Source of the DNA: Demequina lignilytica
Lineage (GTDB): Bacteria; Actinomycetota; Actinomycetes; Actinomycetales; Demequinaceae
Reading direction: 5' to 3'
Length of the DNA: 64,000 nt
Assembly (NCBI RefSeq): GCF_030418305.1
Contig: NZ_JAUHPX010000003.1
Coordinates: 62,001-126,000 of the forward strand
The notes below the pieces were generated by a model, which searched no databases, was not told the DNA's origin, and saw only the letters and a list, made by a program, of their open reading frames with translations. The position numbers and the translations under genes are program-made. Positions 1 through 64,000 of the stretch are shown piece after piece; position 1 is the first letter of the stretch, and each line of letters opens with the position of its first letter.

Positions 1-3000
1 TCCGCGACCGCCCCACGGCGTTGACGGCATGGACCGCGTACGTGTGTCGATCGCCGTCAGCGAGGCCGGAGATCGGGGTGCAGGTGCCCGACGGGGTGCA
101 CGTCGCGACGCGCACGCCGCCCTCGAGGACGTCGAAGCCGGTGAGCGCCGGGTGTGCCCGTGCGGCCGCGCCGGGTTGCACCGCCAACGTCAGCGTGCCC
201 GGCCCGTACGCCTCCTGCGTCACGCCCGCGGGGGCGGCGGGGAAGCCCTGCAGGTCCAGCGTGAGGGATCCGGCGCGCTCGGCGGAGCTGACGCGGCCCT
301 GCGCGTCGCGCACCGCGAACACGGCCTCGCACTCCCCTCCCGGCGCATCGTCGGTCCACGTCGCCCGGATCGCGGTGGTGCCCTCCAGCGCGAGCTCGAC
401 TTCAGTGCAGGCGCCCGCCGGGGTCACCGACACCACCTCGAGCGCGGTGTCGGGGAGCGGGTTGACCTCGCCGCCGACGCCGACCACGTCGAAGACGCAC
501 GAGCCCCCGGCCGCCTGCGAGCAGCTCACGGACACCGTGCCGCCCTTCGGCAGCTCGGACGGCGCGGGGCCCACCACGAGCGACAGCACCCGGGTCCCGG
601 CATCGGGATAGGCGGGGAGGGAGACGGTCACCGCCTCCGTCCGGCCGGGCTGGGCATCGTCGCGCGCGCGCACCGTGACGGTGTCGCGGGCCCGGGTCAC
701 CACGAACAGCTGGCCGCCGTAGGACGACTCGATCCGCACCGCGGGCGCGGCGGCACCGGTCGGCCAGCGCACCAGCGCCGAGAGGTCGAAGGTCGCCGTG
801 CCGCCAGGGGACACCTCGAGCGAGCCCGCCTCGAGCATCGGTTGCGGGTCCTCCGGCACCACGGACACGGGGATCGGGAGCACGGTCCAGTCCGTCTGGC
901 CCGCCAGCCGGACCGCGACCAGGCAGGTGTCCGCGTACGGCGCGCCCCGGCCCGCCACGTACCTCACGCGCATGCCGCCGGCCGCCTCGCAGCGTGCCTG
1001 GTCCCGGGAGCCCCCCGCATGCGTCTGGTCGGCGTCGATCTGCAGGTCTCCCGAGGCGGGCACCGCCACCAGCGCGGACACGTCGGCCGAGGCCTCACCC
1101 GCCTCGTCGACGGTGATCCCGGCGCCGTCGCGCAGGGTGAGGCGCAGGTCGTCGAGGCCCGGCACGCGCAGGAACCCGTACGAGACGGCCTCGGCGCCCG
1201 TGAAGTCGGCGCCGCGCACCTCGAACGGGATGATCCGGGTCCGATCGGGCAGCGGGCCGGAGATCCGCGAGCCGTCGACCGTGGCCCCCGGCACGTCCCC
1301 CCACAGCGTGACGGTGAGCGCGCCGGCGTCGCCGCTCGCCCACGCGACGGTGCCGTCGAGCACGTCGACGCCGTCGACGAACTTCGCACGCGTGTCCGCG
1401 GTGAGCACCGTGTCCGCGATCACGGGGACGTCGCTGACCGGCTCGCGCACGGTCTTGAGCACGATCCTGCCCTGCGAGGTGGATCCGGTGGCGTTCCGCG
1501 CCGAGTACAGGAAGGTGTAGGTGCCCGGCTGGTCGGTGACGACGAAGGCCACCTCGCCCGACTCGAGCGCCTCGTCCTCCACCAGCGCGGCGAGGAGCGC
1601 CTCCTCCACCGAGCCCGCGACGGCGTCGGGCCGCACGTCGAGCAGCTCGAGCTCGCCTCCGGTGAGATCGACGTCGTTGGCCAGCGGCGTCACCACCACG
1701 CGGCGGCCCTCGCTCGCCTGCACCTGGACGAAGTCGGTGTACGTCACCGGGGCAGGGTCCGCGTCGCTCGCGACCACGCCGATCCGCGCCGTGGCGGTCG
1801 CGCCCAGGCCGCGCTCGTCGACGACGCCGTACGTGAGCTCGTCCTGTCCGGAGTAGCCGGGCACGCTGGTGTACACGATCGCCGAGCCGTCGGAGCTCAC
1901 GCGGGCGGAGCCGTGCAGGGGCTGCTGCAGCACGGCGTCCAGCACCACCCGGTCCCCGTCGGGGTCGAGGCCGGTGCCGTCGAACGGGATCCGCACCTCC
2001 TCGCCCGAGGCCACCCGGCCGCTGAGCTCGCGGGGTGCCGGCGCCCCGTTGTCGTCACCGGCGGTCACGGTGACGGTGAGCACCGCATCGTCGCGCTGCG
2101 CGGGGTGGCCGAGGATGTACGCGCTGTAGGGGATCCGGTAGGTCCCCGCGGACGTCGGCGCGAGGATCCGCACCACCGGCCCGGCCGCGAACGCGAGGCC
2201 GCCGCCCTCGGGGGCGACGACGGAGTCCGGGTCGAGCGCCACGACGGCGCCGGCGGCGGCCACGTCGCCGTCGAGCACCCTGACGTCGACCTGCCCGCCC
2301 GCCCGCACCGTGATCGCGTCGTCGGTGGCGAGCGGCGGCGCCGGGATCGACTCGTCGAGCAGCACCACGGTGACCTCGCCGCGCACGGTGGTCGCGGCCC
2401 GCCCGGACCCGTCCGACACGGTGTAGCGCACCACCCCGATGGTGCCGGCCTGCCCGTCGCCCGTGGTGCCCGACAGGCGGAGCGCGCCGTGGCCCACCAC
2501 CTGCGCCTGCAGCCGTCCGCCGTCGACCGGCTCGACCGAGGCGTCGGAGAGCAGCAGCACGCGGCCAGCGGGGTTGTCGACCGCCTCGAGCACGTCGACC
2601 GTCACGTCCTCGTGGGGGCGCACGAACGCGGTCAGCGGGACGGTCGCGAGCGATTCGTCCTCGAGCGCGATCGCGTCGACCCGCACGGTTCCGCGCGCCT
2701 GCTGCGTGCCGTCCGCGAGCGTCACGTCGACCAGGTGGTCGCCCGGCTCCTGCGCGGTGACGACGATCCCCGCGCCCGACGGCAGGACCTCGACGGTCGC
2801 CCCCTCGCCGGGGTCCGCGCTCGCCTCGAGCACCTGCACCGTCCCCCGGGAGCCCGTCACCCGCGCCGCGAGGTCGACCGTGGTGCGGACACCCTCGACC
2901 GCGCGGACCGTGACGGGCTCCAGGCTCAGCCGCGGCTCCCCGACCACCGCGACCCGCAGCCGTCGCTCGGCGGACGCGCCGCGGGCGTCGGTGACCGTCA

Positions 3001-4747
3001 CCTCGACGTCGATGGTCGCGCCCGTCGAGGCTCCCGCCCTGACCACGAGCGTCCCCTCGGGCGACGCCGCCACGGACGCGCCCTCGGACGCCGTGGTCGC
3101 GCCGCTGACGTAGAGCGGATCGCCCTCGGGGTCGACCCACCCCTCGAGCACGTCGACCGCGACGGTGCCGCCGGGCGCGACCTGCGGCGCGGGCCACTCG
3201 CGGACGCAACCGGGCACGCCGCACCACGCCGGCGCGCCCTGGTCGCGGTCGCCCACGATGGTGAGCAGCACGGTCGCGGGCTCGGAGCGGAGACCGTCCT
3301 CGGCCGTGCCGTCCGTCACCGCGTACTGGACGGTCACCGAGCCGGAGGCGCCCGCGGCCACGGTGGCGACCAGGGCCTGACCGTCCTCCGCGACGGCGAT
3401 CCCGACGGCATCCGGATCGGAGATCGCGATCGACCCGGGGTCGATCGTGAGGACGTCGCGGTTCGCGTCGTGGTCGTTGAGCAGCACCGGCAGGCGGGTC
3501 TGGCGGCCCGCGCGGGCACCGAGGGAGTCGTCCTCCGCGACGGGCGGCCGGGGCTCCCGGACCTCGGTCGCGACCTCCTGGTCCGCGCCGGACGGCGCGT
3601 CGACGTCCTCGGGCTCCCAGTCCTGGGAGGAGGCGATCAGGGCACCCGACGGCGCCTCCCACACCCATCCGGAGCGCTCCTCGTTGACGATCACCCGATC
3701 GCCGTTGGCGCGCAGCACGGGCTCCCGGCGCTCGGCGAGCGTCGCGCCCGCGTAGTCGAGGGGCACCGACGGCCCCGCCGAGCTCCACAGCGTGCCGTCC
3801 CCGGTCCCGGCCGGGAGCCAGGCCGCGTACACGACGCCGTCGACCTCGACCGGTGCGGCCGGCGCTCCCGCCTCGGCTCCCTGGTCCCCGAAGACGCGTC
3901 TCGCCTCGCCGTCGGCGGCCACGCGGACGAGCCCCGAGGCGTCGGCCAGGTAGATCTCGGCCCCGCTGGTCGCCGTCTGGATCCGAGCCGTCGGACGGAC
4001 GCCCGTCGCGACCGCGGCGTCCTCGCCCTGGCGCCAGAGCTGTCCCGACGCCGCGTCGAGCAGCGCCCACCGTCCCGCGGCCAGGGTCAGCTGGAAATCG
4101 CCGTCCTCGAGCAGGCCCGGGACGGGGTCGGTGGCGGTCACGGTGCCGTCGGCACCCGCCGTCACCACCACGCCTCTGGCCAGGGAGAACGCGGCGACGA
4201 CGCCGCCCGCGTCCGCGGCGATCGCGTCCGCGCGGAGGCCGCGGTCGCCGCCGAGCTCCGCGTCGGCGAGGACCTCGACGGGGTCGACCGCGGTGCCGTC
4301 GGAGAGCCTGCCCACGAGCACGTCGCCCTCGGCGGCGAGGTAGGCGACGACGTCGCCGGCCGCGGCCACGGCGCTGGTGCCGGACGGCGTGGGCGCGGCG
4401 CCCGCGGTCCCCGCCGCCACGTCGGACGGCCGGCCCGCGTCGAGCACGGTCGCCGATGACAGCGCGGCCGAGAGGACCATGAGCGCGTCGCCGTCCTGGA
4501 CCAGGGCGGAGGGCGAGTCGACATCCTTGACGGTGTCGACCTCGCCCACCTCGGTGTTCACGTGGGCGAAGCGCTGCCCGTCCCCGGTCTGGAGGGCCCA
4601 CACACCCGTCACCGCGGTGGCGGCCTCGCGCTCGTCGAACCCGGGGGCGACCACGACGCCGACGGCGGCGACGACGGCGAGGATGCCGGCGGCGGAGCGG
4701 CCGGCCCGGCGCCGCCGGGCCGACGTGGTCCGATCGAGCACGGCCAC
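1..4747 (-). CDS. Giant Ig-like/Fn3 repeat surface protein (3' end outside window)
   Basis: This is an open frame of about 1,580 codons with no stop before the window edge, so the C-terminus is missing. The GTG start lies immediately after the stop of the kinase gene upstream, with no gap. Residues 10-15 are basic (SARRRRAGR) and are followed by one hydrophobic segment (about residues 17-37), a signal anchor or signal peptide. Residues about 40-400 look like a beta-propeller-type region. Then come several cadherin/Ig-like repeats, each opening with phrases such as AEDDSLGARAG or LANDVDLTGGE, and at the window edge a fibronectin type III end (HTYAVHAVNAVGRS). Cell-surface location is inferred. 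In Micrococcales such proteins accompany a kinase and MoxR/DUF58/transglutaminase genes; those would lie beyond the window. Function unknown, possibly adhesive or structural. Confidence 0.85.
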   Translation of the reverse strand, partial: MAVLDRTTSARRRRAGRSAAGILAVVAAVGVVVAPGFDEREAATAVTGVWALQTGDGQRFAHVNTEVGEVDTVKDVDSPSALVQDGDALMVLSAALSSATVLDAGRPSDVAAGTAGAAPTPSGTSAVAAAGDVVAYLAAEGDVLVGRLSDGTAVDPVEVLADAELGGDRGLRADAIAADAGGVVAAFSLARGVVVTAGADGTVTATDPVPGLLEDGDFQLTLAAGRWALLDAASGQLWRQGEDAAVATGVRPTARIQTATSGAEIYLADASGLVRVAADGEARRVFGDQGAEAGAPAAPVEVDGVVYAAWLPAGTGDGTLWSSAGPSVPLDYAGATLAERREPVLRANGDRVIVNEERSGWVWEAPSGALIASSQDWEPEDVDAPSGADQEVATEVREPRPPVAEDDSLGARAGRQTRLPVLLNDHDANRDVLTIDPGSIAISDPDAVGIAVAEDGQALVATVAAGASGSVTVQYAVTDGTAEDGLRSEPATVLLTIVGDRDQGAPAWCGVPGCVREWPAPQVAPGGTVAVDVLEGWVDPEGDPLYVSGATTASEGASVAASPEGTLVVRAGASTGATIDVEVTVTDARGASAERRLRVAVVGEPRLSLEPVTVRAVEGVRTTVDLAARVTGSRGTVQVLEASADPGEGATVEVLPSGAGIVVTAQEPGDHLVDVTLADGTQQARGTVRVDAIALEDESLATVPLTAFVRPHEDVTVDVLEAVDNPAGRVLLLSDASVEPVDGGRLQAQVVGHGALRLSGTTGDGQAGTIGVVRYTVSDGSGRAATTVRGEVTVVLLDESIPAPPLATDDAITVRAGGQVDVRVLDGDVAAAGAVVALDPDSVVAPEGGGLAFAAGPVVRILAPTSAGTYRIPYSAYILGHPAQRDDAVLTVTVTAGDDNGAPAPRELSGRVASGEEVRIPFDGTGLDPDGDRVVLDAVLQQPLHGSARVSSDGSAIVYTSVPGYSGQDELTYGVVDERGLGATATARIGVVASDADPAPVTYTDFVQVQASEGRRVVVTPLANDVDLTGGELELLDVRPDAVAGSVEEALLAALVEDEALESGEVAFVVTDQPGTYTFLYSARNATGSTSQGRIVLKTVREPVSDVPVIADTVLTADTRAKFVDGVDVLDGTVAWASGDAGALTVTLWGDVPGATVDGSRISGPLPDRTRIIPFEVRGADFTGAEAVSYGFLRVPGLDDLRLTLRDGAGITVDEAGEASADVSALVAVPASGDLQIDADQTHAGGSRDQARCEAAGGMRVRYVAGRGAPYADTCLVAVRLAGQTDWTVLPIPVSVVPEDPQPMLEAGSLEVSPGGTATFDLSALVRWPTGAAAPAVRIESSYGGQLFVVTRARDTVTVRARDDAQPGRTEAVTVSLPAYPDAGTRVLSLVVGPAPSELPKGGTVSVSCSQAAGGSCVFDVVGVGGEVNPLPDTALEVVSVTPAGACTEVELALEGTTAIRATWTDDAPGGECEAVFAVRDAQGRVSSAERAGSLTLDLQGFPAAPAGVTQEAYGPGTLTLAVQPGAAARAHPALTGFDVLEGGVRVATCTPSGTCTPISGLADGDRHTYAVHAVNAVGRSR

Positions 4748-5854
4748 CTAGCGTCCCGCCAGGATCAGGACCGCCGCGGCCCCTCCGCCGAGCACGGCGA
4801 CGCCGGCCGCGGACCAGCCGACCGTTCGCGCGCGGGACCAGCCGCGGCCCTCGTCGGCGTCGAGGGAGGAGTCCGTCCGGGAGCCCTCGCCGCGGGCGCG
4901 GCGGCGGCCGTCCACCGCGACGGTCGCCTGCCGCGGGAGCCGCTCGACCACGGGCGTCTCGTCGGTGGCCCGGGTCGCCTCGACCCAGGCGTCGCCTGGG
5001 ATCTCGAGCGGCGTGACCGGCCCTCCGAGCGACCGCTGGACCTCCTGCAGCGCCTCCGCGACCTCGCGCGCCGACCCGAAGCGGTCGCCCGGCAGGCGGC
5101 GCATCCCTCCGGCGAGCACGCGTTCGAGAGCGTCCGGCACGTCGGCGCGGCCCGTGGGCCGGTAGCGCGCCTTCACGATCCTCGCGCGGAGCTGGTCCGC
5201 GTCGAGGCGGCGCCCCGGCTCGGCGAACGGGCTGTGCCCGGCGAGCAGCGTGTACAGCGTCGCCGCGATCGACCAGACGTCCGTGGCGACCGTCCCCGAG
5301 CTCGAGCCGTCCACCACCTCCGGCGCGCTCCAGGGAGGCGACAGCGCGACGTCGTCACCCCTGCCGGTGGTGACGGCGGTCGCGACGCCGAAGTCGGCGA
5401 GCACCGGGTGGCCGAAGGCGGTGACCAGGATGTTCGAGGGCTTGATGTCGCGGTGCAGCATGCCGATCCGGTGGGCGGCCTCGACGGCGGAGCCGAGGTG
5501 GACGCCGATGTCGAGCACCTCCGCCACCGGGATCACCTGCGAGCGGTAGCGGTTGGCGAGCGAGCCCGGGCAGTACTCCGCCACCATGTACGGCCGACCG
5601 TCGGCGGACACGGAGGCCTCGTGCAGCGTGAGGATCGACGGGTGCGCGCTCAGCGCGGCCATCACGTCGGCCTCGGCCGCGAGCGCGTGGAGCGCGGCGT
5701 CGCCCGGACGCCTGTGCAGCACCTTGACCGCCACCTGCCGCCGCGGCATGTCCTGCTGGTACAGGAACACGTCCGCGAAGCCGCCCTGCCCCAGCGGCCG
5801 GAGGTGGGTGTAGCCGGGAAGCACCGGCGGCCGGAGCGTGGTGTCGCGGGGCAT
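4748..5854 (-). CDS. Ser/Thr protein kinase with C-terminal membrane anchor
   Basis: 368-residue Hanks-type kinase. The glycine-rich loop is GQGGFADV (residues 22-29), with catalytic Lys44 in VAVKVL, the catalytic loop HRDIKPSN (Asp136) and DFG at Asp154. The N-terminal kinase domain of about 270 residues is followed by a charged linker and a single membrane segment near residues 343-365. Only a few residues follow it, so unlike PknB there is no external sensor domain. The start has GAGG placed 6 nt upstream. Its stop codon abuts the GTG of the giant Ig-like protein, so the two are surely co-transcribed; that protein may serve as the missing extracellular partner (inference). It is not one of the PknA/PknB pair, which lie at 29-32 kb. 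Confidence 0.93.
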   Translation of the reverse strand: MPRDTTLRPPVLPGYTHLRPLGQGGFADVFLYQQDMPRRQVAVKVLHRRPGDAALHALAAEADVMAALSAHPSILTLHEASVSADGRPYMVAEYCPGSLANRYRSQVIPVAEVLDIGVHLGSAVEAAHRIGMLHRDIKPSNILVTAFGHPVLADFGVATAVTTGRGDDVALSPPWSAPEVVDGSSSGTVATDVWSIAATLYTLLAGHSPFAEPGRRLDADQLRARIVKARYRPTGRADVPDALERVLAGGMRRLPGDRFGSAREVAEALQEVQRSLGGPVTPLEIPGDAWVEATRATDETPVVERLPRQATVAVDGRRRARGEGSRTDSSLDADEGRGWSRARTVGWSAAGVAVLGGGAAAVLILAGR

Positions 5855-5865
5855 CGCGCGCCTCA

Positions 5866-5898
5866 GGACCCCGCGACCGCGGTCGCGGCTCGGGGTCC
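5866..5898. terminator. GC-rich hairpin between gcvP and the kinase
   Basis: GGACCCCG pairs with CGGGGTCC, and the interior CGACCGCGGTCG is itself a perfect palindrome. It lies in the 58-bp gap downstream of gcvP and upstream of the kinase gene. No U-tract follows, so its efficiency as a terminator is uncertain. Confidence 0.5.
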
Positions 5899-5912
5899 CG
5901 CTGCCCGCACCG

Positions 5913-8762
5913 TCACGCCTGGTACTCCTCCAGCGGCGGGCAGGCGCAGACCAGGTTGCGGTCGCCGTGCGCGTTGTCGATGCGCGCCACAGGCGACCAG
6001 TACTTGTCCTGGCGAAGTCCGGCGACGGGGAACGCGGCCTGCTCGCGCGGGTACGCGCGGTCCCACGAGTCGCTCACGACCGCGTCCGCGGTGTGCGGGG
6101 CGTGCCGCAGGGCGGACGCCTCGGCCGCGATCTCGCCGCGCTCGACCGCGGCGATCTCCTCCCGGATCACCAGCATCGCCTCGATGAACCGCTCGATCTC
6201 GGCCAGGTCCTCCGACTCGGTCGGCTCGACCATGAGGGTGCCCGCGACGGGGAAGGACATGGTGGGCGCGTGGATCCCGAAGTCGATCAGTCGCTTCGCG
6301 ATGTCCTCCGCCGTGATGCCGGTCGCCTTGGTCAGCGGCCGGATGTCGAGGATGCATTCGTGCGCCACCAGGCCGCCGGGGCCGCGGAACAGCACCGGGT
6401 AGCTCGCGTCGAGCCGGGCCGCCACGTAGTTCGCGGCCAGCACCGCGGTCTGCGTGGCGCGGGTGAGGCCCTCGTGGCCCATCATCGCGATGTACGCCCA
6501 GGAGATCGCGAGGATGCCGGCGGAGCCGTAGGGCGCGGCCGAGACCGGCGCCCCCTCGCGGGCGAGCTCGCCCGGCGTCTGCACGGCCGCGAGCGAGCGC
6601 GGCAGGAACGGCACCAGGTGCTCCGCCACCGCGACCGGACCCACGCCGGGACCGCCGCCGCCGTGCGGGATGCAGAACGTCTTGTGGAGGTTGAGATGGG
6701 ACACGTCGCCGCCGAAGTGTCCGGGCTTGGCAAGCCCGACCAGGGCGTTCAGGTTGGCGCCGTCGATGTAGACCTGGCCGCCCGCCTCGTGCACCGCCGC
6801 GCAGACCTCGCCCACGTGCTCCTCGTACACACCGTGCGTGGAGGGGTAGGTGATCATGATGCAGCTGACTCGGCCCTCGTGGGCGGCGAGCTTGCTCCGC
6901 AGGTCCTCGAGGTCGACCTCGCCGTCGGGCGCCGTGGCGACCACCACCACGCGCATCCCGACCAGGACGGCGGAGGCGGCGTTGGTGCCGTGCGCCGATG
7001 CGGGGATGAGGCAGACGTCGCGCTGGTCGTCCCCGCGCGAGCGGTGGTACTCGCGGATCGCGTGCAGGCCCGCGTACTCGCCGCGCGAGCCCGCGTTGGG
7101 CTGGACGGAGACGGCCGCGTAGCCGGTGATGTCCGCGAGCCAGCCCTCGAGCTGGGAGATCATCTCGCGGTAGCCCGCGGTCTGGTCGGCGGGCGCGAAG
7201 GGATGGATCTGCGCGAAGCCCGGCCAGCTGACGGGGGCCATCTCGACCGCGGCGTTGAGCTTCATGGTGCAGGAGCCGAGCGGGATCATGGTGCGGTCCA
7301 GCGCGAGGTCGCGATCGGCGAGGCGGCGCATGTACCGCATCAGCGACGTCTCCGACCGGTGAGCGCTGAAGATCGGGTGCGTGAGGTACTCCGAGGTGCG
7401 GCGCAGCCCGATCGGGATGGTCACGGTCGGCCCGGTGTACACGGGCCACGGGAGCTCGCGGTCGAGCACGGCGGAGAGGACGTCGGACAGGATCCGGGTG
7501 GTCGTGACCTCGTCGCAGGCGATCGCGACGGAGTCGGCGTCGAGCTTGCGGACGTTGATGCCCTGGGCCGCGATGCGCGCGACCACGGAGTCGGCACCGC
7601 GGGGCACCTCGATCACGACGGTGTCGAAGAAGTGCTCGTGGCGCACCTTCACGCCCTTGGCGCGGAGCGCGTCCGCGAGCGTCGACGCCATGGTGTGCAC
7701 GCGCAGCGCGATCTCTCGCAGCCCCTCGGGACCGTGGTGGATCGCGTAGAAGCTGGAGATGATCGCGAGCAGCGCCTGCGCGGTGCAGATGTTGGAGGTC
7801 GCCTTGTCTCGGCGGATGTGCTGCTCGCGGGTCTGGAGGGCGAGCCGGTAGGCGCGACGGCCCTCGGCGTCGACGGAGACGCCCACGAGACGCCCGGGCA
7901 GCTGGCGCTCGAGGCCCTCGCGCACCGCCATGTACGCGGCGTGGGGGCCGCCGAAGAACAGGGGGACGCCGAACCGCTGCGTCGACCCGACGGCGATGTC
8001 GGCACCGAGCTCGCCGGGCGCCTTGATCACGCACAGGGAGAGGATGTCGGCGGCGACCGTCACGAGTCCGCCCACCGCGTGCGCCGCCTCGATCAGGGGC
8101 CGGATCTCCCGCACCACCCCGGACTGTCCGGGCTGCTGGACGACCAGCCCCACGAGGTCCTCGGGGGCGGTCCACGACCCGTCCAGGACGGCGACCTCGA
8201 GGGGGAGGCCGATCGCCTCCGCCTGCGCGCGCACCACCTCGACGGTCTGCGGGAGGCACTCGGCGTCGAGGACGATCCTCCCGCCCTCCTTGCCCCGCAC
8301 CGCGCGGCGCATGAGCAGCATCGCCTCGGACACGGCGGTCGCCTCGTCGAGGAGCGACGCGCCTGCCACGGGCAGGGCCGTGAGGTCGGCGACCATCGTC
8401 TGGAAGTTCAGCATGGCCTCGAGCCGGCCCTGCGAGATCTCGGCCTGATACGGCGTGTACGCGGTGTACCAGGCGGGATTCTCGAGCACGTTGCGCCGGA
8501 TCACCATCGGCGTGACGGTGTCGTGGTAGCCCTGACCGATCATCGACACCTGCACGGTGTTGCGTCGCGCGAGGCGCTGCAGCGCCGCCAGCACCTCGTG
8601 CTCGGACTTCGGCGGCGGGAGCACCAGCACGTCGTCCTTGCGGATCGAGGCGGGGACGGCCGCGTCCACCAGCGCGGCGAGCGACGGCTGGCCCACGGCG
8701 GACAGCATCGTCTCGATCGAGTCGGGGTCGGGGCCGATGTGGCGGTCGGAGAACGAGGTCAC
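5913..8762 (-). CDS. gcvP: Glycine dehydrogenase (aminomethyl-transferring), P-protein
   Basis: 949-residue single-chain P-protein of the glycine cleavage system, which decarboxylates glycine and passes the aminomethyl group to lipoyl-GcvH. The N-terminus [11 protein letters not shown] is characteristic. The PLP lysine is about Lys694 in [17 protein letters not shown], and HGTNAASA is also present. The length is normal for the fused alpha-beta form. GTG at 8762 is chosen because it gives the usual N-terminus and sits 6 nt after a CACAAT -10-like box; an ATG six codons upstream is the alternative. GcvT and GcvH are not nearby, so the rest of the system must be encoded elsewhere. The gene follows the glycan cluster on the same strand but has its own 106-bp upstream gap. 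Confidence 0.96.
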
Positions 8763-8868
8763 CGGCCCATTGTGTCGCATCGGTGCGCGGCCGGGCAGGA
8801 AGCGTGCCGAAGTCCACAGCGACAGGCCGGACGATGCGGGTCACGGGTCCGCGCGACGGCCCCGGAGG

Positions 8869-9756
8869 TCACCTCTCGCGGCGGGCGCCGATCGCGAGGC
8901 CCGCCCCCAGCCCGATCACGTCGGCGAGGGTCATGAACAGACGGCTGACCAGCGCGATGCTGAGCGCCTGGGCGGGCGCGACCACGCCGCCGAGCGCGAG
9001 GACCAGCGCGGCCTCGCGGGCGCCGGCGCCGGCGGGCGCGATCACCACCACGAAGCCGACGATCCACGCGAAGGCGAAGGCCCCGCAGGCGAGCGCGACC
9101 GACGTGCCCGGCGCGACCTGGTCCAGCAGCAGCCACGCGTGAAGGCCCAGCGCGAGCCACTGGACCACCGCGAAGGCGACGGACGCCGCGAGCGCGCGCC
9201 CGCCGATCCGGGCCGGGGCCTCGTCGCGCCGGGTGATCCGGAACGCGACGCCGACGACGCGGTGCAGCAGCGGGGGGACCAGCACCGCGGACATCGCGAG
9301 CACCGCGAGCACCGCCCACCAGTACGCCGCGAGGGCGTCCGGGCGGGACAGCACCAGGCCCGCGACGCCCACGATCCCGGCGGTCACCGCGCCCACGATC
9401 ATCGCGACGATCGCCCCGGTCATCGACCGGGCACGCGACACCCCGTGGTCGCGGGCGAGCTCCGCCTGCGCGAGCACCGGCCACACCGAGCCGGGCACGT
9501 ACTTGCCCATCTGCGACATCAGGAACACGCGAGCGGCCGGCTCGACGGGCACGTCGAGGCCCACCGACCTCATGACCGCGCGCCACGAGAGCATCGACAG
9601 GCCCAGGGCGACCACGGCGGCGGCGAGGGACGCTGCCACCGCGGGCCACGACATCGTCCTCACCGTCGCGACCACCTCGTCCCACGAGGCGGCCACCGCC
9701 CACGCCATCAGCGCCGTCGCGAGGGCCAGGAAGCCCCATCTCAGGGCGTTCCTCAT
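8869..9756 (-). CDS. Flippase-like membrane protein (UPF0104/LPG synthase TM family)
   Basis: 295 residues with about eight hydrophobic segments, beginning MRNALRWGFLALATALMAW. The FLMSQMGKYVPGSVWPVLAQ stretch is a hallmark of the lysylphosphatidylglycerol-synthase transmembrane family (UPF0104), which includes proteins linked to lipid-carrier or glycan handling. The cytosolic lysyltransferase domain of true MprF is absent, so lysyl transfer is not expected. ATG 9756 is chosen because it overlaps the epimerase stop as ATGA; an in-frame start seven codons upstream is less likely. Context with an epimerase, a GT4 enzyme and rfbAB suggests a role in surface-glycan export or assembly (inference). 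Confidence 0.85.
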   Translation of the reverse strand: MRNALRWGFLALATALMAWAVAASWDEVVATVRTMSWPAVAASLAAAVVALGLSMLSWRAVMRSVGLDVPVEPAARVFLMSQMGKYVPGSVWPVLAQAELARDHGVSRARSMTGAIVAMIVGAVTAGIVGVAGLVLSRPDALAAYWWAVLAVLAMSAVLVPPLLHRVVGVAFRITRRDEAPARIGGRALAASVAFAVVQWLALGLHAWLLLDQVAPGTSVALACGAFAFAWIVGFVVVIAPAGAGAREAALVLALGGVVAPAQALSIALVSRLFMTLADVIGLGAGLAIGARRER

Positions 9757-10625
9757 GCGTCGCGCATCCACGCCCACTGCGAGGCGATGCCCTCGGCGAG
9801 CGGCACGCTCGCCTGCCAGTCGAGCGCCTCGTGAGCGAGCGAGACGTCGAGCCAGGTCGACGCCGCGTCGGCCGCCCGGCCGGGGAGGCGCTCGACGGTG
9901 ACGCGCTCGGGCCCGACCACGTACTCGACCAGCTCCAGCAGGTCGATCAGATGGGTGGGGCGGCCCGAGCCGATGTTGAGCACCGCGGGCGCGTCGGGAC
10001 GCTCCGCCACCCGCGCCACGGCCTCCGTCACGTCGTCGATGTGCACGTAGTCGCGCTCCACCTCGCCGTCGCCGACGATCCGCACGGGAGCTCCCGCGAG
10101 CACCGCCCGCATCCAGATCGCCAGGACGCCCTGACCGTTCGCGCCGCTCTGGCCCGGCCCGTACACGTTGGACAACCGCAGCGACGTCGACGGCGCGTGG
10201 GCGCGCGCCAGGATCCGCTCCTGCTCGAGCTTGAGCGCGCCGTAGGCGTTCGAGGGGTGCACCGGCCCGTCCTCACGGTACGGCGGCAGCTCCGGATGGC
10301 CGTAGACGGCGCCGCCCGAGGACAGCAGGACGATGCGCGGCGGGAGGTCCCGATCCATGGCCGCGGCGACGAACGTGTCGAAGGTCTCGAGCTCGCGCTC
10401 GACCAAGTCGGGACGCTCGTGCGCGACCGCGGGGCCGACGCCCCCGGCGGCCCACACGAGGACCCGCGCGGAGGCCGCCTCGGCCGCGAGCGCACCCGCC
10501 TCGAGGACAGGATGGTCCCTCGTAAACCCGGAGACCCTGAGACCCCGGGCGCGGAGGTCGCGGAGGATCGCACCCCCGAGGAAGCCGGCCGAGCCGACCA
10601 CCCCCGCGTCATACACTGTGCTCAC
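9753..10625 (-). CDS. NAD-dependent epimerase/dehydratase (extended SDR)
   Basis: 290-residue extended short-chain dehydrogenase with a Rossmann motif near the N-terminus (GVVGSAGFLGG), the LSSGGAVYG strand, the catalytic YGALK (Tyr-x3-Lys), and RLSNVYGPGQ and RDYVHIDDV typical of nucleotide-sugar epimerases. Three in-frame GTG codons lie at the 5' end; 10625 is preferred because GGAGGA ends 8 nt upstream, while the first GTG would be only 2 nt away. The substrate cannot be read from sequence; a nucleotide-linked hexose is likely. It is divergent from the glycosyltransferase, with only 32 bp between them, and translationally coupled (ATGA) to the downstream membrane protein. Confidence 0.9.
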   Translation of the reverse strand: MSTVYDAGVVGSAGFLGGAILRDLRARGLRVSGFTRDHPVLEAGALAAEAASARVLVWAAGGVGPAVAHERPDLVERELETFDTFVAAAMDRDLPPRIVLLSSGGAVYGHPELPPYREDGPVHPSNAYGALKLEQERILARAHAPSTSLRLSNVYGPGQSGANGQGVLAIWMRAVLAGAPVRIVGDGEVERDYVHIDDVTEAVARVAERPDAPAVLNIGSGRPTHLIDLLELVEYVVGPERVTVERLPGRAADAASTWLDVSLAHEALDWQASVPLAEGIASQWAWMRDA

Positions 10626-10657
10626 CGACACCGTCCTCCAGAAGTGGGCTTCATCCT

Positions 10658-11851
10658 ATGGGCAGACCTCGCGTCCTCGTGCTGACGTCGACGCTCCCGG
10701 CCCGACGCGGGGACGGCACCCCGCCCTTCGTGGAGGATCTGTCGCGGGAGCTGGCGCGCGACTTCGACGTGCGGATCCTGGCGCCGGCCGTGCCGGGCGG
10801 GCCGGCCCTCGAGACGCTCGACGCACACCTGGACGTCGTGCGCTACCGGTACTTCCCCTCCCGCTGGGAGGACGTGGCCGACGGCGCGATCCTGGAGAAC
10901 GTGCGGGCACGGCGCTCACGCGCGCTGCAGGTGCCGTTGCTGGTCGGCGGTCTCGCCCGCGCCCTGCGGCGGGAGCTGCGCACGTCGCCGCCGGCGGCCA
11001 TCCATGCGCACTGGGTGGTGCCGCAGGGCATCGTCTGCCACCGGCTCGCCCCCGCCGTGCCGACCGTCGTGACCACGCTGGGCGGCGACCTGTACGCGCT
11101 GCGCCAGCGCGCGATCGTCGCGCAGAAGTCCGCCGTGCTGAGGGCCGCGGCGGCGGTGACGGTGATGAACCGCGACATGCGGGAGACCGCCATCGAGCTC
11201 GGCGCGGCGCCCGCGGCCACCCACGTGATGCCGATGGGCGCACGCTTCGCCGAGCGCGACATCGCGCGGACCCCGGCGCCAGGACCGGCGAGCCGCCGCC
11301 ATCCCGCGCGGGTGCTCGCGGTCGGCCGGCTCGTCGAGAAGAAGGGCTTCGACGTCCTGCTCGCGGCGCTGCGGCTCACCAGCGCGCCGGTCGAGCTGAC
11401 CCTGGTCGGCGACGGCCCCGACCGCACCCGGCTCGAGGGGCTCGCCGAGGGCCTGCCGGTCACGTTCCGCGGCAAGCTCACCCGGGCGGAGCTCGACGCC
11501 GCCTACGGCGAGGCCGACATCGCCGTGGTGCCGTCCCGTGCCGCCGCCTCGGGCGACCAGGACGGCCTGCCGGTCGCGATGCTGGAGGCGATGGGCGCGG
11601 GGCTGCCGGTGGTCGCGTCCGCGCTGCCGGGGATCGACGAGGCGATCGAGGCGGGCCGCAGCGGGGTGCTCGTGCCGCCCGGCGACGCGGGCGCTCTCGC
11701 GCGCAGCCTCACCGTGCTCGCCGAGGACCCCGAGCTGCGCGCCGCCCTCGGCGACGGCGCGCGGGAGCGTGCCGCGCGGTACTCGATCGAGAGCGTCGGC
11801 GAGGGCTACCGCGACCTGCTGCACCGGGTCATCGCGGACTCGCCGCGGTGA
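10658..11851 (+). CDS. Glycosyltransferase family 4 protein
   Basis: 397 residues with the GT-B fold of family GT4. The N-terminal acceptor domain begins RPRVLVLTSTLPARRGDGTP. The C-terminal donor domain begins around residue 220 with VGRLVEKKGFDVLL, and the DQDGLPVAMLEAMGAGLPVV region holds the conserved Glu of the nucleotide-sugar site. It probably transfers a sugar to a lipid-linked or surface-glycan acceptor; donor and acceptor are unknown. It runs opposite to its neighbours (epimerase and rfbB are both on the minus strand). The 32-bp divergent gap upstream must hold both promoters or share them with coding sequence; no convincing ribosome-binding site is visible. Confidence 0.9.
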   Translation: MGRPRVLVLTSTLPARRGDGTPPFVEDLSRELARDFDVRILAPAVPGGPALETLDAHLDVVRYRYFPSRWEDVADGAILENVRARRSRALQVPLLVGGLARALRRELRTSPPAAIHAHWVVPQGIVCHRLAPAVPTVVTTLGGDLYALRQRAIVAQKSAVLRAAAAVTVMNRDMRETAIELGAAPAATHVMPMGARFAERDIARTPAPGPASRRHPARVLAVGRLVEKKGFDVLLAALRLTSAPVELTLVGDGPDRTRLEGLAEGLPVTFRGKLTRAELDAAYGEADIAVVPSRAAASGDQDGLPVAMLEAMGAGLPVVASALPGIDEAIEAGRSGVLVPPGDAGALARSLTVLAEDPELRAALGDGARERAARYSIESVGEGYRDLLHRVIADSPR

Positions 11852-11864
11852 CCGCGGCGGGCGC

Positions 11865-13811
<1,947 letters not shown>

Positions 13812-13850
13812 CTAGGTCCAAGGGGGCAGACGGAGCCGGATGCAAACGCG

Positions 13851-13862
13851 TACATTGTCCGC
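13851..13862 (+). promoter_or_regulatory. Leaderless promoter of glgP (-10 TACATT)
   Basis: TACATT at 13851-13856 is followed by 6 nt and then the GTG start, so transcription would begin at the start codon. No Shine-Dalgarno sequence precedes the GTG. No clear -35 element is seen. Confidence 0.5.
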
Positions 13863-16334
13863 GTGAACCCCAACACCCCGCCCGTCGCGGCCCCCGAGAT
13901 CACCGTCGAGAGCTTCACGCGCGCCTTCCTGCGCGAGCTGAACTTCGGTCAGGGCGTCGACCTGGACCGCGCCTCCGCCAATGACAAGTACCTCGCGCTG
14001 TCGCGCGCGGTGCGCCACTACCTCACCACCCGCTGGCTCGAGACGCTGCGCAACCAGTACCGGGACCAGGCGAAGGTGGTCGCCTACCTGTCCGCCGAGT
14101 TCCTGCTCGGCCCGCAGCTCGAGAACGCGCTGCTCGCCTCGAAGCTGGACGAGGTCGCCCGCGAGTCCCTCGCGAACCTCGGGCTGGACCTCGACGAGAT
14201 CCGCGCCGTCGAGGTCGAGCCGGGCCTCGGCAACGGCGGCCTCGGACGCCTCGCGGCGTGCTTCATCGACTCGCTCGCCACGCTCAACGTGCCGTCGATC
14301 GGCTACGGCATCCGCTACGAGTACGGCATCTTCAAGCAGACGTTCGTCGACGGCAAGCAGGTCGAGACCCCGGACAACTGGCTCCGGCTGGGCTCGCCGT
14401 GGGAGATCCCGCACCCGGAGAACGCGGTCGAGGTGACCTTCGGCGGCCGCACCGAGGCGGTCGAGGGCGCGGATGGGGCCCGCCGCTGGATCCCCGACTG
14501 GCGCGTCACCGCGCTGCCCTACAACTACATGGTGCCGGGGTACCACAACGGCCGCGTCAACACGCTGCGCCTGTGGAGCGCGAAGGCGACCCACGAGTTC
14601 GACCTGCAGATCTTCAACGCCGGCGACTACGCCGAGGCGGTGCGCGCCCGGACGTTCGCGGAGAACATCTCGAAGGTGCTGTACCCCGAGGACTCCACGC
14701 CGCAGGGCAAGGAGCTGCGCCTGCAGCAGCAGTACTTCTTCGTGGCCGCCTCGCTGCGCGACTTCCTCGAGAACGTGCTGCCCGACGGCTACGACCTGAC
14801 CAAGCTGCCCGACCGCATCACCTGGCAGCTCAACGACACCCACCCGGTCATCGCGGTGCCGGAGCTGATGCGCCTGCTGATCGACGAGAAGGGCTGGACC
14901 TGGGACGACGCGTGGGCCGTCACCCAGAAGTGCTTCGCATACACGTGCCACACGCTGCTGCCCGAGGCGCTCGAGGTGTGGTCGGTCGACCTGCTGGGCC
15001 GCCTGCTGCCCCGCCACCTCGAGATCATCTACCGGATCAACGAGGAGTTCCTCGAGGTGGTCCGGGAGGCGTACCCGGGTGACGAGCTGCGCGTGCGTCG
15101 CATGTCGATCGTCGCCGAGCAGCCCGAGCGCGCGATCCGCATGGCCCACCTGGCCACGGTCGCCGGCTTCAAGGTCAACGGCGTGGCCGAGCTCCACTCG
15201 CAGCTGCTCGCGGAGAAGGTGCTGCACGACTTCGCCGAGCTGTGGCCCGAGAAGTTCACCAACGTCACCAACGGCGTCACGCCGCGACGGTTCGTGCGCA
15301 TGGCCAACCCCGGGCTGTCCGGCCTCATCACCGAGGCGATCGGCGACGGCTGGGTCACCGACCTGTCGCAGCTGAGCCGGCTCGAGCCGCTGGCCGAGGA
15401 CCCCGAGTTCCGCCGCCGCTTCCGTGAGGTCAAGGGCGCGAACAAGCGCCGCCTCGCGGAGGTGCTCGCCGCCCGCGACGGCCTCGAGATCGCCGGCGAC
15501 GCCATGGTCGACGCGATGGTCAAGCGCCTCCACGAGTACAAGCGTCAGAGCCTCAAGCTGCTCCACATCGTCTCGATGTACGAGGGCGTGAAGTCCGGGC
15601 GCACGCCGCTCGAGTCGATCACCCCCCGCACGTTCGTGTTCGGCGCTAAGGCGGCGCCGGGATACGTCCGCGCCAAGGAGACCATCGCCCTCATCAACGC
15701 GGTGGGCCGGACCATCAACGAGGACGCGTCGCTCGAGGGCCGCCTCAAGGTGGTGTTCCCGCCGAACTACAACGTCACGCTGGCCGAGGTGCTGATCCCC
15801 GCCGCCGACCTGTCGGAGCAGATCTCGCTCGCCGGCAAGGAGGCGTCGGGCACCGGCAACATGAAGTTCGCCCTCAACGGCGCGCTCACCATCGGCACCG
15901 ACGACGGCGCCAACGTCGAGATCCGCCAGCTGGTGGGCGACGACAACTTCTTCCTGTTCGGCATGACCGAGCCGGAGGCCGCGGACCTGCAGGCGAAGGG
16001 CTACGACCCGGGCGCGTACTACGAGTCCGACCCGGAGCTCAAGGCGGCGCTGGACCTGCTCGCGTCGGGCGCGTTCACCGGTGGCGACAAGGGCGGCGCC
16101 GTCGCGTCGCTGTTCGCCTCGCTGACCGAGCGTGACCGCTTCATGGCGCTGGCCGACTTCCGCTCCTACGTGGACGCGCAGGCGACGGTCGAGGAGGCCT
16201 ACCAGGACCACGAGGAGTGGAGCCGCAAGGCGATCCTCAACGTCGCCCGCACCGGCTTCTTCAGCTCGGACCGCTCGATCCAGGACTATCTGGACCGCAT
16301 CTGGCGCGCGGAGCCGGTCACGCAGAACCACTGA
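13863..16334 (+). CDS. glgP: Glycogen/alpha-glucan phosphorylase
   Basis: 823 residues, the normal length for family GT35. It releases glucose-1-phosphate from alpha-1,4-glucans using PLP. The PLP-site lysine is Lys668 within [17 protein letters not shown], and [16 protein letters not shown] and [14 protein letters not shown] are further family motifs. GTG 13863 is chosen since it gives the right length and sits 6 nt after TACATT; an upstream in-frame extension of 61 codons has low-quality sequence. It is monocistronic and converges with the phosphatase gene at a strong hairpin. Its product, glucose-1-phosphate, is the substrate of the adjacent divergent rfbA, a metabolic link worth noting. 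Confidence 0.96.
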
Positions 16335-16351
16335 TCCGGACCCGGATCGCG

Positions 16352-16381
16352 CGAGGGGCCTCGGGAGACCGGGGCCCCTCG
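16352..16381. terminator. Bidirectional terminator between glgP and the phosphatase gene
   Basis: CGAGGGGCC and GGCCCCTCG form a 9-bp stem with a 12-nt loop between two convergent genes. It is followed within 20 bp by a copy of the dispersed CGCATCGTCC motif. Confidence 0.7.
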
Positions 16382-16407
16382 TCGCGTCCCGGTGCGGCGC
16401 ATCGTCC

Positions 16408-16914
16408 TCACCGGCCGAGCGCCTCCCGCACGTGGGCGACGATCGCGTCGGCACCGGACTCGAGCTGGCCGAGGACCTCCTCGAAGTCATCGCGGCCGCC
16501 GTACCAGGGGTCGTCGATGTCCAGACGATGCTCGTCCCCCCGGGCCTCCACCACGGCGGCGAGGTCGAAGGAGCGGTACAGGCTGATGGGCGCGTCGGGA
16601 CGCAGGCGCCGCAGCCGCTGCGCGTGGCCGACCGTCATCACCAGGACCAGGTCGCGGCTCTCGAGCTCGCTCTTGGTGACGCGGCGCGCACGGTGGCGGG
16701 GGACCGCGTAGCCGTGGTCCTCGAGGACGGCGACGGCGCGCTGATCCATGCGGTTGCCCTCCTCCTCGTCGCTGACGCCGGTGGAGTCGACCGTGACGGC
16801 GTCGGCCAGCCCGGCGGCCTCCAAGCGGTCGCGCAGCACCACCTCCGCCATCGGGGAGCGGCAGATGTTGCCGGTGCAGACGGTCATGATGCGGTAGACG
16901 GATGCCTCAGCCAT
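16408..16914 (-). CDS. Low-molecular-weight protein-tyrosine phosphatase
   Basis: 168 residues. The P-loop CTGNICRS (Cys13, Arg19) near the N-terminus and the acid DDPWYGG in the C-terminal half are the two catalytic signatures of the LMW-PTP family. The start is fixed by GAGGAGGA seven nt before ATG 16914. In actinobacteria such enzymes act on tyrosine-phosphorylated proteins, sometimes in polysaccharide control; the rfb genes are 3 kb away, but a link is only a guess. It is the second gene after the S4 protein on the minus strand, and its 105-bp leader contains a 9-bp inverted repeat (16950-16958 with 16999-17007). Confidence 0.93.
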   Translation of the reverse strand: MAEASVYRIMTVCTGNICRSPMAEVVLRDRLEAAGLADAVTVDSTGVSDEEEGNRMDQRAVAVLEDHGYAVPRHRARRVTKSELESRDLVLVMTVGHAQRLRRLRPDAPISLYRSFDLAAVVEARGDEHRLDIDDPWYGGRDDFEEVLGQLESGADAIVAHVREALGR

Positions 16915-16949
16915 GCCGCCATCCTCCTCCTCGCGGGGCGCCGCCGCTT

Positions 16950-17007
16950 CCTGTGAGGGCATGACGGCACGCCGATCGCCCGAAACGTGCACTCATCGCC
17001 TCACAGG
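16950..17007. repeat. 9-bp inverted repeat in the phosphatase leader
   Basis: CCTGTGAGG (16950-16958) and CCTCACAGG (16999-17007) are perfect inverted copies 40 bp apart in the gap between the S4 gene and the phosphatase gene. The interior also holds weaker dyads around GGCACG/CGTGC. A regulatory or structural RNA role is possible but unproven. Confidence 0.4.
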
Positions 17008-17019
17008 ACGCGAGCGCCC

Positions 17020-17397
17020 TCAGCCCCGCCCGTCGCGGCCGCGCAGCCGGTCGAGCTGCCGGCGCTCCTTCTTGGTCGGCCGCCCGGCGCCCCGCTCGCG
17101 CACGCCGAACACCCCCGCCTTCTCGCGCGGCGGCGGCGGGGGAGAGTGGTCCAGGTACGCGGCCTGCGCCAACGGCGCGCTCACCCGCTTGACCAGCAGC
17201 TGCCGCACCTCGAGCACGCGCAGCCGGTCGAGGCCGCGGATCTCGACGGTCGCGCCGGGGACCACCGCGGTCGACGGCTTGGCGCGTTCCCCGTCGACCC
17301 GCACGTGGCCCGCCTTGACGGCGGCGGTGGCCTGCGAGCGGCTCTTGTACATCCGCACCGCCCACGTCCACGCGTCCACCCGCACCGACTCGGCCAT
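17020..17397 (-). CDS. S4-domain RNA-binding protein (Hsp15-like)
   Basis: 125 residues. The N-terminal S4 domain (VRVDAWTWAVRMYKSRSQAT, then VKAGHVRVDG) is followed by a proline-rich linker and a basic tail (RPTKKERRQLDRLR). Hsp15/HslR-type S4 proteins bind RNA of stalled 50S subunits; that function is by family only. The start is preceded by CGGGGG and, 6 nt upstream, TACCCT, a likely leaderless promoter. It is divergent from the YgjV-like gene. Confidence 0.88.
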   Translation of the reverse strand: MAESVRVDAWTWAVRMYKSRSQATAAVKAGHVRVDGERAKPSTAVVPGATVEIRGLDRLRVLEVRQLLVKRVSAPLAQAAYLDHSPPPPPREKAGVFGVRERGAGRPTKKERRQLDRLRGRDGRG

Positions 17398-17403
17398 CCC
17401 CCG

Positions 17404-17458
17404 AGGGTACGCGGGGGACCGCCGGGCCGACGCATCGTCCCTCCCACGCCCCTAATCT
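17404..17458. promoter_or_regulatory. Divergent leaderless promoter pair with a GGACGATGCG copy between
   Basis: On the minus strand TACCCT (17404-17409) lies 6 nt before the S4 ATG. On the plus strand TAATCT (17453-17458) lies 6 nt before the ATG at 17465. The dispersed motif CGCATCGTCC (17431-17440) occupies the space between the two -10 boxes, where -35 elements or a regulator would sit. Confidence 0.5.
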
Positions 17459-17464
17459 GGAGCC

Positions 17465-18100
17465 ATGGAAACCGTGTACGAGGCCATCGGCTGGATCGGC
17501 TCGATCCTCATCGTGTGGTCGCTCATGCAGGCGCGCGTGCTGAGGTTCCGATGGATGAACTTCGCCGGCTCCGTCATCGCGACCGCGTACAACGCCTACT
17601 TCGGCATCTGGCCGTTCGTCGCGATGAACGCCGCGATCGTGATCATCAACTCGTACTGGCTGCTGCGCCTGTACCGCGAGCGCCACGATCCGGGCGTGTA
17701 CAAGGTGATCCCGCTCGATGCCGAGGACCCGTTCCTCCTGCACTTCCTCGAGGTCCACGCCAAGGACATCGCGTCGCAGCGCCCCGACTTCGCCGCCCGC
17801 GCCATGAACCGCGACGGCCGCCGCGTCACGTACCTGGTGACGCGCGGCGACGAGGCGGTCGGCGTGGTCGCGCTGCGCGACGAGGGCGCGGGCGTCGGGC
17901 TGGTCGAGCTGGACTGGGTCAAGGCGCGCTTCCGGGACTTCACGCCGGGGGAGTTCGTCTACCACCGGGACGATGCGCTGAAGGAGGCGGGCTTCCGCCG
18001 GGTGGAGATCGAGACCCGGCCGGAGCTGGATCGCGAGTACCTGCGCAAGGTCGGCTTCCGCACCGACCGGACCCGCTGGGTGATGGATCTGGCGGCCTGA
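17465..18100 (+). CDS. YgjV-like membrane protein with GNAT-like C-terminal domain
   Basis: 211 residues. Residues about 5-70 contain three hydrophobic segments (AIGWIGSILIVWSLMQARVL; NFAGSVIATAYNAYFGIW; FVAMNAAIVIINSYWLLRL) like the YgjV/small inner-membrane family. Residues 75-211 are soluble and resemble an acyltransferase-like fold (VTYLVTRGDEAVGVVALRDE, then LKEAGFRRVEIETRPELDRE). No function is assigned. It is followed after 1 bp by the threonine aldolase gene, so the two are probably co-transcribed. Start: TAATCT then 6 nt (GGAGCC), which may act both as leaderless spacer and weak ribosome-binding site. Confidence 0.8.
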   Translation: METVYEAIGWIGSILIVWSLMQARVLRFRWMNFAGSVIATAYNAYFGIWPFVAMNAAIVIINSYWLLRLYRERHDPGVYKVIPLDAEDPFLLHFLEVHAKDIASQRPDFAARAMNRDGRRVTYLVTRGDEAVGVVALRDEGAGVGLVELDWVKARFRDFTPGEFVYHRDDALKEAGFRRVEIETRPELDREYLRKVGFRTDRTRWVMDLAA

Positions 18101-18101
18101 C

Positions 18102-19187
18102 ATGAGCCGACCGATCCACTTCGCTTCCGACAACTACGCCGCCGTCCACCCCGAGGTGATGGAGGCGATCGCGGAGGCCAACGTCGGCCACGACGTCGCC
18201 TACGGCGCCGACTCCGCCACCGCCGCGTTCGACGCGGCCATCGCGGCCACCTTCGGGGACGATGCGCTGGGCTTCCCGGTGTTCAACGGCACCGGGGCGA
18301 ACATCGTGTCGCTCATGGCGCTCAGCCCCCGGTGGGGCGGCGTGGTCGCCTCCGAGCACGCGCACATCAACGTCGACGAGAACGGCGCGCCCGAGCGGGT
18401 CGGCGGGCTGAAGATCCTGGCGCTGCCGAGCGTCGACGGCCGCCTGCGGCCCGAGCAGCTCGCCCGGTACGCAGGGGACCTGGGCGACGAGCACCGCGCC
18501 CAGCCCGTGGTGCTCTCGGTGACGCAGTCGACCGAGCTCGGCACCGTCTACTCGCTTGAGGACCTGCGCGAGCTCATGCATGCGGCGCACGCGCTCGGGA
18601 TGCGGGTCCACCTGGACGGCGCCCGGATCGCCAACGCCGCCGCCGCGCTCGGGGTGTCGCTCGCGGAGGCGGTCGCCGGAGCGGACGTGCTGTCCTTCGG
18701 CGGCACCAAGAACGGAGCGATGCTCGGGGAGGCCGTGGTGGTGCTCGCGGAGGACCTCCGGGCCCCGCTCGCCCACGACCTGCCGTACCTGCGCAAGCAG
18801 ACCATGCAGCTGGGGTCGAAGATGCGGTTCGTCTCGGCGCAGCTCACGGCGCTGCTGACGTCGACCGGGGGCTCGGGCGAGCCGCTGTGGCACCGCAACG
18901 CGAGCCACGCGAACGCGATGGCGGCGCGGCTGCGGACGGCTCTTCAGCCCGCGGCGGCGTCGGGCGTGCTGAGCTTCACCCAGGCGACCGAGTCGAACGC
19001 GGTGTTCGCGGTGCTGCCGCGCCGGGCGGCCGCCGCCGTGCGCGCACGGTTCCGCTTCTACGACTGGCAGGCGGGACCCGACGCCGACAGCGTCGAGGTG
19101 CGGTGGATGTGCGCCTGGGACACGCGCGAGGAGGACGTCGACGGCTTCGCGGCGACGGTCCTCGCCGCGTGCGAGGAGCTGGCCTGA
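18102..19187 (+). CDS. Low-specificity L-threonine aldolase
   Basis: 361-residue fold-type I PLP enzyme that splits L-threonine (or allo-threonine) into glycine and acetaldehyde. FASDNYAAVHPEVMEAI opens the protein, FNGTGANIVSLMAL contains the cofactor phosphate-binding region, HLDGARIANA carries the PLP-ring Asp, and SFGGTKNG holds the Schiff-base Lys203. The size is standard. The start is 1 bp after the upstream stop, implying coupling. Glycine produced here could feed GcvP encoded at 5.9-8.8 kb. Confidence 0.93.
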   Translation: MSRPIHFASDNYAAVHPEVMEAIAEANVGHDVAYGADSATAAFDAAIAATFGDDALGFPVFNGTGANIVSLMALSPRWGGVVASEHAHINVDENGAPERVGGLKILALPSVDGRLRPEQLARYAGDLGDEHRAQPVVLSVTQSTELGTVYSLEDLRELMHAAHALGMRVHLDGARIANAAAALGVSLAEAVAGADVLSFGGTKNGAMLGEAVVVLAEDLRAPLAHDLPYLRKQTMQLGSKMRFVSAQLTALLTSTGGSGEPLWHRNASHANAMAARLRTALQPAAASGVLSFTQATESNAVFAVLPRRAAAAVRARFRFYDWQAGPDADSVEVRWMCAWDTREEDVDGFAATVLAACEELA

Positions 19188-19212
19188 TGGCGTCGAACCG
19201 GAGGTCTCGCTG

Positions 19213-19590
19213 ATGGCGCTGTGCCCCTGCGGATCGGGCGCCTCGTTCCCCGACTGCTGCCGGCCGTACCTGCGCGGGGAGGCCGCGGCGCCCACGGCCG
19301 AGGCCCTGATGCGCTCCCGCTACACCGCGTTCGTGCGCGGCGACGCGGGCTACCTCATGCGCACATGGCACCCGCGGACCTGCCCGGCGACGCTCGACGT
19401 CGAGGAGACGGACTGGCGCGGGCTCGAGGTGCTGGCGACGGAGTCGGGGGGCGCTGCGGACACGACCGGCACCGTCACCTTCGTCGCCCACTACGCGACG
19501 GGGGTGATCTCGACCGGCACCATGCGCGAGAAGAGCAGCTTCGTGCGTGAGGACGGCCGGTGGCTCTACGTTGGGGCGATCGACGAGTGA
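19213..19590 (+). CDS. YchJ family protein with SEC-C zinc motif
   Basis: 125 residues. The N-terminal CPCGSGASFPDCC is a SEC-C type zinc-binding motif, followed by the YchJ-like (UPF0225) NTF2-fold domain with AEALMRSRYTAF and YLMRTWHP. Biochemical role unknown. GGAGG precedes the ATG. Its TGA overlaps the GTG of the acetyltransferase (GTGA). Confidence 0.92.
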   Translation: MALCPCGSGASFPDCCRPYLRGEAAAPTAEALMRSRYTAFVRGDAGYLMRTWHPRTCPATLDVEETDWRGLEVLATESGGAADTTGTVTFVAHYATGVISTGTMREKSSFVREDGRWLYVGAIDE

Positions 19591-20147
19591 GCGAACTGAC
19601 TCATACAGTTCGCCTGGCGACCATGGACGACGCCCCCGCGCTCGCCGAGCTGGCGGCCACCACGTTCCCGCTGGCCTGCCCGCCCACCACGACCGCCGAG
19701 GCCATCGCGGACCACATCGCGAACGCCCTCGCCCCGGAGGTGCTGGCCGGCTGGATCGTCGATCCGCAGAAGGCGGTGATGGTCGCAGAGTCCTCCGACG
19801 GCTCCCTCGACGGCTACGCGCTCGCGGTCTTCGGCCCGTGCGCCGACCCGGAGGCGGCGATCGCGCTGGCGACCGCGGGCATCGTCCCGGACCCGGTCCA
19901 CGAGCTCTCGAAGATCTACGTCCGCGCCGAGGCGCAGGGCGGCGGGCTCGCGGGCGCCCTGATGGAGGCGGCGGTCGCCGCCTCGCGCGAGGCCCACGGC
20001 GCCGGTCCGTTCTGGCTCGGCACCAACGCCGACAACGCGCGGGCGCAGGCGTTCTACCGGCGGCACGGGTTCGCGACCGTGGGCGCGCGGACCTTCCTGG
20101 TGGGCGGTCGCCCCGAGTCGGATGTGGTGATGCTGCGCACCGAGTGA
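19587..20147 (+). CDS. GNAT family N-acetyltransferase
   Basis: 186 residues. The N-terminal VRLATMDDAPALAELAATTF, HELSKIYVRAEAQGGGLAG (acetyl-CoA loop, motif A) and GTNADNARAQAFYRRHGF (motif B) define the GNAT fold. The substrate is unknown. GTG 19587 overlaps the preceding stop; it is preferred over an in-frame start nine codons upstream because that would overlap the previous gene without a ribosome-binding site. Confidence 0.9.
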   Translation: MSELTHTVRLATMDDAPALAELAATTFPLACPPTTTAEAIADHIANALAPEVLAGWIVDPQKAVMVAESSDGSLDGYALAVFGPCADPEAAIALATAGIVPDPVHELSKIYVRAEAQGGGLAGALMEAAVAASREAHGAGPFWLGTNADNARAQAFYRRHGFATVGARTFLVGGRPESDVVMLRTE

Positions 20148-20205
20148 GCGGGCTTGACCGAACTGGGACCCTTTCCGCAGGGAACTCGGAGCATTTCAGG
20201 CCACA

Positions 20206-21432
20206 ATGGAGCACGTGACCGAACCGCTCCTCCTCGGCATCGTCGTCGCGACCGCGCTCGCCTTCGATTTCACCAACGGATTCCACGACACCGGCAACGC
20301 GATGGCGACCTCCATCGCCACCAGGGCGCTGAAGCCCAAGCAGGCCGTGCTCCTGTCAGCGACCCTCAACATGGTGGGCGCATTCCTGTCGCTCACGGTC
20401 GCCGCGACCATCGCGAAGGGGATCGTCGACTCCGGCGTGGTCACCCTCGAGATCGTGCTCGCGGGCCTCGCGGGCGGCATCATCTGGAACCTCGTCACGT
20501 GGCTGTTCGGCATCCCGTCGAGCTCCTCGCACGCCCTCGTCGGCGGCGTGGTCGGCGCGGTCCTGGCCGCGGCCGGCACGGGCGGGGTGCTGTGGGCCGG
20601 GCTCGTGGCCAAGGTGCTCCTCCCCGCCCTGATCGCCCCGCTGGTCGCGATCCTGGTCGGCACGGTGGCGACCGCGCTGGTGGCGCGCATCACCCGGGAC
20701 GTGCCGCAGGACACGAACGACCGCATGTTCCGGTGGGGTCAGATCGGCTCGGCGTCCCTGGTCTCGCTCGCGCACGGCACCAACGACGCGCAGAAGTCGA
20801 TGGGCATCATCCTGCTCGCGCTGATCGCGGCCGGCGCGGTACCGTCCGACTCGAGCGTGCCGTTCTGGGTGATCGTGAGCTGCGCCCTCGCGATGGCGCT
20901 GGGGACCTACACCGGCGGCTGGCGCGTGATCCGGACCCTGGGCAAGGGACTGGTCGAGCTCGAGTCCCGCCAGGGGATGGCGGCCGAGACGTCCTCCGCC
21001 GCGGTCATCCTGCTCTCGAGCCACTTCGGCTACTCGCTCTCGACCACGCACGTCGCGACGGGCTCGATCATGGGCTCGGGGGTCGGCATGAAGGGGGCGT
21101 CGGTCCGCTGGTCCGTCGCCGGCCGGATGTTCATGGCCTGGCTGATCACCGTGCCCGCCGCCGCCACCGTCGGCGCGCTCGCCTACGGTCTCGACCGTCT
21201 GGTCGGCGGGACCGCGGGCTCGTATGTGGTGTTCGGCGTGCTGCTCGCGATCGCCGCGTTCATCTGGTGGTGGTCGCGTCGCAAGCCGGTGGGCCACCAC
21301 AACGTGAACGACGACTGGGAGCCGGTCGCGGACGCCGAGGCGATCCTGGCGGAGGCCGTGGTCGACCACGAGCTGTCCGAGGCGGCGGATGGCCCCGTGA
21401 CCGTGCCTGATGCCCGCGAGCGCGAGAGCTGA
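20206..21432 (+). CDS. pit: Inorganic phosphate transporter, Pit family
   Basis: 408 residues, about ten membrane segments in two homologous halves. The paired signature motifs are FDFTNGFHDTGNAMAT near the N-terminus and SLAHGTNDAQKSMG in the second half, both conserved in PiT proton/metal-phosphate symporters. A cytosolic acidic tail follows the last helix. ATG 20206 is followed by an alternative GTG four codons on. It is followed 10 bp later by a small membrane protein gene. Confidence 0.95.
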   Translation: MEHVTEPLLLGIVVATALAFDFTNGFHDTGNAMATSIATRALKPKQAVLLSATLNMVGAFLSLTVAATIAKGIVDSGVVTLEIVLAGLAGGIIWNLVTWLFGIPSSSSHALVGGVVGAVLAAAGTGGVLWAGLVAKVLLPALIAPLVAILVGTVATALVARITRDVPQDTNDRMFRWGQIGSASLVSLAHGTNDAQKSMGIILLALIAAGAVPSDSSVPFWVIVSCALAMALGTYTGGWRVIRTLGKGLVELESRQGMAAETSSAAVILLSSHFGYSLSTTHVATGSIMGSGVGMKGASVRWSVAGRMFMAWLITVPAAATVGALAYGLDRLVGGTAGSYVVFGVLLAIAAFIWWWSRRKPVGHHNVNDDWEPVADAEAILAEAVVDHELSEAADGPVTVPDARERES

Positions 21433-21442
21433 GGAGCGAGCC

Positions 21443-21679
21443 ATGCAGCAGTACATCGAATGGGGCGCCCTCGCCAACGTCGTCCTGGTCGGCCTCCTGG
21501 TCGGCGCGGGACTGCCGGCGCTCTTCGCGCTCGGCGTGCGTGCGCTCGCCGGCACCGGGGCGAAGGACGAGGCAGGGCAGGTCAGGACCGGACGCAAGGT
21601 CCTCGCCGCCGTGGCGTTCGGCATCGTCATCGCGACCATCGTCGCCGCGGTCGCCTACATCGCCGCCGGCGGGCACTAG
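21443..21679 (+). CDS. Small two-helix membrane protein downstream of pit
   Basis: 78 residues with two hydrophobic segments (about residues 7-32 and 53-75) separated by a charged loop (GTGAKDEAGQVRTGRK). GAGGAG lies upstream of ATG 21443. Many actinobacterial pit genes are followed by a similar short protein, so an accessory role to the transporter is plausible (inference). No catalytic motif. Confidence 0.8.
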   Translation: MQQYIEWGALANVVLVGLLVGAGLPALFALGVRALAGTGAKDEAGQVRTGRKVLAAVAFGIVIATIVAAVAYIAAGGH

Positions 21680-21728
21680 CCGCCACGCCGCCCGCGCGAC
21701 CCGCGTCGCTCGGTGGTGAACTGGAGGC

Positions 21729-22352
21729 ATGAGCGCTCCCGGGGTGCAGCCGCGCGCGGGCGACCAGCCCGACGCCCGGGTCGACGCCGCCTTCGCGGCG
21801 CAGCCCCGGGAACGCTTCCTGCCCGAGTCCGTGCGCGGGCAGGCGGCCCTCGACCAGCCGCTGCCGATCGGCTTCGCGCAGACCAACAGCCAGCCGACCA
21901 CCGTGCGCGACATGCTCGTCCTGCTCGACGTGCACCGCGGCATGAAGGTGCTCGAGGTGGGCGCCGGCACCGGCTGGGTGCTCGCGATGCTGGCCGAGCT
22001 GGTCGGTGTCGACGGCACGGCGATCGGCACCGAGCGCATCCACCGGCTGGTCGAGGCGGGCAACGCGAACCTGGTGGCCGCCGACGTCCCCTGGGCGCGG
22101 CTGGTCGAGGCGGACGAACACGCGCTGGGTGCACCCGAGGAGGCGCCGTTCGACCGGATCCTGGTCTCCGCGATGGCGGGCCGGATGCCACGAACGCTGG
22201 TCGCGCAGCTCGCGCCGGGAGGGGTCATGGTGGCCCCCGTGCGCATGCGGATGATGCGGGTGGTGCGCGGCCTCCCGCCGCACGACGACCCGGACGATGC
22301 GGTGGTCACCGAGCACGGCGGCTACCGGTTCGTGCCGCTGATCGAGCCGTAG
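21729..22352 (+). CDS. PCMT-like SAM methyltransferase
   Basis: 207 residues. FLPESVRGQAALDQPLPIG and GFAQTNSQPTTVRDMLVLL match the substrate loop of L-isoaspartyl O-methyltransferases, and VLEVGAGTGWVLAMLAEL is SAM motif I. The family repairs isoaspartyl residues. The protein is slightly short and the DGTAIGTER strand is normal, so activity is likely but the substrate is not proven. TGGAGG precedes the ATG. Confidence 0.88.
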   Translation: MSAPGVQPRAGDQPDARVDAAFAAQPRERFLPESVRGQAALDQPLPIGFAQTNSQPTTVRDMLVLLDVHRGMKVLEVGAGTGWVLAMLAELVGVDGTAIGTERIHRLVEAGNANLVAADVPWARLVEADEHALGAPEEAPFDRILVSAMAGRMPRTLVAQLAPGGVMVAPVRMRMMRVVRGLPPHDDPDDAVVTEHGGYRFVPLIEP

Positions 22353-22450
22353 CTCGGGTGCTGCGCGCGGCGCCCATCTTTTGACAGCGGTCGCCACCGC
22401 GAGGACCGTGAGGAGGGTCGGTGTCCCACTGCAACGACGCGGAGGTCCCC

Positions 22451-22789
22451 ATGGCTACACACGACGACGCGATGCTTCTGACCCAGGTGCTCCAGTGGCA
22501 CACGTCGGCCGGGGGGATGGAGGCCTCGATGGCCCTCATGTCCCCCGACTTCGACGCCGAGTCGGCGAGCGTCCACGACCGCGAGGTGTTCGTCATGCTC
22601 ATGATGGGCGAGACGGTGGGCACGTACGTGAAGCAGGGCGTGCTCGATGCGGGCCTGGTCTACGACCTGTGGGCGCCCGGGCTGATGTGGGCCCGCGTGG
22701 GGCCCGCCGCGCTGCGCCAGCGCGAGGAGTACGGCGTGCCCGCGCTGTGGGAGAACTTCGAGGCGCTGGCGTCGGGCCGGCTCGGCTGA
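22451..22789 (+). CDS. Uncharacterised 112-residue protein
   Basis: Not recognised. The chain is mostly helical, with no membrane segment. It is rich in Met in the first half (GGMEASMALMSPDF, VFVMLMMGETV) and ends with WARVGPAALRQREEYG. GGAGG sits 5 nt before ATG 22451, a good start; an in-frame start ten codons upstream lacks a ribosome-binding site. A TTGACA at 22381-22386 may be its -35. It converges with the TauE-family gene 19 bp downstream. Confidence 0.7.
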   Translation: MATHDDAMLLTQVLQWHTSAGGMEASMALMSPDFDAESASVHDREVFVMLMMGETVGTYVKQGVLDAGLVYDLWAPGLMWARVGPAALRQREEYGVPALWENFEALASGRLG

Positions 22790-22808
22790 GATCGCGGGGC
22801 TACGCCGT

Positions 22809-23540
22809 TCAGATCAGCAGGTAGACCGCTCCGACCAGCGTGAGCGCGATCACGACGCGGTCGAACACCGTCTGATCGATCCGCTCGGCGAGGGCTCGGC
22901 CCGCGAGCGCTCCGACCAGCACCGCGGGCACCAGGACCAGGTCCAGCAGCACGCCCGCGGGAGTGAGCAGCCCGAGCGAGATCGAGAACGGCACCTTGGC
23001 GACGTTGACGATCGCGAAGAACCACGCCGCGGTGCCCAGGAAGGTCTTCACGGGCAGACGCGCGGCAAGGAAGTACATGGACATGACGGGACCGCCCGCG
23101 TTCGCGACCATGGTGGTGAAGCCGCCCAGCGTGCCGTAGAGGATCCGGCCTCCGTGAGGGCGGTCCTGAGCGGCGACCCGGCGCCGCCAGAGCGTGAACG
23201 CGATCAGGAGCAGCAGGATGACGCCGATCAGGCGGCGCACCGCGGCATCGTCCGCGAGCGCCAGGAACGCCACTCCGGCCAGGACGCCGACGATCACGGC
23301 GGGCGCGAGGCGCACCAGCGCGCGCCAGTCGGCGTGGCGGCGGTAGGCCCACAGGGCGAAGACGTCGCCGACGATCAGGAGCGCGAGCAGCGTTCCGGTC
23401 GACTGCCGCGCGGGCAGCACCGCGGCGAACGCGGCGATCGACAGCGTGGACGCGCCGGGCAGCGCGGTCTTCGACACGCCGACGACCGCCGCCGCGACGG
23501 CGAGCAGCACCCATGCGGCTACCGACTGCTCGGGCAGCAT
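22809..23540 (-). CDS. TauE/SafE family (sulfite/anion exporter) membrane protein
   Basis: 243 residues with about eight membrane helices. The first repeat shows GVSKTALPGASTLSIAAFA and the second TMVANAGGPVMSMYFLA with KTFLGTAAWFF, the duplicated TauE/SafE signature. It probably exports an organosulfonate-derived anion or sulfite; the substrate is not determined. ATG 23540 gives the family start; no clear ribosome-binding site. Confidence 0.9.
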   Translation of the reverse strand: MLPEQSVAAWVLLAVAAAVVGVSKTALPGASTLSIAAFAAVLPARQSTGTLLALLIVGDVFALWAYRRHADWRALVRLAPAVIVGVLAGVAFLALADDAAVRRLIGVILLLLIAFTLWRRRVAAQDRPHGGRILYGTLGGFTTMVANAGGPVMSMYFLAARLPVKTFLGTAAWFFAIVNVAKVPFSISLGLLTPAGVLLDLVLVPAVLVGALAGRALAERIDQTVFDRVVIALTLVGAVYLLI

Positions 23541-23721
23541 GCGCTAGCCCGCCACGGGCGCCGAAGGGCGGCCCCTGCGCCCCGCATCGTCCCCGTACTC
23601 GCTCCGCATCGACCCTCCTCGAGCCCGCCCGCACACGACCGGAGCGCGATCCGCGCCCCGCCGCAACCTACAACGGCCGCCGCGTACCCGCCGACGAGCA
23701 GCGCTGGTTCGGAGCACGAGA

Positions 23722-23751
23722 AAGGCCCCCGAGGATCACCTCGGGGGCCTT
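23722..23751 (-). terminator. Terminator of tRNA-Leu
   Basis: AAGGCCCCCGAGG pairs perfectly with CCTCGGGGGCCTT around a 4-nt loop. Read on the minus strand it follows tRNA-Leu and ends in TTTC, a standard intrinsic terminator. Confidence 0.85.
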
Positions 23752-23756
23752 CTGGA

Positions 23757-23843
23757 TGGTGCGCGAGGGGGGAGTTGAACCCCCACGCCCTTTCGGGCAC
23801 ACGGACCTGAACCGTGCGCGTCTGCCTATTCCGCCACTCGCGC
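23757..23843 (-). tRNA. tRNA-Leu (anticodon CAG)
   Basis: Full cloverleaf on the minus strand. The acceptor stem GCGCGAG pairs with CTCGCGC, the anticodon loop reads TTCAGGT in the stem context GCACGG/CCGTGT, there is a long variable arm (GCCCGAAAGGGC) typical of class II tRNAs, and the T-arm is GGGGGTTCAACTCCCCC. The CCA end is encoded (23757-23759). It reads CUG leucine codons. Confidence 0.96.
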
Positions 23844-23853
23844 GCGCCGGGCT

Positions 23854-23884
23854 ACTCTAGCACGATTCGCAGGACCGTTACGAT
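23854..23884. promoter_or_regulatory. Divergent promoters of tRNA-Leu and fhaA
   Basis: Minus strand: TAGAGT (23854-23859) lies 10 nt upstream of the tRNA 5' end. Plus strand: TACGAT (23879-23884) is followed by 7 nt and then the fhaA ATG, a leaderless arrangement. The -35 elements are weak. Confidence 0.5.
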
Positions 23885-23891
23885 TGCCTGC

Positions 23892-24599
23892 ATGGGTGTG
23901 CTGGACCGCTTCGAGCGCGGCGTCGAGAACGTGATGCAGAACGCGTTCGCGCGCACCTTCAAGGCGGGTGTGAAGCCGGTCGAGCTGGCCGCCGCGATCA
24001 AGCGCGAGTGCGACGCCCGCGCCGCCGTCGTGGACCGCGGCCGCACCGTCGCGCCCAACGAGTACGCGATCGCGTTGTCCCCGACCGACCTCGCGACGGT
24101 CAAGGAATGGGGCGAGGACGCGCTGCTCCACGAGCTGTCCGACTCGCTGCGCACGCACGCGGAGCGCCAGCGCTACAGCTTCGTCGGCGGGGTCGAGGTC
24201 AGCCTCGGCGCGGACGAGACCCTCGCGACCGGCCGCTACGCCGTGGTCTCCCGCACCACGCGCGGCCCCGTCGCCCCGGCGACCACCTCGAACCCGAACT
24301 CCCGGCACCCGCTGCTCGACATCGACGGCACCCGCTACTACCTCACCGGCGAGGCGACGGTCCTGGGCCGCGGCTCCGAGTCGGACATCGTGGTGGACGA
24401 CACGGGCGTGAGCCGCCGGCACGTGCGCCTCGAGGTCACGTCGCACGGCACGATCCTCACGGACCTGGGCTCCACGAACGGCACGTTCGTCGAGGATCAG
24501 CGGGTCAGTGAGGCGACACTCCTGGACGGCAACGCCATCACCATCGGTCGGACCACCATGATGTATTGGGATCCGGTGGACGAGGGTGAGGACTACTGA
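23892..24599 (+). CDS. fhaA: FhaA-like protein (DUF3662 + FHA domain)
   Basis: 235 residues. The N-terminal DUF3662 domain (about 1-120: MGVLDRFERGVENVMQNAFA) is followed by a C-terminal FHA domain (about 145-225) with GRGSESDIVVDDTGVSRRHV and LGSTNGTFV, the phosphothreonine-binding Arg/Ser/Asn set. FhaA binds phosphorylated PknB targets such as MviN in mycobacteria, linking kinase signalling to peptidoglycan synthesis. It is the first gene of the seven-gene growth operon. The start follows a TACGAT box by 7 nt. Confidence 0.95.
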   Translation: MGVLDRFERGVENVMQNAFARTFKAGVKPVELAAAIKRECDARAAVVDRGRTVAPNEYAIALSPTDLATVKEWGEDALLHELSDSLRTHAERQRYSFVGGVEVSLGADETLATGRYAVVSRTTRGPVAPATTSNPNSRHPLLDIDGTRYYLTGEATVLGRGSESDIVVDDTGVSRRHVRLEVTSHGTILTDLGSTNGTFVEDQRVSEATLLDGNAITIGRTTMMYWDPVDEGEDY

Positions 24600-24600
24600 C

Positions 24601-25113
24601 GTGAGCCAGCTGTCGATCACCCTGCTCCGCATGGGCTTCCTGGTCCTGCTGTGGGCGATGGTGCTCTCCGCGATCGCGGTGCTCCGCGCGGACCTCTACG
24701 GCACGCGCATCACGTCGCGCGGCCGCGGGCGCGAGGCCCGTCCCGCCCCCGCGGAGAAGACGGCCGCGCCCTCGCGCGCCGGGACCGGCATCCGCACCGG
24801 CTCGATCTCGACCAAGGCACCGTCGAACGCGCACCTGTCCGTCACCGCCGGCCCGCTCAAGGGCACCACCATCCCGCTGGGCTCCGCCCCGGTCCTGGTG
24901 GGGCGCGCGAGCACCTGCACGCTGGTGATCGACGACGACTACTGCTCGGCCAAGCACTGCCGCGTCTACCTGGACGCCACGACGTGGATGGTCGAGGACC
25001 TGGGCTCCACCAACGGCACGTACCTGGGCAATCAGAAGGTCACGGACCCCGTCCCGTTCCGCGAGGGCGACGTCATCCGGATCGGCGCGACCGCCCTGGA
25101 GCTGCGCCGCTGA
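24601..25113 (+). CDS. fhaB: FhaB/FipA-like membrane-anchored FHA protein
   Basis: 170 residues. One membrane segment (about 7-29) is followed by a basic flexible linker and an FHA domain (about 85-165) with VGRASTCTLVIDDDYCSAKH and LGSTNGTYLGN. GTG 24601 lies 1 nt after the fhaA stop. In actinobacteria FhaB is phosphorylated by PknA/PknB and sits at the division site. Its stop overlaps the phosphatase ATG (TGATG). Confidence 0.95.
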   Translation: MSQLSITLLRMGFLVLLWAMVLSAIAVLRADLYGTRITSRGRGREARPAPAEKTAAPSRAGTGIRTGSISTKAPSNAHLSVTAGPLKGTTIPLGSAPVLVGRASTCTLVIDDDYCSAKHCRVYLDATTWMVEDLGSTNGTYLGNQKVTDPVPFREGDVIRIGATALELRR

Positions 25114-26312
25114 TGTATCTGGGGATCCACTTCGCCGCCCGGTCCGACGTGGGCCTCGTGCGCGCGAACAACCAGGACTCGGGCTTCGCCGGCCCCCACC
25201 TCCTCGCCGTGGCCGACGGCATGGGCGGCGCCGCGGGCGGCGACATCGCCTCCTCCATCGCCATCGCGCGCCTGGCGGCGCTCGAGGGCGAGGCCCACGG
25301 CCCGGACGATGCGCTGGACGAGCTGAAGACGGCCATCTCCGACGCGCATGCCCAGATAGTCCAGCGGGCCCGCAACGATCCGGAGCTCTCGGGCCTGGGC
25401 ACCACCGTCACCGCGCTGCTGCGCTCCGGCTCGACGCTGTCGATGGCGCACATCGGCGACTCCCGCGCCTACCTGCTGCGCGACGGCCAGATCGACCAGG
25501 TCACCACCGACCACTCGTTCGTCCAGCACCTGGTGGACACGGGGCGGCTGTCCGTCGCGGACGCGGAGAACCACCCCAAGCGCTCCATGCTGCTGCGTGT
25601 GCTCGGCGACATCGACGCCGACGTTCCGGTCGACATCTCCGTCCGCGAGACCCGCCCCGGCGACCGCTGGATGCTGTGCTCGGACGGCCTCTCGGGCGTG
25701 GTGAGCAAGGACACCCTGCGCAAGACCCTCCTCGAGGTCGAGGACCCAGCGGACTGCGCGGACGCGCTCGTGGGCCTCGCGCTCGCCGCCGGCGCGCCCG
25801 ACAACGTGACCTGCGTGATCGGCGACATCGTCGACATCGACGCGGCCCCCGACGGCGTCGGCCCGCCCACCGGCTCCCAGATCGTCGGCTCGGCCGCTCG
25901 CGACCGCCGCAAGCCCTCGGCCGGAGGCGACACCGCCGCCGGCCGCGCGGCGAAGCTCGCGAACCGCGACGAGCCGGACGACGACGAGGAGCCTGCGCGA
26001 GACCTCTGGCAGCGCCTGCGTCCGTGGATCCTCCCGCTGGTGGTGCTGCTCGCCATCGCGGGCGCCGCCTGGGGCGGCTACGTCTGGTCGCAGCAGCAGT
26101 ACTACGTGGGCGAGTCCGAGGGCTTCGTGGCGATCTACCAGGGCATCCCGGAGACCCTCGGCCCCGTCGAGCTCCACGAGCTCGTGGAGACGTCCGACCT
26201 GCGCCTCGAGGACCTGGCGCCGTACCAGCGTGAGCGCGTGCTCGACGCGATCCGCGTCGGCGAGCTCGACGAGGCTCGCGCCGTGGTCGGCTCGCTGGAG
26301 ACCGGGACCTAG
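25113..26312 (+). CDS. pstP: PP2C-type Ser/Thr phosphatase
   Basis: 399 residues. The PP2C catalytic domain (1-240) shows RSDVGLVRANNQDS, VADGMGGAAGGD (metal-binding Asp), HIGDSRAYLLRDG, and APDNVTCVIGD. A disordered linker leads to one membrane helix (about 305-327) and a short external tail of about 70 residues. It is the only phosphatase in the cluster and reverses PknA/PknB phosphorylation. It overlaps fhaB by 1 nt and rodA by 1 nt. Confidence 0.96.
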   Translation: MYLGIHFAARSDVGLVRANNQDSGFAGPHLLAVADGMGGAAGGDIASSIAIARLAALEGEAHGPDDALDELKTAISDAHAQIVQRARNDPELSGLGTTVTALLRSGSTLSMAHIGDSRAYLLRDGQIDQVTTDHSFVQHLVDTGRLSVADAENHPKRSMLLRVLGDIDADVPVDISVRETRPGDRWMLCSDGLSGVVSKDTLRKTLLEVEDPADCADALVGLALAAGAPDNVTCVIGDIVDIDAAPDGVGPPTGSQIVGSAARDRRKPSAGGDTAAGRAAKLANRDEPDDDEEPARDLWQRLRPWILPLVVLLAIAGAAWGGYVWSQQQYYVGESEGFVAIYQGIPETLGPVELHELVETSDLRLEDLAPYQRERVLDAIRVGELDEARAVVGSLETGT

Positions 26313-27655
26313 TGGCAACCGTCGCCGAGGTCACGGTCCGCACCGGGCGCCGGGCCGAGCTGGGCCTGCTCGCCCTCACCGTCCTCATCGCCGTCGCCGC
26401 GCGCGGGCTGGTCGACTATCACGCCGACTACCTGGTCATCTCCGACATGCTCGTCTACACGGGCGCGTGGGTGGCCGTGGCCCTGGCGATCCACCTCGCG
26501 CTCCGCCGGTGGGCGCCGTTCGCGGACCCCGTGCTCGTGCCCGCGGTGCTCACCATCAACGGCATCGGCCTCGCGATGATCCGGCGCATCGACTTCGCGT
26601 ACGCCGCGCGCGGCCGCGAGACGGACTTCGGGCAGGTGCAGGCCGTCTGGACCCTCCTGGGCATCAGCCTCGCGATCCTGGTGATCCTGCTGCTGCGCGA
26701 CTACAAGCTCCTGCGCCGCTTCACCTACACCGCGGGCGTGCTCGGACTGGTCGGTCTGCTCCTGCCCCTGCTGCCCGGGATCGGCACCCAGATCAACGGC
26801 GCGCGCATCTGGATCAACGTCTTCGGCAAGTCGCTGCAGCCGGGCGAGTTCGCCAAGATCGCCTTCGTCGTCTTCTTCGCCGGTTACCTGGTCTCGAACC
26901 GCGACACGCTCGCGCTCGCCGGACCCAAGGTGCTCGGCATGCGCTTCCCGCGCCCCCGCGACCTCGGGCCCCTCGCGCTGGTCTGGGTCGCGGCGATGCT
27001 GGTGCAGATCTACGAGCGGGACCTGGGCACGTCGCTGCTCCTGTTCGGCATCTTCGTCGCGATGCTCTATGTCGCCACCGAGCAGCTCAGCTGGGTGCTC
27101 ACGGGCATGGCCATGTTCACGGTCGGCGCCGTGGCCGCCGGAGCCTTCTTCAGCCACGTGGGCGCGCGCTACACGGCCTGGCTCCACGCCCTCGACCCCG
27201 AGGTCTACCGGTCGGGCCAGTCCGAGCAGCTGGTCCGCGGGCTCTTCGGCATGGCGTCCGGCGGGCTGTTCGGCACCGGTCTGGGCGAGGGGAGACCCGA
27301 CCTGGTCCCGTACGCGGAGTCCGACTTCATCGTCGCCTCGATCGGGGAGGAGCTGGGGCTGACCGGGCTGCTCGCGATCCTCACCCTCTACATCGTGATC
27401 GTCCAGCGCGCGATGCGCACCGCGATCGGCATCCGCCACGGCTTCGGCAAGCTGCTGTCCGCCGGCCTGGGCTTCGCGATCGGCCTCCAGGTGTTCATCG
27501 TCGTGGGCGGCGTCACCCGCGTCATCCCGCTCACCGGTCTCACCACGCCGTTCCTCGCGTACGGCGGCAGCTCGATGCTCGCCAACTGGATCGTCATCGG
27601 GCTGCTCCTGCGCATCTCCCATCAGGCGCGCCGGCCTGAGGAGTCGAGCGCATGA
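26312..27655 (+). CDS. rodA: SEDS peptidoglycan glycosyltransferase RodA/FtsW
   Basis: 447 residues, ten membrane helices. SEDS signatures are present: QPGEFAKIAFVVFFAGYL, ERDLGTSLLLFGIFVAMLY with the catalytic-type Asp, the ESDFIVASIGEELG loop and TTPFLAYGGSSMLANW near the C-terminus. RodA polymerises lipid II together with a class B PBP, here PbpA just downstream. GTG 26312 overlaps the pstP stop (TAGTG); the downstream gene overlaps as ATGA. Confidence 0.96.
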   Translation: MATVAEVTVRTGRRAELGLLALTVLIAVAARGLVDYHADYLVISDMLVYTGAWVAVALAIHLALRRWAPFADPVLVPAVLTINGIGLAMIRRIDFAYAARGRETDFGQVQAVWTLLGISLAILVILLLRDYKLLRRFTYTAGVLGLVGLLLPLLPGIGTQINGARIWINVFGKSLQPGEFAKIAFVVFFAGYLVSNRDTLALAGPKVLGMRFPRPRDLGPLALVWVAAMLVQIYERDLGTSLLLFGIFVAMLYVATEQLSWVLTGMAMFTVGAVAAGAFFSHVGARYTAWLHALDPEVYRSGQSEQLVRGLFGMASGGLFGTGLGEGRPDLVPYAESDFIVASIGEELGLTGLLAILTLYIVIVQRAMRTAIGIRHGFGKLLSAGLGFAIGLQVFIVVGGVTRVIPLTGLTTPFLAYGGSSMLANWIVIGLLLRISHQARRPEESSA

Positions 27656-29115
27656 ACGAGCCGGTCCGTCGCATCTCGGTGGTGGTGCTCACGATGTTCC
27701 TGGCGCTCATGATCGCCGCGTCATACATCCAGGTGATCGCCGCGGGAGACCTCAACGCCGACGCCCGCAACGTCCGCACCCTGTACCGCGAGTACGGCAC
27801 CTTCCGCGGCCCGATCGTGGTCGACGGGCAGTCGATCGTATGGTCCGCGCCGGTCGACGATCCCTTCAACTACCAGCGCACGTACGCCGACGGACCGCTG
27901 TACTCCGCCGTCACCGGCTACTACTCGATCGTCTACGGCCGCACGGGTATCGAGCAGTCCGAGAACGAGCTGCTGTCCGGCACGGCGGACGAGCTGTTCT
28001 GGACCCGGCTGGGCAACCTCGTGTCGGGCGAGACGCAGCGCGGCGCGAGCGTCGAGCTCACGCTGAGCGGCGCGGTCCAGCAGGCGGCGTTCGACGCGCT
28101 CGGCGACCAGATCGGGGCCGTGGTCGCGCTCGACCCGTCGACCGGCAAGGTCCTCGCGATGGTCACCAGCCCCACCTTCGACCCCGCGGACCTGGCCGGG
28201 CACACCACCTCGGTGGTCAACGAGAACTATCAGACCCTGCTGGGCACCCCGGACGGCCCCCTGGTGAACCGGGCGATCGCCGGCGACACCTATCCGCCGG
28301 GCTCGACCTTCAAGCTGGTCACCGCCGCCGCCGCGCTGGGCGCCGGCTACGACGCGGAGTCCGAGCTCTACGCCCCCGACGAGCTCGCCCTGCCCGGCAC
28401 CAGCGTCACCATGGGCAACTACGGCGGGGCCTCGTGCTCGTCCACGGAGTCGATGACCCTGGCCGACGCGCTGCGCATCAGCTGCAACACCGCCTTCGGC
28501 AGCCTCGGGATGAAGCTCGGATGGTCGGTCATCGAGCGGCAGGCGGAGGCTTTCGGCTGGGGTGAGCAGCTCTCGATCCCGCTCGCCGTCACGCCGTCGC
28601 GTCTGCCCGACGACCCGGACCAGGCGCAGACGGCGATGTCCTCGATCGGCCAGTACGACGTGCGCGCCACCCCGCTCCAGATGGCGATGGTGGCGGCCGG
28701 CATCGCGAACGACGGCGAGCTCATGCGCCCCTACCTGGTCGAGACGGTCCGCGACGCGGACCTGCGGGTGGTGGAGACCACCGAGCCCGAGGTCATGTCC
28801 ACGCCGATGACGGTCGCGGACGCGAACGAGCTGACCGCGATGATGGTGGGAGTGGTCGACGCGGGGTCGGGGACCAACGCCCAGATCTCCGGCGTCGAGG
28901 TCGCGGGCAAGACCGGCACCGCCGAGACGGGCAACGACCTCGATCCGCACGCCTGGTTCGTGGGCTTCGCCCCCGCCGACGACCCGGTGGTCGCGGTCGC
29001 GGTGGTGCTGGAGAACGGCGGCGGCAACACCGGCACCATCACCGGTGGGCGCCTCGCGGCACCCATCGCCAGGCAGGTCATCGAGGCGGCGCTGGCCGCG
29101 CAGGGAGGGAGCTGA
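27652..29115 (+). CDS. pbpA: Class B penicillin-binding protein PbpA
   Basis: 487 residues. An N-terminal membrane anchor (about 9-30) is followed by a dimerisation domain and a transpeptidase domain. The active-site motifs are STFK (Ser218, Lys221), SCN (Ser277) and KTGT (Lys420). It cross-links glycan made by RodA. It overlaps rodA by ATGA. A GGGAGGG lies at its 3' end for the next gene, pknA. Short for a class B PBP but typical of actinobacterial PbpA. Confidence 0.96.
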   Translation: MNEPVRRISVVVLTMFLALMIAASYIQVIAAGDLNADARNVRTLYREYGTFRGPIVVDGQSIVWSAPVDDPFNYQRTYADGPLYSAVTGYYSIVYGRTGIEQSENELLSGTADELFWTRLGNLVSGETQRGASVELTLSGAVQQAAFDALGDQIGAVVALDPSTGKVLAMVTSPTFDPADLAGHTTSVVNENYQTLLGTPDGPLVNRAIAGDTYPPGSTFKLVTAAAALGAGYDAESELYAPDELALPGTSVTMGNYGGASCSSTESMTLADALRISCNTAFGSLGMKLGWSVIERQAEAFGWGEQLSIPLAVTPSRLPDDPDQAQTAMSSIGQYDVRATPLQMAMVAAGIANDGELMRPYLVETVRDADLRVVETTEPEVMSTPMTVADANELTAMMVGVVDAGSGTNAQISGVEVAGKTGTAETGNDLDPHAWFVGFAPADDPVVAVAVVLENGGGNTGTITGGRLAAPIARQVIEAALAAQGGS

Positions 29116-29116
29116 G

Positions 29117-30073
29117 ATGGCGATCCACGCCGGCACCACCCTGGGCGGACGCTACGTCCTGAGGTCGATGATCGCGGTCGGCGGCATGGGCGAGGTCTGG
29201 CGCGGGACCGATGCCGACCTGGACCGCGACGTGGCCGTCAAGGTGCTCAAGGACGGCGCCGCGGAGAACGAGACGTTCCTCAAGCGGTTCCGCAACGAGG
29301 CCAAGAACGCCGCCGGGCTCATCCACGCGAACATCGCGCAGGTCTACGACTTCGGCGAGCACGCCGGCACGCCGTACCTGGTGATGGAGATGGTCGAGGG
29401 GGAGCCCCTGTCGACCATGCTCGAGCGCGAGCGCACGCTCGACGAGGCCCGCCTGGTGGTCATCCTGCGGCACACCTGCCGCGGGCTCGCGGTCGCGCAC
29501 GAGGCCGGCGTCATGCACCGCGACATCAAGCCCGGCAACCTCCTGGTGCAGGAGGGCGACCACGTCAAGATCACGGACTTCGGGGTCAGCCGCGGCACCG
29601 ACCAGACCACCCTCACCGCGACGGGCATGGTCATGGGCACGGCGCAGTACCTCGCCCCGGAGCTCGCGCTCGGCAAGCCGGCGACCCCGCAGTCCGACCT
29701 CTACGCGATGGGGATCATCGCCTTCGAGGCCGTGGCCGGCAAGCGGCCCTTCACCGCCGCGAGCGCGGTCGACATCGCGATCGCCCAGGTGAACGAGCCA
29801 GTGCCGGCGCTGCCCGCGGGCGTGTCGCCGCAGCTCGCGGACCTCATCCTGCGGCTGCTGGAGAAGAACCCGCGCAAGCGCCCCGCGACGGCCCTCGAGC
29901 TCGACCGCCTGCTCGCCGACCTCGACCTCGCCCCGGGCGAGCGCGCCGCGCCGGCGACCCCCGCATCGTCCCCCACCCCGACCACCGCGCCGCGCCGGGC
30001 GATGCCCCCGTCGATCGCGCCCCGCGAGTTCCGTCCCCGCCCCGACGTCTCGCGCAGGAGGCCCGCACGATGA
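29117..30073 (+). CDS. pknA: Ser/Thr protein kinase PknA
   Basis: 318 residues with a kinase domain (about 12-275) and a Pro-rich tail, no membrane segment. The glycine loop reads AVGGMGEV, so the first glycine of the GxGxxG pattern is Ala; the catalytic Lys is Lys42 and HRDIKPGN and DFGVS are intact. PknA acts with PknB on growth and division proteins. Many mycobacterial PknA proteins carry a transmembrane segment; here the protein ends in RRRPAR without one. GGGAGGGAG precedes the ATG. Confidence 0.94.
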   Translation: MAIHAGTTLGGRYVLRSMIAVGGMGEVWRGTDADLDRDVAVKVLKDGAAENETFLKRFRNEAKNAAGLIHANIAQVYDFGEHAGTPYLVMEMVEGEPLSTMLERERTLDEARLVVILRHTCRGLAVAHEAGVMHRDIKPGNLLVQEGDHVKITDFGVSRGTDQTTLTATGMVMGTAQYLAPELALGKPATPQSDLYAMGIIAFEAVAGKRPFTAASAVDIAIAQVNEPVPALPAGVSPQLADLILRLLEKNPRKRPATALELDRLLADLDLAPGERAAPATPASSPTPTTAPRRAMPPSIAPREFRPRPDVSRRRPAR

Positions 30074-30116
30074 CGTCTGAGACAATGTGCCGCAGCACGA
30101 CAGGTAAGGAAGCTTC

Positions 30117-32222
30117 ATGAACGACGATCCCAAGATCCTCGCTGGTCGATACGAGGTGGGCGACCTCATCGGCCGGGGCGGGATGGCCGAGGTCCACGTC
30201 GGCTACGACACGCGCCTGGGCCGCACCGTCGCGATCAAGATCCTGCGCGCCGACCTGGCCCGCGACCCGTCGTTCCAGACGCGGTTCCGCCGCGAGGCGC
30301 AGGCGGCCGCGGGGCTCAACCACCCGAGCATCGTCGCCGTGTACGACACCGGCGAGGACACCATCGTGGGGGCGTCGGGCCAGCCGCAGGCGGTGCCGTT
30401 CATCGTGATGGAGTACGTCGAGGGCCACACGGTCCGCGAGATCCTCAAGGGCGACGTCGCCGCCCCGATCGACGAGGCCGTCGAGATCACCGCGGGCGTG
30501 CTCGCCGCGCTCGACTACTCCCACCACGCGGGGCTGGTGCACCGCGACATCAAGCCCGCCAACATCATGCTGACGCCCACCGGCGCGGTGAAGGTCATGG
30601 ACTTCGGCATCGCCCGCGCGCTCGCCGACGCCGGTCAGACGATGACCCAGACGCAGGCCGTGGTCGGCACCGCCCAGTACCTGTCGCCCGAGCAGGCCCG
30701 GGGCGAGCACGTCGACGCGCGCTCGGACCTGTACTCGACCGGCTGCGTGCTGTTCGAGCTGCTGACGGGTCGCCCGCCGTTCGTCGGCGACTCGCCGGTC
30801 TCCGTGGCCTACCAGCACGTGCGCGAGCCCGCCCCGCAGCCGTCCCAGTTCGCCTCGGACGTGCCCGCCGAGCTCGACAAGGTCGTGCTGCGCGCGCTGT
30901 CGAAGAACCGCGACGAGCGCTACTCCAGCGCCCAGGAGTTCCTCGCCGACCTCCGCGCGGTCATCGCGGGCGACGCGGTCGCGCCGTCCACCGGCGCGAT
31001 CGCGCTCGGCTCCGCCGCCTTCGGCGCCGGGGTCGCGGGCGTCGCCGCGGCGGCCGCGGCCGGTGCGGGAGGCCCCGAGACCGGGGCCACCGAGATTATG
31101 CCCGAGCAGGCCGCCGGGACGGCCGTCATGGCCGGCGGGCCCTGGGCGAACGTCGCCCCCGGCTCCGTCCCCCCGGGGACGGGCAGCGTGCCGGTCACCG
31201 AGGAGGTCGACCCGGACGAGGCGCGTCGCAAGAAGATCATGCAGTGGTCGATCCTCGCGGCCGCGATCCTCGCGGCGGCGCTGCTGATCGGCGCCCTGTG
31301 GATGCTGACGCGCGGCGGACCGGCGGTCGAGCCGAGCCCGAGCGCGTCGGCGGTCGCGATCCCCGTGGTCGAGGGGCTGCCCGAGGACGAGGCGGTGGCG
31401 GCGCTCGAGGAGCTGGGCCTGGTCCCGACGGTGGAGACCGAGCCGTCGGACGACGTCGACAAGGACCTCGCGACGCGCACCGATCCGCCAGCGGGCCAGC
31501 AGCTCGCCGAGGGCGCGAGCATCGTCCTGTACATCTCCGCGGGCCCGGACGTGGTCACGGTCCCGGACGTCCGGAGCCTCACCGAGGAGCAGGCGATCAG
31601 CGAGCTCGAGGACGCGGGGCTGCGGGTCACCCGGACGGACACGACGGACGACGGCGGCATCGACGAGGGCCGCGCCGTCGAGACGAGCCCCGCCGCCGGC
31701 GAGGAGGTCGCGAACGACTCGACCGTCACGCTGTACCTCTCGAGCGGCAAGGTCGACCTGCCCGATCTCACGGGCATGAGCGAGTCCGACGCGCGCGCCG
31801 CCGTCACCGAGCTGGGCCTCATCCCGCAGGTGACCTACCAGGAGTTCGCGCAGGGCCCGTACGGCGAGGTCGAGTCGCAGTCGCCGTCGCCGAGCCGCGT
31901 GGACAACGGCACCACCGTCACGCTCACCGTCGGCACGCAGCCGTCGACCGTGGCGGTGCCCGACGTCACCGGCATGAGCGAGTCGAACGCGAAGTCGGAG
32001 ATCCAGGGCGCCGGTCTCCAGGTGGGCGCGGTGTCGACCGACACGACCGACCCGCAGGTCGACAAGGCCGGCACGGTGAAGTCCACCAACCCCAAGGGCG
32101 GCACCCAGGTGACCCCCGACACCCTCGTGGACATCGTCATGTACTGCGACGTGCAGGCCGTGATCACCACGCCGGACCCGGCCGACCCCGCCAACACGAC
32201 CACGGACTACGTCTGCCAGTAG
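30117..32222 (+). CDS. pknB: Ser/Thr protein kinase PknB with four PASTA domains
   Basis: 701 residues. Kinase domain 1-280 (loop GRGGMAEV, Lys41, HRD Asp144, DFG Asp162), Ala/Gly-rich juxtamembrane linker, one membrane helix at about 374-396, then four PASTA repeats of about 65 residues starting with IPVVEGLPEDEAV, VPDVRSLTEEQAI, LPDLTGMSESDAR and VPDVTGMSESNAK. PASTA domains bind muropeptide/lipid II. The tail has two cysteines (MYCDVQ, DYVCQ) that could form a disulfide. AAGGAAG precedes the start. It ends the operon at a strong hairpin. Confidence 0.97.
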   Translation: MNDDPKILAGRYEVGDLIGRGGMAEVHVGYDTRLGRTVAIKILRADLARDPSFQTRFRREAQAAAGLNHPSIVAVYDTGEDTIVGASGQPQAVPFIVMEYVEGHTVREILKGDVAAPIDEAVEITAGVLAALDYSHHAGLVHRDIKPANIMLTPTGAVKVMDFGIARALADAGQTMTQTQAVVGTAQYLSPEQARGEHVDARSDLYSTGCVLFELLTGRPPFVGDSPVSVAYQHVREPAPQPSQFASDVPAELDKVVLRALSKNRDERYSSAQEFLADLRAVIAGDAVAPSTGAIALGSAAFGAGVAGVAAAAAAGAGGPETGATEIMPEQAAGTAVMAGGPWANVAPGSVPPGTGSVPVTEEVDPDEARRKKIMQWSILAAAILAAALLIGALWMLTRGGPAVEPSPSASAVAIPVVEGLPEDEAVAALEELGLVPTVETEPSDDVDKDLATRTDPPAGQQLAEGASIVLYISAGPDVVTVPDVRSLTEEQAISELEDAGLRVTRTDTTDDGGIDEGRAVETSPAAGEEVANDSTVTLYLSSGKVDLPDLTGMSESDARAAVTELGLIPQVTYQEFAQGPYGEVESQSPSPSRVDNGTTVTLTVGTQPSTVAVPDVTGMSESNAKSEIQGAGLQVGAVSTDTTDPQVDKAGTVKSTNPKGGTQVTPDTLVDIVMYCDVQAVITTPDPADPANTTTDYVCQ

Positions 32223-32246
32223 CGGCCGTCACGGTTCCATCACGAC

Positions 32247-32276
32247 GCGCCCCCGGGGGAATACCCCCGGGGGCGC
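32247..32276. terminator. Perfect 13-bp hairpin between pknB and crtE
   Basis: GCGCCCCCGGGGG and CCCCCGGGGGCGC pair around AATA. No U-tract follows. The right arm lies where the -35 of the crtE promoter should be, so the element may serve both as terminator and as part of the crtE control region. Confidence 0.7.
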
Positions 32277-32283
32277 CGGTGTC

Positions 32284-32289
32284 TATGCT
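32284..32289 (+). promoter_or_regulatory. crtE operon -10 box (TATGCT)
   Basis: TATGCT is followed by 6 nt and ATG 32296, a leaderless arrangement. With a 17-bp spacer the -35 position (32261-32266, ATACCC) falls in the loop and right arm of the upstream hairpin, and does not match consensus; an activator may be needed. Confidence 0.5.
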
Positions 32290-32295
32290 GGCGTG

Positions 32296-33378
32296 ATGAT
32301 GCCTCAGGCGACCGTGGACGGGGTGAGGGAGTTCGTCGCGGCGAACCTCCCCGAGGTGCAGTGCGCCCTCGACGACCACGTCACCCAGGCGATGGGAGAG
32401 CTGCCCTCGGCCGGCGCGGACTATCGCAACCTGTGGGCGTCGATCGGCCAGCAGTACTCCGGCGGCAAGAACCTCCGCCCGTCGCTCACCCTGGCCGCCT
32501 ACGCCGGCCTGGGAGGGGACGATGCGGAGGCCGTGGTCCCCGTCGCGGCCGCCATGGAGATGCTCCACACGGCGATGCTCGTCCACGACGACATCCTCGA
32601 CGGAGACGAGGTACGCCGAGGCCGCCCCAACGTCGCCGGCACCCGCCGCCGCGCCCTGGAGGACAGCCGGCTCACGCCCGCCCAGGTGGACGCCCACGTC
32701 CTGTCCGCCGCGCTGCTCGGCGGCGACCTGGCCCTCGCATCGTCCTACGACCTGATCTCCCGGGCGAAGCTGCCCGCGCACCACCGCATCGCCTGCCTCG
32801 ACCTGATCACGCGCGCCATCCGCACCACCATCGCGGGCGAGCTGCTGGACATGTACGGGGACATGACGGCCCCGAAGGACGCCAACAGCCTGCTGGTCGC
32901 CGAGCTCAAGACGGCGACCTACTCGTGCGTGGTCCCCCTCCTCGCGGGCGCCCAGCTCGCGGGCGGCGACCCCACGATGGTCGGGCACCTCGAGAAGCTC
33001 GGGGCGTCGCTGGGCCTGAGCTTCCAGCTGGTGGACGACGACCTGGGGGTGTTCGGCGACCCGGAGGTCACCGGCAAGTCCGTGCTGTCCGACCTGCGGT
33101 CCGGCAAGCGCACCGAGCTGCTGCGGCTGGGCTTCCAGCAGGCGGACGACGCGGGTCAGGCCCTGCTCGCCGCCGCCGTGGGCAACCCCGACCTCGACGA
33201 GGACTGGGCGGGCCGTGTGCGCGACGTGCTGATCGAGTGCGGCGCCCGCGACCGGGCGCTCAAGGTGGCGCGGCAGCACGCCCGCATGGCGCGCAGGATC
33301 GCCTACGAGCGGATCCCGGCGCCCCTGTCCGGCTACCTGATCGACCTCATCGACGAGATGGAGGGCCGCACGTCATGA
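32296..33378 (+). CDS. crtE: Geranylgeranyl diphosphate synthase
   Basis: 360 residues. The first aspartate-rich motif DDILDGDEVRRGRP and the second DDDLGVFGD are the metal/diphosphate sites of trans-prenyl synthases. GKNLRPSLTLAAYAGL is the IPP-binding region. It supplies C20 precursor to CrtB. ATG 32296 is chosen over GTG 32293 because it is 6 nt from TATGCT. It overlaps crtB by ATGA, beginning a chain of overlaps through crtYf. Confidence 0.94.
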   Translation: MMPQATVDGVREFVAANLPEVQCALDDHVTQAMGELPSAGADYRNLWASIGQQYSGGKNLRPSLTLAAYAGLGGDDAEAVVPVAAAMEMLHTAMLVHDDILDGDEVRRGRPNVAGTRRRALEDSRLTPAQVDAHVLSAALLGGDLALASSYDLISRAKLPAHHRIACLDLITRAIRTTIAGELLDMYGDMTAPKDANSLLVAELKTATYSCVVPLLAGAQLAGGDPTMVGHLEKLGASLGLSFQLVDDDLGVFGDPEVTGKSVLSDLRSGKRTELLRLGFQQADDAGQALLAAAVGNPDLDEDWAGRVRDVLIECGARDRALKVARQHARMARRIAYERIPAPLSGYLIDLIDEMEGRTS

Positions 33379-34271
33379 GCCAGGCCCGGCGACGGGTCCA
33401 CCTCGACAACGCGACCTCGCTCGCCCTCTACGACGAGGCCGCGCGCGCCGCCGCGGCGCAGGTGATCGCGCGCTACTCCACCTCCTTCGGGCTCGGCACG
33501 CGCCTGCTGGCGCGCGCCATGCGCCACCACATCGAGGCCGTCTACGCGATGGTGCGGGTCGCCGACGAGATCGTCGACACGTACCGGGGCGACGACGCGG
33601 GCGACCTGCTCGACGCCTTCGCGGACGAGGTGCACGCCGCCATGGAGCGCGGCTTCTCCGCCGACCTGGTCGCGCACGCCTTCGCGACCACGGCGCGCGA
33701 GGTCGGGATCGCGCGGGCGCAGACCGAGCCGTTCTTCGCGTCGATGCGGATGGACCTGGCGACGGCGGAGCACGACGCGGAGTCGCTCGCGACGTACATC
33801 TACGGCTCCGCCGAGGTCGTGGGGGAGATGTGCCTCGCCGTGTTCGTCAACACCGGCCACGGTCCCCGGCCCCTCGAGCCGCGGGTGAGCGAGGGCGCGC
33901 GACGGCTCGGCGCCGCGTATCAGAAGGTGAACTTCCTGCGGGATCTGGGCTCCGACGTGGAGCAGCTGGGCCGCGCCTACTTCCCCGGCGTGACGGCGGA
34001 ATCCCTGACGGACGCCCGGCTCGCCGAGCTCGTGGCCGACTGCCGGGCGGACATGGATGCGGCCCGCGCGTGCCTGCCCGACCTGCCCCGGCGCGCGCGC
34101 GTCGCGGTCGCGACCACCCTCGACATCTACGACCGCCTGCTCGCGCAGATCGCCTCCACGCCTGCGGCGGAACTGGCTGGACGGAGGATCCGGGTGGCGA
34201 ACCCGGTGAAGCTCGGCCTCGCCGCACGGAACGTGGTGCCCTTCGGGTCGGCGGCGGGGGCGCGGGCGTGA
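33375..34271 (+). CDS. crtB: Phytoene synthase
   Basis: 298 residues of the squalene/phytoene synthase family. It joins two GGPP molecules to phytoene. Motifs: YSTSFGLGTRLLA, VRVADEIVDTYRGDD (Asp-rich), EVVGEMCLAVF and YQKVNFLRDLGSDVEQLGR (second Asp-rich motif). ATG overlaps the crtE stop; its own TGA overlaps the crtI GTG. Confidence 0.95.
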   Translation: MSQARRRVHLDNATSLALYDEAARAAAAQVIARYSTSFGLGTRLLARAMRHHIEAVYAMVRVADEIVDTYRGDDAGDLLDAFADEVHAAMERGFSADLVAHAFATTAREVGIARAQTEPFFASMRMDLATAEHDAESLATYIYGSAEVVGEMCLAVFVNTGHGPRPLEPRVSEGARRLGAAYQKVNFLRDLGSDVEQLGRAYFPGVTAESLTDARLAELVADCRADMDAARACLPDLPRRARVAVATTLDIYDRLLAQIASTPAAELAGRRIRVANPVKLGLAARNVVPFGSAAGARA

Positions 34272-35926
34272 GCGGCGCGCGGACGGGAGCGCCCCGCATC
34301 GTCGTGATCGGCGGGGGAGTCGCGGGCCTGGCGACCGCGGGCCTGCTCGCGCGCGGGGGCGCGCAGGTGACCCTGCTCGAGCGCAACGCGACGCTCGGCG
34401 GCCGCTCGGGGCGCCTCACGGTCGCCGGCCACACGTTCGACACCGGCCCCTCGTGGTACCTCATGCCCGAGGCCTTCGAGCAGTGGTTCGCGCTCATGGG
34501 CCGCCGCGTCGAGGACCACCTCGACCTCATCGACCTCGACCCGCGCTACCGGGTGTTCTTCGAGGGCGAGGATCCGTGGGGCGCGGCCGAGAGCCTCGAC
34601 GTGTCCGCCGACCCCGAGTCCAACTGGGAGACCTTCGAGGAGCTCAGCCCCGGCGACGGCGCCGCCATGCGCAGGTATGCGGAGGATGCGGGCGAGCTCT
34701 ACCGGATCGCGCTCGACCGCTTCCTCTACACGACCTTCGCCAGGCCCCTCGGGGTGGTCGACCGCGACGTGCTGCGGCGGCTCCCCCGGCTCGCCTCGCT
34801 GCTGACCCGGTCGCTCGGCGCGCGCATCGCCGCGAAGGTGCGCGACCCGCGGCTGCGGCAGATCCTGGGCTTCCACGCGGTGTTCCTCGGCTCGTCGCCG
34901 TCGCGCGCGCCATCGCTGTTCTCGCTCATGAGCCACCTCGACCTCACCGACGGCGTCCGCTACCCGCGGGGCGGCATGTACGCGGTGATCGAGGCGCTGG
35001 CGGCGATCGCCCGGGAGGAGGGCGCCGCGGTGCGCACCTCCTCGCCCGTGGCGCGGATCGTGGTGGACGATGCGGGATTCGCCTCCGGCGTCGAGCTCGC
35101 CTCCGGCGAGCTGGTGCCCGCCGACGCGGTGGTCTCCGCGGCGGATCTCCATCACACGGAGACCGCCCTGGTGCCCGAGGAGTGGCGCACGCATCCCGAG
35201 CGGTCGTGGCGGCGGCGCGAGCCCGGCGTCAGCGCGCTGCTCGCGATGGTCGAGGTGGACGGCAAGGTGGACGAGCTCGCGCACCACAGCCTGTTCTTCA
35301 CGGGCGACTGGGACGCCAACTTCGAGGCGATCCTCGGGAGGCGGCTGCCGCCCGTGCCGGCCTCCGTCTACGTCTCCCGGGTGGGCGCGACCGATCCGTC
35401 CGTGTCTGCGGAGGGCAAGGACTCGCTGTTCCTCCTGGTCCCGTTCCCCGCGGATCCGTCGCTGGGATCCACGGCCGAGTCCCGGGCGGAGCTGATGGGG
35501 GTGGCCCGCCGCTACCTCGCGCAGATCGGGGCCTGGGCCGGGATCGAGGACCTGCCCGGCCGGTCGACCGTGCTGAAGGTCACCACCCCCGCCGACTTCG
35601 CCGAGGGGCTCGGCGCCTGGCAGGGCGGCGCCCTCGGGCTCGAGCACACGCTGCTCCAGTCGGCGATGTTCCGCCCCGCGAACGTGTCCTCCAAGGTCGC
35701 GAACCTGCTGTACGCGGGCGCGTCCACCGTCCCCGGCATCGGCGTCCCGCTGTGCCTCATCTCCGCGGAGCTGGTCGCCAAGCGCCTGCTCGGCGCCGTC
35801 GACGTCGGGCCGCTCCCCACGCCCGCGCCCGAGGGCTTCCTGAGCCTCTCGAAGGATCAGGGCGTGCTCGGCAACCTGGCCCGACGGGCCGGATCCTGCC
35901 AGCTGCGCGAGGCGCGCGGCGAATGA
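34268..35926 (+). CDS. crtI: Phytoene desaturase
   Basis: 552 residues. CrtI-type FAD desaturase taking phytoene to lycopene. The FAD motif is IVVIGGGVAGLATAGLLA, followed by ERNATLGGRSGRL and DTGPSWYLMPEAFEQWF; the C-terminal carotenoid signature is LLYAGASTVPGIGVPLCLIS. GTG start by GTGA overlap with crtB; stop overlaps the next ATG. Confidence 0.95.
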   Translation: MSGARTGAPRIVVIGGGVAGLATAGLLARGGAQVTLLERNATLGGRSGRLTVAGHTFDTGPSWYLMPEAFEQWFALMGRRVEDHLDLIDLDPRYRVFFEGEDPWGAAESLDVSADPESNWETFEELSPGDGAAMRRYAEDAGELYRIALDRFLYTTFARPLGVVDRDVLRRLPRLASLLTRSLGARIAAKVRDPRLRQILGFHAVFLGSSPSRAPSLFSLMSHLDLTDGVRYPRGGMYAVIEALAAIAREEGAAVRTSSPVARIVVDDAGFASGVELASGELVPADAVVSAADLHHTETALVPEEWRTHPERSWRRREPGVSALLAMVEVDGKVDELAHHSLFFTGDWDANFEAILGRRLPPVPASVYVSRVGATDPSVSAEGKDSLFLLVPFPADPSLGSTAESRAELMGVARRYLAQIGAWAGIEDLPGRSTVLKVTTPADFAEGLGAWQGGALGLEHTLLQSAMFRPANVSSKVANLLYAGASTVPGIGVPLCLISAELVAKRLLGAVDVGPLPTPAPEGFLSLSKDQGVLGNLARRAGSCQLREARGE

Positions 35927-36258
35927 GCCAGTTCGCCTACCTGGCCGCGTTGGTCGTGTCGATCGGCGGCCTGGCCGTGCTGGACCTCCGGTACCGGATC
36001 GCGCTCTTCGACCAGCCGCGACGCACGCTGCTGACGGTCGGGCTCGCCGCGGCCGCCTTCCTCGCCTGGGACGCCGCCGGCGTGGGCCTGGGCATCTTCT
36101 TCATCGGCGGCGCGCCCTACCTGACGGGCGTGGTGCTCGCGCCCGAGGTGCCGCTCGAGGAGCTGTTCTTCCTGATCCTGCTTGTGTACCAGACGCTGCT
36201 GCTGTGGCGCTGGCTCGACCGGCGCGCGCGGGCGGCGACGCGCGAGGGCGCGTCATGA
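35923..36258 (+). CDS. crtYe: C50 carotenoid cyclase subunit (CrtYe-like)
   Basis: 111 residues, three membrane helices. The signature PEVPLEELFFLILLVYQTL is that of heterodimeric lycopene-cyclase domain proteins (CrtYc/CrtYe/LbtA). Together with the next gene it should cyclise the C50 chain made by CrtEb (as for decaprenoxanthin or sarcinaxanthin). Which ring type forms cannot be told from sequence. ATGA overlaps on both sides. Confidence 0.9.
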   Translation: MSQFAYLAALVVSIGGLAVLDLRYRIALFDQPRRTLLTVGLAAAAFLAWDAAGVGLGIFFIGGAPYLTGVVLAPEVPLEELFFLILLVYQTLLLWRWLDRRARAATREGAS

Positions 36259-36608
36259 CGTACGTGCTGCTCTCCCTGGGCGTGCTCGCCCTGATCGGCG
36301 CGGTCACCGTGCCGACCCTGCGCCGCATGCCGCAGCGGCCGCTCCTGCTCACCGGCGCCGTGCTGATCGTGATGACCGCGATCTTCGACAACGTGATCGT
36401 CGGCCTGGACATCGTCGGCTACGACCCGGCGCGGATCTCCGGCATCCGCGTGGGGAAGGCGCCTCTCGAGGACTTCTCGTACACACTGGGAGCCGTGATG
36501 ATGGTGCCCGCGCTCTGGACCTGGCTGGGCCCGCGCCACCCGCACCCCTCCACCCCAGCGCCGACCTCGACCCCCGACCCCTCCCGTCGGGACACTCAGT
36601 CCTCATGA
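36255..36608 (+). CDS. crtYf: C50 carotenoid cyclase subunit (CrtYf-like)
   Basis: 117 residues, three membrane helices with IFDNVIVGLDIVGYDP and GIRVGKAPLEDFSYTLGAV, the partner signature of CrtYd/CrtYf/LbtB proteins. The C-terminal tail (TSTPDPSRRDTQSS) is Pro/Ser-rich and its last codons lie in the first copy of a 20-bp direct repeat, so the terminus may have been reshaped by the duplication. Confidence 0.9.
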   Translation: MTYVLLSLGVLALIGAVTVPTLRRMPQRPLLLTGAVLIVMTAIFDNVIVGLDIVGYDPARISGIRVGKAPLEDFSYTLGAVMMVPALWTWLGPRHPHPSTPAPTSTPDPSRRDTQSS

Positions 36609-36649
36609 ATCGCCGGATCCTCGCCCCCCGGGACACTCAGTCCTCATGA
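36589..36649 (+). repeat. 20-bp direct repeat at 41-bp spacing between crtYf and crtEb
   Basis: GGGACACTCAGTCCTCATGA occurs at 36589-36608 and, identical, at 36630-36649. Each copy ends in an ATGA stop/start junction. The inter-copy sequence (CGGATCCTCGCCCCCC) resembles the one in the pair at 50.9 kb. Confidence 0.9.
36605..36649 (+). CDS. Possible 14-codon coupling ORF between crtYf and crtEb
   Basis: ATG 36605 overlaps the crtYf stop (ATGA), reads MNRRILAPRDTQSS and stops at TGA 36647-36649, which overlaps the crtEb ATG (ATGA). Its last six residues RDTQSS copy the crtYf C-terminus because of the 20-bp repeat. It would keep ribosome coupling across a 41-bp insertion. The peptide itself probably has no function. 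Confidence 0.35.
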   Translation: MNRRILAPRDTQSS

Positions 36650-37530
36650 GCACCCTCGCCAGCATCGTCAAGGCCTCGAGGCCCGTCTCCTGGATCAACA
36701 CCGCCTTCCCGTTCGCCGCCGGCTACCTCATGGTGACCCGCGAGATCGATGCGGTGCTGGTCGTCGGCACGCTGTTCTTCCTGATCCCCTACAACCTGCT
36801 GATGTACGGGATCAACGACGTCTTCGACTACGAGTCCGACCTGGCCAACCCGCGCAAGGGCGGCATCGAGGGCGACGTGATCCGCGACCGCGAGCGCGCG
36901 CGGTCCGTCCACCGCGCCATCCTGTGGGCGTGCGCCGTCACGGTGCTCCCGCCGATGGTGTGGCTCCTGCTCCAGGGCGGCGTCGCGGCAGCCGTCACCC
37001 TGGTGCTGGTGGTCTTCGGCGTGATCGCGTACTCGGCCCCCGGGCTGCGGTTCAAGGAGAAGCCGTTCCTCGACTCCCTCACCTCGGCGCTGCACTTCTG
37101 CGGGCCGCTGCTCTACGCGCTGGTGATCGCGGGCGCGAGCCTGACCGCGCCCGACACCTGGCCCATCTGGGTGGCGTTCATCCTGTGGGGCATGGCCAGC
37201 CACGCCTTCGGCGCGGTGCAGGACGTGCGCGCGGACCGCGAGGGCGGCATCGGCTCGGTCGCCACGGTCATCGGTGCCCGCGCGACGGTGTGGTTCGCGC
37301 TCGCCCTGTACGCCGCATCGTCCCTGTTGCTGCTCCTGCTGCCGTGGCCCGGGACGCTCGCGGCCGTGCTGCCCCTCGCCTACGTGGCGTCCGTGGCGCG
37401 CTTCACGCGCGTCACCGACGCCACCTGCGAGGACGCGAACCGCGGCTGGCGCACCTTCCTCTGGCTCAACCAGCCCGTGGGCTTCGCGGTGACGATGCTG
37501 CTGATCGTCGCGTGGAACGGCTGGCTCTAG
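36646..37530 (+). CDS. crtEb: Lycopene elongase (UbiA-type prenyltransferase)
   Basis: 294 residues, eight or nine membrane helices. The UbiA Asp-rich motif is NDVFDYESD, with the second DVRADREGGIGSVAT. CrtEb/LbtB-type enzymes add two C5 units to lycopene giving C50 carotenoids such as flavuxanthin. It closes the operon and converges with trpG with 9 bp between, without a visible terminator. Confidence 0.93.
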   Translation: MSTLASIVKASRPVSWINTAFPFAAGYLMVTREIDAVLVVGTLFFLIPYNLLMYGINDVFDYESDLANPRKGGIEGDVIRDRERARSVHRAILWACAVTVLPPMVWLLLQGGVAAAVTLVLVVFGVIAYSAPGLRFKEKPFLDSLTSALHFCGPLLYALVIAGASLTAPDTWPIWVAFILWGMASHAFGAVQDVRADREGGIGSVATVIGARATVWFALALYAASSLLLLLLPWPGTLAAVLPLAYVASVARFTRVTDATCEDANRGWRTFLWLNQPVGFAVTMLLIVAWNGWL

Positions 37531-37539
37531 CCCGCGAGG

Positions 37540-38166
37540 CTACGTGCGGATGAGCGGGCTCAGCCCCGCCGACCGCCCCTCCGGGTCCGGCATCCCGCAC
37601 ACCTCGAGCCAGTTGGCTAGCAGGCGGTGGCCGCCCTCGGTGAGCACCGACTCCGGGTGGAACTGCACCCCGTGCAGCGGCAGCTCCCTGTGCTGCAGGC
37701 CCATGATGATGCCGTTGGCGGTGGTCGCGGTGACCGCGAGCTCGTCGGGCACGGTCGGGTTCTCGACGGCGAGCGAGTGGTACCGCGTGGCGGTGAACGG
37801 TGACGGCAGGCCGTCCATCACCGAGGCGTCCTCGTGCGTCACCAGCGAGGTCTTGCCGTGCATGAGCTCCGGGGCGTGCGACACGACCCCCCCGAACACC
37901 TCGGCGAGCGCCTGATGGCCCAGGCAGATCCCGAGCATCGGGATCCCCGCCGCCGCGCACTCGCGGATCACGTCCATCGAGGAGCCCGCCTCGGCCGGCG
38001 TGCCCGGGCCGGGGGAGATGAGGACCCCGTCGTAGGAGGCGACGTCGCCGGCGTCCGCCACCGCATCGTTCCTCACGACCACGGTCTCCGCGCCCATCTG
38101 GCGCAGGTAGCCCACGATCGTGTAGACGAACGAGTCGTAGTTGTCGACCACCAGGATCCTGGTCAT
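37540..38166 (-). CDS. trpG: Class I glutamine amidotransferase, TrpG/PabA-like
   Basis: 208 residues. VVDNYDSFVYTIVGYL opens the protein; the catalytic triad is Cys81 in GICLGHQ with His and Glu in GVQFHPESV. It supplies ammonia for anthranilate or 4-amino-4-deoxychorismate synthesis. In actinobacteria this copy lies by convention between pknB and crgA, not in a trp operon, so it is more likely PabA/dual. ATG 38166 overlaps the small membrane protein stop (ATGA). Confidence 0.93.
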   Translation of the reverse strand: MTRILVVDNYDSFVYTIVGYLRQMGAETVVVRNDAVADAGDVASYDGVLISPGPGTPAEAGSSMDVIRECAAAGIPMLGICLGHQALAEVFGGVVSHAPELMHGKTSLVTHEDASVMDGLPSPFTATRYHSLAVENPTVPDELAVTATTANGIIMGLQHRELPLHGVQFHPESVLTEGGHRLLANWLEVCGMPDPEGRSAGLSPLIRT

Positions 38167-38330
38167 GGTCCGGCCTCCACATTCTGATCCTGGATGTCGA
38201 ACGTGACGGACACCCAGGGGAACACCCATTGGAACAGGGCGGCCACGAGGGCCGCGATCAGCAGCATCAGCATCAGCACCCGCACCCACGCGGGACCGGG
38301 CATGACGCGCCAGAGCCAGGGGAAGATCAC
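38163..38330 (-). CDS. 55-residue membrane protein between sortase and trpG
   Basis: GTG start at 38330 overlaps the sortase stop (GTGA) and the TGA overlaps the trpG ATG. The product is MIFPWLWRVMPGPAWVRVL, a hydrophobic helix of about 22 residues, then WVFPWVSVTFDIQDQNVEAGP. The PWLWR..PGPAWVRVL start and FPWV motif are found in similarly short proteins in the same place in other Micrococcales (from memory of the locus). Perfect coupling on both sides supports that it is translated. Function unknown. Confidence 0.8.
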   Translation of the reverse strand: MIFPWLWRVMPGPAWVRVLMLMLLIAALVAALFQWVFPWVSVTFDIQDQNVEAGP

Positions 38331-39139
38331 GGCTGCTCCACCTCCTCGACGATCTCCGGAGGGACGGCGTCGCCCACCGGCGCCCAGTACTCGAGCTCGC
38401 CGTGCACGATGTAGCGCTCCGCCGCCGAGTACATCGGGTGGCAGGTGGTGAGCGTGATGTAGCGTCCGTCGGCCTCGCCGCCGATCACGTACGGGTTCGG
38501 TGCGATCACCTCCACCTGCGTGGGCAGCACGATCAGGTGATCGGTGACGCGGTACACGTACCAGGTGTCCTCGGTCTGGATGACGAGCGCGTCGCCCTCC
38601 TGCAGCTCAGCGATGCGGTTGAACGGCTTGCCGTAGGTGGTGCGGTGCGCGGAGACGGCGAAGTTGCCGAACGCGCCCGGCATCCCCGTGTCCTCGTAGT
38701 GCCCGATCCCGAGCACGTCGAGGATCTCGCGGCGCGTGGTGCCCTCGGAGATCGGCTTCACGTAGTCGGTGCCCCAGCGCGGCACGTACATGGTCGCGAA
38801 GGTGGTGCCGAACTCGGGCTCCTCCATCACGGGCGCGGTCTCCGCGGACAGCATCTGGCCGGGTCCCAGCACCTCGGGCCCCTCCTCGGGCGCGCTGGTG
38901 GCCGCCGTGATCGGGCTGCTGTCCGGCGTGTACGCCCAGTCGAGCCCGTCGAGGACCTCCTGCTGCTCCCGGTCCGCGATCACGTCCGTGTAGAACAGCT
39001 GCCACACGACGTAGAGGCCGATCACCGCGCCCGCGATGATCAGGAGCTCGCCTACCAGGGCGAGCGTGTGGTCGAACGCGCGCGAGCCCCGTCGCCGCGG
39101 GGACGCGGGCGGGGACGATGCGGGGGCCTCGGTCGACAT
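38327..39139 (-). CDS. srtE: Class E sortase
   Basis: 270 residues. N-terminal cytosolic tail, one membrane helix (about 32-52, LVGELLIIAGAVIGLYVVW), then the sortase barrel with the catalytic His in AVSAHRTTYGKPF, Cys in TLTTCHPMYS and Arg in SAAERYIVHG. Class E sortases anchor LAXTG-type proteins to the wall; no substrate gene is in the window except possibly the truncated giant protein. ATG 39139 is chosen so the basic cytosolic tail precedes the helix. Confidence 0.93.
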   Translation of the reverse strand: MSTEAPASSPPASPRRRGSRAFDHTLALVGELLIIAGAVIGLYVVWQLFYTDVIADREQQEVLDGLDWAYTPDSSPITAATSAPEEGPEVLGPGQMLSAETAPVMEEPEFGTTFATMYVPRWGTDYVKPISEGTTRREILDVLGIGHYEDTGMPGAFGNFAVSAHRTTYGKPFNRIAELQEGDALVIQTEDTWYVYRVTDHLIVLPTQVEVIAPNPYVIGGEADGRYITLTTCHPMYSAAERYIVHGELEYWAPVGDAVPPEIVEEVEQP

Positions 39140-39200
39140 GGTGGGTCCAGCGTACGGGAGGGCCGCCGGGCCGGGAATCCCGATCCCGGCCGCCACTCGG

Positions 39201-39206
39201 TACCCT
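39201..39206 (+). promoter_or_regulatory. Putative -10 (TACCCT) of crgA
   Basis: TACCCT lies 54 bp upstream of crgA, giving a leader of about 48 nt that contains GGAG before the start. No convincing -35. Confidence 0.35.
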
Positions 39207-39260
39207 TGAGGGCAGACATCGACGCCCGCACCGGCGGGCCCGCAGTGCAACGGAGTGAAA

Positions 39261-39509
39261 GTGGCCGTCTCGAAGAAGCGCGACACCAAGGCGTACAAGG
39301 TCCCCCGCAACCTGGGCAAGCCCAAGTCGGACAACCCCAAGTGGCTGCTGCCGGTCGCGCTGACGGCGCTGGCGCTGGGCCCGGTGTGGATCGTCGTCTA
39401 CTACGTGTCCAAGGCGCAGTACCCCATCCCCGGCATCTACGACTGGAACCTCGGCGTGGGCTTCGTGTTCATGGCCACGGGCATGGTGCTGCTGACCCGC
39501 TGGAAGTAG
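39261..39509 (+). CDS. crgA: Cell division protein CrgA
   Basis: 82 residues. SKKRDTKAYKVPRNLGKPK, then two membrane helices (about 30-50 and 63-79) with WNLGVGFVFMATGMVLLTRWK at the end, which is diagnostic for CrgA. CrgA coordinates FtsZ, FtsQ and PBPs at the septum. GTG 39261 sits behind GGAG with a 5-nt spacer; a GTG two codons upstream is possible. It is convergent with the rhomboid gene across a 339-bp repeat-rich gap. Confidence 0.94.
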   Translation: MAVSKKRDTKAYKVPRNLGKPKSDNPKWLLPVALTALALGPVWIVVYYVSKAQYPIPGIYDWNLGVGFVFMATGMVLLTRWK

Positions 39510-39513
39510 GAAT

Positions 39514-39633
39514 CACACCCGTGTAGTTCTCCACAGGGTCATCCCCAGCGGTGGAGAAGTACACGGGTGTAGTTCTCCACCGCTGTGCACAACGGTGGGG
39601 ATAACTACACCGGTGTCATTCACACCTGTGGAG
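39514..39633. repeat. Array of ACACC(C/G)GTGTA-GTTCTCCAC repeats
   Basis: Four related units of about 21 bp: plus-strand at 39515 (ACACCCGTGTAGTTCTCCAC), minus-strand at 39551-39570, plus-strand at 39561 (ACACGGGTGTAGTTCTCCAC) and minus-strand at 39596-39616 (with GTTATCCCCAC). The core ACAC-SS-GTGT is palindromic, so the second and third units share it. A partial fifth unit (CACACCTGTGGAG) ends at 39633. It lies just after crgA in a convergent gap. Confidence 0.85.
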
Positions 39634-39717
39634 CACGGTGGGGACGATGCTGCGGCGGGCCATCGCGCCCGAGCCGCACCCGCATCGTCCGACCGCTTCA
39701 GCCACGCCCCTTCCGCG

Positions 39718-39775
39718 CGAAATGGCGGATCGGTGCCCAAAACTGATCGGTTTCGGGCACTGATCCGCCATTTCG
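39718..39775. repeat. 21-bp inverted repeat between crgA and rhomboid
   Basis: Left arm 39718-39738 and right arm 39755-39775 match at 20 of 21 positions (core ATGGCGGATC / GATCCGCCAT, then GGTGCCC / GGGCACT); the mismatch would be G-U in RNA. The 16-nt loop contains a nested AAAC/GTTT dyad and TGATCGG. No U-run. The rest of the 339-bp gap (39510-39848) holds the repeat array above and three copies of GGACGATGC; no coding sequence is seen in it. Confidence 0.85.
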
Positions 39776-39848
39776 GGGGAAGTGCGGGCGCGCGGGAGGT
39801 GCGGGGGCGCGGCGGGACGATGCGGGGCGCAGGGGCCGCGCCCGGCGG

Positions 39849-40634
39849 TCAGCGCGAGCGCGCCGGCTTGCGCTCGACCCAGCGCAGCATCGCCAGCATC
39901 GTGAGCGCGCCGCCGACGGCTCCGCCGAGGTGGCCTTCCCACGAGATGCCGGGCACCACGAACCCGAGCACCAGCCACAGGCCGGCGGTGGTGATGAGCG
40001 AGCGGTAGTCCAGCCTCAGCTTGAACAGCACCACCGCGTAGCCGGCGATGAGGCCGAAGATCGCGCCCGAGGCGCCACCATGGATCCCGCCGCCCGAGAT
40101 CAGCATCACGGATGCGGAGCCGCCGATCATCGACGCGAAGTACAGCCCCGCATACCGGAGCCGGCCCATCAGCGGCTCGAGCTGGGTGCCGAACTGGAAC
40201 AGCACCAGCATGTTCATGCCCAGGTGCAGGAGCCCGAAGTGCAGGAAGCCCGAGCTGATCCACCGGTACCACTCGTCGCCGCCGCCCAGGATGAACTCCT
40301 GGTAGACGGTGGGATTGGGGATCAGCGCCCAGTCGACGCGCCACTGCCCGGTACCCAGCACGTAGGTCCCGTACAGGTAGGCGATCACGTTGAGCGCGAT
40401 GAGCCCGTACGTCACGTACGGCGTGCCGAACTGGGACGTGAAGCCGAGTCGGTTCACCAGCGGTCGCGCCTGCGCCTTGGCCTCCTGCACGCAGTCGACG
40501 CACTGGATCCCGACCGAGGCCGGGCGCTGGCACTCGGGGCACGTCGGCCGTCCGCAGCGCTGGCAGCGCACGTAGGAGACGCGGTCCGGGTGCCGCGGGC
40601 AGATGGGCGCCGCGGCCCCGGGCTGCTGCGTCAT
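39849..40634 (-). CDS. Rhomboid family intramembrane serine protease
   Basis: 261 residues. An N-terminal zinc-ribbon-like segment with CxxC pairs (CQRCGRPTCPEC, CVDC) is followed by a six-helix rhomboid domain: WYRWISSGFLHFGLLHLGMN, catalytic Ser in GGASGAIFG and His in SWEGHLGGAVGG. It cleaves membrane proteins; substrates unknown. It is the second gene of an operon with the cyclophilin (7-bp gap). Confidence 0.93.
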   Translation of the reverse strand: MTQQPGAAAPICPRHPDRVSYVRCQRCGRPTCPECQRPASVGIQCVDCVQEAKAQARPLVNRLGFTSQFGTPYVTYGLIALNVIAYLYGTYVLGTGQWRVDWALIPNPTVYQEFILGGGDEWYRWISSGFLHFGLLHLGMNMLVLFQFGTQLEPLMGRLRYAGLYFASMIGGSASVMLISGGGIHGGASGAIFGLIAGYAVVLFKLRLDYRSLITTAGLWLVLGFVVPGISWEGHLGGAVGGALTMLAMLRWVERKPARSR

Positions 40635-40641
40635 GCGGTGC

Positions 40642-41181
40642 TTACTCCGCGATGGTGATGCCGGTGATCATGACGTCCTCGAGGGGACGATCCCGGCCGT
40701 CGGTCGCGGCGGTCGCGATCGCGTCGACCACGGCCTTGGAGGCGTCGTCGGCCACCTTGCCGAAGATGGTGTGCTTGCCGTTGAGCCACGCCGGCTTGTC
40801 CACCGTGATGAAGAACTGCGACCCGTTGGTGCCCGCGGGCTGACCGGTGATGGGGTTGCGGCGCTGACCGGCGTTGGCCATCGCGAGCAGGTAGGGCTCG
40901 CTGAAGGTCAGCTCGGGGTGGATCTCGTCGTCGAAGGTGTAGCCCGGGCCGCCGGTGCCGGTGCCGAGCGGGCAGCCGCCCTGGATCATGAAGCCCTCGA
41001 TGACACGGTGGAACACCAGGCCGTCGTAGAACGGGTCGTTCGACGCCTCGCCGGTCTGCGGGTTCTTCCACTGCTTCTCGCCGGTGGCGAGGCCCACGAA
41101 GTTCTTGACGGTCGCGGGGGCGTGGTTCGGGTACAGCTCGATGGCGATGTCGCCTGCGGTGGTCTGGAGAGTTGCGATCAT
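40642..41181 (-). CDS. ppiA: Cyclophilin-type peptidyl-prolyl isomerase
   Basis: 179 residues. [44 protein letters not shown] and [11 protein letters not shown] are cyclophilin catalytic motifs (Arg/Phe/Gln/Trp-pocket). It lacks a signal peptide, so cytosolic. ATG 41181 (MIATLQT) is preferred over ATG 41190 because of family alignment and an AACAAT box 7 nt upstream. First gene of the operon with the rhomboid protease. Confidence 0.94.
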
Positions 41182-41309
41182 GGGCGCCATTGTTTCACGA
41201 CCCTCGCCAGCAGGGGGGATGTGGTGGCACGATGGATGGAAGGTTGGACGTCGTTCACGCGTTGTTCAGCATTACCAGGCTTGTCCCCACCGACGATGAG
41301 GAGCGCAGC

Positions 41310-42281
41310 ATGAAGAAGAACCCGGCCGAGAGCTTCGACGCGGACAAGGCGCGCGAGCAGGCTGCCGAGGCGGCGAAGGCGGCGCGGGAGGCGGCCAAGG
41401 AGGCCTCCATCGCGGCACGCAAGGCGGCGAAGCGCGCGAAGGAGTGGGCCGAGCCGCAGGTCGAGAACGCGAAGGACTGGGCCGGTCCGCGCTACGAGCA
41501 GGCCAAGGCGTGGGCGGGCCCGCAGTATGAGCACGCGAAGGAGTGGGCCGCGCCGCGCGTCGACGCCGCGTACCACGCCGGTGCGCGCAAGGTGAGGCCG
41601 TACGCCCACAAGGCGGGCGACAAGGCCTCGGAGTGGACGGACGTCGCGCACGCCGCGATCGTCGGCGCCGCCATCCCTGCCGTGCTCGCCGCGATCGACG
41701 AGGCCGCCAAGGACAAGGAGAAGAAGTCGGGCGGGTGGGGCAAGGTGCTCATCCCGATCGCGCTGGCCGCCGCCGCAGGCGCCGCCGTGGTCGTGTGGGC
41801 GCGTCGCGACCCGGGCCGCGACACCTGGGCCGGCGAGGACGAGGAGTGGCAGTTCGCGGGCGAGGACGACCTGAAGGACCAGGTCCGTCGCAACGTGAAC
41901 AAGGCCGTCGACGCCGCCGCCGACGCCGCGCGCAAGGCGGCCGACGCCGCGACCGCCGCGACCGCGGCGCTGTCCGAGAAGGCCGGTCCGACCGTGGACA
42001 AGGTCCGCGAGGCCGCCGGTCCCGCCGCCGAGGCGATCAAGGACACCGTGGTCGACGAGGCGAAGAAGGTCGCCGAGGTCGCCGGTCCCGCGCTGACCAA
42101 GGTGAAGGACACCGCGGTGACCGAGGCCAAGAAGGTCAAGGACGCCGCCGACGAGGCCCGCGCCCGCGCGACCGACGAGGTGGTCTCCACCATCGACGAC
42201 GCCGAGGACGTGTGGGAGGACGAGGGCGGCACCGGTGACGACGGCCTCACCGCCGTCGAGCGCAAGTCCTCCAAGAAGTAG
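41310..42281 (+). CDS. Ala/Lys-rich amphipathic-helix membrane protein
   Basis: 323 residues. Residues 10-110 are alpha-helical repeats rich in Ala/Lys/Glu with an 11-residue-like phrase repeated (KEWAEPQVENA, KDWAGPRYEQA, KAWAGPQYEHA, KEWAAPRVDAA), like apolipoprotein/LEA proteins. One membrane helix lies at about 149-166 (KVLIPIALAAAAGAAVVVWA), followed by a second long Ala/Lys helical region (AADAARKAADAATAATAAL). GAGGAGCG precedes the ATG. Function unknown; possibly membrane or cell-envelope stabilisation. It ends in a very strong hairpin. Confidence 0.85.
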   Translation: MKKNPAESFDADKAREQAAEAAKAAREAAKEASIAARKAAKRAKEWAEPQVENAKDWAGPRYEQAKAWAGPQYEHAKEWAAPRVDAAYHAGARKVRPYAHKAGDKASEWTDVAHAAIVGAAIPAVLAAIDEAAKDKEKKSGGWGKVLIPIALAAAAGAAVVVWARRDPGRDTWAGEDEEWQFAGEDDLKDQVRRNVNKAVDAAADAARKAADAATAATAALSEKAGPTVDKVREAAGPAAEAIKDTVVDEAKKVAEVAGPALTKVKDTAVTEAKKVKDAADEARARATDEVVSTIDDAEDVWEDEGGTGDDGLTAVERKSSKK

Positions 42282-42300
42282 CGTCCCGAGGACGCCTACG

Positions 42301-42336
42301 CGAGAGGGGCCCCGCCTGAAGGCGGGGCCCCTCTCG
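42301..42336. terminator. Perfect 16-bp bidirectional terminator
   Basis: CGAGAGGGGCCCCGCC and its complement GGCGGGGCCCCTCTCG enclose a TGAA loop between two convergent genes. Confidence 0.9.
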
Positions 42337-42365
42337 CGTTCGCCGGCGGGTCGCCGCGATGAGCT

Positions 42366-42893
42366 TCAGCGCGCCGGCGTGGTGACCACGAGCACGGCGG
42401 AGGCGTCGCCGCCCAGGGCGAGGTACCCGTGCGGGGCGTCGCTCACCCACTCGAGCACGTCGCCGGGACCCGCCTCGCCCTCCTCGCCGTCGCGCCCTGC
42501 CCGGATCCTGCCGCGGGTGACCAGCAGCACCTCGGTGACTCCCGCCCCGTGCGCACCCGAGGCGTGCGGCTGCCCCGCGCGCAGGTCGAGCCGGTAGGTC
42601 TCGACGGTGCCGAGCGCATCCGCGGTGACGTCGAGCAGCAGCGCCGCGATCCCCGGCGACTCGACCATCGCGCCGCGCTGCTGCGCGAGCAGGGCGGCGA
42701 GCGGGAGCCCGAGCGCGCCCGCGAGCGCGTACAGGGTGGCGAGGGTGGGGTTGCGCACGCCGTTTTCGATCTCGGACAGCGAGCCCTTGCCGATCGCGGC
42801 CTCCGCGGCCAGAGTCCCGAGCGACAGCCCTCGCTCCACGCGCGCCTCGCGCACCCGTGCGCCGACCACCGCGGCGAACGCCTCCGAGTCCAT
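42366..42893 (-). CDS. XRE-family regulator with cupin domain
   Basis: 175 residues. N-terminal helix-turn-helix (VREARVERGLSLGTLAAEAA then KGSLSEIENGVRNPTLATL) and C-terminal cupin domain (about 95-170, with HASGAHGAGVTEVLLVTRG and GDVLEWVSDAPHGY). Such regulators control adjacent transport genes in response to small ligands. It is divergent from benE with 57 bp between. A TAGGCT -10 lies 6 nt before the ATG, and its -35 (TTCTGC) overlaps operator 1, which implies autorepression. Confidence 0.93.
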   Translation of the reverse strand: MDSEAFAAVVGARVREARVERGLSLGTLAAEAAIGKGSLSEIENGVRNPTLATLYALAGALGLPLAALLAQQRGAMVESPGIAALLLDVTADALGTVETYRLDLRAGQPHASGAHGAGVTEVLLVTRGRIRAGRDGEEGEAGPGDVLEWVSDAPHGYLALGGDASAVLVVTTPAR

Positions 42894-42913
42894 GCGTCGA
42901 GCCTAACGCGACG

Positions 42914-42957
42914 GTTCTGTTTGCAGAACAATCGGGCTAAGGTTCCGTTCATGGAAC
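42914..42957. promoter_or_regulatory. Two tandem operators in the regulator-benE divergent promoter
   Basis: Site 1, GTTCTGTTTGCAGAAC (42914-42929), is a perfect 6-4-6 palindrome. Site 2, GTTCCGTTCATGGAAC (42942-42957), has the same GTTC..GAAC frame and includes the benE ATG. Centres are 28 bp apart. benE -10 is TAAGGT (42938-42943), 7 nt before its ATG; its -35 position (42915-42920, TTCTGT) and the regulator -35 (TTCTGC, minus strand) both lie in site 1. Confidence 0.75.
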
Positions 42958-44111
42958 ATGGGGATGCGCAGGCGATCGCGGTGGGCGGGGTCACCGCCCT
43001 CGTCGGGTTCACGTCGTCGGTGGCCGTGGTCATCGCGGGGCTCGGAGCGTCCGGGGCGACCCCGGCGCAGGCCTCCTCGGGCATCGCCGCGCTCTGCCTC
43101 ACGGTGGGGGTCGGCACGATGCTCCTCGCCTGGCGCCACCGGACGCCGCTGACGCTCGCGTGGTCGACCCCGGGCGCGGCGCTGCTCGCCACCCAGGGCG
43201 CGCCGAGCTGGCCCGAGGCCGTGGCCGCCTTCGCGCTCACCGGCGTGCTGATCCTCGCCACGGGCGTCTGGGCCCGGCTCGGACGCCTCGTGGCCGCGAT
43301 CCCGGTGTCGCTCGCGCAGGCCATGCTCGCCGGCGTGCTGGTGCCGCTGTGCCTCGCCCCCGTGATGGAGCTCGCCGCCGCGCCGGCGGTGATCGCGCCG
43401 GTGGTGATCCTGTGGCTGGTCCTGCAGCGCTGGGCTCCCCGCTGGTCGACCCCGGCGGCCTTCGCACTCGCGCTGGCGATCATCGTCGCCCTGGCGCGAT
43501 CCGATCTCACCGGCGCCCTCACCCTGCCCCGCCTCGCGCTGGCCTCCCCCTCACCCACCTGGGCCGCGGTCGGCCTCGCGGTGCCGCTCGCGGTGGTGAC
43601 GATGGCGTCCCAGAACGTGCCGGGCGTCGCCGTCCTGAAGGGCGCGGGCTACCGCGTGCCCTGGAGGGGGACGATGCTCGTCACCGGTGCCGCCACCGTC
43701 GCCGGTGCCGCGGCGGGCGGCCATGCGGTGAACCTCGCCGCGATCACCGCCGCCCTGCCCGCCTCGCCCGAGGCGCACTCGGACCCCCGGCGGCGCTGGA
43801 TCGCCGCCGCCTCCGCCGGAGCGGCCTACGTGCTGCTGGCCGGCGCGGGCGCCACGCTGGTCGCGTTGGCGGACGCGGGCCCCGAGGGCCTGCTCCCCGC
43901 CGTCGCGGGGCTCGCCCTGCTCCCGACCCTCGCGTCCTCGCTCGCGGGAGCCTTCCACGAGGCGGCCGGCCGCACGCCTGCGGCCGCGACCTTCGCCATG
44001 GCGGCGAGCGGCGTCGCGATCGGCGGGATCGGCGCGGCGTTCTGGGCGCTGGTCGTCGGGCTGGCGACCCGATGGTGGCTCGGCCGGCGGCGCCAGGGAC
44101 GTGAGGCTTGA
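42951..44111 (+). CDS. benE: BenE-family (benzoate/H+ symporter-like) transporter
   Basis: 386 residues, about 12 membrane helices. VGGVTALVGFTSSVAVVIAG and TPGAALLATQGAP at the N-terminal half, and MASQNVPGVAVLKGAGYRVP in the second half match BenE/YdcO. No aromatic catabolic genes are nearby, so the natural substrate is unsure. ATG 42951 lies 7 nt from TAAGGT and within operator 2. The last codons contain the -35 of the next gene. Confidence 0.92.
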   Translation: MEHGDAQAIAVGGVTALVGFTSSVAVVIAGLGASGATPAQASSGIAALCLTVGVGTMLLAWRHRTPLTLAWSTPGAALLATQGAPSWPEAVAAFALTGVLILATGVWARLGRLVAAIPVSLAQAMLAGVLVPLCLAPVMELAAAPAVIAPVVILWLVLQRWAPRWSTPAAFALALAIIVALARSDLTGALTLPRLALASPSPTWAAVGLAVPLAVVTMASQNVPGVAVLKGAGYRVPWRGTMLVTGAATVAGAAAGGHAVNLAAITAALPASPEAHSDPRRRWIAAASAGAAYVLLAGAGATLVALADAGPEGLLPAVAGLALLPTLASSLAGAFHEAAGRTPAAATFAMAASGVAIGGIGAAFWALVVGLATRWWLGRRRQGREA

Positions 44112-44139
44112 CCTTGCCGTGGACTGGAATGTCTACTCT
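44108..44139 (+). promoter_or_regulatory. CueR/MerR-type promoter of the Cys-rich HMA gene
   Basis: TTGACC (44108-44113) and TACTCT (44134-44139) are separated by 20 bp, longer than the usual 17, as in MerR-family promoters. The spacer contains ACCTTGCC and GGAATGT, an imperfect dyad close to the copper-responsive CueR pattern (ACCTTCC..GGAAGGT). The -10 ends 6 nt before the ATG. No merR-type gene is in the window. Confidence 0.65.
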
Positions 44140-44145
44140 CGTGTC

Positions 44146-44535
44146 ATGGAGATCATGACCCACGTTCCCGGCACCATCGTCGAGCTCGCCGTCAGCGGGA
44201 TGACCTGCACCGGCTGCTCCTCCTCGATCGAGCAGGCGCTCACGGCGCTGCCCGGCGTCCGCTCCGCCTCGGTCGACCACACCACCGGCCGCGCCGTGGT
44301 GCTGCTCGTGGGTGGCGTGTCCGCGGAGGACTTCGCCTTCGACGCCGACGCGGCGATCCACGACGCGGGCTACACCCTCGAGAGTGCGGCCGCCCGTCCG
44401 GAGCGCGCCGGCGGCGGCGGCTGCGGAGGCGGCGGCGCGTGCGGCTGCGGCGGCGCCGAGGCCAAGGCCCCCGAGCCGGTCCAGGCGGTCGCGTCCGAGG
44501 GTGACGGCTGCTGCGGGGGCGGCGGCTGCTGCTGA
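44146..44535 (+). CDS. Heavy-metal-associated domain protein with Cys-rich tail
   Basis: 129 residues. The HMA domain (about 10-75) has the metal-binding SGMTCTGCSSSIEQAL (Cys21, Cys24). The C-terminal 40 residues are Gly/Cys-rich with seven cysteines in clusters (GGGGCGGGGACGCGG and GDGCCGGGGCC), unlike plain CopZ. A copper chaperone or storage role is inferred from the domain and the CueR-type promoter. It converges with the GH127 gene 27 bp away. Confidence 0.85.
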   Translation: MEIMTHVPGTIVELAVSGMTCTGCSSSIEQALTALPGVRSASVDHTTGRAVVLLVGGVSAEDFAFDADAAIHDAGYTLESAAARPERAGGGGCGGGGACGCGGAEAKAPEPVQAVASEGDGCCGGGGCC

Positions 44536-44562
44536 CCGCCGCGGGCAGCCTCCCGAGGCCCG

Positions 44563-46866
44563 CTACGCGGGCGGGGTGAGCAGCGCGACCGCGACCACGC
44601 CGCCGGTGACCCCGCCGGCGCCGGCCTCGAAGCGCACCTCGATCCCCTCCGCCGGGACGTCCACCTCGTACACCGCCTCGGTGACGTCACCGTAGAGCGG
44701 GAGCGCCCGCATGCCGGTCGTGGCCGGGGTCGCGACCCTGCCGCCCAGCCGGACCACCGCATCGTCCGATCCCACGGGCACGCCCGCGAGGGTGCGGATC
44801 CGCACCAGGTGCGGGCCCGCGACCTTCGGCTTCACCACATAGGAGAACCAGTCCTCCGCGAGCCGCCAGCTGCGCGCGTTGGTCCATGCGATGCGCGAGG
44901 CCTGCGACGCGTAGGCGTGGTCCATTTCGGACTGCTGCTCGCCCGGTGCGACCACGTCGACCAGGTCGGCGTCCTCGAGCTCGTCGGCGTCGAGCTCGGC
45001 GAGCCGGTCGCGCACCTCGGACGCGGTCGCACCGACCGGCCAGTAGACGGTGCAGCGCTCGTCGTGGATCGCGTTGTAGGGCTCGAGGTCGAGGCTGACC
45101 TGCTCGGGAGCCTCGCCGTCGAGCCGCCAGGCTGACAGCGTGGCCGTCGCCCCCTCGGCCGCCGGGGTGAACGCCGCGGTCGGGTCGGCGTCCAGCACCG
45201 CCGGGGTGAGGGTCATGCGGCGCTTGGTTCCCAGCGCGATGTGAGGCGCGTCCGGGGCGGCCGCGACCTGGCCCTCCAGCGCATCGTCGCCGTCGCGGTG
45301 GGCGAGCACGAACGGCCCGTAGCGGAAGGACGCCCAGGGCGAGCCGTCGGGGAGGCGCTCGGCCGTCACCACCGGGCGCAGGGTGAGCACGATCCTCGAC
45401 GTCCCCTCCCAGCGTCCGCCGAGCGCGACCTCGCGGTCGCCGCGCGCGACGGGATGCGCCTCGCCGTCGACCGTCACCTCGGCCCCGTCCGACCAGTCGG
45501 GGACCCGCAGGCGGACCACGCGGTCGTGCGGGGTCTCGGCCGTGATGTCGACCTCGACCCGCCAGGAGCGGGCGAGGTCCGCGCGGACCTCGATCGCGAT
45601 GCCGTCCCAGTCGAGCCGCGCCGGCTCGTAGATCTCCACGCGCGGGCTGTCGCCGTCGCGGGAGAACAGGAACCGGTCGTAGCGCGAGTGGCCCTCGAGC
45701 CCGCTGCCCACGCAGCACCACATGGACGCGCCGTGGCGCGAATACACGCGGTAGTGCGCCGGCCGCAGCGGGGAGAAGTAGACGAACCCGCCGTGGCCGG
45801 GGTGCTGCGCGGTGAGGGCATGGTTGACGATCGCACGCTCGGCGAAGTCCACCAGCGCCGGCTCGTCCGACTCCTGCCGCAGCAGGTCGGTCAGCTGCAG
45901 CATCCCGAAGGTGTTGCAGGACTCGGGACCGAGCGGGTCGAGCACCATCGCGCGGAAGTCCGCCTTCGGGTGGAAGTGCTCGCGCACGCCGTGGCCGCCG
46001 ATCGAGACCGTGCGGTCGTTGACCACCTCGTCCCAGAACACCCGCGCGGCACCCCTCAGGTCCGGCGCGCCGGAGCGCGCGTACCCGACCACCTTGGGGA
46101 CCTGCGTGTTGGCGTGCAGCCCGTCGAGGCGGTCCTCGCCCGCCAGCAGGGGATCGAGCAGCAGGCGATGCGACCAGCGCCGGCCCTCGGCCTCCAGGTC
46201 CTCGCGGCCGGTCAGCGCGGCGAGGCGGAAGAACGCATCGTTCATGCCGCCGAACTCGGCGGTGAGGATCGCCTCGATCTGCGCGTCGGTCAGGTGCGCG
46301 GCGATGCCCATCCACCAGTCGGCCCACGCGAGGGCCATCTCGAGCGCATCGTCCTGCCCGGCGGCCTCGAACGCGTCGATCAGCCCGTTGAGGACCTTGT
46401 GGAGGTTGTACATGGGCACCCAGCGGCCGTTGAGCGCGAACGGCTCCGCCTCGATCGTGCCGCCGCGCAGCTCCTCGCCCAGCGCGACGCCGCGCGGCAC
46501 GCCTCCCAGGTAGCCGGTGCCCACCGCGTCCTGGCACTGCTGCAGCCCGTCGAGCATGGCGCGCAGGTTCGCCAGGATGTCCGCGCGGCCGGTCGCGGCG
46601 TAGAGGTGCGAGAGGGCGGAGACGTAGTGCCCGCCGATGTGCCCGTCGAGGCCGCGGGACTCCCAGTCGCCGTAGGGCTCGGCGACCGCGGGCAGCCCGG
46701 CCTCCCGGCGGTAGGGCGCGAGCAGCCGGTCGGGGTCGTGGGCGAGTGCCGTGGCGACGGAACGCTCGAGGGCGGCGAGCAGCGGTCCGCCGGTCAGCGC
46801 GATGGCCCCGGCGGGGAATCCGCGGGCCGGGGTCACGACAGTTCTACAACGTTGGAGAGACGTCAT
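44563..46866 (-). CDS. GH127 family beta-L-arabinofuranosidase-like protein
   Basis: 767 residues without a signal peptide. The (alpha/alpha)6 catalytic domain spans about 1-420; the zinc-cysteine catalytic set known from HypBA1 is recognisable as Cys317 in ESCNTFGM and Cys384/Cys385 in MWCCVGSGLEG. Beta-sandwich domains follow. It probably releases beta-linked L-arabinofuranose inside the cell. ATG 46866 follows TACCAT by 6 nt (leaderless). No transporter or arabinose genes are adjacent. Confidence 0.92.
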   Translation of the reverse strand: MTSLQRCRTVVTPARGFPAGAIALTGGPLLAALERSVATALAHDPDRLLAPYRREAGLPAVAEPYGDWESRGLDGHIGGHYVSALSHLYAATGRADILANLRAMLDGLQQCQDAVGTGYLGGVPRGVALGEELRGGTIEAEPFALNGRWVPMYNLHKVLNGLIDAFEAAGQDDALEMALAWADWWMGIAAHLTDAQIEAILTAEFGGMNDAFFRLAALTGREDLEAEGRRWSHRLLLDPLLAGEDRLDGLHANTQVPKVVGYARSGAPDLRGAARVFWDEVVNDRTVSIGGHGVREHFHPKADFRAMVLDPLGPESCNTFGMLQLTDLLRQESDEPALVDFAERAIVNHALTAQHPGHGGFVYFSPLRPAHYRVYSRHGASMWCCVGSGLEGHSRYDRFLFSRDGDSPRVEIYEPARLDWDGIAIEVRADLARSWRVEVDITAETPHDRVVRLRVPDWSDGAEVTVDGEAHPVARGDREVALGGRWEGTSRIVLTLRPVVTAERLPDGSPWASFRYGPFVLAHRDGDDALEGQVAAAPDAPHIALGTKRRMTLTPAVLDADPTAAFTPAAEGATATLSAWRLDGEAPEQVSLDLEPYNAIHDERCTVYWPVGATASEVRDRLAELDADELEDADLVDVVAPGEQQSEMDHAYASQASRIAWTNARSWRLAEDWFSYVVKPKVAGPHLVRIRTLAGVPVGSDDAVVRLGGRVATPATTGMRALPLYGDVTEAVYEVDVPAEGIEVRFEAGAGGVTGGVVAVALLTPPA

Positions 46867-46996
46867 GCTCCGATGGTAGCCGCCGCGGCGCGCGGGCGTC
46901 ACGGCCCGATCGCGCCCTGGTGGCGGCCGGGTGCCCGCGCGGGCCGGCTCTCGAGCACTCAGGCGCCACCACCGGGGTGGCGCCGGCCGGGACTGC

Positions 46997-47025
46997 GAAA
47001 GGCCCCCGCCGGCACGGCGAGGGCC
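46997..47025 (-). terminator. Terminator of the tRNA-Ile/DLW-39/tRNA-Ala unit
   Basis: GGCCCCCGCC and GGCGAGGGCC pair with one mismatch around a 5-nt loop, and on the minus strand the stem is followed by TTTC. Confidence 0.75.
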
Positions 47026-47031
47026 CTCGAA

Positions 47032-47107
47032 TGGTGGAGCCTGCGGGACTCGAACCCGCAACCCCCTGCTTGCAAAGCAGGTGCGCTACCAATTGCGCCA
47101 AGGCCCC
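47032..47107 (-). tRNA. tRNA-Ala (anticodon TGC)
   Basis: Acceptor GGGGCCT/AGGCTCC with the alanine-identity G3-U70 wobble pair, D-stem GCGC/GCGC, anticodon stem CTGCT/AGCAG with loop TTGCAAA, T-arm GCGGGTTCGAGTCCCGC. CCA is encoded (47032-47034). Confidence 0.97.
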
Positions 47108-47127
47108 GCGGTCAGGAACCGGGGTGA

Positions 47128-47244
47128 TCACCGGACCGGGTACTGGACATCGTCCCATAGGTCGCGGTTGGAGTTCTCGGTGATCAACGCGTAGGCCACC
47201 GCGCCTGCCACGACGGCGGCTGCGAGAAGCACGATCTTCCTCAT
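47128..47244 (-). CDS. DLW-39 family small membrane protein
   Basis: 38 residues: one N-terminal membrane helix (KIVLLAAAVVAGAVAYALI) then the diagnostic NSNRDLWDDV and a short tail. AGGTG precedes ATG 47244. DLW-39 proteins sit in this tRNA/gyrase neighbourhood in many actinobacteria; function unknown. Here it lies between tRNA-Ile and tRNA-Ala rather than after both, so its mRNA would be processed from a tRNA precursor. Confidence 0.9.
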   Translation of the reverse strand: MRKIVLLAAAVVAGAVAYALITENSNRDLWDDVQYPVR

Positions 47245-47257
47245 CGGATCACCTCGG

Positions 47258-47331
47258 TGGGCCCAGGAGGACTTGAACCTCCGACCTCTTCGTTATCAGC
47301 GAAGCGCTCTAACCGCCTGAGCTATGGGCCC
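47258..47331 (-). tRNA. tRNA-Ile (anticodon GAT)
   Basis: Acceptor GGGCCCA/TGGGCCC, D-arm AGCTCAGGCGGTTAGAGC, anticodon stem-loop CTTCG-CTGATAA-CGAAG, T-arm GGAGGTTCAAGTCCTCC. CCA is not encoded. Confidence 0.97.
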
Positions 47332-47358
47332 CTCGCGGCGTCACCGCCGCGGCGCACA

Positions 47359-47386
47359 ACTGTACCGCACCCCGAGCACGACTCAA
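47359..47386 (-). promoter_or_regulatory. tRNA-Ile promoter
   Basis: Minus strand TTGAGT (47381-47386) and TACAGT (47359-47364), 16-bp spacer, 27 nt upstream of the mature tRNA 5' end. It would drive tRNA-Ile, DLW-39 and tRNA-Ala together. Confidence 0.65.
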
Positions 47387-47406
47387 AATCGCGCCCGGAC
47401 GGCAGA

Positions 47407-48327
47407 TCAGTCGTCCGTCAGGGTGACGTAGACGCCGCCCACGACGGACGAGACCACGTTGTAGAGGAACGCGCCGATCGCCGTCAGCGCGGTCAGCAGC
47501 ACGACGTTCACCACGGCCACGAGCGTGGTCGCGCTCATCACCTTGTTGAACTCCATGAACTGCATGATGTTGATCTCCTGCTCGGTGGTGAAGAGCTTCA
47601 CCACCCAGTCGTTGACCAGCGCGAAGGTGCCCATCGAGTTGAGCACGTTCCAGATCACGAACACCGAGACGACCAGCATGATGCCCGCCGCGATCGACAG
47701 CAGGAAGCCGAGCTTGAGCGCGGACCACGGGTCCACGCGCGACAGCAGCACGCGCGCCTTGCGGGGGCCGCCCTTGCTCGACGGCGTCGCCAGGTCGTCG
47801 CCGGCCTTGAAGCTCTCGGCCGCGCGCCCCGCGAGCCCCTTGATCTTCGCGGTGCCCGCGCCGAGCGCCGCGCCGGCGCCCGCGGCGACCCCGGGGTGGG
47901 TCTGCTGCGGGGACGATGCGGGGGCCACCGGCTGCGGGGACGATGCCGGGGTGAAGGCCGTGCCGGCCGGCGGGTACGCGGGGGTCGCCTGCGGGGCCGA
48001 GACCGGGGCCTGGCCGGAGACGGGCGCCTGGCCCGACACCGGGGTCTGGGTCGACGTGGGCACGGCGCCCGAGGTCGGCCGGAACGCGGTGCGCTGCGGG
48101 ATCGACCCGGTGGTGGGGGCCGCGGCGGGCGACGAGACCGGCGCCTGCTGGGAGACCGGCGCCTGCTGGGACGCGGGGGCCTGCGCGGGCTGCTCCGTGC
48201 TGGTCGGCACCTGCTGGCTCACCGGCATGAAGGGGGAGCGTGCGGGCGTGCGCTGCTCGCCGGACTCGCCCGAGCGGGGCGTGTACAGACCCTTGCTCGC
48301 CGGGTTGGTGCGGTCGTCCGCGTTCAT
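47407..48327 (-). CDS. DUF3566 family transmembrane protein
   Basis: 306 residues. The first 190 are Pro/Ala/Ser/Gln-rich and disordered, with the phrases SQQAPVS, SGQAPVS and ASSPQ repeated. The C-terminal DUF3566 domain has two membrane helices (LKLGFLLSIAAGIMLVVSVF and ATTLVAVVNVVLLTALTAIG) and SRVDPWSALK. Its usual place is just after gyrA; here about 10 kb separates it from gyrA. GGGAG precedes ATG 48327. Two copies of the GGACGATGC motif lie in the repetitive part. Confidence 0.93.
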   Translation of the reverse strand: MNADDRTNPASKGLYTPRSGESGEQRTPARSPFMPVSQQVPTSTEQPAQAPASQQAPVSQQAPVSSPAAAPTTGSIPQRTAFRPTSGAVPTSTQTPVSGQAPVSGQAPVSAPQATPAYPPAGTAFTPASSPQPVAPASSPQQTHPGVAAGAGAALGAGTAKIKGLAGRAAESFKAGDDLATPSSKGGPRKARVLLSRVDPWSALKLGFLLSIAAGIMLVVSVFVIWNVLNSMGTFALVNDWVVKLFTTEQEINIMQFMEFNKVMSATTLVAVVNVVLLTALTAIGAFLYNVVSSVVGGVYVTLTDD

Positions 48328-48374
48328 GAAGGCTCCCTGCTTCCTCCGCGCAGGCGCACGGATGATCAGGGTCA

Positions 48375-48403
48375 AGCGTAACGGAGCGCGCACATGCGGT
48401 CAC
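48375..48403 (-). promoter_or_regulatory. DUF3566 promoter
   Basis: Minus strand GTGACC (48398-48403), 17-bp spacer, TACGCT (48375-48380). The leader to ATG 48327 is about 42 nt and includes GGGAG. Confidence 0.5.
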
Positions 48404-48447
48404 CCGGGTCGCATGCACGGCACCTCCCGCAGGTCGGGCCCTCGCAC

Positions 48448-48453
48448 TAGCGT
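48448..48453 (+). promoter_or_regulatory. Leaderless -10 (TAGCGT) of the lipid lysyltransferase gene
   Basis: TAGCGT is followed by 6 nt and ATG 48460. No ribosome-binding site is present. Confidence 0.45.
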
Positions 48454-48459
48454 GGTCGC

Positions 48460-50802
48460 ATGACCGTCGACGCGCCGTCCGAGACCGCCGAGTCCCCCGT
48501 CCGCACCGCGCTCGCCGTCCTGCGGCGCATCCCCGGGACGCTCGCCGTCACCGGGATCGTGCTCGTCGTCGGAGCGCTCACCGGCGCGCTGTGGTCCTCC
48601 GCGCTCGAGTCCGGCCTGGTGGACCGCTGGGGCTGGGGCCTGGACGCGTTCGCCGAGGGCCAGTGGTACACCGTGCTGGTCGGCGCGGCGATCTCCCCCG
48701 AGCCCTGGATGTACGCGCTCATCCTCGCGACGTTCTGCGTCGGTGGCGGCTTCCTCGAGTACCGCTACGGCACGCTGCGCATGCTCGCGGCGGTGCTGGG
48801 CACCCATCTCGCCGCCGTGCTCGTGGTCGCGTTGATGTTCCTGATCCTCGAGCAGACCTCGCTCGACTGGGCGCAGGAGCTCGCCCGCGTGCGCGACGTC
48901 GGGCTCAGCAACGGCGGCTTCGGCGCCGTGGGCGCCATGACCGCGGGTATGCCGCTGCTGTGGCGGCGGCGCGTGCGCCTCATCGGCTCGCTCTACTGCG
49001 TCGCGATGATCCTCTACGCGGCGGAGATCTGGGACTTCACGCACGCGGCGGCCTTCTGGATCGGGATCCTGGCGGGCCCGTGGGTGGTCGGGCGCGCGCG
49101 GGAGCAGTTCGACTGGCGCTTCGGCCCGCAGGAGGTGCGGGACACCGCGGCGGTGCTGGTCGCCTTCGGCGCGCTTCACCAGCTGCTGATCCGCCTGTGG
49201 CCGGGGGAGGGCGGCATCCTGCGGTTCGGCGAGAACGCCGACGACCCGGCGCTGTCCACGCTCGCGCTCGTCGCCGCCTCCGTCCTGTCGCTCACCTTCG
49301 CCTACGCGCTGCACAACGGCCGGCGAGGAGCCTGGTGGTACGTCACCGTCGTCTCGGTGATCACCGCGCTGGCCGGGCCGTTCGCCGCCTCGAACCCGTC
49401 CGACTGGCTCGACATCGCGCTCGACGTGGTGCTCCTGGTGCTGCTGATCGGGTGGCGCCGCCACTTCCGCGTCACGGGCGACCGTCGCGGCAAGCTGCGG
49501 GTGTGGAAGCGCGGGCTCGTCACCCTCGCGGCGCTCATGACGTTCACGGTGGCCGCGATCATGGCGCTGAGCCACCAGATCACGCCGCAGCCGGACATCG
49601 GCGACGCGCTGGCCGAGGCGATCGTCCGCATCTTCGGCGGCACCACCGGCCTCGAGGGCGAGACGACCGCCGCGAAGGCGATCCTCGGGGGCATCGGCAT
49701 CGTCTGGTTCATCGCCTTCGCGATCTTCGTCGCCGCGTTGCTGCTCACGTCGCGCCGACACGAGACCGACGGCTCGACCCGCGACCGCTTCATCGAGCTG
49801 CAGCGGACCACCACCGGCATGACCTCGATCGGCTACATGGCGCGCTGGGAGGGGATCGACCACTGGATCTCGGACGACGGCACCGCCGGGTTCGGGTTCA
49901 AGCAGGTGGGCAACACCGTGATCGTGCTGTCCGACCCCGCCGGCCACCCCGACGACCTCCGCCGCAACTACGCCGGGTTCGCCGAGTTCTGCCGCTCCCG
50001 CGGCTGGCGGCTCGGCTACTTCGCCGTGTCCGAGCGCGCCCGCTCCGAGCTGTCGGAGCAGGGCTGGAAGTCGCTCCAGGTGGCCGAGGACACCGTGGTG
50101 CGCCTGCCGGACCTCGCGTTCACCGGCAAGAAGTGGCAGGACGTGCGCTCCGCGATCAACCGCGCCAAGCGCGAGGGCGTGACCATGCGCGTGGTCCGCT
50201 ACGCCGAGGCGCCCCGCGGGCTCAAGGACCAGATGGAGGCGATCTCCGCACAGTGGGCCGGCGACAAGTCGCTGCCGGAGATGGGCTTCACGCTCGGCGA
50301 CCTGCCCCAGGCGGACGACCCGAACGTCGAGATGCACCTCGCGGTCGACGAGGACGGCACCGTCCACGGCATGACCAGCTGGATGCCGGTCTACCGGGAG
50401 GGCTTCGTGGTCGGCTGGACCATCGACATCATGAAGCGCCGCCTCGACGACGGCGTGATGAGCGGGGTCATGGAGTTCCTCATCGCGGAGAGCGCCGTCC
50501 AGTACAAGGAGGCCGGCTACGAGTTCATCTCGCTCTCCGCCGCGCCGCTGTCCTACTCGGGCGAGGTCGACAACTCGGTCGAGAAGCTCCTCGACATCCT
50601 CGCGGACAAGATGGAGCCGTACTACGGCTTCACCTCGCTCGAGCGCTTCAAGGCCAAGTTCAAGCCGGAGCACCGGCCGCTGTACCTCGCCTACCAGGAC
50701 GAGGTCGGGCTGCCCGGCATCGCGCTCGGCATCCTGCGGGCCTACCTCCCGGACGCCACCGCGGCGGACCTGGTGAAGGCGGCGGTCAGCCGCCCGGACT
50801 GA
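48460..50802 (+). CDS. Phosphatidylglycerol lysyltransferase-like (DUF2156) membrane protein
   Basis: 780 residues. The N-terminal half has about eight to ten membrane helices; the first six recall a rhomboid fold (WYTVLVGAAISPEPWMYALI, SNGGFGAVGAM, then WDFTHAAAFWIGILAG). The C-terminal DUF2156 domain (about 440-780) is the aminoacyl-PG synthase fold with GVTMRVVRYAEAPRG, FTLGDLPQADDPNVE, SWMPVYREGFVVGWTID and YGFTSLERFKAKFKPEHRPL. It probably transfers lysine (or another amino acid) from tRNA to phosphatidylglycerol, lowering negative surface charge. No lysyl-tRNA synthetase domain is attached. Confidence 0.88.
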   Translation: MTVDAPSETAESPVRTALAVLRRIPGTLAVTGIVLVVGALTGALWSSALESGLVDRWGWGLDAFAEGQWYTVLVGAAISPEPWMYALILATFCVGGGFLEYRYGTLRMLAAVLGTHLAAVLVVALMFLILEQTSLDWAQELARVRDVGLSNGGFGAVGAMTAGMPLLWRRRVRLIGSLYCVAMILYAAEIWDFTHAAAFWIGILAGPWVVGRAREQFDWRFGPQEVRDTAAVLVAFGALHQLLIRLWPGEGGILRFGENADDPALSTLALVAASVLSLTFAYALHNGRRGAWWYVTVVSVITALAGPFAASNPSDWLDIALDVVLLVLLIGWRRHFRVTGDRRGKLRVWKRGLVTLAALMTFTVAAIMALSHQITPQPDIGDALAEAIVRIFGGTTGLEGETTAAKAILGGIGIVWFIAFAIFVAALLLTSRRHETDGSTRDRFIELQRTTTGMTSIGYMARWEGIDHWISDDGTAGFGFKQVGNTVIVLSDPAGHPDDLRRNYAGFAEFCRSRGWRLGYFAVSERARSELSEQGWKSLQVAEDTVVRLPDLAFTGKKWQDVRSAINRAKREGVTMRVVRYAEAPRGLKDQMEAISAQWAGDKSLPEMGFTLGDLPQADDPNVEMHLAVDEDGTVHGMTSWMPVYREGFVVGWTIDIMKRRLDDGVMSGVMEFLIAESAVQYKEAGYEFISLSAAPLSYSGEVDNSVEKLLDILADKMEPYYGFTSLERFKAKFKPEHRPLYLAYQDEVGLPGIALGILRAYLPDATAADLVKAAVSRPD

Positions 50803-50875
50803 GCGAGACCCGCCCGGCCCCGGCCCGCCCGACCCCGCATCGTCCGGCCCAGCCCAACCCAACCCAGCACCTGCC

Positions 50876-50935
50876 GGGACGCTCAGTACTGCCCAGGCCC
50901 GCGCATCGTCCGCCCCGGGACGGTCAGTACTGCCC
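50876..50935. repeat. 19-bp direct repeat at 41-bp spacing downstream of sulP
   Basis: GGGACGCTCAGTACTGCCC (50876-50894) and GGGACGGTCAGTACTGCCC (50917-50935) differ at one base. A CGCATCGTCC motif lies between them (50902-50911) and another just upstream (50836-50845). The word is related to the pair at 36.6 kb (GGGAC..TCAGT.CT). The whole 138-bp gap is convergent and non-coding. Confidence 0.9.
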
Positions 50936-50940
50936 GGAGG

Positions 50941-52488
50941 TCAGTGCCCCGCGCCCAGGTGCCCGGTCATGCGGCCGTGGAACTCGCGCGACGCATCGTT
51001 CAGGCCCACGATCTCCACCTCGGTGCCGTGCAGCGAGTACTTGTGCTCGACCGCGTCGAGCGCCGCGACCGTCGAGGCGTCCCACACGTGCGAGCCCGAC
51101 ATGTCGATGACGACCTTCTCCGGGTCGCCGGCGTAGTCGAACTGGCTGTAGAGGTCGTTCGAGCTCGCGAAGAACAGCTCGCCGCGCACGGTGTACCGGC
51201 GCACGCCGTCCTTCACCTCCCCGCCGACCACCTCGGCGAGGTGCGCGACGCGACGCGCGAACAGCACCGACGCGAGCACCACGCCCGCGACCACGCCGTA
51301 CGCGAGGTTGTGGGTGAGGACCACGACGGCCACCGTCACCAGCATGACGGCGGTCTCCGACTTGGGCATCCGCTTCAACGTCGACACGCGGATCGAGTGC
51401 CAGTCGAACGTCGCCCAGGACACGTAGATCATCACGGCGACCAGCGCCGCCATGGGGATCATCGCGACCACGTCGCCGAGCAGCAGGATCAGCACCAGCA
51501 GGAACACGCCGGCCGCGAGCGTCGACAAGCGCGTGCGGGCGCCGCCGGCCTTCACGTTGATCATGGTCTGGCCGATCATCGCGCAGCCGCCCATGCCGCC
51601 GAACAGACCGGTGATGACGTTGGCCGCGCCCTGGCCCCACGCCTCGCGGGTCTTGTCGGAGTGGGTGTCCGTGATGTCGTCGACCAGCTTCGCGGTCATG
51701 AGCGACTCGAGCAGACCCACCAGCGCCAGGCCCAGCGCGTAGGGGAAGACGATCTGCAGGGTCTCGAACGAGACCGGCACGTCGGGGATGAACAGGCCGG
51801 GCAGGCCCTCGGGAAGGGCGCCCTCGTCGCCGACCGTCGGCACCGCGATCGCCGCGGTCACCGTCACCACGGTCAGCAGCACGATCGCGACCAGCGGCGC
51901 CGGGACCACCGCCGTCAGTCGCGGCCAGAACGCGATCACCGCGAGCCCGGCCGCGACCAGCGGGTACACGACCCACGGCACATCGGTCAGATGCGGCAGC
52001 TGCGCGAGGAAGATGAGGATCGCGAGGGAGTTGACGAATCCGACCATGACGGAGCGCGGGATGAACCGCATCAGCTTCGCGACCCCGAGCAGGCCGAAGG
52101 CGACCTGGATCAGGCCGCCGAGCACCACCGCGACGATGAGGTAGTCCAGGCCGTACTCGCGCGCCAGGGGCGCCACCACCAGCGCCACCGCGGCGGTCGC
52201 CGCCGAGATCATCGCCGGACGGCCGCCCAGGAACGCGATCGACACCGCCATGGTGAAGCTCGCGAACAGGCCCACGCGCGGATCCACGCCCGCGATGATC
52301 GAGAAGGAGATCGCCTCCGGGATCAGCGCGAGCGCCACCATCAGGCCCGAGACCAGCTCGGTGCGGAGCACGCGAGGACCGAAGCCCTCCGGCAGGCGCC
52401 AGGTGCGCGGCCGCCACAGGACGCCCCAGCGTCCGGTGGCCTCGGGAACGCCGGTGGGCGTGCGGGACTGGTCGGTCTCGGGCGACAT
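50941..52488 (-). CDS. SulP family anion transporter with STAS domain
   Basis: 515 residues, ten or more membrane helices and a C-terminal STAS domain (about 415-510, VIDMSGSHVWDASTVAALD). Features: PEAISFSIIAGVDPRVGLFA and GLFGGMGGCAMIGQTMINVKAG. SulP proteins carry sulfate, bicarbonate or other anions. ATG 52488 has GGAG 5 nt upstream; a longer in-frame reading upstream lacks a start signal. Its neighbours are a catalase and sulfur enzyme, so sulfate or sulfite import is plausible but not shown. Confidence 0.92.
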   Translation of the reverse strand: MSPETDQSRTPTGVPEATGRWGVLWRPRTWRLPEGFGPRVLRTELVSGLMVALALIPEAISFSIIAGVDPRVGLFASFTMAVSIAFLGGRPAMISAATAAVALVVAPLAREYGLDYLIVAVVLGGLIQVAFGLLGVAKLMRFIPRSVMVGFVNSLAILIFLAQLPHLTDVPWVVYPLVAAGLAVIAFWPRLTAVVPAPLVAIVLLTVVTVTAAIAVPTVGDEGALPEGLPGLFIPDVPVSFETLQIVFPYALGLALVGLLESLMTAKLVDDITDTHSDKTREAWGQGAANVITGLFGGMGGCAMIGQTMINVKAGGARTRLSTLAAGVFLLVLILLLGDVVAMIPMAALVAVMIYVSWATFDWHSIRVSTLKRMPKSETAVMLVTVAVVVLTHNLAYGVVAGVVLASVLFARRVAHLAEVVGGEVKDGVRRYTVRGELFFASSNDLYSQFDYAGDPEKVVIDMSGSHVWDASTVAALDAVEHKYSLHGTEVEIVGLNDASREFHGRMTGHLGAGH

Positions 52489-52613
52489 GAGGACTCCGGT
52501 GGTGGGGGACTGCGGGACGTGCGGGAGCGCGCGACGGCGCCGCGAGCGTAAGGGGGAGGCCTGCATCGGCCGCGCCCAGGGTACCAAGCCCGCCTTGCGC
52601 GCCCACGGGAGCA

Positions 52614-52641
52614 GCGCATCGTCCGCGGCGGGACGATGCGC
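52614..52641. repeat. Inverted pair of the GGACGATGCGC motif
   Basis: GCGCATCGTCC (52614-52624) and GGACGATGCGC (52631-52641) are perfect 11-bp arms around GCGGCG, in the gap between sulP and katA. The same arms with a 5-nt loop occur inside rfbB (12713-12739). Confidence 0.9.
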
Positions 52642-52656
52642 GGGCCCGGACGGCAC

Positions 52657-52690
52657 GGAGGCCCGGCCACCTCGCGGTGACCGGGCCTCC
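52657..52690 (-). terminator. Terminator of katA
   Basis: GGAGGCCCGG and CCGGGCCTCC, 10-bp perfect stem with a 14-nt loop that can extend further, directly after katA on the minus strand. Confidence 0.75.
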
Positions 52691-52707
52691 GGATGCTCCG
52701 GGAGCGA

Positions 52708-54225
52708 TCAGACCGTCACGGGCTCGACGCCGGTGCCGGGCTCGCCGGCCTCGACGGGCGCGCCCTCGGCGGCGAGGTTCGCCCGCAGCTTCGCACCCAG
52801 GTCGGCGTCGACATTGGTCCAGTACTGGATCGCGCGCTCGCGGATCTCGTCCGACTTCACCGCACCGACGTGGCCGGTGATCTGCTCGAGGATGTGGGCC
52901 TTGCCCGCGTCGTCGAACACCTCGCGGTACATGGTGCCGGCCTGACCGAAGTCGTCGTCCTCGGCGTGCAGCGTGGCGGCCGCGCGGACCAGCTCGCCGT
53001 CCGACTCCCAGTTCCCCGCGTCACCCGCACGCTCGGCGTCGGCGTGCGCGCCGCCCACCGAGTTGGGGGCGTAGACCGGGGTCGAGGCCGAGGCGAACGA
53101 GTAGCGCATCGCGCCGTCCTTCGCGTACGAGTGACCGTTCGCGTCCGCGGCGTGCGGCGAGTTCACGGGCAGGTCGGCGTGGTTGGTGCCCACGCGGTAG
53201 CGGTGCGCGTCGGCGTAGGAGAAGATGCGCGCCATCAGCATCTTGTCGGGCGAGGCGCCGATGCCGGGGACGAAGTTCGACGGGGCGAACGTCGCCTGCT
53301 CGATCTGCGCGAAGTAGTTCTCGGGGTTCTTGTTGAGCTCCATCACGCCCACCGGGATCAGCGGGTAGTCGCCGTGCGGCCACACCTTGGTGAGGTCGAA
53401 CGGGTTGAAGCGGTAGGTCTTCGCGTCCTCGTAGGGCATGATCTGCACGAACAGGTCCCAGCGCGGGAAGTCGCCGGCCTCGATGTGCTCGTAGAGGTCG
53501 CGGATGTGGTGGTCGCCGTCCGAGCCCGCGAGCTGGCCGGCCTCCTCGATGGTGAGGCCGTGCACGCCCTGCTGGCTCTTGAAGTGGTACTTCACCCAGA
53601 AGCGCTCGCCCTCGGCGTTGATCCACTGGTAGGTGTGCGAGCCGTAGCCCTGCATCTCGCGCCACGAGCGGGGCAGGCCGCGCTCGCCCATGAGCCAGGT
53701 CACCTGGTGCGCCGACTCGGGCTGGAGCGTCCAGAAGTCCCACTGCATGTCGTTGTCGCGCATGTGCGAGCCCGGCAGGCGCTTCTGCGAGCGGATGAAG
53801 TCGGGGAACTTGATGCCGTCGCGGATGAAGAACACGGGGGTGTTGTTGCCCACGAGGTCGTAGTTGCCCTCGGTCGTGTAGAACTTCAGCGCGAAGCCGC
53901 GGGGGTCGCGCCACGTGTCGGGCGATCCGTGCTCGCCGGCCACCGAGGAGAAGCGTGCGAGCATCTCGGTCTGCACGCCGTCCTGGAACAGCGCCGCGCG
54001 GGTGTACTTCGCGATCTCCGGGTTGGTGGTGGTGAACGTGCCGAAGGCGCCGCCGCCCTTGGCGTGGACCACGCGCTCCGGGACGCGCTCACGGTTGAAC
54101 TGCGCGAGCTTCTCGACCAGATAGTGGTCGGTCAGCGCGGTGACGCCGTTGTTGCCGACGGTCAGCGAGTGCTGGTCCGAGGCGACCGGTGCCCCGGAGT
54201 TGGTGGTGGTGAACTTCTCCGACAT
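52708..54225 (-). CDS. katA: Monofunctional catalase
   Basis: 505 residues, small-subunit clade 3 size. The active site [12 protein letters not shown] (distal His) and the distal-side Asn region [19 protein letters not shown] are present, with the proximal heme Tyr in [23 protein letters not shown] lies upstream of ATG. The gene directly follows the Fur-family gene (39-bp gap), as in the CatR-CatA arrangement of Streptomyces, so peroxide-inducible expression is inferred. Confidence 0.96.
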
Positions 54226-54264
54226 GGGAGCGCTCCTTAGCTTGCGGTAGGTGGCGGGGGACGT

Positions 54265-54717
54265 TCAGATGGCGGGCGACGGCTCGGGGGTGGCCTCACG
54301 TGCACGGGTGCACGCCTGGCACAGGCCCCAGAAGACGACCTCCGCCTCGACCACGGCGAAGCCGTGATCGACGCTGGGGGTGAGGCAGGGCGCGTGACCG
54401 ACGACGCAGTCGACGTCGGCGATCACGCCGCAGCCGCGGCACACCACGTGGTGGTGGTTGTCGCCCACGCGCAGCTCGTAGCGCGCGGGGTGGTCGCCGG
54501 GCTCGATGCGGCGGGCGAGGCCGTGGTCCGCGAGGTCGTGGAGCACGTTGTAGACGGCCTGCTTCGAGGTGGTGGGCAGGACCCGGGCGACGGCGGAGTA
54601 GAGCTCGTCGGCCGAGCCGTGCGGGTGGCCCTCGAGCGCCTCGACCACGGCGACGCGGGGCTCGGTGACGCGCAGGGACGCCTCCCTGAGGAGGGCGCGC
54701 GCGTCGGTGGAGGACAT
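54265..54717 (-). CDS. Fur family transcriptional regulator (CatR/PerR-like)
   Basis: 150 residues. Winged helix (about 8-80, EASLRVTEPRVAVVEALEGHPHGSADEL cut here by family; LPTTSKQAVYNVLHDLADHG) and C-terminal metal domain with GDNHHHVVCRGCG and FWGLCQACTRA, two CxxC zinc sites, plus regulatory His/Asp ligands. Sequence alone does not separate Fur from PerR or Zur; catalase linkage favours peroxide sensing. TAGGCT lies 7 nt before ATG 54717 with TTGAAT 17 bp upstream. Confidence 0.93.
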   Translation of the reverse strand: MSSTDARALLREASLRVTEPRVAVVEALEGHPHGSADELYSAVARVLPTTSKQAVYNVLHDLADHGLARRIEPGDHPARYELRVGDNHHHVVCRGCGVIADVDCVVGHAPCLTPSVDHGFAVVEAEVVFWGLCQACTRAREATPEPSPAI

Positions 54718-54724
54718 GGGTGGA

Positions 54725-54756
54725 AGCCTATCCCCTTCTTTTGATTGATTCAAATG
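54725..54756 (-). promoter_or_regulatory. Fur-katA promoter with AT-rich operator
   Basis: -10 TAGGCT (54725-54730) and -35 TTGAAT (54748-54753), 17-bp spacer. The -35 is embedded in TTTGA-TTGAT-TCAAA (54740-54754), an AT-rich inverted repeat in otherwise very GC-rich DNA, fitting a Fur/PerR-type operator and autoregulation. Confidence 0.65.
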
Positions 54757-54778
54757 ATGGCGTCCGGTCGCGCGACGA

Positions 54779-54838
54779 TGCCCGGCGCACCAGGATGGAA
54801 GGCGGGGCGCCGGGCACCCGCCCGCCGCCGCATCGTCC
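54779..54838. repeat. Hairpin plus CGCATCGTCC copy between Fur and CoADR genes
   Basis: TGCCCGGCGC (54779-54788) and GCGCCGGGCA (54807-54816) form a 10-bp stem. A cGACGATGCc half-copy begins at 54774 and CGCATCGTCC at 54829-54838, in inverted order, so the whole segment is a nested inverted structure between two divergent genes. Confidence 0.6.
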
Positions 54839-54906
54839 CTGCAGATCGGTACCTGTCCAACGAACGGCGATGGCGCGTTGAACGTGACCTTGGACCCGCG
54901 CCGGGA

Positions 54907-54924
54907 GATACCCCGGGGGATATC
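54907..54924 (+). promoter_or_regulatory. CsoR/CstR-like operator upstream of the CoADR fusion
   Basis: GATACCCCGGGGGATATC is an imperfect palindrome resembling CstR/CsoR sites (ATACCCC..GGGGTAT). A further CATACCCC lies at 54940-54947, overlapping the ribosome-binding region. In Firmicutes CstR controls CoA-disulfide reductase/rhodanese genes in response to reactive sulfur. No CsoR-family gene is in the window. Confidence 0.5.
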
Positions 54925-54957
54925 GTCGTGCTCAGATCCCATACCCCAGGAGGCATC

Positions 54958-57459
54958 ATGAAGCTGGTCGTCGTCGGCGGTGTCGCCGCCGGAGCATCCA
55001 CCGCGGCACGGGCGCGTCGTCTCGACGAGTCCGCCGAGATCGTCGTCTTCGAGCGCGGCCACCACGTGTCGTTCGCGAACTGCGGCCTGCCGTACCACGT
55101 GGGAGAGGTCATCTCGGAGCGGTCGCGCCTGCTGCTGCAGACGCCCGAGAGCCTGCGGGAGTCGCTCAACATCGACGTGCGCATCGCCACCGAGGTGGTC
55201 GCGATCGACCGCAAGAAGAAGACGGTGACCGTCCGCGAGGTCGACTCCGGCAAGGAGTACACCGAGACCTACGACAAGCTCGCGCTGTGCATGGGCGCGG
55301 AGGCCGTCCGCCCGCCGCTGCCCGGCATCGACCACCCCGCGGTCGAGGTCCTGCGCCGGATCGGCGACATGGACCGCATCAAGCACCGCCTCGACACCGC
55401 GGTCGCCGCCCAGAAGAACGGCAAGCGCGGCACCGTGACCGCGGTCGTGGTGGGCGCCGGCTACATCGGCCTCGAGATGGCGGAGAACCTCCACCACCGC
55501 GGCGTGCGCGTCGAGGTGGTCGAGCTCTCCGATCAGATCCTGCCGCCCGTCGACCACGAGATCGCGACCCCCGTCGAGCAGCACCTGCGCATGCGGGGCA
55601 TCGGCCTGCACCTCTCGACCGCAGCGGCGGCCTTCCAGCCGCTGTCGGACAAGGACGGCGACGAGCGGGTCAGCGTCGAGCTCAACTCCGGCACCGTCCT
55701 CAAGGCCGACCTGGTGATCCTCGCCGCGGGCGTGAAGCCCGCCGTGGAGCTGGTCAAGGCGGCCGGCCTGGAGCTGGGCGACCGCGGCGGCATCAAGGTC
55801 GACCTGCACATGCAGACCTCCGACCCCGACATCTACGCCGCGGGCGACGCCGTCGAGACCCCCCACCCGGTGCTCCCCGGCGCGTACCTCGCGCCGCTCG
55901 CCGGCCCGGCCAACCGTCAGGCCCGCGTCGCCGCCGAGAACATCTGCGGCCGCGAGACCGAGTACAAGAGCACCCAGGGCACCAGCATCGTCAAGGTGTT
56001 CGACATGGTCGCCGGCGGCACCGGCGCGACCAAGCGCCAGCTGGACGCCGCGGGCGTCGAGCACCGCGTGGTCCACGTGCACCCCTCGGGCCACGCCGGC
56101 TACTACCCCGGCACCGCGATGATGCACATCAAGGTGCTGTTCTCCCCGACCGACGGCACCATCTACGGCGCCCAGGCCTGCGGCTTCGACGGCGTCGACA
56201 AGCGACTCGACCTGTTCGCCATGGCGATCCGCGCCGGCATGACCGTGTTCGACCTCGAGGAGCAGGAGCTCGCCTACGCGCCGCCGTTCGGCTCCGCGAA
56301 GGACCCGGTCAACATGGCCGGCTTCGTGGCCTCGAACACCATCCGCGGCGACTTCACCCTCTGGTACCCGGAGGAGTGGCCGCTCGCCGAAGGCGCCCGC
56401 CTGGTCGACGTCCGCACCCCCGAGGAGTACGGCATCCACCACCTCCCCGGCGCGGAGAACGTCCCGCTGGCCACGTTCCGCGAGGCGGTGAAGGGCTGGG
56501 AGGACAAGGACCAGCCGATCCGCCTGTACTGCGCCGTGGGCTTCCGCTCCTACCTCGCCCACCGGATCCTGGTGCAGAACGGGTTCACCGACGTCGCGAC
56601 GCTGTCGGGCGGCTCGACCACGTTCGGCCACGTCCACGACAACCCGGCCGACCAGTACACCGCGCAGCCCCCGATGGAGAACTACGCGGAGAAGGTCTCG
56701 GTCGCCTCGGCGGTCGCGGCGGCCACCGGCCAGGTCCAGGACCTCGACTGCACCGGCCTGGCGTGCCCCGGCCCGATCATGCGCCTCGCGAACGCGATGA
56801 AGGAGGCGAACGCGGGCGACGAGATCCGCGTGACCGTCTCCGACCCGGGCTTCGCGCTCGACGGTCCCGCCTGGGCCTCGAAGAACGGCCACACCCTGGT
56901 GGCGCTCGAGCCGAAGGGCCCGGGCTTCGTCGGGACCTTCCGCAAGGGCGGCGTCGAGCCGGTCCGCACCGGCGCGACGTCCTCGGGAGCGAACAAGACC
57001 TCGATGGTCGTCTTCAGCGGCGACCTCGACAAGGTGCTCGCGGCGTTCATCATCGCCAACGGCGCGGTCGCGATGGGCGACGAGGTCTCGATGTTCTTCA
57101 CCTTCTGGGGCCTCAACGCGCTGCGCAAGACGGACCCGCCCAAGCGCGAGAAGAAGATGATGGACAAGATGTTCGGCGCCATGATGCCGCGCGGCGCCGA
57201 GAAGCTGACCCTGTCGCAGATGCACATGGCCGGCGCGGGCACCGCGATGATCAAGAACGTCATGAAGCAGAACGACGTCCCGTCGCTGCCCGAGCTGATC
57301 AAGTCGGCCCAGGACGGGGGCGCCCGCCTGCTCGGCTGCACCATGACCATGGATCTGCTGGGGATGTCGCAGTCCGACCTGCTCGACGGCGTCGAGCTCG
57401 CGGGTGTCGCGACGTTCCTGGGCGAGGCGAACGAGAGCGGCACGACGCTGTTCATCTGA
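54958..57459 (+). CDS. CoA-disulfide reductase-rhodanese-TusA-DsrE fusion protein
   Basis: 833 residues in four domains. 1-445: FAD/NAD(P)H CoA-disulfide reductase (KLVVVGGVAAGASTAARARR; redox Cys42 in SFANCGLPYH). About 460-555: rhodanese with active loop CAVGFRS (Cys525). About 595-670: TusA/SirA-like with CTGLACPGPIM (Cys603). About 680-833: DsrE-like peroxiredoxin-fold with MVVFSGDLDKVLAAFIIANG and LLGCTMTMDLLG (Cys794). It likely handles CoA or protein persulfides, relaying sulfane sulfur along the cysteines. AGGAGG precedes ATG. Confidence 0.93.
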   Translation: MKLVVVGGVAAGASTAARARRLDESAEIVVFERGHHVSFANCGLPYHVGEVISERSRLLLQTPESLRESLNIDVRIATEVVAIDRKKKTVTVREVDSGKEYTETYDKLALCMGAEAVRPPLPGIDHPAVEVLRRIGDMDRIKHRLDTAVAAQKNGKRGTVTAVVVGAGYIGLEMAENLHHRGVRVEVVELSDQILPPVDHEIATPVEQHLRMRGIGLHLSTAAAAFQPLSDKDGDERVSVELNSGTVLKADLVILAAGVKPAVELVKAAGLELGDRGGIKVDLHMQTSDPDIYAAGDAVETPHPVLPGAYLAPLAGPANRQARVAAENICGRETEYKSTQGTSIVKVFDMVAGGTGATKRQLDAAGVEHRVVHVHPSGHAGYYPGTAMMHIKVLFSPTDGTIYGAQACGFDGVDKRLDLFAMAIRAGMTVFDLEEQELAYAPPFGSAKDPVNMAGFVASNTIRGDFTLWYPEEWPLAEGARLVDVRTPEEYGIHHLPGAENVPLATFREAVKGWEDKDQPIRLYCAVGFRSYLAHRILVQNGFTDVATLSGGSTTFGHVHDNPADQYTAQPPMENYAEKVSVASAVAAATGQVQDLDCTGLACPGPIMRLANAMKEANAGDEIRVTVSDPGFALDGPAWASKNGHTLVALEPKGPGFVGTFRKGGVEPVRTGATSSGANKTSMVVFSGDLDKVLAAFIIANGAVAMGDEVSMFFTFWGLNALRKTDPPKREKKMMDKMFGAMMPRGAEKLTLSQMHMAGAGTAMIKNVMKQNDVPSLPELIKSAQDGGARLLGCTMTMDLLGMSQSDLLDGVELAGVATFLGEANESGTTLFI

Positions 57460-57461
57460 CG

Positions 57462-57544
57462 CCGCACGGATCTCGAACCGACACGCCGCATCGTCCCTCC
57501 CCGGGACGGTGCGGCGTCGGCGTGTCGCCCGCAGATCCGTGCGG
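57462..57544. repeat. Composite inverted repeat between CoADR and MFS genes
   Basis: Three nested arm pairs: CCGCACGGATCT/AGATCCGTGCGG (12 bp, 57462 and 57533), CGACACGCCG/CGGCGTGTCG (10 bp, 57479 and 57518) and CGCATCGTCCC/GGGACGGTGCG (one mismatch, 57487 and 57503). It lies in the convergent gap and probably terminates both transcripts. A near-identical core occurs in reverse orientation at 59073-59110. Confidence 0.85.
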
Positions 57545-57568
57545 AGCAGTTCGGGGGTGGCGAGCGGG

Positions 57569-58942
57569 TCAGGCGTCGACGCGCGCGCCCTTGTCCGCCG
57601 GGGTGCGCACGAACATCAGCAGCACCATGCCCGCCGCGACCACCGCGATCACGCCGAGCGTTCCCCAGATGGTGCCGCCGAGCAGCGCGATGGTGCCGGC
57701 CCACATCGCGGGCGCCATGAACGATGCGGCGCGGCCGGTGGTGGCGTAGAGGCCGAAGACCTCGGCCTCGCGGCCGGACGGGGCCACGCGCGCGAGCAGC
57801 GAGCGCGACGCCGCCTGCGCGGGGCCGACGCAGGCGCTGAGGAGGAGCCCGAAGAGCCAGAACACCCACGCGCCGGTCGTGTGGAGGATCACGATGACGA
57901 TGCCGGAGACCACGATGGTGCCGAGCGCGGCGAGGATGACGATGCGGGGGCCGAGGCGGTCGTCGAAGCGCCCGGCGACGATGGTGGACAGGCCGGCGAT
58001 CAGGTTGGCCGCGATGCCGAAGATGATCACCTCCTGGTCCGAGAAGTCGAACGCGACGGCCGCGATGACCGCGCCGAAGGTGAAGACGCCCGCGAGGCCG
58101 TCCCGGTACACCGCGCTCGAGAGCAGGAACCACAGCGTCCCGCGCGCGTCGCGCCACAGCTCGCGCAGGTCGGACCACAGCACCGCGTAGCCCTGGATCA
58201 GGCCCACCCGGGGACGCTCCGACGCCTTCGCCTCCGGGACGTGCACGAACAGCGGCCACGCGAACGCGACCGTCCACACCGCGCACCCGACCGCGATCAG
58301 CCGGTAGGCCATCCCGTTCGAGGTGTCCATGCCGAACCAGTCGAACAGGTCGAGCACCACCACGATCACGAGCGCGACGATGCCGCCCATGTATCCGAGG
58401 CCCCAGCCCAGGCCGGAGACGCGGCCCATGGTGGACGGCGTGGAGACCTCGACGATCATCGCGTTGTAGTTCACGCCGGCGACCTCGCCGACGATCGCTC
58501 CGAACCCGATGAGGCCTACGCCGAGCCAGAAGAAGTCGGGCGACGCCTCGACGAAGTAGAGGCCGAGCATCGCGCCGACGAGCAGCAGGGTCATCCACCC
58601 CAGCCACGCCTTGCGGCGACCCGTCGCGTCGGCGCGCTGGCCGAGCACCGGCGCCAGCACCGCGATGAGGATGCCGCCCGCGGTGAGGCCCCATCCCAGG
58701 CCGGAGGTGAGCTGGTCGATCGCGGCGTCGTACTCGGGAGCGCCCTTGCCCAGGGCCGCGATCTCCGGGTCGATGAAGCTGTCCTTGGTCAGGTACAGCG
58801 CCGTGAACACGAACGTGATGATGACGGTGTTGAACGGCTGGGTGGCCCAGTCCCACAGCGCCCAGGCCCACACCCGCTTCCGCGGGATGGGTGCGACGCC
58901 CTCGGCATCGGCGATCGACGGCAGTGTCGGCTGGTCGCTCAT
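57569..58942 (-). CDS. MFS transporter of the UMF1/Atg22 type
   Basis: 457 residues, 12 membrane helices. ALWDWATQPFNTVIITFVF is the typical N-terminal UMF1 motif, followed by GQRADATGRRKAWLGWM (MFS loop 2-3) and VNYNAMIVEVSTPSTMGRVSGLGW. Substrate unknown; family members in yeast export amino acids from vacuoles. ATG 58942 is preferred over GTG 58960; a CACACT box lies 6 nt upstream. It is bracketed by 38-bp inverted repeats. Confidence 0.9.
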   Translation of the reverse strand: MSDQPTLPSIADAEGVAPIPRKRVWAWALWDWATQPFNTVIITFVFTALYLTKDSFIDPEIAALGKGAPEYDAAIDQLTSGLGWGLTAGGILIAVLAPVLGQRADATGRRKAWLGWMTLLLVGAMLGLYFVEASPDFFWLGVGLIGFGAIVGEVAGVNYNAMIVEVSTPSTMGRVSGLGWGLGYMGGIVALVIVVVLDLFDWFGMDTSNGMAYRLIAVGCAVWTVAFAWPLFVHVPEAKASERPRVGLIQGYAVLWSDLRELWRDARGTLWFLLSSAVYRDGLAGVFTFGAVIAAVAFDFSDQEVIIFGIAANLIAGLSTIVAGRFDDRLGPRIVILAALGTIVVSGIVIVILHTTGAWVFWLFGLLLSACVGPAQAASRSLLARVAPSGREAEVFGLYATTGRAASFMAPAMWAGTIALLGGTIWGTLGVIAVVAAGMVLLMFVRTPADKGARVDA

Positions 58943-58992
58943 GGGGTCAGTGTGGCGCACCCGGGTGAACGGCGGGTGTCGAATCGCTGGTG

Positions 58993-59051
58993 CACGAATC
59001 TCTTCATGGGGCGGCTGCGCGACCCTACATCGACACGAATCGCTTCATGAG
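58993..59051. repeat. Direct repeat CACGAATC(T/G)CTTCATG at 41-bp spacing
   Basis: Copies start at 58993 and 59034 and match at 16 of 18 positions. They lie between the MFS promoter and the gyrA terminator in a 190-bp gap with no coding sequence. Confidence 0.85.
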
Positions 59052-59073
59052 CGCGCCGAACCCGGGGCGAATG

Positions 59074-59113
59074 CCGACGCCGCACCGTCCCGGGAGGGAC
59101 GATGCGGCGTCGG
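59074..59113 (-). terminator. gyrA terminator hairpin carrying the GGACGATGCG motif
   Basis: CCGACGCCGCACCGTCCC (59074-59091) and GGGACGATGCGGCGTCGG (59096-59113) form an 18-bp stem with one mismatch and a 4-nt loop just after gyrA on the minus strand. Confidence 0.8.
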
Positions 59114-59132
59114 GTTCGAGACGTTGCGACGG

Positions 59133-63756
<4,624 letters not shown>

Positions 63757-63857
63757 GGCCGATTCGCGGCGTTGCACAGGCATTTCTGCCCGCAGGGGAC
63801 CACCCAGGCGCAAACGCTCTCAGCGAAGGCGCCGAGGAGCGGGCTCCCGCGACGCTC

Positions 63858-64000
63858 TCAGAGCGCGGTGAAGGCGAGCTCGGCGCCGTCGCCGGTCGAC
63901 AGCTCGACCACCCAGGCGCCGGCCCCGCGTGCGTCGTCGGGGATGGCGAACAGCACGTTGCCTGTCGCGGTCTCGCCCGGCGCCAGCTCCGCGATCTCGT
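63858..64000 (-). CDS. DUF4352-like extracellular protein (C-terminal fragment)
   Basis: Only the last 46 codons are in the window; the 5' part lies beyond the edge. The readable end, ELAPGETATGNVLFAIPDD then WVVELSTGDGAELAFTAL, matches the closing beta-strands of DUF4352/TRF2-fold lipoproteins. The TGA overlaps a 13-bp palindrome CGCTCT-C-AGAGCG. Assignment is tentative given the short fragment. Confidence 0.6.
   Translation of the reverse strand, partial: EIAELAPGETATGNVLFAIPDDARGAGAWVVELSTGDGAELAFTAL

Follow-up and report, generated by a model that had tools for sequence, protein, structure and literature searches.

A putative origin-proximal DnaA control element beside crgA in Demequina and its counterparts in many Actinomycetota

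What function could a strictly spaced array of short inverted repeats have between two genes that end towards each other, close to the replication origin? In the window, a 64,000-nucleotide stretch of the Demequina lignilytica genome, such an array lies in the gap between crgA and a rhomboid gene. An initial annotation made from the sequence alone had described it as four 21-bp units in plus, minus, plus, minus order with tails near the DnaA box. Pattern search recovered the four units in that order and in that gap, with a length of 20 letters and not 21 bp: the pattern ACACCSGTGTASTTMTCCMC occurs without mismatch at 39515-39534 (+), 39551-39570 (-), and 39597-39616 (-) and with one mismatch at 39561-39580 (+). 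Units 2 and 3 overlap and have the palindrome 39561-39570 in common, as had been noticed, so that the natural description is one of three palindromes. The array is better described as a 10-bp palindrome (dyad) of the form ACACNNGTGT that occurs three times, at 39515, 39561, and 39607, each copy starting exactly 46 bp after the one before; DnaA-box-like 9-mers stand between the dyads, 12 bp inside each of them (Table 1).

Table 1. Features of the crgA-rhomboid gap and its flanking genes, in window positions
Feature	Position	Strand	Details	Basis
crgA	39255..39509	+	cell division protein (PF06781), usual neighbor of the element	
Dyad 1	39515..39524	.	ACACCCGTGT	sequence and spacing analysis
DnaA-box-like 9-mer	39527..39535	+	TTCTCCACA, 12 bp from dyad 1 start, 1 mismatch	box scan
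DnaA-box-like 9-mer	39539..39547	+	TCATCCCCA, 24 bp from dyad 1 start, 2 mismatches	box scan
DnaA-box-like 9-mer	39550..39558	-	TTCTCCACC, mirrored, 12 bp from dyad 2, 2 mismatches	box scan
Dyad 2	39561..39570	.	ACACGGGTGT, core common to units 2 and 3 of the initial annotation	
DnaA-box-like 9-mer	39573..39581	+	TTCTCCACC, 12 bp from dyad 2 start, 2 mismatches	box scan
DnaA-box-like 9-mer	39584..39592	-	TTGTGCACA, 1 mismatch	box scan
DnaA-box-like 9-mer	39596..39604	-	TTATCCCCA, mirrored, 12 bp from dyad 3, 1 mismatch	box scan
Dyad 3	39607..39616	.	ACACCGGTGT	spacing analysis
DnaA-box-like 9-mer	39616..39624	+	TCATTCACA, 2 mismatches	box scan
Weak box-like 9-mer	39627..39635	-	TGCTCCACA, 2 mismatches	box scan
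Rhomboid family membrane protease gene (PF01694)	39849..40634	-		

The tails that had been likened to the DnaA box are indeed close to it; they are TTCTCCACA (39527), TTCTCCACC (39550 on the minus and 39573 on the plus strand), and TTATCCCCA (39596, minus), and TTGTGCACA (39584, minus) is an additional box with one mismatch. The box-like 9-mers start at 39527, 39539, and 39550 in the first interval and at 39573, 39584, and 39596 in the second, 11 to 12 bp apart within each, and compared with TTATCCACA or TTGTCCACA three of the six have one mismatch and three have two. With weights of our own choosing (3, 2, and 1 for 0, 1, and 2 mismatches to either sequence), a score of 13 per 130 bp for the array compares with 4 for the best place elsewhere in the window, and the array is the window's strongest DnaA-box cluster. 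The box scan found no perfect DnaA box in the array or anywhere in the 64-kb window. Exact TTRTCCACA, which has no copy in the array, is not enriched genome-wide either (5 matches versus 6 for the reversed control in genome G000 and 6 versus 4 in G022). The place 39616..39624 reads, by eye, TTATTCACA or TCATTCACA in many Demequina.

In the genome (2.90 Mb searched, 18 contigs), the 20-mer was found within three mismatches at the four array places and at two other sites, with 2 and 3 mismatches, and the reversed pattern was not found at all. Absence from close relatives together with many unrelated chromosomal copies had been named as the outcome that would speak against a functional site, and the opposite was seen: palindrome and box are present in the crgA gap in 43 of 43 Demequina loci (the 44th genome, G040, was left out, its crgA search having given none), and the listed places of GTGTAGTTNTCCMC, which is present in 40 of the 44 genomes with three reversed-control matches overall, all lie in the crgA gap except two that read as coding by eye. 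Exact ACAYNNRTGT follows crgA in 40/43 loci; the scan took both strands, which doubles total matches and leaves numbers of loci unaffected. Of 51 spacings between neighboring dyads, 45 are 46 or 47 bp (the others being 48 bp four times, 43 bp once, and 49 bp once), and at that stringency 12 loci have three dyads, 27 have two, and four have one. We examined 52 intervals of 46 to 47 bp, chosen to hold TCCMC or TTCCAC, for box-like 9-mers, defined as TTNTCCMCA with at most two mismatches. In 52/52 one starts 12 bp from the left dyad, and 46 intervals have a mirrored one at the same distance from the right dyad; with two mismatches allowed on both strands the intervals hold three (24 intervals), four (25 intervals), or five (3 intervals) of them. 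Dyads and boxes placed so regularly speak for a protein complex.

crgA and the rhomboid gene converge on the array, as the initial annotation stated, and they do so in 43/43 Demequina loci. A convergent gap with inverted repeats able to fold could instead hold a bidirectional transcription terminator or a structured RNA, and among 62 pairs of adjacent dyads, 9 are complementary over their full 10-mers, where permutation gives 4.7 (3% of permutations). The informative palindrome centers, however, are complementary in 16 of the 62 pairs against 15.3 by permutation, a terminator-like site was not found at the locus, no Rfam match reached the gathering score (the four with E values up to 1 are all microRNA families), and the element, by eye, is kept at two loci, L144 and L153, where the next gene is co-directional. 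We therefore disfavor an RNA hairpin or terminator and consider it highly improbable. The best Rfam match (E 0.0018, far below gathering) falls on a separate palindrome at 39710-39782.

The gap also holds, between the array and the rhomboid gene, a palindrome of about 54 bp (AAATGGCGGATC...GATCCGCCATTT) at 39720-39773. Its 12-mer has 21 copies in the genome within one mismatch (control, 0), including six inverted pairs 42 bp apart, of which this site is one, and the palindrome is, judging by these copies, a dispersed REP-like or terminator-like repeat. By eye, the same gap in two other Demequina loci (L021 and L034) has different hairpin arms of the AAATGG...CCATTT type, possibly from a related repeat family. 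Judged by eye, the open reading frames at 32361-37553, upstream of crgA, look like a carotenoid cluster (phytoene synthase, desaturase, lycopene cyclase pieces, and a UbiA-type prenyltransferase).

The proximity to oriC that the initial annotation had assumed was borne out. In this genome, dnaA lies about 30 kb from the array, and in the 35 of 44 Demequina genomes that have both genes on one contig the distance is 17 to 66 kb, with a median of 33 kb. The array does not read as the origin itself, since it is about 30 kb from dnaA and not in the dnaA-dnaN gap, and the organism's own stretch after dnaA has boxes and no exact dyad. In that stretch, the presumed oriC, one TTATCCACA is perfect, and the other boxes before the next gene all have two mismatches. 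Exact ACAYNNRTGT within 1.5 kb of dnaA was found in none of 20 Demequina loci (exact form only, two of the loci being shortened). The dyad is therefore not an ordinary oriC motif and points either to a special arrangement of DnaA or to the site of a partner protein. Over its length the organism's DnaA aligns with DnaA proteins of solved structure, 3pvp being the match of its DNA-binding part (E 3.2e-28), and by sequence it is an ordinary DnaA.

We investigated the distribution of the element beyond Demequina. The core was found by pattern search in 126 of 297 genomes of the order, Demequina included, with 8 reversed-control matches. Many of the order-wide core loci that were fetched lie at crgA or the rhomboid gene, several with two copies 44 to 46 bp apart, and others are coding or unrelated. 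We then used a composite, ACAN4TGT followed by TCCMC within 10 bp, in the 500 bp after crgA. The samples were 76 loci from other genera of the order, in which 295 genomes had crgA, 61 loci of other orders of the class (out of 140), and 40 loci of other classes of the phylum (out of 47). In these non-random samples, made of best-scoring and hand-picked loci at about one per genus with some repeats, the composite was present in 37 of the 76 order loci (39 without), 31 of the 61 class loci (30 without), and 24 of the 40 loci of other classes (16 without). Loci L247 to L251, re-listed or in-class, were viewed and left out of the counts. Sixty dinucleotide shuffles gave mean composite counts of 0.12 (Demequina), 0.28 (order), 0.23 (class), and 0.03 (other classes), with at most 2 loci per set, and 500-bp controls upstream of crgA gave 1/119. 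The stricter ACAYNNRTGT alone was present in 29/76, 25/61, and 13/40 loci, and at least two TTNTCCMC boxes in 37/76, 35/61, and 21/40, respectively. A looser box, TTNTNCMC, also matches upstream of crgA in 38/43 Demequina loci, TTNTCCMC doing so in 1/43; our guess is that the loose matches are a conserved coding match. The flank profile of the dyad was built from exact-core dyads only (38/43 Demequina, 25/76 order, and 18/61 class loci), so that conservation of the core in it follows from the choice of dyads and the flanks alone are informative.

The form that has one dyad with boxes occurs widely; repeated dyads are a minority outside Demequina and no general feature. Two dyads 44 to 48 bp apart and at most 400 bp from crgA were found in 3/76 order loci, 2/61 class loci (both weak by eye), and 5/40 loci of other classes. 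Spacing of 44 to 46 bp was seen in other families of the order (L062, L070, L071, L075, L078, L080, and L082), and four loci of other classes, L253, L259, L266, and L271, follow the Demequina plan at 47, 45, 48, and 46 bp, respectively. In L077, L080, and L081, three of the genomes that lack the composite after crgA, the array lies by the rhomboid gene with crgA 6.6 to 13.8 kb away. Five loci that were taken as Streptomyces (L159, L160, L163, L247, and L248) have several DnaA boxes after crgA without the exact ACAC-GTGT dyad, which L163 has in a form with one mismatch. One of the published Streptomyces DnaA-box clusters may possibly be the crgA gap, and it would then differ from the array in the lack of an exact dyad. 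The gene that follows the element also differs by lineage, being a rhomboid gene or, by eye, an Rv0010c-like, thiolase-like, or FmdB-like one; since the element stays while this gene changes, it is not linked to any particular gene downstream.

The nearest characterized relative comes from mycobacteria. We take Rv0011c to be crgA and 2mmu, 'Cell division protein CrgA', to be the M. tuberculosis protein; the CrgA of the mycobacterium-like locus L153 matches 2mmu with E 4.8e-47. According to the portions of PMC7738170 on which we draw, the Rv0010c-Rv0011c gap of M. tuberculosis is among five regions strongly bound by DnaA in vitro (IDAP-seq, confirmed by gel shift), and ChIP-seq showed DnaA binding at the equivalent site of M. 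smegmatis. In the same account, the recurrent clinical changes in the gap fall, with one exception, in a palindrome that lies 65 bp upstream of Rv0010c; the variants have longer cells and an unchanged initiation rate and resemble dnaA mutants (PMC7738170). In both mycobacterium-like loci, L144 and L153, the ATG of the next gene comes 65 bp after the end of a 20-bp dyad and 70 bp after the end of its 10-bp core. From what PMC7738170 describes, the M. tuberculosis site is like the array in its position at the crgA 3' end, its palindrome form, and its cluster of DnaA-box-like sequences, and the array likewise has the position after crgA, a small palindrome core, and a box-like cluster, with no perfect box in the window. 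The two mycobacterium-like loci differ in having one exact dyad each, whereas most Demequina loci have two or three, spaced by 46 bp, and their gap is convergent. Our conclusion is that the array of Demequina and its mycobacterial counterpart are probably one and the same ancestral element. The proposal of the initial annotation that a DnaA-related site lies here near oriC thus gains support from conservation, location, and DnaA binding at the mycobacterial equivalent (PMC7738170), from which we infer binding in Demequina.

The dyads could alternatively be operators of a dedicated dimeric regulator that acts mainly on the transcription of crgA, the rhomboid gene, or whichever gene follows, with the DnaA boxes secondary. 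The absence of the exact dyad near dnaA in 20/20 loci agrees with this, and so does the mycobacterial site: it lies upstream of Rv0010c and is bound at 8 uM by HigA2, a toxin-antitoxin regulator, and Rv0010c is up in a higA2 mutant, as reported in the sections of PMC11205783 considered here. These sections give the HigA2 motif as ATCAC(N)4-7GTGAT and its Rv0010c site as the DnaA site (PMC11205783), which fits ATCACACNNGTGTGAT. However, both Demequina genes end at the array, so that it holds no promoter of theirs, and the sigma-70-type promoter scan found 0, in line with the initial annotation, which had thought ordinary promoter operators unlikely in a convergent gap. The change of downstream gene between lineages while the element stays also speaks against a regulator operator, which we consider unlikely overall. 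HigA2 as the cause of such wide conservation is doubtful, we reason, for a toxin-antitoxin regulator.

WhiA and BldD were also considered. The BldD consensus is nTnACnCWGnGTnAn, and the TNACNC halves of a BldD operator have a 1-bp center, while that of the array is 2 bp. The MtrA motif, as given in the part of PMC6265350 that treats it, is a direct repeat, unlike the palindrome of the array.

A site for segregation, chromosome architecture, or membrane anchoring near the origin, with DnaA as a passenger, would suit the distance of 17 to 66 kb from dnaA in 35 Demequina genomes, the division gene next door, and the rigid 46-bp period. The parS motif is unlike the array motif, and the proven binder at the equivalent mycobacterial site is DnaA, which makes such a site decidedly improbable. 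We give hardly any credence to a site-specific recombination site, which had also been suggested and for which inverted repeats around a core would speak: no result of the analysis points to it, fixed-spacing dyads with box-like 9-mers are, in our reasoning, unlike the arm pair of a recombinase, and DnaA binds the counterpart.

Taken together, the array is quite likely an origin-proximal, non-coding DnaA control element. It would represent, in Demequina, a site that many Actinomycetota have at the crgA 3' end. The available text of PMC5742627 describes comparable elements elsewhere. Escherichia coli datA is a non-coding DnaA-box cluster that is duplicated soon after initiation, has its essential boxes in the same direction, and works with IHF (PMC5742627); it shares with the array the non-coding cluster and the placement for early duplication, but the array boxes are inverted around dyads, so that on this feature the array does not class with datA. 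DARS1 and DARS2 of E. coli resemble it as non-coding clusters of few boxes, the DARS core being three DnaA boxes, and in DARS2 the spacing to the sites of partner proteins matters; a dyad of the array's kind does not appear in their description in that text (PMC5742627). Clusters outside oriC in Streptomyces coelicolor and Bacillus subtilis are said there to repress untimely initiation (PMC5742627). By analogy, the most likely role of the array would be datA- or DARS-like. The accessible portions of PMC9579286 and PMC12584712 add no mechanism for the element.

In the mechanism that we propose, dyads 46 bp apart would anchor a nucleoprotein complex of fixed geometry, with DnaA on boxes that start some 12 and 24 bp inward from each dyad. 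Lying about 30 kb from dnaA, the locus would be replicated early after initiation, and DnaA at the array boxes might be held back or converted, coupling DnaA activity to the cell cycle. The dyad itself could be a site for a dimeric partner or for DnaA bound in an unusual, inverted manner. PMC13270200, in the part concerned, reports that Actinomycetes conserve a dimer of DnaA domain I, and, as a speculation, such a dimer could fit the inverted pair. As to the direction of the effect, the mycobacterial mutants resemble reduced DnaA function and not over-initiation, from which we infer, leaning only slightly, a positive, DARS-like or coordinating role over plain titration. A more specific proposal, to which we give somewhat less than even weight, is that one ancestral DnaA control element persists next to crgA across much of Actinomycetota as a dyad with phased boxes, doubled or tripled at about 46 bp in some lineages, and that either a second, dimeric partner or a DnaA dimer specific to Actinomycetes recognizes the dyad.

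The M. tuberculosis site is reported, in the part of PMC7738170 that discusses it, without counterparts in other bacteria. Among the matches listed, judged by titles and the starts of abstracts and with subscription literature thinly covered, no description of the wider distribution, the dyad-box module, or the multi-dyad form was found outside mycobacteria. The site type is already known in mycobacteria, and these three aspects seem to be new. The M. tuberculosis crgA site thereby gains counterparts in other orders and in some other classes, with an element consensus of about GAATNACACNNGTGTNATTC and a box close behind, which in Demequina becomes a 46-bp module. If the more specific proposal is true, the element would be a main DnaA regulator outside oriC in the phylum, and the tuberculosis locus would be one case of a general mechanism.
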